A stretch of 30,245 bases of DNA. Source: a bacterium. GTDB lineage: Bacteria > UBP7 > UBA6624. Of the stretch, positions 1 through 30,245 are shown one piece after another. The position numbers were made by a program, and so were the translations under genes. The notes beneath the pieces were generated by a model that was not told the DNA's origin, made no database searches, and worked only from the letters and a program-made list of their open reading frames with translations. The first letter of the stretch is position 1. Every line of letters starts with the position of its first letter. The stretch covers positions 1 through 30,245 of the forward strand of contig PBAU01000006.1 in the NCBI GenBank assembly GCA_002716355.1, written 5' to 3'.

Positions 1-90
1 AAGCCAAGGCTGAAAAACCAAAGGAAGAAGCCAAGGCTGAAAAACCAAAGGAAGAAGCCAAGGCTGAAAAACCAAAGGAAGAAGCCAAGA
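1..90 (+). repeat. 27-bp in-frame tandem repeat in the rpsF tail
   Basis: Three base-identical 27-bp units lie at 3-29, 30-56 and 57-83, with a partial unit to about 90. Each encodes AKAEKPKEE. The array probably continues upstream, because the window opens inside it. Identity at every base, including third codon positions, indicates recent expansion or homogenisation by slippage or recombination. Confidence 0.9.
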
Positions 91-113
91 AAACTGGCTC
101 TAAGGAGAAATAA
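1..113 (+). CDS. rpsF: 30S ribosomal protein S6, C-terminal tail only (partial)
   Basis: Only the last 37 codons are inside the window, in the frame starting at position 3 and ending with TAA at 111-113. They encode three identical copies of the nonapeptide AKAEKPKEE followed by a short Lys-rich end. No S6 fold is visible. The identification rests on position: rpsF-rpsR-rplI is a conserved ribosomal operon order, and S6 proteins of many bacteria carry low-complexity Ala/Glu/Lys tails. S6 pairs with S18 in the platform of the small ribosomal subunit, and S18 is encoded next. Another Lys/Glu-rich protein upstream of rpsR cannot be excluded from this fragment. Confidence 0.7.
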   Translation, partial: AKAEKPKEEAKAEKPKEEAKAEKPKEEAKKTGSKEK

Positions 114-115
114 AG

Positions 116-424
116 ATGCCTAGAATTACACATCCTTTAAGAGAGTTAAAAAAGAAAAAAGAAAGAGAAAAAAAGAAATCATTAAGATCTTTTAGAAAAA
201 AAAGTTATTTCAAACTGAATGAATCCTTGGATTACAAAAATTTAGCAACTTTAAAACCATTTCTTAATCAAAAATGGTCCATCAAGCCAAGAAAGCAGAC
301 GAGATTGTCAAGAAGAGATCATGCTCTTGTTGTAAAAACTATCAAACGTGCTCGTGAAATGGCTATATTGCCCTATTATCAACATCATGATGAGTATGGA
401 TTAAATGTGGGGTACAGAAGATGA
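116..424 (+). CDS. rpsR: 30S ribosomal protein S18
   Basis: This is a small-subunit platform protein that binds next to S6. The S18 core is clear from about residue 38: LDYKNLATLKPFL, then Lys/Arg-rich segments and IKRAREMAILPYY, matching the family signature. At 102 residues it is longer than the usual ~75, because of a very basic N-terminal extension of roughly 25-30 residues with runs of Lys, plus a short C-terminal tail. The ATG at 116 has a good ribosome binding site (AAGGAG at 102-107), so the extension appears real. Its last codons overlap rplI by ATGA. The Cys often found near the start of the S18 core is absent. Confidence 0.95.
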   Translation: MPRITHPLRELKKKKEREKKKSLRSFRKKSYFKLNESLDYKNLATLKPFLNQKWSIKPRKQTRLSRRDHALVVKTIKRAREMAILPYYQHHDEYGLNVGYRR

Positions 425-873
425 AGGTCATATTGCTTGAATCAGTTACAGGTGTAGGAGAAACTGGAGAGTTGAAAAATGTCTCTGATGGCTTTGCTCT
501 CAATTACCTATTTCCAAAAAACCTAGCAACAAGAGCAACAAGCGAAAAAGTTGCAGAATTGAAGACACTAGCTGAAAAATTGCTAAAAACACAAGAAGAA
601 AAGAAAAAAGCCATAAAGGATATTTACGCAAAGGCAAAAAAGGTTAAAACTATCAAAATAATGGCAAAATCTGGACCAAAAGGTAAACTTTTCGGATCAA
701 TCAACAAAAAAACAATTTGCAAATCTGTCTTAGAGTCAAAAAAAATAGATATTCCAAAAGATTACATATCTATGAAAGAGGAAATCAAAAATCTTGGAAA
801 ATACAAAATTGAAATCAACGTACCAGATCAAGAAAGTTTTGAAATATCGGTAGAGATCATTGAGCAAGGATAG
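421..873 (+). CDS. rplI: 50S ribosomal protein L9
   Basis: L9 binds 23S rRNA at the base of the L1 stalk and helps keep reading frame. At 150 residues it has the family length. The N-terminal domain begins MKVILLESVTGVGETGELKNV and contains YLFPKNLA, followed by the long Lys/Glu/Ala helix that links the two lobes. The C-terminal rRNA-binding lobe carries SGPKGKLFGSI. Its ATG overlaps the rpsR stop codon (ATGA, 421-424) and its 3' end overlaps dnaB by 14 nt, so it sits in a tightly coupled operon. Confidence 0.97.
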   Translation: MKVILLESVTGVGETGELKNVSDGFALNYLFPKNLATRATSEKVAELKTLAEKLLKTQEEKKKAIKDIYAKAKKVKTIKIMAKSGPKGKLFGSINKKTICKSVLESKKIDIPKDYISMKEEIKNLGKYKIEINVPDQESFEISVEIIEQG

Positions 874-2455
874 CAAAAAATCAATCCTCTATGATGAATT
901 AGCTGAAAAATACATTCTTGCAACTTACATATCTGGAAAAAGAATTCTTGTAGAAGATGTTGGTTTAATACCGAAACCTGAATGGTTTTTTGAATACTCT
1001 CATCAAGAAGTATTCAAATCTATAGAAGCGCTTGAGTCAGAAGGCTTTGAAATTGACCTGCTTTCATTAACAAAAAAATTAAGAGAAGAAAAAAAGTTAG
1101 AAAAAATTGGTGGAGAAAGCTACCTTTTGCAAATATTGGAAGAAACACCAATACAAAGCCGTGTAGAGCATGGAATTAAAACTTTAAGAGATCTTTACCT
1201 GAGAAGACAAGTTGCAAACATAGCAAAAGAGACAGTTCAAGAAGCACATGATGAAAGCAAAAATATAGCTGATCTATTTAACAGTTTTGAAGAAAGAATT
1301 ACAAACAATGAAACAATTAAATTTCCAACCAGTATATCTCTTCTGAGAAACGATCTCGATGATTTTATTAGAAGTGTTCACAACCCTAAAGAAGAAGAAG
1401 AAATTTTATGTGACTATAGTAAATTAAATGAAATCCTGGGTGGTTTAAGGCGAAATAATTTAATAATACTCGCTTCAAGGCCTGGTGAAGGAAAAACAAC
1501 ACTTGCATTAAATATTGCTTTTCAAGTTGCATTTAAATCAATGCTTCCTGTTGCATTCTTTTCATTGGAAATGGATAAAAAACAACTTTTAACTAGGATT
1601 TTGGCTAGCGAAGGAACAAAAAGAGGGCTTGACCCACGATTCAAAATTGAATTTCCAGAAATATACGAATCAGAAGAAACAGTTCGAAAAGCCTATATGG
1701 TTCATAGCGCAGGCACTTTAACACTAGATGCAATAGAACAAGCACAAAAAAAATTCAAAAATAAACAAAAAATATTCAATAATGCTAAATCAATAGAACA
1801 AGAACAAATACGAATAGGTACTCTTCTCTCAACAAACAGATTTAGCGATAGAGAGCATCAGTTACATATTTCAGATAGTCCAAACTTAACAGTCGGTGAC
1901 ATCAAAATACAATGCAAAAGACTAGCAAGAGAAAAAGGGAAGCTTGGCCTTGTTGTTATAGATTACCTACAGCTTTTGGGAAGCGGACAGAAATATGTCA
2001 ATAGATATGATGAGATAACTTCTATTTCAAGATCTTTGAAAATACTAGCTAAAGATTTAGATTGTCCCGTAATAGCGATCTCTCAACTATCAAGAGGTAT
2101 TGACTCTAGAGAAAAAGGAACAATAACAGTTAGTGGAAAGTCTTTTGATGTTGATCCTAGGCCTAGGTTATCGGACTTAAGAGAATCAGGATCAATTGAG
2201 CAAGATGCAGATAGTGTTATTTTCATATATGACCAATACAGAAAAAGACAAATGGGAGATGACAATATGACAAAATCTGAAATCATAGAAAAAAGACATA
2301 ACTTAGAAAAAGGTTTTGCTCCCGTTTCACTCATGGTTGAAAAGAACAGACACGGCAGAACTGGAAAAATAGATATGGTATTTTTAAAAGCATCACAATT
2401 CATGCAAGAACAGGAATGGTCAAAAAAAACAGGAGAAACGCAACACAATATATGA
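860..2455 (+). CDS. dnaB: Replicative DNA helicase DnaB, with large insertions
   Basis: This is the hexameric 5'-3' fork helicase. The N-terminal DnaB_N domain covers about residues 8-115 and the RecA-like ATPase domain about 185-515. Visible motifs are Walker A SRPGEGKTT (206-214), SLEM (235-238), Walker B IDYLQLL (367-373), and SDLRESGSIEQDAD (438-451). The length is 531 residues against 471 in E. coli. SLEM and IDYLQL are separated by 128 residues rather than the 78 I count in E. coli, so about 50-60 residues are inserted near 252-315. A second insert of about 14 residues lies near 418-432, and the region after FIY (455-457) is also longer. The start is TTG: an in-frame TAG lies three codons upstream and no ATG is suitable. 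It overlaps rplI by 14 nt and purD by ATGA. Confidence 0.95.
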   Translation: MSKDSKKSILYDELAEKYILATYISGKRILVEDVGLIPKPEWFFEYSHQEVFKSIEALESEGFEIDLLSLTKKLREEKKLEKIGGESYLLQILEETPIQSRVEHGIKTLRDLYLRRQVANIAKETVQEAHDESKNIADLFNSFEERITNNETIKFPTSISLLRNDLDDFIRSVHNPKEEEEILCDYSKLNEILGGLRRNNLIILASRPGEGKTTLALNIAFQVAFKSMLPVAFFSLEMDKKQLLTRILASEGTKRGLDPRFKIEFPEIYESEETVRKAYMVHSAGTLTLDAIEQAQKKFKNKQKIFNNAKSIEQEQIRIGTLLSTNRFSDREHQLHISDSPNLTVGDIKIQCKRLAREKGKLGLVVIDYLQLLGSGQKYVNRYDEITSISRSLKILAKDLDCPVIAISQLSRGIDSREKGTITVSGKSFDVDPRPRLSDLRESGSIEQDADSVIFIYDQYRKRQMGDDNMTKSEIIEKRHNLEKGFAPVSLMVEKNRHGRTGKIDMVFLKASQFMQEQEWSKKTGETQHNI

Positions 2456-3696
2456 AAATAGGTGTTATAGGAAGTGGAGGTAGAGAACATACCTTAGCTT
2501 GGGCTTTTGAACTATTTGGTCACGAAGTTTTAGTATCACCCGGAAATGGTGGAACATCCCATTTAAACCAATTTGATTTAAATGTGGGGCATAACTCTTT
2601 TGACTTAGTGGTTATAGGCCCTGAACAACCATTAGCTGATGGGCTTGCAGACACAATAAGATCTAAAGGCATTCCTGTATTTGGGCCAAACAAAAATGGA
2701 GCCTTACTTGAAGGTAGTAAATCTTTTGCAAGAGATTTCTGCAAAAAACATAAAGTTGCATCGCCGGAAAACATAACCTTTTCTAGGTTAGATGAAGCTT
2801 TGAAACATATTGAAAAAACAAATGGTCCTTGGTTCATAAAAGCTGACGGTCTAGCAGGCGGAAAAGGTGCTTTTCCGGCAGAAAACAAAAAAACTGCAAA
2901 AGAAATACTATTAAACCTCATGGAGAAAAAAGCGCTTGGGAAGGCAGGCAATATTGTAGTTATTGAAGAATGGATGATTGGTCCAGAATTATCTGTTCAT
3001 GTTTTAGTTAATGGAAACTCAAGTCCAAAAATTCTTCATTTTTCAAGAGATCACAAAAGACGTTTTGACCATGACAAAGGTCCGAACACAGGCGGAATGG
3101 GCGCTTACTCTCCGGTTGAAGACATGAATAATCCAAAAAGTGAATCCCTTTTAAAACTCATCGATCCACTTGTCAAAAATTCCATTAATGGCCTTGAAAA
3201 AGACAATATAGATTATCGTGGTGTTCTTTATCTAGGAATGATGTTGACAAAAAACGGGCCAAAACTTTTGGAATACAACGTTAGATTTGGAGATCCCGAA
3301 ACACAGGTTTTAATACCCCTTATGAATGGGGACCCTGCTGAACATTTTTTAAAAATTGCAAAAAATGAAAAAATCAAACAAAATGTTAAAAGTATCGACA
3401 AAGCTGCATTGACTGTTGTTTTAGCAGATAATGGATATCCAGAAAAAACAACTAAAAATATCGAGCTTATCGATCCAGGAATGCCTAAAAATCCCGAACC
3501 GGGCAATGCTTTGGTTTTTCACGCAGGAACAAAAAAACAAAAGGGCAAACTGTTTTCAAATGGTGGCAGAATATTCAATGTAACTGGCATAGGCAAAAAT
3601 TTAAACCAAGCTAAAAGCATTGCTTATGCGGAAATAAACAGGATAAAAGTTGAGGGAACCTCTTTCAGAAACGATATCGCAGTAAACATAAAATGA
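2452..3696 (+). CDS. purD: Phosphoribosylamine-glycine ligase (GARS)
   Basis: PurD catalyses ATP-dependent joining of 5-phosphoribosylamine and glycine, step two of purine synthesis. The N-terminal domain opens MKIGVIGSGGREHTLAWAF. The ATP-grasp domain follows, with FIKADGLAGGKGA, VVIEEWMIGPELSV, a glycine-rich NTGGMGAYSP loop and the metal-binding segment LEYNVRFGDPETQ. I place the start at ATG 2452 although the frame is open from an ATG at 2416: 2452 gives the family N-terminus, overlaps the dnaB stop as ATGA, and has AGGAG at 2431-2435. The resulting 414 residues are slightly below the ~429 of E. coli. No purH is adjacent; the gene is embedded between replication genes. Confidence 0.95.
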   Translation: MKIGVIGSGGREHTLAWAFELFGHEVLVSPGNGGTSHLNQFDLNVGHNSFDLVVIGPEQPLADGLADTIRSKGIPVFGPNKNGALLEGSKSFARDFCKKHKVASPENITFSRLDEALKHIEKTNGPWFIKADGLAGGKGAFPAENKKTAKEILLNLMEKKALGKAGNIVVIEEWMIGPELSVHVLVNGNSSPKILHFSRDHKRRFDHDKGPNTGGMGAYSPVEDMNNPKSESLLKLIDPLVKNSINGLEKDNIDYRGVLYLGMMLTKNGPKLLEYNVRFGDPETQVLIPLMNGDPAEHFLKIAKNEKIKQNVKSIDKAALTVVLADNGYPEKTTKNIELIDPGMPKNPEPGNALVFHAGTKKQKGKLFSNGGRIFNVTGIGKNLNQAKSIAYAEINRIKVEGTSFRNDIAVNIK

Positions 3697-4673
3697 TATA
3701 CATAATTCTGGGCAACCATTGGTTGATTAATAAAAAAAAACAAAAGCTTAGAGCATCAAATAATATTAAAAATACTGATTTAAAAAATTTTAAAGCTGAA
3801 GATATAATTCAAGATTCATTTTCATCATTAACAACATTGTTGAATCAATCATCAATGTTTGGTCCAGGAGCCTGGGTTGAAACAACAAATTTAACAAAAA
3901 TAATTAACGCTTTAGAAAAAAAAAATAACACTAATCTGAGAAACAAATTTAACATCCTTGTAAAAAACAAACCTGAAGGATTCTGGATCATCTCAGAAGA
4001 AAAAGAAAACTATGAAAATAATTCAAACACACGTAAGAAAATAACAAATTTTTTAGAATCAATTCAAGATGAAAATATAAAAATATTCATTGAAGAAATT
4101 CCTAAAAATTTTAAAAATCAACCAGATATGGAGCAATATGCCAAAAATATTTTATCCTCAACAGGATACAAATTCTCAACAAGTATTGCAAGAAAAATAA
4201 TTAACCAATCAGGAAATGAAATATCATCAATAGACCAAAGTATCCAAACTCTAAAAATGCTTGCCTATGAAACAAAACACATAAAAGATGAAATGGTCAA
4301 ATTTCTTCCCAAGAATAACCGATCAACAGTTTTTAAAATTATAGATTTAATAATAGATAAAAAAATCCTAGAATCAAAAAATTTAATTATGGACTTAAAA
4401 AAGTCAGGTGAAGAACCTTTTGCTATTTTGAATTGGATGACCCAGGAATGGAAAAGATTAGCAATGGCAAAAAATGGAAACAATGATTTTCTGAAGAAAG
4501 ATCTTGGCCCGACAATGGCTTGGAAATCAAAAATGCTAGTTGCAAGAGCTGAAAAGATATCCGAAAAAAAAATAATACATGGATTTCAAATTTTAACAAA
4601 AGCTGACCTTGATTTAAAGACTTCAGATGTTAATCCCTGGATGATAATTGATTCTTTAATCTACAATTTGTAA
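3693..4673 (+). CDS. holA: DNA polymerase III delta subunit
   Basis: This is the clamp-loader delta subunit, which opens the beta sliding clamp. The 326-residue length fits. The sequence is strongly diverged and Lys/Asn-rich, but the C-terminal collar region is recognisable: KSGEEPFAILNWMTQEWKRL, and later ILTKADLDLKTSDVNPW, correspond to the usual GEEP...L...RRL and AD..LK segments. Early residues IYIILGNHWLI fit the family's first strand and the place where a degenerate nucleotide-binding region begins. It overlaps purD by ATGA and ends 1 nt before asnS, implying co-translation. A position between purD and asnS differs from E. coli, where holA follows lptE. Confidence 0.83.
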   Translation: MIYIILGNHWLINKKKQKLRASNNIKNTDLKNFKAEDIIQDSFSSLTTLLNQSSMFGPGAWVETTNLTKIINALEKKNNTNLRNKFNILVKNKPEGFWIISEEKENYENNSNTRKKITNFLESIQDENIKIFIEEIPKNFKNQPDMEQYAKNILSSTGYKFSTSIARKIINQSGNEISSIDQSIQTLKMLAYETKHIKDEMVKFLPKNNRSTVFKIIDLIIDKKILESKNLIMDLKKSGEEPFAILNWMTQEWKRLAMAKNGNNDFLKKDLGPTMAWKSKMLVARAEKISEKKIIHGFQILTKADLDLKTSDVNPWMIIDSLIYNL

Positions 4674-4674
4674 C

Positions 4675-5961
4675 ATGATGCCGACAATCAAAAATCTAAA
4701 AGTAATGAAAGATGGGGAAAATGTATCTTTGATTTTATGGGTTCAAACTATAAGAAATATGGGGAAAATATCTTTTATATCCGCTAGAGACGGAACAGGT
4801 GAAGTGCAAGTTGTTGTAAAAAAATCAACAAAAGGTTTTGAATTTGTAGATGATCTGTCAATTGAATCTGCAATAATGGTTAAAGCCTTAATCAAAAAAG
4901 ATGAAAGGTCAAAAAATGGAATTGAACTTCAAGCTCAAGAGTTAACTGTTTTAAACAAAAGCTCAAATGAATACCCAATACAACCAAAAGAACATTCTGC
5001 AGCATTCCTATTAGAGAATAGACATCTTTGGATAAGAACCCCTAAGCAAGCTGCTGTACTTAGGATAAGATCAACGATTGAGGTTGAAGCTCAAAATTGG
5101 TTAGACTCTCAAGGATATTATCGTGTTGACTCTCCAATACTAACTCCGAATGCATGCGAAGGAACAACGACTCTTTTTAATCTTGAATATTTTGAACAAG
5201 AAGCCTATCTCTCTCAAAGCGGACAACTTTACAATGAGGCACATGCATTGGCATTAGGTAAAGTTTATTGCTTTGGTCCCACTTTCAGAGCAGAAAAAAG
5301 CAAAACTAGAAAACACTTAACAGAATTTTGGATGCTTGAACCAGAAGCAGTTGGATTAGATTTAAATGGATTGCTGGAAATTCAGGAAAATCTATTTGTA
5401 TCCTTAGTTAAAAAAGTTCTAGAAAAAAACTCAGACGATCTAGATACCCTCAAAAGAGATACCTCTAAACTAAAAAAAATAAAAGCGCCTTTCCCAAGGA
5501 TCCACTATGTTGAAGCTTTGAAAATTCTTGAAAAACTAAATTTCAAAGTAAAGTTTGGCTCAGACTTTGGATCAGAGCATGAAGAAGCCTTGGCTGAACA
5601 TGTGAACCACCCATTCTTTATAACAAATTTTCCTTCAGCATGTAAAGCTTTTTATATGGCTATAGATCCAGAAGATGAAAGATTAACTCTCTCAGTGGAT
5701 CTTTTAGCTCCAGAGGGTGGAGGGGAAATCACAGGAGGTGCTGTAAGAATAGCTGACCCAGTCTTACTCTTGGAAAAAATAAAAGAAGAAGGATTGGATC
5801 CAAAAGTTTTTTCCTGGTATCATGATTTAAGAAAATATGGAGGAGTTCAAACAGCAGGGTTCGGAATGGGTTTGGAAAGAATGGTTAGATGGGTTACCGG
5901 TATTCACCATGTAAGAGCAACAATACCTTTCCCAAGAACAATAGACAGAATCTCCCCATAA
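4675..5961 (+). CDS. asnS: Asparaginyl-tRNA synthetase (Bacillus/Thermus-like form)
   Basis: This class IIb synthetase charges tRNA-Asn. The N-terminal OB-fold anticodon-binding domain covers about residues 5-105 and contains KISFISARDGTGEVQVVV. The catalytic core follows, with AYLSQSGQLYNEAHALALGK, motif 2 FGPTFRAEKSKTRKHLTEFW, and motif 3 GFGMGLERMVRWVTG near the end IPFPRTIDRISP. Length (428) and end resemble Bacillus AsnRS (430) rather than the 466-residue E. coli enzyme. The SQSGQLY and FRAEKSKTR segments favour AsnRS over AspRS. There are two consecutive ATGs (4675, 4678) and either could be used. A non-discriminating AspRS is unlikely but only biochemistry would exclude it. Confidence 0.9.
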   Translation: MMPTIKNLKVMKDGENVSLILWVQTIRNMGKISFISARDGTGEVQVVVKKSTKGFEFVDDLSIESAIMVKALIKKDERSKNGIELQAQELTVLNKSSNEYPIQPKEHSAAFLLENRHLWIRTPKQAAVLRIRSTIEVEAQNWLDSQGYYRVDSPILTPNACEGTTTLFNLEYFEQEAYLSQSGQLYNEAHALALGKVYCFGPTFRAEKSKTRKHLTEFWMLEPEAVGLDLNGLLEIQENLFVSLVKKVLEKNSDDLDTLKRDTSKLKKIKAPFPRIHYVEALKILEKLNFKVKFGSDFGSEHEEALAEHVNHPFFITNFPSACKAFYMAIDPEDERLTLSVDLLAPEGGGEITGGAVRIADPVLLLEKIKEEGLDPKVFSWYHDLRKYGGVQTAGFGMGLERMVRWVTGIHHVRATIPFPRTIDRISP

Positions 5962-5964
5962 AAA

Positions 5965-6882
5965 ATGAAACTTGTCAATAAAAAATCAAAAGAAGAACTT
6001 CAGCATGCTCTTTCAAAAGAAAAATTTGCGAGAAAAACATGCTCTTTTTATGTTTACAAAACAATAAAGAAACGTTCAGATTTAAGAGATGAAATTTTTA
6101 GCACATTAAAAAAATTAAACATATTGGGTAGAGTTTATGTTTCAGAAGAAGGGATCAATGCTCAGGTCAGTATACCTGAAAACAATCTAAAAAAATTCGA
6201 AAAAAAAATCAAAAAAAACATCTTTTTCAAAAATGTTAATTTTAATTATGCTGTAGAAGAAGGAGTTTCCTTCTTTAAACTAACCGTAAAGGTGAAACAA
6301 CAAATTGTGGCTTATGGTGTGAAAAAGAACGAATATGACATGAATAAGGTTGGACAACATCTCGAACCAGAAGATTTCCACAAAAAAATTGATGGAGACA
6401 AAACAATAGTAGTGGATGTCAGAAACTATTACGAAAGTGAAATTGGAAAGTTTAAAAATGCATTTTGTCCTGACGTACGAAGATCAAATGAAATACTTCC
6501 TGCCATTAAAGAAAAGTTAAAAGGTAAAGAAGATTACAAAATATTAATGTATTGCACAGGCGGAATAAGATGTGAAAAAGCGAGCTCTTACCTAATTAAA
6601 AATAATTTTAAAAATGTATACCAGCTAAAAAGTGGAATAATTAATTATGCTCATTATGTTAAAAACAACAAAAAAACATCTAAATTTATTGGTAAAAACT
6701 ATGTATTTGATCATCGACTAGGAGAAAGGGTTACTAAAGATGTTTTAAGTAAATGTCACCAATGTGAAGAATCATCAGATGAGCATGCAAATTGTGCAAA
6801 TGACCTATGTCATATGTTATTTATCCAATGTAAAAATTGTCAAAAAAAATATGAAAACTGCTGTTCTAAAGAATGTTTATAG
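5965..6882 (+). CDS. trhO: tRNA uridine-34 hydroxylase (rhodanese family)
   Basis: TrhO (formerly YceA) makes 5-hydroxyuridine at the wobble position of certain tRNAs using O2. The N-terminal ferredoxin-like domain contains GRVYVSEEGINAQVS (55-69). The rhodanese domain carries VVDVRN and the active-site loop CTGGIRCE, with Cys197 as the presumed catalytic residue. The Cys-rich C-terminus (about 264-304) resembles the CHQC...CHMLFIQC...CC pattern of E. coli TrhO. The 305-residue length is a little short of E. coli. It starts 3 nt after the asnS stop, so it closes the + strand operon with another tRNA-related gene. Confidence 0.93.
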   Translation: MKLVNKKSKEELQHALSKEKFARKTCSFYVYKTIKKRSDLRDEIFSTLKKLNILGRVYVSEEGINAQVSIPENNLKKFEKKIKKNIFFKNVNFNYAVEEGVSFFKLTVKVKQQIVAYGVKKNEYDMNKVGQHLEPEDFHKKIDGDKTIVVDVRNYYESEIGKFKNAFCPDVRRSNEILPAIKEKLKGKEDYKILMYCTGGIRCEKASSYLIKNNFKNVYQLKSGIINYAHYVKNNKKTSKFIGKNYVFDHRLGERVTKDVLSKCHQCEESSDEHANCANDLCHMLFIQCKNCQKKYENCCSKECL

Positions 6883-6903
6883 TATCTAAAACTAAATGAA
6901 GAA

Positions 6904-7002
6904 ATGAAAGAAAAAAAGAAAACATCCTTTGTAAGGTATATAAAAAAAAGAAATAAAGGTTTAGTGAAACCAAAACTGAAAGAAATCAAAAAAACACTTT
7001 AA
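6904..7002 (+). CDS. Possible 32-residue Lys-rich small ORF
   Basis: ATG at 6904 opens a 32-codon frame ending with TAA at 7000-7002, 21 nt after trhO. The product would be very basic (many Lys and Arg, few acidic residues) and begins MKEKKKTSFVRYIKKRN. Its stop overlaps the end of the opposite-strand ltaE by a few bases. I do not recognise a family. The region is A-rich, so Lys codons are expected by chance; there is no clear ribosome binding site, and the frame lies over the candidate terminator of ltaE. It is a weak candidate only. Confidence 0.2.
   Translation: MKEKKKTSFVRYIKKRNKGLVKPKLKEIKKTL
6941..6971 (-). terminator. Candidate intrinsic terminator after ltaE
   Basis: On the - strand, GGTTT-CACT-AAACC forms a 5-bp stem with a 4-nt loop (6958-6971), followed immediately by TTTATTTCTTTTTTTT (to about 6942). 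It lies about 30 nt beyond the ltaE stop. The stem is short and AT-rich, so termination may be partial. Confidence 0.45.
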
Positions 7003-8033
7003 GTTATTGTTTTTAAATTCTGAAAAACATCAATAGCTTTTTGCAACCCTGCATTATTGATACCCAAATGCATAACTGCCCTAAGATGCTTATCTGAAGA
7101 AGCTGCTATCAAAACATTATTCTTCTTTAAAAATTCAATAACGACTTCCATTTTTAAATTTAGAAAAGATACATCAATATAAACCATATTTGTCTCTACT
7201 GAGTCTAAACATATGCCATATCCAAAATCAATTAAAGACTTAGCAAGTTTTCTTGCCCTTATATGATCATCCTCCAGCCTTTCTATATTTTTTTCAAGAG
7301 CAAAAATTCCAGCAGCTGCTAAAAAGCCAGTCTGCCTCATTCCACCTCCAAGCATTTTTCTGAACCTATGAGCCTTTTTTATAAAAGAATAACTACCACA
7401 CAACAAACTACCTACAGGACAACCCAAACCTTTAGACAGACAAAAAGACACAGAATCAAAATCCCTTACTATTCTTTTGATGTCAATCCCTGAAGAAATC
7501 GCAGCATTAAAAACACGTGCTCCATCTAAATGAGTTTTTAAATTTTTTCCTACTGCAAGATTGGTAATTGAATCTAAAACATCCAAAGGGTAAACTGTTC
7601 CGCCTCCAGCATTTGCTGTATTTTCAACACATATAAGCTTTGTTTTTGGATAATGCGATAAACCACCAGGTGGCCTTATTGCATTTTTAACCTCTACAGG
7701 ATCCATGATTCCTCTATCACCCTGAACCAACTTTACAGAAACTCCAGCTAAGGAAGCATAGCCGCCACCTTCATACATATAAATATGAGATCCTGATTCT
7801 AAAATAACCTCATCTCCTGCTTGAGTGTGTGTCTGCAGTGCAATCTGGTTAGCCATAGTTCCAGAAGGAACAAACAGAGCAGCATCTTTTCCGAGTATCC
7901 CTGCTGCTTGATCTTGCAATTTCAAAGTTAAATTATCATCACCAAAAACATCATCACCAACTTTTGCACTTGAAATACACTCAAGCATTTCCTTAGTTGG
8001 CTTAGAAACGGTGTCTGATCTTAAATCAATCAA
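6999..8033 (-). CDS. ltaE: Low-specificity L-threonine aldolase
   Basis: This PLP enzyme (fold type I) cleaves L-threonine or allo-threonine to glycine and acetaldehyde. The N-terminus MIDLRSDTVSKPT is diagnostic. Further on come DDVFGDD, FVPSGTMANQIA, a HLDGAR segment (168-173) for cofactor binding, and SFCLSKGLGCPVGS with Lys201 as the expected PLP-binding lysine. The 344-residue length is typical. The start is TTG at 8033, only 3 nt after the ocd-family stop and without an evident ribosome binding site, so translation probably depends on coupling. It is the last gene of the unit headed by the giant lipoprotein. Related beta-hydroxy amino acid aldolases cannot be separated by sequence alone. 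Confidence 0.92.
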   Translation of the reverse strand: MIDLRSDTVSKPTKEMLECISSAKVGDDVFGDDNLTLKLQDQAAGILGKDAALFVPSGTMANQIALQTHTQAGDEVILESGSHIYMYEGGGYASLAGVSVKLVQGDRGIMDPVEVKNAIRPPGGLSHYPKTKLICVENTANAGGGTVYPLDVLDSITNLAVGKNLKTHLDGARVFNAAISSGIDIKRIVRDFDSVSFCLSKGLGCPVGSLLCGSYSFIKKAHRFRKMLGGGMRQTGFLAAAGIFALEKNIERLEDDHIRARKLAKSLIDFGYGICLDSVETNMVYIDVSFLNLKMEVVIEFLKKNNVLIAASSDKHLRAVMHLGINNAGLQKAIDVFQNLKTIT

Positions 8034-8036
8034 AAA

Positions 8037-9017
8037 CTACTTTAAAGGGCTCCAGTCAATGCCCATTCCTTTTTCTATTGCTTTTTTTAAGACTATATTA
8101 GCTGTTGCCATGTCCTGTATAGCCAAACCAGTTGAATCAAAAATAGTAAGAACATTCTTGAATGAAGAATCTGCTTCTGCAACTATTGTCCCTATCTCTC
8201 CAGCAACCATATCTTTTGTAAACCAACCCTCATGACAAGGAACGTTTATCTCTCCAGAATGACTTGTTTGAGTCCAATCGTCAACAATAACATTGGACCT
8301 TTTAACAAGATTCCCTTCAATCTCTTGTTTCCCTTCGGCATCTGCACCTATCGCATTGATGTGCGTATGAGGCCTAACGATCATGCTATCCATAACAATA
8401 GGGTTTCTTACTGGTGTTGTTGTTATTAAAACATCACAATCACAAGCATTTTTTATATCGGTAACGCTAATATCTATTGAAGAATCTTTCTTTTTAATCC
8501 AGTCGCTTAAATCTTTTGTTGCTTGTTTGTTTGGGTCAGATATTTTTATATGATCAATGTTCATGAAATCCAAATGAGCTTCTATTTGATATTGAGCCTG
8601 TACGCCTGAGCCAATAAGGCCAATCTCACTTGAACCTTCTTTAGCTAACCATTTTGAAGCAACACCTCCAGCAGCTCCAGTTCTAACAGCTGTTAATAAA
8701 CCTGCATCCATAACCGCAACAGGAAAACCTGTGTTTGGATCATTTAAGACACACAATGCCATAACAGTAGGCAAACCCTGAGAGGTGTTATCTGGGTGTA
8801 CAGTTACTATTTTGACTCCTGCATTTTTTCCAGGAAGATATGCAGGCATTGATCTCAAGTCTCCATTCTGTTCATCAAATATTAAATAAGATTTTGGTGG
8901 CATTTGAACCTCGCCTCTGCCCCAAGAACCAAAAGCGTCTTCAACAGCTTGCAAAACATCCTTCATTGTTAAAATTTTCTTTACTTCACTTTGATTTAAA
9001 AGTTTTAAATTATTCAT
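8037..9017 (-). CDS. Ornithine cyclodeaminase / mu-crystallin family protein
   Basis: This is an NAD(P)-dependent enzyme of the OCD/mu-crystallin family, whose members include ornithine cyclodeaminase, archaeal alanine dehydrogenase, ketimine reductases and the iminosuccinate reductase BhcD. The catalytic-region lysine lies in AGVKIVTVHPDN (66-77), followed by GLPTVMALCVLND and LLTAVRTGAAGGVASKWLA. The Rossmann loop is GLIGSGVQAQ (133-142), and the C-terminal segment FDSTGLAIQDMATA is conserved in the family. ATG at 9017 overlaps the serS stop (ATGA) and has AGGAG about 8 nt upstream. The substrate cannot be assigned. Co-transcription with a threonine aldolase suggests amino-acid or imine metabolism, but this is inference. 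Confidence 0.88.
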   Translation of the reverse strand: MNNLKLLNQSEVKKILTMKDVLQAVEDAFGSWGRGEVQMPPKSYLIFDEQNGDLRSMPAYLPGKNAGVKIVTVHPDNTSQGLPTVMALCVLNDPNTGFPVAVMDAGLLTAVRTGAAGGVASKWLAKEGSSEIGLIGSGVQAQYQIEAHLDFMNIDHIKISDPNKQATKDLSDWIKKKDSSIDISVTDIKNACDCDVLITTTPVRNPIVMDSMIVRPHTHINAIGADAEGKQEIEGNLVKRSNVIVDDWTQTSHSGEINVPCHEGWFTKDMVAGEIGTIVAEADSSFKNVLTIFDSTGLAIQDMATANIVLKKAIEKGMGIDWSPLK

Positions 9018-10249
9018 AAACCTAACTCCTCTTTTTTAAATTTTTCTTGCAAAACCTCAGGAAGGATTACCGCTTTTCCATTCCAGAAATGTTCCAAAAT
9101 AGCAGCTATTAATCTTCCTATCGCCAAACCTGTGCCATTCAATAAACATGGGTGAAAATTTTTATTCTTATCTTTGTAAAAAACACCCGCTCTTCTTGAT
9201 TGGAAATCATCACAAATACTAACTGAAGATATCTCCATCCAACTTCCATCAGAAGGCATTGGTATTTCTAAATCATAAGTTGCCGAAGAGGAAAAACCCA
9301 AATCAGCAGCACCTAATAACCTTCTTCTGTAAGGAATACCCAAAAGCTCTAACAAGCTTTCTGCATTCTCAACTAAAAAATCTAATTCATTCTTTGAATC
9401 CTCAGGCTTTACCACACTAACCATTTCAACTTTTTCAAACTGATGAACCCTTATTAAACCTTTTGTTTTCAACCCGTAACTTCCTGCTTCTCTACGAAAA
9501 TTTGAAGTCCAGGAAGTAAGCCTGAAAGGTAAATCAGAAATATCCAAATCTTGATAAGCTAAAAAATTAACCAAAGGAACTTCCGAAGTTGGTATGAGCC
9601 AATCTCCATCTTCGGTTTTATAAGCTTGATCAGCAAACTTGGGAAGCTGTCCGCTTCCCAACATTGTTTTTTCTGTTACAACAAAAGGTGGACTTACTTC
9701 CATAAAGCCTTTGGATATATGATGTTCAATCATCAAATTGCCAAGCTCTCTTGCTAGTTTGGAACCATCTTTTTTAAGCAAGGGCCAACCAGATCCAGAT
9801 ATTTTAGAAGCACTTTTGAAATCAAAAATATTTAATTTTTCAGCTATTTCCCAATGAAATGGTGTTTTTTCTTTCTTGGGAGATTTAAAATTTTTAACTA
9901 CTTTGCCGTCAACACCATCAGGGATCCAGCTTGCTGGAATATTTGGCACCATCAAAAGCTGATTCATTAAATCTTGATTGTTGATATCCATTTCTTTTTT
10001 TAATATCTTGATTTGATTTGAAATGCTTTTAACTTTATCCATAAGGGAAATTTTTTCTTGCTTTGATGCTTTAGCTATTTTTTGTCCAAGCTTTCTAGAG
10101 TCAGATTTAGTGTTATCGTACTCCAGTTGCAATTTCTTTCTTTTTTCATCCAAATTAACAAGAAGGTTTAAATCAATATCATCCTGCCTTCTGGCCATTC
10201 CTTTTTTCAAATCTGGAATAAAGTCTGAAATACCTTTTAAAGAATACAT
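9014..10249 (-). CDS. serS: Seryl-tRNA synthetase
   Basis: This class II synthetase charges tRNA-Ser (and tRNA-Sec where present). The N-terminal antiparallel coiled-coil arm that grips the tRNA long variable arm covers roughly residues 25-100, rich in Lys, Glu and Leu. The catalytic domain follows, with the serine-binding IPTSEVPL segment, motif 2 SNFRREAGSYG...IRVHQFEKVE, and motif 3 NGTGLAIGRLIAAILE. The 411 residues are slightly short of the ~430 in E. coli. The ATG directly follows the lipoyl gene stop (TAGATG), so the two are probably translated together. Confidence 0.97.
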   Translation of the reverse strand: MYSLKGISDFIPDLKKGMARRQDDIDLNLLVNLDEKRKKLQLEYDNTKSDSRKLGQKIAKASKQEKISLMDKVKSISNQIKILKKEMDINNQDLMNQLLMVPNIPASWIPDGVDGKVVKNFKSPKKEKTPFHWEIAEKLNIFDFKSASKISGSGWPLLKKDGSKLARELGNLMIEHHISKGFMEVSPPFVVTEKTMLGSGQLPKFADQAYKTEDGDWLIPTSEVPLVNFLAYQDLDISDLPFRLTSWTSNFRREAGSYGLKTKGLIRVHQFEKVEMVSVVKPEDSKNELDFLVENAESLLELLGIPYRRRLLGAADLGFSSSATYDLEIPMPSDGSWMEISSVSICDDFQSRRAGVFYKDKNKNFHPCLLNGTGLAIGRLIAAILEHFWNGKAVILPEVLQEKFKKEELGL

Positions 10250-10480
10250 CTAACTAATAACGGCTATCTCTTCTCCAACTTTAACAGAGGAACCTTTTTG
10301 TTTCATCAGTTTTATATTGCCTGTTTTGTCTGATTCGATAGAGAAAGTGACTTTGCTTGTCTCAAGTTCAACAACTTCATCACCCTCATCTACATGATCT
10401 CCATCATCAACAAGCCAAGAAATCAAAACAACATCACCTTCTACCTTTCCTAAATCAGGTACACAAAAACTATGTTTCAA
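10250..10480 (-). CDS. Stand-alone lipoyl-domain protein
   Basis: The 76 residues form one complete lipoyl/biotinyl-type beta-sandwich: VPDLGKVEGDVVLISWLVDD at the start, GDHVDEGDEVVELETSKVTF in the middle, and a symmetric second half ending VKVGEEIAVIS. Lys43 in ETSKV is the expected lipoylation site; the ETxK context favours lipoate over the biotin motif (A/V)MKM. In most proteins this module is the N-terminus of a 2-oxo acid dehydrogenase E2 subunit, but no E2, E1, E3 or lipoate ligase gene is nearby. The start is TTG, 2 nt after the giant lipoprotein stop and immediately before serS. It could be an E2-independent lipoyl carrier, a domain lost from a split E2, or a scaffold; I cannot say which. 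Confidence 0.85.
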   Translation of the reverse strand: MKHSFCVPDLGKVEGDVVLISWLVDDGDHVDEGDEVVELETSKVTFSIESDKTGNIKLMKQKGSSVKVGEEIAVIS

Positions 10481-10482
10481 TT

Positions 10483-13400
10483 TTAATTCTGTGTACAGAT
10501 AGTAAATGCTTGATCAATTAAGTTTGTACCGCCTCCACCAGCAAATTTACAAACACCGAGTAAATTATTCTGCCAAGCAGCTAACTGTATTCTTGGAAAA
10601 GTTGTAAAGAACAAACCAGCACCACCTGGACTAATCTGACACCCTTGAGAAGAACAAGCTTGCAAACCATTGAAACTAATGTTGTTTGGACCATGACTAC
10701 CATTTGCATCTATGTACATTCCATTAGTTATAGAGTCTTCAAGACCAACTTGGAAAAGCATTGGGCTTGACTCCTGTATCCAAACCATGGCTTCTGAAGA
10801 TTCTCCACCATACTTCAATACAGTATTCCACATTCTGCTTATTATGCTGCTTCCTGGATTATCTGAAAAAGGTGTTTGAGGGTACCAATCACATATTGGA
10901 TCACAATCTTCATCTTCATCTGCGGTTGTACCTTCATACTGATTCACTGGATGACTTAACCAAGGACCGAATGGGTTACATGCTCCTGTAGCTGCTCCTC
11001 TTTGCTCAAGCTGCGCATCAAGCGGGCCACCAAAACCTTCTGAATAGCCTGTTCCTCCACCTTGTGTTCCAGCAGGAACAACAACATCTGTTTCAGCACA
11101 TAACGTATCAACATTCAACCAGGATTCCCAGAAATCAAGAGTTCTATTGTAAAAACGGACAGCACCCCAATCTCCAGGGCCTGCTGCCTCATCGTACAAA
11201 CCAAGATTTGAATTTGGATAATCGATTTTAGTACCAAGAAGAGGGTCGTGAATACTTGTTATAAAGCTATTATCTGCAATAAACAAATTATGGTTATGGA
11301 AATCAATTGCACCTTGACTCCAATCAACATTCTCTGGTTCATCTCTCAATTTGATAATTGTCGAATCGATCTGCAAGTAAACAGGTGAAAAACTACCAAA
11401 ACCTTGTGCATACTCTTCATAAGATCCTGAAGGAAGAACCAATATGTCATTTGTAATCACATAAGGTATAGCATTCGTGTTTCCTCCACCGCCAGTTTGG
11501 CCATTCAAAACACCCAAAAGAACATCTGGATTTACCTGTCCAGGATAAGTGTTTGTAGTAGCAACTGCCTCTGGGTCATTAGTTGCAGTGGCTGTATCAT
11601 CGGTGAATGAGTCATTGATAACCCAGCCATAAATCTCAACAGCATTTCTTATACATGGTGCATTCGCTCCATCACAAGGATCAGCATCACTGAGAGTTTT
11701 TATAAATTGATTGTTTGCAGCTCTTGCAGGGTTGGCAACAGAGTCACCTACCTCAACATTGATTGGAATTCTCATTTGATAAGGGCTATTGTCTGTAAGT
11801 GTAAGTGAAGATAATCCTGGCTGAGTTGCACTGATCTTTCCTGAGTCGTTTCCATCAAGAACCAAATCAGCTGGATTCATGAAGGATGTCAAAGGTGTAG
11901 GGATACTTTCAGGCCTGTCGACATGAACATATACCCCATGACCAACTTGTGTGAATTCCAAACATGGATTTCCAGCAGGCACAGTGATCTCTGGACAATC
12001 TGTTGGAAGAGGTTCGTTATTAAGAACTAAAGCTGAATTGTTAGAGATTTGAGTATTAGTAATGGAAGGACTTGCATGCCAAACCAAAACACCTCCACCA
12101 GTGTTTCCTGAAATTGTATTATTGGTCAAGACAGGTCTTGGGTCACCTGAATTATTAAGCATATTCCTAACAGCAAGGCCTCTCCAGGTATTATTTTGCA
12201 TTGTGCTGTTATACATTTCACCTTTGTTAGCGGTCCAACCACCAGGGCAGCTGTCTATCGCCTTCATCACAAAATCAACACCATGGCCATCATCCCAGCC
12301 CTTTCCGTAATAACCGTTGTTATTAAACTCAACACCATCAACCAAGAAATCCAGGGTATTTTCAAGCCTCATTCCACCCAATCCATTATTAAGAACCTGC
12401 AATGTTCCTGTCAAACCACTTGAAGATATAACAGGGAAGGGTTGCTCTATGCTGCAAGTGCCATCATGGCCAGCTTTAATGTAGATTCCCCAACCTCCAT
12501 TATCTTTTGATATCAATCCTGTGATTGTCGGGTCTTGAGTCCTTTCAATAAAAATACCGTCACATTCATCTGTCACTCCTGGCTTTAATGGAGTTCCAAT
12601 CAATGAATTAGAACACCTTATACCATTACCTTCCACTATAGTTTCATTTCCAGCAGAACCAGTAATCTTAAAAGGTGTTTCGGACATATGGATACCTCGT
12701 GCATAACTATGATGAACGTTAGAACCTTCCTTTATGTGTAAATTAATATCCATCAATCCACCCTGCTTGAAGCTAGCTATTCCATGACCACCTGAATAAG
12801 CAAATTCAGCATCTGATATTCTTATTTGAGCACCAGGTGCAGATTCCCCTTGAAGAGTAAGGTTTCCTGCCCTCTGATTTGGAGAGGGTCCAAAAATTGA
12901 AGAGTTTTGATTTGAACCACCAAAAAGAACCTTTATATTGTTAAGATCAGCATCTATTCTGGTTCTTAAAGCAAGAGAGCCCCAGAAAGATTTTTCATAA
13001 ACTCCGTCAGAATCACCATCAAGCCTCAGCCAATTATCATCACTTTCATCAGCAACACTTAGATCTGAAGGACTAGGACCCATGCTCATAAGATTCCTAT
13101 TTGTATCAATTGCTTCAGGGAAGCTTGTGAGGAATGCAGCATCACAGCTGAAAGTCAATGAATCAACATTTCCATTGCAATCATCAGATATGCTTGTCCA
13201 AACTACCGGATCAACTGCATTACCATCAACTTGAAGATAGCCATCAACAATCATGCTGACTTCCCTGTTGTCAACACCATCTGACTCACCATAAATGAAA
13301 GGGTCTCCCATCTTGACAACTACGCCGGCTTCAATCTTCATATGAACATCTATGTTATCTACAGCACTATCATCTCCAACCCTTATTGAATCAGTAACAA

Positions 13401-16400
13401 CATAAGGCATTGGCTGTACATCAATATTGCCAGAATTATCAATAATGTTAATAGTATTGTTGTTCCAGGTTGTATCAAGACCAACAACTCTGTTTCTTAT
13501 TTGGCCTCCTCTTACACCAAAACCAGGATATTCTTTCGTTCCACTTGCAGGAATCTTATTAACTGAATAACTATTATTTATCAAGAAATCACTGCCAATA
13601 CCCATATCAGCAACTATCGGATAAAAACTATTAAAGTTAAATGAAGAATCTCTAATGATTGGAAAAGAACCTGTAAAGTTTTCATTATCCAAAATCACGA
13701 TTCCATTTTCAGCAGAATCTTCAGAAATCAAATGAGAAACAATAACTGATTCAGCTGCATCAAAAACTATATTGCCTTGATCAAGAATATCACCTTTTGT
13801 AGAACCCCTATTACCAGCACCAGCATACCTTATACCCAAACCAAATATTCTTCCACAAGGTTCCACATTTGAAACATTCTCAGCAACAGGATGATTAAAA
13901 GGGTAAGAATCAGGACAACTTAAAGCATCCTCATTTGATACAAAATAAACACCCTTCCAATCACCACGAGAACCTTCAGAAAGCCCTGAGCCATCTGTAT
14001 CACATCCTCCACCTGCGCAAGATGTAATATCTGTCATATCATCAAAGTAACTGGTGAAAACAACATCTGCAAAACCAGCTCTTGGAGTATCACTTGCATC
14101 AACATCTGGGTTATTTAAATTATCAATCGGATTGCCTGCAGCAGTTAACGAACCATTAACTGTAATTCCAGATACCTGATTGTCAAACTTAGCAACCAAA
14201 CCATAATCCAAAATAAGTTCAGCACCATTTCCAACAGTGATATGAGAATCAACAAGATAAGGAGTAACCCTGCTGATATTTGCAGCATCAATTACACCAG
14301 GTCCACCATTTGGAGTACCACATGATGGATCCCAACTGCCAGAATTGTTATTTGAGAAACACATTGTTGACCATTTGACAGGCTGTGTTAATTCTGCAAT
14401 CTCTCCTTCAGAACAAATTCCAGGAGCACATGTTCTATCCAAAGTATGTATATGCACTGCTGAAACAGTATTTGAAAATTGGGAATCTCCTGGAGCAGGA
14501 ATTCTGTTTTGGTCTAAACCAACAGAATCACAGCCGTTTAAGAAAGATACGCCTGTTACTGTATTCTCCCTTCCACATAAGGATGAAAAATGAGGTATTG
14601 ACAAAGGGGCCTTTTGATTTCTGAAGAAAGAATTCCTTTTGACAGCACTTCTGACTACATCATCAATAATTGACCCATCTTCTAAAGTAACATTCAACAG
14701 GCTTGGCGCACCACCTCTATACTGAAGACCATAACCTGAACTATGCTCTATAACTGAATCCTGAACCCTTGCAAAAGCACCATCTATTTTTACAGCTGAT
14801 CCAAGACCGGAACCGGCATACCTTATAGAAGCATTGTTGATTAAGCTCTTTTTAGAAGTTGATGTTATTTCTATACCTCTCCAAGATCCAGGTTGAGCAG
14901 AGCTAGATGAACCATCACCATTTGTATCACCTTCTGACAATATGTCATCTTCACTAATTGAACTAAATACAACTTCAGCAAGATTTCCGTTTCCGTCTGA
15001 AAGATAATACGGATCGCCTTGTACTGGAATTACACATTGTTCGTTTGTTTCATCCCAATAAGAACCAATACAGATGGTTCCAGCAGCTGAAATTCCACCA
15101 CCAGAAGAATCCAATTTAACCAAAACACCTGGCAGGATTGAGAATATACCTGAAACACCATCTCCATCAATATCCTCTTCTACTGACATATCCTGATCTA
15201 CAACATATGGCATTGGTGTTGGGGAGTTTACTGTTTGATCACCAGCATGATCACCTCTATCCATAGGTTTAAGCATTGCTAGCTCATTATCTGTAACTCT
15301 CCCTAAAAGCATTCTGATCCCATAAAAAGAATCTGATGCTGCAGTAGCTAAACATTGACCAGTTGCCTCATCCCAATCACAAAATTTATTATCATTCGTT
15401 TCACATGGATCACCCGGATTCTCTCCAGGGAAATTAGCACCTGTACAAAAACCAGGATCAGATCGATCATTTTGTATATCAGAAATACCTGTGTAGCTTG
15501 GAACCTGAAGAACAGGATAAGTACTTAAACTAGTAAAAATATTATCTCTAACAGTTGGATAAACATTGGGTTGTCCTGTGATTGAAATACCGTATCCGCC
15601 AGCATCCATAATTGTATTGTTTTGAACAACAACACAATTATTCTTCAGGTCTTCTTCTTCACTAGAAACTGGATCTAAAGGGTCACCCCAACTCACAACC
15701 TGCAAGTCCGGGTCATCACAATCAACCTGGTCACTACCCTCTCTCAAAGAAGTACTCTGCACCTGAACCACACCTAAAGAAGGGTCAGATCCACCATACC
15801 TTAAAACAGTACCTTCAACATAGCCAAAAGAACCTATATCAAACTTAACAGCACCCCATTCTCCAGGACTGCCTGTTGATATACCATCTTTATTTGTGTC
15901 ACATATTGGATGTCCTGAACTATTTACATCCGAACAATCAACAATACCTCCTCCAGGAACATTAAAGACACCTGCGAAATCATCATTGTAAGAAGTTAAG
16001 TAAACAGTATCGTCTTGACTATCACCAATAGCCAACCTTCCACTTGAAGATATACCGGAAGCAGTTGTCAAAAACTTAACAACAGTTCCCCCTTCAAGTC
16101 TTAAACTGGCTCCAGCTTCAACTGTTATTTGACCATCAACAACATAAGCACCAACAACAGCAGGCCATCTAACTTCACCCCAGAAATTAGGACAATTTGT
16201 GAAAATGTTTGGACAATCCTGAAGCAAAACAGAAAGAGCTTGAGGTATGTTGCCACCTTCTATCTGGATAGAATCACCATCTTCGTTTCCACTAAATGCA
16301 GGCAAAGAACCAGTATTGTTCAAATCCTTCAAACCACTAAATGCAGGATGCATGATCATTCCAAAATCAGTACTATTGGAAACAGTCAAATCACCACTGT

Positions 16401-18507
16401 TGATTGTTGGTTGAGTAATCAATGGGCTTCCTGTAACAATTAAACCAGTACCGTTTGAATGGTCTATGTTCAAACCATCAATAACCAATGAAGAACCATT
16501 TGCATCACCATCATTATTCAGGTCGACACCATCCTCCAGCTCTCCAGTAGATTGGATAATTAAACCTGCTTCCAGGGCAGGACTAACTATATCACTAATA
16601 CCACCACCATATCTAATAGTCAAATTTTCCACAAAACCAGTTGAACCAGCCGAGAACTTCAACTGGCCCCAATCCCCAGCGCTAGCACTAGGAGCATTTT
16701 GTGGCTGGCCTGGACAATACCCATTGTCAACGCCAGGTACACCATTGCCAACAGTTACAGGTTCAAAAATAACCCCATTAGAGCCAATTGTCGTCAAGCT
16801 TCCTGTAACATCCACCCCTACAGGAGGAGTTCCTGATGGATCCATAAGCCTAACCCTTAGAGGGTCATTGTTGATATTAGTTGTATCTAAAGTCAAATTG
16901 CCCTTAATCTCAAAATCCTGGTTTAAGAAATAAGGAGAGTTAGCAACATCCCATATTGAATCGCCCAATAAATCCTCTGATACTAAAGTACCGCAGTTCA
17001 GCAATTCAAAATCAACCTCATTTGAATCGAAATTTGTAATTGCAGTATTGGCATAAGCTTTTACCTCAGAAGATCCAGCAATAGGATTGAATGAATTGTT
17101 TCCTCCAACTTTAATGCTAGGTAAATAAGTTGCCTCAGCAACACAAGACCAACCATCTGCATCATTACCATTATTGTCACTACAAGCAACCTGACCATCA
17201 ACATAAAAATCAACTGAAGTTACATTGGAAACAGAAGTGTCAACAACCGCAGAAAAAGTCACACATCTAAAACCATTTGTTACATATTGTCCTGATTGAG
17301 TGTCAAACCATCCTGGTTCACTATCATCAGCAGTTCCCTCTATACAATCAGGACCATAATTAACCAAAACAGGAGCAATAATGTCGTTGTTTTTAGGGGA
17401 GGTTACAAGAACTTGCTTATCAGTGCCTCCACTAGATTCATTATTGATATCAACAGTTCTTGTATCCTGAGCACTTTTAATACCATCAGTAACCTGAGCT
17501 ACTAACTGATAAGTTCCATCGCCTGCTGTTGGATTAACCTGAGTGTCCCAATTTGATTGCCATCTAGAAATGTTCCAAACATCAACACCATCAGAAACAA
17601 CAGAATCCAAAGGATTCTCAAGAACCAAAAGTCCATTTGGAGCATTTGGATCCTGACACTCTAGATCACTAGGCAAGAAATCAAATTTTGTACATTTAAC
17701 AATGCTAGACCTTGGGTCAGAGTCCAAATCTCTAAACTTAACTATCGAACCTTTTGTAAATTGTGCAATTAATGCACCGCTTCCTGAATCGAAACTTTGA
17801 GTTGCATCAACAAGAAAAGTTGTTGTTGTTGCACTACAGTCCCAAGCTTGATTTGGATCACAGATTACAAAAGATTTATGAGAAGATCCCAATTGTTCGG
17901 TTGCAAAAAACTCACTATCAACCGCCAAATTAACATCAGTACAAACACTTGTACCGAAACATCTTTGACCTTCTATTGTTCCACTTACAGAATAAGTTCC
18001 AGCCAAAGGGCTTGGCAAACTGTTGATAGATATAGCCACCCCTACTTCGAAATCTTTTTCCAAGGATTCTGAATTACCAGAACCTTCGCCTACAGCTGTA
18101 ACTTTAATATCTACATCCTGAGACAAAAGAGGAGCATGCCAGTAAACAACAGAACCATTTCCTCCAGAAGTTTCAATATAAGATTGACAATTTGCAATAT
18201 TGGTTACACCTATGCTGTTTCCATACATCAAGAAACCTGGATCTATTGATGCTGAAGAATTTAAGCACCATTGATATGCAATAGCATTATTTGCAGTAGC
18301 ACTGATCTCATATCTTCTACCAGGGGACAAAGACGAACTTGTTGCAATTGTTGGCCCATCTGTCAATTCGACATCAGCAAAATTATTGCCGCCGCCTCCT
18401 CCACCTCCACTACCTGAAGAATTCCCTCCAGAAGAATCATCACCGCCGCTACAAGCGATAGCGCTGAATCCAAAAATAACTAATAAAAATAAAAATCTTT
18501 TGTTCAT
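10483..18507 (-). CDS. Giant surface lipoprotein with repeated beta-helix modules
   Basis: A single 2674-codon frame. Residues 1-19 are a lipoprotein signal (basic start, hydrophobic core, lipobox AIAC, Cys19), with Ser at +2 and then a Ser/Gly linker including a run of seven Gly, consistent with an outer-membrane anchor. About 45-515 look like Ig-like or all-beta domains with several Cys. From about 520 I find six related modules, opening with PY(V/L/F)-type segments near 521, 787, 1097, 1413, 1699 and 2345. Each continues through G..VVKF- and VxFTSxxDD-like strands, then (D/S/F)WG-like and IRYGG-like motifs, typical of right-handed parallel beta-helix (pectin-lyase fold) proteins. About 1930-2150 adds NN-G-rich helix coils. 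No catalytic residues, sortase motif or autotransporter barrel is seen. Adhesion or polysaccharide binding are possible roles. The ATG has AGGAGG 5 nt upstream. Base composition is visibly richer in G+C than its neighbours. Confidence 0.85.
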   Translation of the reverse strand: MNKRFLFLLVIFGFSAIACSGGDDSSGGNSSGSGGGGGGGNNFADVELTDGPTIATSSSLSPGRRYEISATANNAIAYQWCLNSSASIDPGFLMYGNSIGVTNIANCQSYIETSGGNGSVVYWHAPLLSQDVDIKVTAVGEGSGNSESLEKDFEVGVAISINSLPSPLAGTYSVSGTIEGQRCFGTSVCTDVNLAVDSEFFATEQLGSSHKSFVICDPNQAWDCSATTTTFLVDATQSFDSGSGALIAQFTKGSIVKFRDLDSDPRSSIVKCTKFDFLPSDLECQDPNAPNGLLVLENPLDSVVSDGVDVWNISRWQSNWDTQVNPTAGDGTYQLVAQVTDGIKSAQDTRTVDINNESSGGTDKQVLVTSPKNNDIIAPVLVNYGPDCIEGTADDSEPGWFDTQSGQYVTNGFRCVTFSAVVDTSVSNVTSVDFYVDGQVACSDNNGNDADGWSCVAEATYLPSIKVGGNNSFNPIAGSSEVKAYANTAITNFDSNEVDFELLNCGTLVSEDLLGDSIWDVANSPYFLNQDFEIKGNLTLDTTNINNDPLRVRLMDPSGTPPVGVDVTGSLTTIGSNGVIFEPVTVGNGVPGVDNGYCPGQPQNAPSASAGDWGQLKFSAGSTGFVENLTIRYGGGISDIVSPALEAGLIIQSTGELEDGVDLNNDGDANGSSLVIDGLNIDHSNGTGLIVTGSPLITQPTINSGDLTVSNSTDFGMIMHPAFSGLKDLNNTGSLPAFSGNEDGDSIQIEGGNIPQALSVLLQDCPNIFTNCPNFWGEVRWPAVVGAYVVDGQITVEAGASLRLEGGTVVKFLTTASGISSSGRLAIGDSQDDTVYLTSYNDDFAGVFNVPGGGIVDCSDVNSSGHPICDTNKDGISTGSPGEWGAVKFDIGSFGYVEGTVLRYGGSDPSLGVVQVQSTSLREGSDQVDCDDPDLQVVSWGDPLDPVSSEEEDLKNNCVVVQNNTIMDAGGYGISITGQPNVYPTVRDNIFTSLSTYPVLQVPSYTGISDIQNDRSDPGFCTGANFPGENPGDPCETNDNKFCDWDEATGQCLATAASDSFYGIRMLLGRVTDNELAMLKPMDRGDHAGDQTVNSPTPMPYVVDQDMSVEEDIDGDGVSGIFSILPGVLVKLDSSGGGISAAGTICIGSYWDETNEQCVIPVQGDPYYLSDGNGNLAEVVFSSISEDDILSEGDTNGDGSSSSAQPGSWRGIEITSTSKKSLINNASIRYAGSGLGSAVKIDGAFARVQDSVIEHSSGYGLQYRGGAPSLLNVTLEDGSIIDDVVRSAVKRNSFFRNQKAPLSIPHFSSLCGRENTVTGVSFLNGCDSVGLDQNRIPAPGDSQFSNTVSAVHIHTLDRTCAPGICSEGEIAELTQPVKWSTMCFSNNNSGSWDPSCGTPNGGPGVIDAANISRVTPYLVDSHITVGNGAELILDYGLVAKFDNQVSGITVNGSLTAAGNPIDNLNNPDVDASDTPRAGFADVVFTSYFDDMTDITSCAGGGCDTDGSGLSEGSRGDWKGVYFVSNEDALSCPDSYPFNHPVAENVSNVEPCGRIFGLGIRYAGAGNRGSTKGDILDQGNIVFDAAESVIVSHLISEDSAENGIVILDNENFTGSFPIIRDSSFNFNSFYPIVADMGIGSDFLINNSYSVNKIPASGTKEYPGFGVRGGQIRNRVVGLDTTWNNNTINIIDNSGNIDVQPMPYVVTDSIRVGDDSAVDNIDVHMKIEAGVVVKMGDPFIYGESDGVDNREVSMIVDGYLQVDGNAVDPVVWTSISDDCNGNVDSLTFSCDAAFLTSFPEAIDTNRNLMSMGPSPSDLSVADESDDNWLRLDGDSDGVYEKSFWGSLALRTRIDADLNNIKVLFGGSNQNSSIFGPSPNQRAGNLTLQGESAPGAQIRISDAEFAYSGGHGIASFKQGGLMDINLHIKEGSNVHHSYARGIHMSETPFKITGSAGNETIVEGNGIRCSNSLIGTPLKPGVTDECDGIFIERTQDPTITGLISKDNGGWGIYIKAGHDGTCSIEQPFPVISSSGLTGTLQVLNNGLGGMRLENTLDFLVDGVEFNNNGYYGKGWDDGHGVDFVMKAIDSCPGGWTANKGEMYNSTMQNNTWRGLAVRNMLNNSGDPRPVLTNNTISGNTGGGVLVWHASPSITNTQISNNSALVLNNEPLPTDCPEITVPAGNPCLEFTQVGHGVYVHVDRPESIPTPLTSFMNPADLVLDGNDSGKISATQPGLSSLTLTDNSPYQMRIPINVEVGDSVANPARAANNQFIKTLSDADPCDGANAPCIRNAVEIYGWVINDSFTDDTATATNDPEAVATTNTYPGQVNPDVLLGVLNGQTGGGGNTNAIPYVITNDILVLPSGSYEEYAQGFGSFSPVYLQIDSTIIKLRDEPENVDWSQGAIDFHNHNLFIADNSFITSIHDPLLGTKIDYPNSNLGLYDEAAGPGDWGAVRFYNRTLDFWESWLNVDTLCAETDVVVPAGTQGGGTGYSEGFGGPLDAQLEQRGAATGACNPFGPWLSHPVNQYEGTTADEDEDCDPICDWYPQTPFSDNPGSSIISRMWNTVLKYGGESSEAMVWIQESSPMLFQVGLEDSITNGMYIDANGSHGPNNISFNGLQACSSQGCQISPGGAGLFFTTFPRIQLAAWQNNLLGVCKFAGGGGTNLIDQAFTICTQN
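11445..16947 (-). repeat. Six-module protein repeat array inside the giant lipoprotein
   Basis: Module openings, read from PYFLN, AYVVDGQITV, PYVVDQDMSV, PYLVDSHITV, PYVVTDSIRV and PYVITNDILV, fall near residues 521, 787, 1097, 1413, 1699 and 2345. The later landmark in each is DWGQLKF, EWGAVKF, SWRGIEI, DWKGVYF, FWGSLAL or DWGAVRF, about 90-140 residues on. Modules diverge strongly between these landmarks, so this is old protein-level duplication, not a DNA-level tandem repeat. The fifth module is about twice as long because of extra beta-helix coils. Confidence 0.75.
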
Positions 18508-18513
18508 AGTTGC
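18508..18513 (-). promoter_or_regulatory. Start region and strong ribosome binding site of the giant lipoprotein
   Basis: On the - strand AGGAGG precedes the ATG at 18507 with CAACT as spacer, so the core itself covers about 18513-18518. It is the best Shine-Dalgarno match in the window and fixes the start of a very long gene. Confidence 0.8.
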
Positions 18514-18545
18514 CTCCTAGCAAATCAATACAAAATTGTCAAATA

Positions 18546-18587
18546 AGTATAACCAATTATTGTATACATTAAAAAGATAAAAGGCAA
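18546..18587 (-). promoter_or_regulatory. Candidate promoter of the giant lipoprotein operon
   Basis: On the - strand, TTGCCT (18582-18587) is followed after 17 nt by TACAAT (18559-18564), a fair sigma-70-type pair, giving a leader of about 45 nt. TATACT (18546-18551) is an alternative -10. The -35 lies within the T-tract of the trpS terminator. The sites are consensus matches only. Confidence 0.35.
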
Positions 18588-18611
18588 AAACTTCAACCCT
18601 TTAGGGTTGAA
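18578..18611 (-). terminator. Intrinsic terminator after trpS
   Basis: On the - strand the arms TTCAACCCT and AGGGTTGAA (18592-18611) form a perfect inverted repeat with a tight loop, followed by GTTTTTGCCTTTT. It begins 20 nt after the trpS stop and separates the trpS unit from the giant lipoprotein unit. In the + direction no T-tract follows, so it should act on the - strand only. Confidence 0.75.
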
Positions 18612-18630
18612 CTCAAAAAGATAGAATAAT

Positions 18631-19626
18631 CTAACCTAAACCAACCAATTTTCTTGCAATTTCAACCCTAGGCCTTGCAATGGAAGAAGCTTTTTTTGCA
18701 CCCTCGAATAAAATCTCACGCACCTCTTCCTTCTTTTGAAGCCATTCATTTTTTGATTCTCTTATTGGTTTCAAGTATTCGCACAACTCATTCCCCAAAG
18801 AAACCTTCAAGTCTCCATATCTTAAATTTTGAGAATTGTAGGCATCAAGCATTAAATTATATTGATCCTGATTACAAGCATGAAGCAAGCCCATTAAATT
18901 TTCTATAGAAGGTGACATTTCTTGCTGGTCGTCACCAGTATCTGTAACAGCTTTCTTAACCTTTTTTCTAACAATCCCTTCCTCATCATCGATAAAGACA
19001 GCTCCCTCAGGGTGACTTTTACTCATTTTTGCCGATGGATTCTTGAGATCTAAAATTCTGGGAACCTTAGTGGTTAAAGCCTGAACTTCTTCAAACAAAA
19101 AACCATGAGTTTTATTAAATCTTCTGAGGATTTCTCTTGTTAATTCAAGATGCTGTAGCTGATCCTCTCCAACAGGAACCTTTGAAGCACCATAAAGCAA
19201 AATGTCGGCAGCCTGCAATACAGGATAATTCAAAACACCAAGCCCGACTGTTTCCCTATTTCCACCTTTTTCTTTAAATTGAGTCATCCTTGCAAGTTCT
19301 CCATATCTAGTCAAAGATGCAAAAATCCAATAAAGTTCAAGATGTTCCGGCACATCGCTTTGGACAAATAATATGGATCTGTTTGGATCAATACCACATG
19401 CCAGAAGGTCAATAACTATTGACTCTGTATTGGCTTTGAGCTCTTGTGCGTCAGGAACGGTTGTTAAAGCATGATAATCAACAACACAAAATGCACACTT
19501 GTACCTATTTTGCAAATCTACCCAATTTGTGATTGCTCCAAAAAGATTGCCTAGGTGTAAATTTCCGGTTGGCTGTATTCCTGATAAGACATCAGTCTTT
19601 GGTAAATTTTTTGAATGATTTGTCAT
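18631..19626 (-). CDS. trpS: Tryptophanyl-tRNA synthetase
   Basis: This class I synthetase charges tRNA-Trp. The HIGH-type motif is PTGNLHLGN (19-27). The substrate pocket segment NYPVLQAADILLYGASKVPVGEDQ (133-156) and the KMSKS motif (200-204) are intact. The 331-residue length is normal. The gene starts 10 nt after the M50 protease stop, with only a weak ribosome binding site, and ends before a clear terminator, so it is the last gene of its unit. Confidence 0.97.
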   Translation of the reverse strand: MTNHSKNLPKTDVLSGIQPTGNLHLGNLFGAITNWVDLQNRYKCAFCVVDYHALTTVPDAQELKANTESIVIDLLACGIDPNRSILFVQSDVPEHLELYWIFASLTRYGELARMTQFKEKGGNRETVGLGVLNYPVLQAADILLYGASKVPVGEDQLQHLELTREILRRFNKTHGFLFEEVQALTTKVPRILDLKNPSAKMSKSHPEGAVFIDDEEGIVRKKVKKAVTDTGDDQQEMSPSIENLMGLLHACNQDQYNLMLDAYNSQNLRYGDLKVSLGNELCEYLKPIRESKNEWLQKKEEVREILFEGAKKASSIARPRVEIARKLVGLG

Positions 19627-19636
19627 TATGGATATT

Positions 19637-20275
19637 TTATATTACTGAAATACCCAAAATGGAAGTAGCAATGGAATAAGCAATATTGACCGCAAAATCA
19701 ATTGGAGCTCTAAAGAAAAAAATCAACAAAAAAACAAAAGCAAAGCCATACTTGTCTAAAGCAAACCATCTCCAAGCAATTTTCCTTGGGAAGAGAAGCT
19801 GTATTATTCTTGATCCATCCATTGGTGGGACTGGAATAAGATTGAAGCATCCGAGAATCATATTTATCACAGTTAAGTAAATAAAAAATATTCCTAGCAT
19901 ATACAAAAAAGAACCAACCGGCTCTTGCTGCGTTTCAATTAGCCTGAATAAACCGGCAGAAATCAAAGCCAGTACAAAATTAACTAAAGGGCCAGCAAAT
20001 GCAACAATGGCAAAGCCTTTCCTGAAGTTTTTGTAATATCTTGGATTGACAGGAACAGGTTTAGCCCATCCGAAAATAAAAGGGGATCCAGAAAGTATCA
20101 TCAAAGCAGGAAAAAGAGTTCCCAGCAAATCAAGATGCTTAAGTGGATTCAATGTAATTCTGTTTTGTTTAACAGGGGTTGGATCCCCTAATAGCATACT
20201 TGCGACCCCATGAGCCACTTCATGCATGACTAAGCTCGCTATCAATGCTATTATCGGTATAAGCTTTTCAAGCAT
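19637..20275 (-). CDS. Site-2-type zinc metalloprotease (peptidase family M50)
   Basis: A 212-residue membrane protein with about five or six hydrophobic segments. The zinc ligands HEVAH (His18, His22) lie in the first segment, and the third ligand region NLIPVPPMDG (145-154, Asp153) in a later one. FAGPLVNFVLA matches the conserved GP-N segment of the compact M50B group, which lacks the PDZ domain of RseP. Such proteases cleave substrates within the membrane; natural substrates of these small members are mostly unknown. The start ATG overlaps the cca stop by 8 nt, suggesting coupled translation. Confidence 0.92.
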   Translation of the reverse strand: MLEKLIPIIALIASLVMHEVAHGVASMLLGDPTPVKQNRITLNPLKHLDLLGTLFPALMILSGSPFIFGWAKPVPVNPRYYKNFRKGFAIVAFAGPLVNFVLALISAGLFRLIETQQEPVGSFLYMLGIFFIYLTVINMILGCFNLIPVPPMDGSRIIQLLFPRKIAWRWFALDKYGFAFVFLLIFFFRAPIDFAVNIAYSIATSILGISVI

Positions 20276-21446
20276 TTTCTTCCACCCAATTCAAGATACT
20301 ATTTTTATCTGGTTCACAATGGCCTCTAAAGATTGCTTTTCTGGCCTTGGATAAACAATGCCCAATTCTTTTACCTTTCACACCAATAAGCTTTAATTCG
20401 TTTCCATTGGGCAAAATAATCTTTTCCCTTAAATCTAAATATTCCTTTAATTTTGCAGTTGTTAATTTTGCACTTTCATTCATGACTAAATCTATCAAAA
20501 AATCAGACCATGAGCCAATCAAATTATCCATTCTTGACAAATCCCAATTTTGATTAAATTCCGGAAAAGAAGGGGAGATGATCGGCATTATGGCTTTGAT
20601 TTCATTTTTTCTTGCACCAAGTCTAGCCCATGCAAAAGGTGCATCGGGCCCCCTACATGAAGAATAAAAACTCAAAATTGATTCAGAATCAAAACCTTCA
20701 ACCCATTCTCCCTGAAATATATCTTGCAACAAAACCGCTTCCTCAAAAGATGAATCTAAAAATGAAATTCCTTCTTTTACAAGTTTTAAAATTTCATTTC
20801 TCCATCTTTCAGGAGCAACAAATTTTGCAACATCTTTAATCTCTTTCCTGCCAAGCGCCTCCAAGGTTAAACTATCAAGATCGCCTCCATTTAAGAACCT
20901 GTATCTGTAAAGTCTGATTAATCTAGTTGGATCCTCAATGAAACTGCCTGTATGAAAAACCTTCCAGTTTTTATTTTCAAGATCCTTCAAATAAGATATC
21001 GGGATACCTTCAAGCGTTGAAAAAACACCGTCTTGGCAAGAATCAATTGAAGTAGCAATAGCATTAATAGTGAAGTCTCTTCTTTCCAAATCATCATAAA
21101 TAGAAACGCTATCAAATTCACAAAATGGTAATTGCCCCTCATTAACATACTTTTCCTTTCTTGTGGTTGATAAGCCGATACTCAAATCACCCCTTGTAAG
21201 TCTTGCAGTTCTAAAATTTTCAAAATATTCAAAAGAACAATCGTTTTTAAAGATTTCTTCTTTTAACAACTCTGCATTTTGCAATACATTTTTATCTAAA
21301 ACCAAATCAATATCTTTGATGTTTTTTCCCCAATAAACATCTCTCAAGAAACCGCCGACAATCCAACATTTTTGATTTTCAGAAATGTGGTTTATCGCTT
21401 GTAGAAACAACTCAGGAGCTGCTTTCTTTATATCAAATGTAATCAT
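20268..21446 (-). CDS. cca: tRNA nucleotidyltransferase (CCA-adding or A-adding)
   Basis: This is a class II nucleotidyltransferase-superfamily enzyme that completes or repairs the tRNA 3' CCA end. The head domain has the IVGGFLRD loop (29-36), the metal-binding DID (45-47), and ERRDFTINAIA (121-131). It is followed by DPTRLIRLYRYRF, the nucleotide-selecting neck region. The C-terminal body (about 210-392) is diverged. RRDFTINAIA favours a CCA/A-adding enzyme over poly(A) polymerase. Whether it adds CCA or only A cannot be told; a split CC-adding/A-adding pair would need a second gene elsewhere. It starts 5 nt after trmL. Confidence 0.88.
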   Translation of the reverse strand: MITFDIKKAAPELFLQAINHISENQKCWIVGGFLRDVYWGKNIKDIDLVLDKNVLQNAELLKEEIFKNDCSFEYFENFRTARLTRGDLSIGLSTTRKEKYVNEGQLPFCEFDSVSIYDDLERRDFTINAIATSIDSCQDGVFSTLEGIPISYLKDLENKNWKVFHTGSFIEDPTRLIRLYRYRFLNGGDLDSLTLEALGRKEIKDVAKFVAPERWRNEILKLVKEGISFLDSSFEEAVLLQDIFQGEWVEGFDSESILSFYSSCRGPDAPFAWARLGARKNEIKAIMPIISPSFPEFNQNWDLSRMDNLIGSWSDFLIDLVMNESAKLTTAKLKEYLDLREKIILPNGNELKLIGVKGKRIGHCLSKARKAIFRGHCEPDKNSILNWVEENA

Positions 21447-21451
21447 GGTTT

Positions 21452-21910
21452 TTACATATGCTTGAGCTCTGCATTCTTTCTCAATTGACGTAATGCCTCA
21501 TAAGAAGCTACAGAAACGCTCATTGCAAGATTTAAAGATCTTTCATTGGGAATCATGGGTATCCTCACCCTCAAATCAGAATTTTGTTTAACCTCTTCAG
21601 GCAAGCCAATATCCTCTCTACCAAACAATAAAAAATCATTTTTTTGGAAATTTACATCCCATAACGAAGTATCCCCTTTTGTTGTAAAAGCAATCACCCT
21701 CCCATTTAAGTTACCTGGGATTGAATCATGTGTTTCATAATCTAACCTAGGCCAGTAATCCAAACCTGCTCTTTTCAGTTTTGAATCTGACAAGCTAAAA
21801 CCCAAAGGCTCTATTAGATGAAGTTTTATTCCTAGATTGACACATAGCCTACCAATTGATCCAGTATTGCTAGGAATCAATGGTTCGTAAAGGATCAATG
21901 AAAACGACAA
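21452..21910 (-). CDS. trmL: tRNA (cytidine/uridine-34-2'-O)-methyltransferase
   Basis: This SPOUT (trefoil-knot) methyltransferase modifies the wobble base ribose of tRNA-Leu isoacceptors. The 152 residues carry PLIPSNTGSIGRLC (10-23), LLFGREDIGLP (94-104) and IPMIPNERSLNLAMSVSVAS (117-136), the three SAM-binding motifs of the family. The start is TTG at 21910, 4 nt after the stop of the GlmU-like gene; a second TTG four codons on would match the usual N-terminus equally well. No ATG is available near the N-terminus. Confidence 0.94.
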   Translation of the reverse strand: MSFSLILYEPLIPSNTGSIGRLCVNLGIKLHLIEPLGFSLSDSKLKRAGLDYWPRLDYETHDSIPGNLNGRVIAFTTKGDTSLWDVNFQKNDFLLFGREDIGLPEEVKQNSDLRVRIPMIPNERSLNLAMSVSVASYEALRQLRKNAELKHM

Positions 21911-21914
21911 TTTA

Positions 21915-22553
21915 TTATTTATTTTTCCAATTTTTAATTATTTTTTGCTGAACTCTAGATACGCCAAGGCTGCCTTTTGGAACATCTTTTGTAATGACGC
22001 TTCCAGCGGCAATGGTAACATTTTCATTTATGCAAACTGGAGCTATCAAAGACACGTTGCTTCCAATAAAACTATTGCTTCTTATTATTGTTTTATTTTT
22101 ATTCTTTCCATCGAAATTACAAGTTATAGTTCCAGCTCCTATATTTACATTTTCAAATATTTCAGCGTCTCCAATATAGGCAAGATGTGATATCTTTACA
22201 TTGTTTTTAATAATTGACTTTTTAATTTCAACATAATTGCCAATTCTGCAATTTTCACCAATCTCTACTTTATCTCTAATATGAGAATAAGGCCCTATAT
22301 TGCAATTAGACATTATGTTTGAGTTTGAAATAGTTGACCTCAAGACTCTTGTCTTTTCTCCAATATTTGAATTTTGAATATCTGAACCAGGCCCAATTTC
22401 ACATTCTTCCTGTATCTTTGTATCACCTGTTAGGCAAGAGAAAGGATTAATCGTTACCCCTTTACTTATGTCAACACCTTCACCAATGTATACAGATTCA
22501 GGATGTTTAATGATGACACCTTTTTGAATCCAAAAATTAACAAAATTTTTCAA
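21915..22553 (-). CDS. Stand-alone GlmU-type glucosamine-1-phosphate acetyltransferase domain
   Basis: The 212 residues are a left-handed beta-helix of hexapeptide repeats matching only the C-terminal half of GlmU (roughly residues 235-450 of the 456-residue E. coli enzyme). The acetyltransferase site is intact: SHLAYIGDAE with His123, then NVNIGAGTITCNFDGKNKNK (Asn136, Asn146) and the end VSRVQQKIIKNW. It should make N-acetylglucosamine-1-phosphate from GlcN-1-P and acetyl-CoA. The N-terminal uridylyltransferase half, with its GXGXRM motif, is absent; the preceding gene is the unrelated barrel protein, 2 nt away. The start is TTG at 22553. A separate UDP-GlcNAc pyrophosphorylase gene should exist elsewhere, or this is a sugar acetyltransferase with a different substrate. 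Confidence 0.85.
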   Translation of the reverse strand: MKNFVNFWIQKGVIIKHPESVYIGEGVDISKGVTINPFSCLTGDTKIQEECEIGPGSDIQNSNIGEKTRVLRSTISNSNIMSNCNIGPYSHIRDKVEIGENCRIGNYVEIKKSIIKNNVKISHLAYIGDAEIFENVNIGAGTITCNFDGKNKNKTIIRSNSFIGSNVSLIAPVCINENVTIAAGSVITKDVPKGSLGVSRVQQKIIKNWKNK

Positions 22554-22555
22554 AA

Positions 22556-25500
22556 TTAAAAAGCGCCGGAAAACCTTAAATACAAACCTTCTTGATTATC
22601 TGGACTCAAAAACATATCACTTGCGCCTCCATCAGAATAACCAATAATGACTCTCAAGCCATTAGTGATTGACTTTCCGATTTCAAACCTATGACCAGAT
22701 TCACTGATATCACCGTACATAATCTTATCTTCAGCTGAAAATGTCCAATCTTTATACTGGTATCCAATCTTCAATGACTTAATAGCAATATTTTCGCCTC
22801 CATTAGCATTCAAAGAAGATCTCGCACTATACCTGCCCGTAAAGATCAAAGAATTTGGTTGCCAGGATGCTGAGTATGTTTGTATATTATGGTCTGAAAA
22901 TTCAGTCCAACCATTGTCTCTAATTTCTAAAGCTGAACCACTAATAGAAAGATTGTCAGAAGGCGTCCAAACTAAAGATGAAGCAAGTTTCGTGTACTCT
23001 TTTAGAGTATTATTCAAAGAGGTCTCTCTTTTTCTATCAGTAGTAAAAGAATACTTTGTTGCATCATTGATAGATTTTGTAATTCTTGATTCAAGAGTTT
23101 TATGCCTGTGCGCATTATTAAAAGGATTCAGGTATTGATTAGCACCCCAATTCACATTCCATCCATAAACTGAATGACTTCCACCAAGGTTATACCCTTC
23201 CCACTGTTCGTCAGATACATCATTTCCAGTTAGGACAATATTTGCATTTATATTATTTGAGGAATTTGGTTTCCAATTCAGATTCAAATCCTCTCTAAGA
23301 TCAACCCATTTTCCTTGCTCCTCTATAACGTCAGTCACAGAAACAGACAAAGCGCCATTTATGCTTTGTTCATATTTGAACATTTGTAACTTATGCTTTG
23401 GATTGCTCCAATTTGATCGAACGTCACGTGATAACTTCAAATCTAAATCTTTTGTAAAAAAGTTCCCCTTCATGTTAAGTTCAGAATAATGCCTCCAGGA
23501 ATTTTGCAACTTTCTTAAATTCCAATTACCTTGGTTTGATGAACCAGAAAATTTAAACTCTCTTTCATCTAAAATGCCGCTATTGTAAGCTTTCTGAACA
23601 TTCGTATTTCTAAATTGAAACTTCAAGCCATTGCCTAAATCTTTATTAAAGTAAGTTGTAAGCTTTTCTTCTAATAAGTTAGGGTCTTTACGAGATTCTT
23701 TTGAGAGAGTAATACGCCCAAAACCACTAACATTTTTAGAAAGATCAATTTTGGATCTTGTGTAGGCATTTTGACTCAAGGTATGTTTTTCTTTATAAAG
23801 AGAAGCATTCGCACCAAAAAAACCTAAAAAGTTTGAATTACTAAAACCAATTTCTGTTATTTTCTTATCTTGACCAACCCAAACATCCTTTGAGCTAAAT
23901 CCTTTTTGCATATTTGAATTTGAATAAGAAAAATTACCTATATTTCCAGCATTCAAAGAAGCATTGAATTTATCAGATTGATTCCAGTCCTCCCCTTGCA
24001 AGGTTTCAACATGTTCGAAAGTTACTCCACCATCTTCAGAAATGTACTCACCCGTATCGGAAGATTTTGTTCTAGCAGTTTGATAACCTAAAGAAAAAGA
24101 AGAACCTTTAAAATTTATATTCTGACCTTCAAGCTCGTAATCACCGTTCTGTCGGGCTTCATTAACTTTAGTTATGCCAAAATTCCAGCCATTTCCTAAA
24201 TTATGCTTTATGTTTGTTGTCCATGTTCCTCGATCAGATTCTTGAAGTATCCAATCATAAGAAACATTGATAAAAAGATCTTCTCCATTTAAATATCCGT
24301 ATTTTTCTTGAGCAATCTCCTCTAAAGGGTAAAGGAGCCTAATTGTTCCGTCTTCATGTACATAATCGATAGATTCATCAAGCTTCCAAGAACCTGCATG
24401 ACTTCCATCAAATCTATAAACGTCTAGATGAACCTTGATTGAATCCTGCTTTCTCTCTATGTTTCTTAACCTGTAAACAAAACCATTATTATTTTTAAAT
24501 ATATCTTTAGTTTTTTGCACTGGTTTTTCTGAAAGCGTTGATTTTAGAGAAGTTTGGTTTTTACTCCAATTCAACTCATAACCTTCAAAAGACAAATCAT
24601 GTCTTGCAAGAGATAAACTGGTATCTTTTGATTTTACATTTCCATATCTTAAGCTAGTGTTTGAAGAGCTCAAACTCCAATTAAAGCCAGAACCATGACT
24701 GTGTGAACTTGATGAAGCATCTGAAAAAAGATAATTATGTCTAGAGAAATCTAACCCTTGGTTCCAGTTTAATGATCTATCGTTCCAATCCCTCAACCCG
24801 TCAGAATAAGATAGTTCCATTTCTAAGCCTGAATAGTTGCCTATATACCTAAATGAACCTTCAGCAACATCCGAAGAGCCAAGAGTGAATGATCCAATTA
24901 CTCCAAAACCTGTTTTTCTTTGCCATTTTTCCTGACTTTCTGAAAGAGGAATGTTTAAATTTGCTAGACTACCAGGCAAAACCAAAATATTTTGGACCTC
25001 ATAACCAAAAGCAGGCTTCCATCCTTCAGGAACTCCAGAAACAACTTCAACAACCCTAGAACCAGGGGCTAAACCATCAATATGAAATCTCCCATTTTTA
25101 TCAGTTCTAACAGTAGTGCCATTTTCAAACTTTAAAAGTACACCAGCAGCACCTTTTTCATTTTCATCCTGGTGTCTATTTTCATCTGAATCAAGCCAAA
25201 CTTTACCTGATATGACACCTAGAGAAAATAAACGATCAGGTGAAATCTGTATGTTTACATTAGTTTTATTTGATATGACAGTATGCGAATCAGTTAGAAC
25301 AAACATTTCTAGTGTTTTAGATCCATGTTGAGTTAAATCATAATTTTTCAAATCAACCTCAGTTGAATAAACATCCCCAGCATTCATGTTTGGCAGAATA
25401 ATTTCAGAATCTTGATCATCAAGCTTTACACCACGTGGTGCATTAAATGACAAAACAGAACCAAGAGGGAGACCATTTGGAGCAGTGACTGTAATTGCTA

Positions 25501-25834
25501 AAGTTAAAGATTCACCCATTACAAGTTGTGTTTTTTCGGGAGTAACGACAATACCAACATCATTAAAAGTCAAAGCATCCCAATCGATGGACATCTTGGG
25601 TTGTAAATACTGATAAGAAACTCCATTGCTATTTTTAATCTCAGCTATACATGAAACACCTTCTTGCACCTTTTCTTCTGAAATCTCCTGTCCAGATTTT
25701 GGATCTAAGCATCTAATTGAAGATTCTTGAATAACAGCCGAAAAATGTGCTTCTGAAAAACGTAATCTTTCAGGTGTGCTTTCTGGATTATTCAGAAAAG
25801 CAAAAAAAGCAAAAAAACTAAACAAAAAAACCAT
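22556..25834 (-). CDS. Outer-membrane protein: Ig-like and SdrD-B-like domains plus beta-barrel-like region
   Basis: The 1092 residues start with a short hydrophobic segment (1-14), likely an export signal though without a basic start. An uncharacterised part with two Cys (42, 62) leads to an Ig/DUF11-like domain (about 92-200). Residues 206-298 form an SdrD-B/carboxypeptidase-regulatory-like beta-sandwich: GVISGKVWLDSDENRHQDEN, then GVLLKF and TDKNGRFHIDGLAPG. From about 310 to the end the sequence is a long succession of amphipathic, aromatic and Ser/Asn/Trp-rich strands, ending in LYLRFSGAF with terminal Phe, as in BAM-inserted barrels. A large porin, usher-like or secretion channel is possible. 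No TonB box or POTRA domain is evident. ATG has AGAAGG 5 nt upstream, with an in-frame TAG just before. Confidence 0.75.
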   Translation of the reverse strand: MVFLFSFFAFFAFLNNPESTPERLRFSEAHFSAVIQESSIRCLDPKSGQEISEEKVQEGVSCIAEIKNSNGVSYQYLQPKMSIDWDALTFNDVGIVVTPEKTQLVMGESLTLAITVTAPNGLPLGSVLSFNAPRGVKLDDQDSEIILPNMNAGDVYSTEVDLKNYDLTQHGSKTLEMFVLTDSHTVISNKTNVNIQISPDRLFSLGVISGKVWLDSDENRHQDENEKGAAGVLLKFENGTTVRTDKNGRFHIDGLAPGSRVVEVVSGVPEGWKPAFGYEVQNILVLPGSLANLNIPLSESQEKWQRKTGFGVIGSFTLGSSDVAEGSFRYIGNYSGLEMELSYSDGLRDWNDRSLNWNQGLDFSRHNYLFSDASSSSHSHGSGFNWSLSSSNTSLRYGNVKSKDTSLSLARHDLSFEGYELNWSKNQTSLKSTLSEKPVQKTKDIFKNNNGFVYRLRNIERKQDSIKVHLDVYRFDGSHAGSWKLDESIDYVHEDGTIRLLYPLEEIAQEKYGYLNGEDLFINVSYDWILQESDRGTWTTNIKHNLGNGWNFGITKVNEARQNGDYELEGQNINFKGSSFSLGYQTARTKSSDTGEYISEDGGVTFEHVETLQGEDWNQSDKFNASLNAGNIGNFSYSNSNMQKGFSSKDVWVGQDKKITEIGFSNSNFLGFFGANASLYKEKHTLSQNAYTRSKIDLSKNVSGFGRITLSKESRKDPNLLEEKLTTYFNKDLGNGLKFQFRNTNVQKAYNSGILDEREFKFSGSSNQGNWNLRKLQNSWRHYSELNMKGNFFTKDLDLKLSRDVRSNWSNPKHKLQMFKYEQSINGALSVSVTDVIEEQGKWVDLREDLNLNWKPNSSNNINANIVLTGNDVSDEQWEGYNLGGSHSVYGWNVNWGANQYLNPFNNAHRHKTLESRITKSINDATKYSFTTDRKRETSLNNTLKEYTKLASSLVWTPSDNLSISGSALEIRDNGWTEFSDHNIQTYSASWQPNSLIFTGRYSARSSLNANGGENIAIKSLKIGYQYKDWTFSAEDKIMYGDISESGHRFEIGKSITNGLRVIIGYSDGGASDMFLSPDNQEGLYLRFSGAF

Positions 25835-25944
25835 TAATACCTTCTATTTTAAGTAAAACGGAATAAAATTTACTCCAATTAAACAGTTTTCGGCAATAAA
25901 ACCTTATCAACCTTATCTATCCTATACCTATAATTACCTAAAGT
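25835..25944. promoter_or_regulatory. Divergent promoter region between pyrE and the barrel-protein gene
   Basis: These 110 bases separate the two divergent genes and must hold both promoters. On the + strand TATAAT at 25929-25934 is a perfect -10 hexamer, with TTATCA (25904-25909) as a poor -35 at 19 nt. It sits only 10 nt before the pyrE ATG, which would give a nearly leaderless mRNA. I see no convincing -35/-10 pair for the - strand. Confidence 0.35.
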
Positions 25945-26526
25945 ATGAATGCTTATCAGAAAAATAAAATACTAAAAACACTTGCAGAAAAAGCACTAAA
26001 AATTGCAAAAGAAGGAGAGTTATTCTCTCTTGCTTCTGGTAAAAAAAGTAAATACTACCTAGATGGAAAAATAATCACGATGAATCCAAGCCTGCTTGAA
26101 ATAACAGCAAACCTGCTTATTCAAAAAATCAATGATCAGAAAATAGAAATAAATGCAATAGGTGGCCTAACCCTAGGTGCTGACCCTTTAGCATATGCAA
26201 TTTCACTAGAAGCAAAATCAAAAGATTTAAATTGGTTACCTTTTGTTGTTAGAAAAGAAAAGAAAAACAGGGGAACAGGGAAACAGATCGAAGGGCTTTT
26301 AGATAAAAATTCAAATGTAATCGTCTTGGAGGATGTAACTACAACAGGTTCATCAGCCCTAAAGGCAGTAGAAGCTATGGAGGATAACGGTCATAACGTT
26401 ATTGCCATATTAACAATGGTTGATCGAGAAGAGGGAAGCACTCATCTTTTTGAAAAAAACAAAATACCTTTAATCAGCTTATTCACATTATCTGAACTTG
26501 TTAAAGCAAGAACTCAACCTCGTTAA
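25945..26526 (+). CDS. pyrE: Orotate phosphoribosyltransferase
   Basis: PyrE converts orotate and PRPP to OMP in pyrimidine synthesis. The 193-residue protein has the substrate-entry segment FSLASGKKSKYYLDGK (27-42), the AIGGLTLGADPLA loop (71-83), a flexible catalytic loop with VVRKEKKNRGTGKQIEG (101-117), and the PRPP-binding signature VIVLEDVTTTGSS (125-137). The short form with SGKKSKYYLDGK is more like PyrE of cyanobacteria and related groups than the 213-residue E. coli enzyme. It stands alone on the + strand, and its last 26 nt overlap the convergent waaA. No ribosome binding site precedes the ATG. Confidence 0.94.
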   Translation: MNAYQKNKILKTLAEKALKIAKEGELFSLASGKKSKYYLDGKIITMNPSLLEITANLLIQKINDQKIEINAIGGLTLGADPLAYAISLEAKSKDLNWLPFVVRKEKKNRGTGKQIEGLLDKNSNVIVLEDVTTTGSSALKAVEAMEDNGHNVIAILTMVDREEGSTHLFEKNKIPLISLFTLSELVKARTQPR

Positions 26527-27745
26527 TCATTCTTTTTGAAATACCTTTTCTTGAATTAACAGCTTCTAATCCAAGTAAGCCAACCTCTTTTCTCTTTGAA
26601 TCATCTGAAAGCAGGTTTTCAACAATGTCTAAAAGCTCGTATTCTGAAGCTGAAATGGCACCACCTGAGTTAATCAAGTCACCAGCAACCTCTCTAAAGT
26701 TCTCCATTGATGGTCCGAAAATAGTAGGAATACCAAAAAAACAAGGTTCAATTGGGTTATGACCGCCTCTTTTAACCCAAGAACCGCCAATAAGAGCAAT
26801 ATCAGCAATGGAGTAAATCTGTGATAGGGTTCCCATTTCATCTATCATGAGAACATCAAACATTTCCTTATTCCCTTTATTTAAATTGGACCAATTTAAA
26901 ACTTTTCTATTTGAAAGTATCTTTTTAATATGTTCAATTCTTTCTAGTTTTCTGGGTGCAATAATTAATTTTAAATTTTTAAATTTTTTAAGAAGTTTTT
27001 CAAATAATGAAAAAGCTATTTTCTCTTCTCCCTCGTGTGAGCTTCCCAGCACAATTATCTTTTCATCCCTTATTCCAAAATCAGATCTTTTTAAAGTTGG
27101 TTTCCTGAAAGGCTTGTCATACTTGATATCACCAAGACAAACTCCCTTTATGTTTCCATAATGTCCTGAACTGGAGATCAATGAAGCTTTACGTAGATCC
27201 TCTAAACTTCTCATTAAACAAAGATCAAATTGGGGAATCATCCATGATAAAGCAATACGATAAATTCCTTTTGATTTAAAAACACGATCAGAAACTCTAC
27301 CATTCAACCAAAACAAGGGGATGCTCTTCTTTTTACACTCATCTATAAACAATGGCCAAAGTTCAGTTTCAACAAAAAAAACAGCAGTTGGTTTTAATTT
27401 ATTTAAAAAAATTTTTACAGTTTTAACACAATCAAAAGGAATAACGGTTACAAAAACACTTGCATCTTTGCCATAAATACTTTTAGCTAATTTGAAGCCA
27501 GCTCTAGTTCCTACGCTAAGCACTATTTTGTATTTTCTTTTTTTTAACTCCTTAATAAAAGGGATAACAGCTTTAAGCTCACCTACACTAACAGAATGTA
27601 CCCATATTCGAGATTTTGGAAAATCAGGAAAACTACCCATTCTCAAAGAGTTAAATTCACTGGATTTTCCTGAAATCAATAAATAAAATTTAAAAAGCTC
27701 GAAAAAAACAATGCCTAAAAATTTATAGACTTTAAGCCAAAACAT
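26501..27745 (-). CDS. waaA: 3-deoxy-D-manno-octulosonic acid (Kdo) transferase
   Basis: WaaA (KdtA) is a membrane-anchored GT-B glycosyltransferase that adds Kdo to lipid A precursor, required for LPS. A hydrophobic N-terminal anchor (about 1-25) precedes WVHSVSVGELKAVIPFIKEL, where the Glu of SVGE is the expected catalytic base. VFFVETELWPLFIDECKKK and WLNGRVSDR follow. The C-terminal donor-binding domain has LGSSHEGEE and GGSWVKRGGHNPIEPCFFG...GPSMENFREV. The 414-residue length is close to normal. It lies 12 nt downstream of gdhA, which is probably co-transcribed, and overlaps pyrE tail to tail. Confidence 0.95.
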   Translation of the reverse strand: MFWLKVYKFLGIVFFELFKFYLLISGKSSEFNSLRMGSFPDFPKSRIWVHSVSVGELKAVIPFIKELKKRKYKIVLSVGTRAGFKLAKSIYGKDASVFVTVIPFDCVKTVKIFLNKLKPTAVFFVETELWPLFIDECKKKSIPLFWLNGRVSDRVFKSKGIYRIALSWMIPQFDLCLMRSLEDLRKASLISSSGHYGNIKGVCLGDIKYDKPFRKPTLKRSDFGIRDEKIIVLGSSHEGEEKIAFSLFEKLLKKFKNLKLIIAPRKLERIEHIKKILSNRKVLNWSNLNKGNKEMFDVLMIDEMGTLSQIYSIADIALIGGSWVKRGGHNPIEPCFFGIPTIFGPSMENFREVAGDLINSGGAISASEYELLDIVENLLSDDSKRKEVGLLGLEAVNSRKGISKRMINEVEFLL

Positions 27746-27757
27746 AAATCAAATCAA

Positions 27758-29098
27758 TCAAACTACACCTTGATCAATCATAGAGTCAGCAACTTTTGTA
27801 AAGCCAGCAATATTGGCTCCTGTTACATAGTCGCCATGACAATCATAATGCTCTGCTGTTGTTATGCACTGTTCATGAATGCTCTGCATTATAGATTTGA
27901 GCTTTGAGTCAACTTCCCCTCTTGTCCAATTGGTTCTAATTGAATTTTGAGACATCTCCAAACCACTAACGGCAACACCGCCAGCATTAGCTGCTTTTCC
28001 TGGTCCATAAAGAACATTCGCTTCTTGAAAACACTCTACAGCATTAGGAGTTGTAGGCATGTTTGCACCTTCAGAAACTGCCAGACAGTTATTTTTGATT
28101 AAATTTTTTGCATCTGAAGATGAAATTTCATTTTGAGTAGCACATGGCAAAGCAATATCACAATCGATTGACCAAGGGTTTCCTTTTACAAAAGTTGCAC
28201 CTTGATATTTTTCAACATAATTTCTTATCCTGCCACGTTGAATATTTTTCAAATCCATAACATAAGCCAACTTCTCATCATCAATACCTTCAGGATCAAA
28301 AATAGTCCCATCAGAATCAGAAAATGATACCACCTTGCCTCCAAGATCATTAACTTTCTCACAAGCAAACTGAGCAACATTTCCGCTACCAGATATTGTT
28401 ACCACTTTACCTTCTAATGAATCCGAATTGTGTTTTAGCATTTCCTCAACAAAATAAACACAGCCGTAGCCTGTTGCCTCAGGCCTTATAAGAGATCCTC
28501 CCCAGTTTAAACTTTTTCCAGTTAAAACCCCAGTAAACTCTTTTCTTAATTTTTTATATTGACCAAACAAATATCCTATTTCCCTAGCCCCAACACCAAT
28601 ATCACCTGCGGGAACGTCAGTATTTGATCCAATATGCCTAGATAGCTCAGACATGAAAGATTGACAAAACCTCATAACCTCGCCATCTGTCTTTCCTCTA
28701 GGATCAAAATCAGATCCGCCTTTTCCACCACCCATCGGAAGTGTGGTTAAGCTATTTTTAAACACTTGCTCAAAAGCAAGAAATTTTAAAATTGAAAGAT
28801 TTACGGATGGATGAAACCTTAAACCACCTTTATAGGGACCTATAGCGCTATTAAACTGAATTCGAAAAGCACGATTGACCTTAACTTTACCGGAATCATC
28901 AACCCATGGAACCCTAAACATGATAACTCTTTCTGGCTCCACAATCCTCTCAAGGATGCTGTTTTCTTCATATTTTTTATCTGCTTTTAAAACAGGAGAA
29001 AGGGTTTCAAGAACCTCTTTGACTGCCTGAATAAATTCAACTTGATTGGGATCCCTTGCAATAACTTGATCGATAACTCTATCAGCATAATTCGCCAT
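27758..29098 (-). CDS. gdhA: NADP-type glutamate dehydrogenase
   Basis: This hexameric enzyme interconverts 2-oxoglutarate plus ammonia with glutamate. The 446-residue length matches the E. coli-type small hexameric form. The catalytic domain contains [30 protein letters not shown] with the catalytic lysine, and [16 protein letters not shown]. The Rossmann domain has SGSGNVAQ followed by SDSDG, and EGANMPTT lies near the end. I set the start at ATG 29098 (MANYADRV), preceded by AGGTGG 8 nt upstream; a GTG four codons earlier overlaps that site and is less likely. NADP preference is inferred from overall family resemblance. Confidence 0.96.
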
Positions 29099-29149
29099 GA
29101 TTAAAACCACCTTTAAATAATTACGTTAGGGAAAATTCTATCTAATTAA
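29099..29149. other. Short intergenic gap upstream of gdhA
   Basis: These 51 bases hold the gdhA ribosome binding site (AGGTGG on the - strand). I see no hairpin and no convincing promoter, so gdhA may be read through from the ligase-like gene or have its own weak promoter. Confidence 0.4.
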
Positions 29150-30245
29150 TCAAAAAAATTTTTTCGATTCAATCAATGCTAAGTCTTTTTGGGACTTTTC
29201 TTTCTCTAATATTGACTTTATTTCCCACAAATTAGCAAAAACAATGTCAAGTTTTCTAGATCTTGCATCAAGCTTAAAACTAAAAAGCTCCTCTTTGTCA
29301 TTAAACCTAGGCCATTCATCAAGAAACGAATCAATTACATTCAAGGTCTCCTGTTCTAGATTCAAATCAGGGTGAAGCAATGATTCATTGGCAAAGATAA
29401 GGGCAAATTCAGGCCTATTGATTCCATCAATTAAAAGCAACTCTCTAGAGAGCAAAAGTCTTTCCTCTCTTGTTATAAAACTTTTTTGAGGTTCATCCAA
29501 TGCAAGGAGGAACTGTCTTATTTTTATATTTTTATCAAGATGAGGATCATTCCTGTTTTCAAACATTTCCCTGATGTGAGCGTAGTGCGTATATGGTTTT
29601 CCAGGATATTGAGGCTTAAGAATGATATTGTTAAGAGTCATCAGGCAGAAAAAGAAGCCACAAACAGCAGGCATTAATATTCCAACGCCTTGTTTTGAAT
29701 TTATATAAAACAGGTGCATAAAGCCAGATTTACGCTTCTTCCTCCTGCAAGAAAAACCCAAAAAACATCCAACCAGCAATGGCAATGGCATAAACGTGGC
29801 ATGGAAATCAAACAAACCGTGAAGCAAAATCATGACAGCAGCAATAAAAAAACATTTTTCATCATTATTTTTGAGGTTTTTGAAAATCTTCAATACAGAA
29901 GAAACAAGAATAAACACCAGGATAATGCCAACAAAACCGCCTTCAGCCCAAGCCCTAAAAAGCCAAGAATGAGGATCATTTGCAGCATATTCAATTTTCG
30001 ATTGGTATTGAGGATAATAAAATTTGAAATTACCCCAACCCACACCGTTAAGAGGATTGTCTAGACCCATCTCAAAAGCACCTTTAAAATAAGCAATGCG
30101 GCTTTGAAACGAGAAATCACCAACTATATTGTTGTAAATTTTAGGAACAAGAAAAACAAAACCAAAAATTAAAAAAAATCTTATTTTTTTTAGATATGAA
30201 AAAAATCCAGAAAAGATATTTTTATCATCCTGAAAACCAAATATT
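29150..30245 (-). CDS. O-antigen ligase/polymerase-like membrane protein (5' end outside window)
   Basis: The frame stays open from the stop at 29150 to the window edge at 30245, so an ATG at 30070 is internal and the gene is cut at its 5' end. The Wzy_C (O-antigen ligase) signature is visible: RIAYFKGAFEMGLDNPLNGVGWGNFKFYYPQYQ-like region just around 30070, then NDPHSWLFRAWAEGGFVG and the LLHGLFDFHATFMPLP segment. About five hydrophobic segments are seen. The C-terminal about 150 residues are soluble and charged, which is longer than in many ligases. The protein could be an O-antigen ligase (WaaL), a Wzy polymerase or a related glycan ligase; proximity to waaA favours an envelope-glycan role. 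Confidence 0.8.
   Translation of the reverse strand, partial: IFGFQDDKNIFSGFFSYLKKIRFFLIFGFVFLVPKIYNNIVGDFSFQSRIAYFKGAFEMGLDNPLNGVGWGNFKFYYPQYQSKIEYAANDPHSWLFRAWAEGGFVGIILVFILVSSVLKIFKNLKNNDEKCFFIAAVMILLHGLFDFHATFMPLPLLVGCFLGFSCRRKKRKSGFMHLFYINSKQGVGILMPAVCGFFFCLMTLNNIILKPQYPGKPYTHYAHIREMFENRNDPHLDKNIKIRQFLLALDEPQKSFITREERLLLSRELLLIDGINRPEFALIFANESLLHPDLNLEQETLNVIDSFLDEWPRFNDKEELFSFKLDARSRKLDIVFANLWEIKSILEKEKSQKDLALIESKKFF

Follow-up and report, generated by a model that had tools for sequence, protein, structure and literature searches.

A giant lipoprotein with a probable Ig-like front part and six diverged modules of predicted beta-helix type in a small bacterial genome

Surface giants with beta-solenoids have been described, namely Giant1-4 of Apilactobacillus kunkeei and the SRRP adhesins, and their solenoid is thought to bind glycans; adhesive, non-enzymatic beta-solenoids are thus known from giant proteins encoded by a 1.5 Mb genome (PMC12863079). 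The protein analyzed here resembles them, by description alone, as a giant beta-solenoid protein of a small genome. Giant1-4, however, are Gram-positive proteins whose single solenoid is N-terminal and precedes a long rod of alpha-helical repeats (PMC12863079), whereas a lipid-anchored protein with six solenoid modules is proposed here. A second comparison is provided by pectate lyase PL3 of C. bescii, AlgG and phage tailspikes, which have the right-handed parallel beta-helix in common with the model of module 2 and superpose on it with Z-scores of 11-12.7. These proteins are enzymes or phage receptor-binding proteins, unlike the role proposed here, and the giant protein shows only 10-16% identity to them, no family match and no charged residue common to its modules. 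Finally, relatives that match PF13229 in unrelated genomes (L014, L015 and L012) possess the same PYVV-type head, V[IV]KF strand, TSxxDD and DTNGDG loop, GDWxxI and IRYGG, in several copies per frame. The copies of the giant lipoprotein have diverged further, are rich in Cys and are interrupted by long insertions, with a lipobox and Ig-like stalk in front of them.

The window, which is the whole stretch of 30,245 nucleotides that was analyzed (contig PBAU01000006.1 of assembly GCA_002716355.1), contains the gene on its minus strand, a detail absent from the sequence-only reading. That reading had claimed an uninterrupted 8-kb frame filling more than a quarter of the window; both claims held, as 2674 residues are encoded without a stop and the gene occupies 26.5% of the window. 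The gene is present in one copy in its own genome (1.26 Mb, 87% complete). Its G+C content is 39.7% compared to 35.9% for the genome, probably because of its Gly/Asp/Ser-rich composition. Behind trpS comes a terminator-like hairpin, and further on an AGGAGG ribosome-binding site lies immediately 5' of the ATG. The features are as follows.

10483..18507, minus strand: whole gene of the giant lipoprotein, 2674 aa (single open frame, single-copy, ortholog in another genus)
18508..18611, minus strand: intergenic start region (consensus matches only)
18611-18592, minus strand: terminator-like hairpin behind trpS (consensus match only)
18587-18559, minus strand: promoter-like site before the giant gene (consensus match only)
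18451..18507, minus strand: residues 1-19, signal peptide with lipobox and predicted lipidation at Cys19 (sequence; Cys19 kept in ortholog; LspA in genome)
18373..18450, minus strand: Gly/Ser-rich tether, residues 20-45 (sequence)
16978..18372, minus strand: residues 46-510 in front of the modules, with probably three Ig-like domains (Big_7 below the cut-off in this protein and the ortholog, which are 29-49% identical here)
16150..16935, minus strand: module 1, residues 525-786 (self-similarity, landmark pattern)
15211..16149, minus strand: module 2, residues 787-1099, modeled as a right-handed beta-helix (AlphaFold2 pTM 0.63; VIA Z 10-12.7)
14263..15210, minus strand: module 3, residues 1100-1415 (self-similarity, landmarks, weaker Beta_helix match)
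13408..14262, minus strand: module 4, residues 1416-1700 (self-similarity, landmark pattern)
11467..13407, minus strand: module 5, residues 1701-2347, double length (main Pfam Beta_helix match at 1984-2158, landmarks, profile comparison)
10486..11466, minus strand: module 6, residues 2348-2674 (landmarks present, weak sequence similarity; conserved Cys-rich C-terminus)
Module heads: PYFL525, AYVV787, PYVV1100, PYLV1416, PYVV1701, PYVI2348
VVKF-type landmarks: RVRL551, VVKF809, LVKL1129, VAKF1438, VVKM1730, IIKL2384
WG-type landmarks: GDWG611, GEWG882, GSWR1207, GDWK1515, FWGS1841, GDWG2445
RYGG-type landmarks: RYGG632, RYGG903, RYAG1229, RYAG1560, LFGG1861, KYGG2565

The lipobox claimed earlier (SAIA-C19) is present, and sequence comparison showed that its cysteine is retained as VVS-C in the ortholog from the metagenome-assembled genome NIOZ-UU106. 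Signal peptide, conserved lipobox cysteine and an encoded LspA, as expected of a bacterial lipoprotein, were all found. The genome further encodes Omp85, LolC/E-like proteins and a secretin accompanied by pilus genes, and therefore is that of a cell with two membranes in which the giant protein can be lipidated and sorted. In the C-terminal third, 14 of the 18 cysteines are conserved in the ortholog, which fits an oxidizing extracytoplasmic site. The conserved lipobox and these envelope genes support a predicted lipid-anchored, extracytoplasmic protein. The proposed Ig-like front part depends on a Big_7 match that is below the Pfam cut-off (E 0.024), with a similar match in the equivalent region of the ortholog (E 0.023); three Ig-like domains probably fill residues 46-510. 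Matches to antibody scFv entries in a PDB sequence search were discarded as these arise from the Gly/Ser tether.

Each module presents, in order, [PA]Y.., a [VIL]xK[FLM]-type strand, GxW and [RKL][YF]xG. All six landmark sets noted previously were recovered, and the combined ordered pattern matched the protein four times compared to none in 2000 shuffles. In pairwise Blast comparisons, modules 1 and 2 scored 54.3 bits, modules 2 and 4 50.8, modules 2 and 3 32.3, and modules 3 and 5 30.4, against a maximum of 27.7 bits in 900 shuffled comparisons. Modules 3 and 4 scored 26.6 bits, a value reached by 0.2% of shuffled comparisons. The head of module 5 was joined to modules 1-4 by profile comparison (E 8e-6). 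Module 6 reached at best 23.5 bits, as did ~1% of shuffles, and its profile link spans 11 columns of a short GDWGAV segment (E 0.01). Thus, self-alignment placed the relatedness of modules 1-5 above the shuffled background, but that of module 6 is weak. A uniform period of 270-320 residues, which had been anticipated, was not observed: module starts are spaced by 262, 313, 316, 285 and 647 residues, and module 5 is of double length. DTNxDG-type loops, as in calcium-binding turns, occur at 870, 1194 and 1503. The duplicated modules of predicted beta-helix type have diverged almost beyond recognition with order and landmarks persisting.

A profile search against beta-helix families, proposed as a check of the fold, returned Pfam Beta_helix (PF13229) within module 5 (1984-2158) at 39.5 bits, compared to a cut-off of 25.9; the NIOZ-UU106 ortholog scored 45 bits, and modules 2 and 3 gave weaker matches to the same family. 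The para_beta_helix repeat TIGR03804 reached 10.3 bits, below the NCBIfam cut-off of 19.45. NosD (PF05048, cut-off 23.6) did not match the giant protein and scored 20.6 bits, also below the cut-off, in the ortholog. A PDB profile search with the module alignment yielded no credible match. The AlphaFold2 model of module 2, which is based on the alignment of the five aligned modules, has a pTM of 0.63 with pLDDT ~80 in the landmark strands, and in this model module 2 is a right-handed parallel beta-helix. VIA-align superposed it on right-handed beta-helices with Z-scores of 10-12.7 over 139-208 residues, the partners including pectate lyase PL3, AlgG, phage tailspikes, PL6, GH87, GH110 and VexL. 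Foldseek also ranked beta-helix proteins at the top, weakly (best E 0.077), with many polysaccharide-acting enzymes among them. Modules 5-6 modeled from a two-sequence alignment gave a mean pLDDT of 25.6, and their fold accordingly rests on sequence; a tandem alignment of modules 1-2 with modules 3-4 was too unreliable for folding. We infer a beta-helix for the modules other than module 2. Overall, the earlier proposal of diverged beta-helix modules is supported by the Pfam match, by module self-similarity and by the model of module 2.

The structural neighbors of module 2 mostly act on polysaccharides (PL3, AlgG, PL6, GH87 and GH110), and module 5, which carries the main Beta_helix match, has conserved His, Asp and Arg. 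The giant protein might then be a surface polysaccharide-active enzyme with at least one module, most likely module 5, functioning as a lyase, epimerase or glycosidase while the others bind. However, the invariant columns of modules 1-5 are Tyr, Gly and Trp alone, without a common charged residue. This pattern points to a scaffold rather than to an active site repeated along the protein. Moreover, no lyase or hydrolase family scored in Pfam or NCBIfam, and the gene adjoins tRNA synthetase and other housekeeping genes instead of sugar transport or PUL-type genes. An enzymatic role is considered unlikely. The earlier reading saw no enzyme active site; the conserved residues leave room for one putative catalytic site in module 5.

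Two of the structural matches of module 2, AlgG and VexL, are periplasmic. As a lipobox alone is no proof of surface exposure, the giant protein could face the periplasm as an outer-membrane lipoprotein that organizes the envelope or handles exported polysaccharide in the manner of these proteins. Default lipoprotein sorting keeps the protein on the periplasmic side, and none of the genes beside the giant gene was recognized as dedicated to surface export. Nevertheless, a rod this long (more than 2600 residues), together with its Ig-like stalk, would be unusual in that compartment, and this arrangement is judged improbable. Among known export routes, neither an autotransporter (type V) barrel nor a C-terminal sorting domain of Type IX secretion cargo was matched in Pfam or NCBIfam, in line with the previous assessment; the C-terminus reads ...FTICTQN.

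The ortholog in NIOZ-UU106, the one searched genome that represents a different genus of this family, is represented by its two ends on two contigs, which are about 43-47% identical to the giant protein (43% and 46% for the two ends). The Black Sea origin of NIOZ-UU106 is taken from the NIOZ-UU series, not from the record of this genome itself (PMC8359478). The N-terminal end adjoins trpS and genes for an M50 protease, a CCA transferase, a trmL-like protein, a hexapeptide protein and a beta-barrel; the C-terminal end is near serS, an ornithine cyclodeaminase-like gene, asnS, holA, purD, dnaB and rplI. This gene order, including trpS - giant gene - serS, is identical in the window and in NIOZ-UU106, and the giant gene is therefore vertically inherited in the lineage. 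In a genome of the same genus (G001) the giant gene is absent, which is uninformative as that genome also lacks trpS and serS. The searched set comprised three genomes of the lineage, the next level being the same domain. A scan of genome contigs with the full protein found nothing, and with the alignment matched the NIOZ-UU106 ortholog alone. The module profile detected relatives in five of ~140 unrelated genomes (E < 1e-6), some with three or four module copies in frames of 1500-2000 residues, and these match PF13229 and NosD strongly. The architecture thus is known and widespread, though patchy. A phage fiber was dismissed as unlikely since no relative occurred in viral contigs, plasmids or PHROGs.

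Elsewhere in the window (22556-25834, minus strand) an SdrD_B domain occurs in a 1092-aa protein that also has a probable outer-membrane barrel with the end ...LRFSGAF; this protein is kept in the same neighborhood of NIOZ-UU106 (L008:7266-10511). Just past the window on the same contig, C6:33860-38671 contains PilM/N/O-like genes together with a secretin whose inserts are very rich in Gly, with masked (N) bases in C6:30246-33500. A cluster of type IV pilin-like proteins, one of 1288 aa with a pilin-type start, lies at C11:78159-87119.

The longest frame of the genome encodes a 4137-aa lipoprotein (C3:317072-329485, minus strand, loci L073 and L074) with the lipobox FSAC and PKD and BNR-type domains. 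The region C3:111696-123562 (minus strand, loci L063 and L064) encodes a 2033-aa lipoprotein of repeated bacterial Ig-like domains and, nearby, a 1638-aa protein that by eye resembles a subtilisin-type protease and contains the same ECKLDDGEWESCTSPKTY-type repeats. The 4137- and 2033-aa lipoproteins have Gly-rich or Ser/Gly-rich starts similar to that of the giant lipoprotein. The giant gene accordingly is one of a class and not a singular oddity, and comparison with these lipoproteins and with the multi-copy module proteins elsewhere makes it less of an exception than was implied earlier. These two lipoproteins also weaken the case for one dominant coat protein. A role as an S-layer-like or sheath protein that tiles the outer membrane without a specific ligand would agree with the size of the giant protein, its elongated repeats and its one gene copy, and with vertical inheritance in a fixed housekeeping neighborhood, but self-assembly is putative and such a coat seems unlikely. 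That the protein is a lineage-specific, vertically inherited coat of a small-genome bacterium from a sparsely sampled phylum, and as such a new non-enzymatic six-module beta-helix sheath, is very improbable.

The structural invariants, the two-membrane envelope and the precedent of beta-solenoids (PMC12863079) therefore favor a rod-like lipoprotein of the outer membrane that would bind glycans, particles or neighboring cells, an adhesin or binding rod to which a probability of roughly 55% is assigned. The signal peptide would be cut at Cys19 and this residue lipidated to give an outer-membrane lipoprotein, with the tether and Ig-like domains forming a stalk. Six diverged right-handed parallel beta-helix modules would then build an elongated rod in which catalysis probably was lost or never present, and which would offer a multivalent surface for glycans, particles or neighboring cells. 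We infer that the protein sits in the outer membrane facing outward, that it is rod-shaped and that it functions in binding; the giant surface fiber or sheet envisaged earlier is plausible. The giant lipoprotein leaves knowledge of large multi-module beta-helix proteins unchanged, and adds a well-bounded, orthology-supported giant lipoprotein of surface type in the small genome of a deep lineage of which three genomes were searched.
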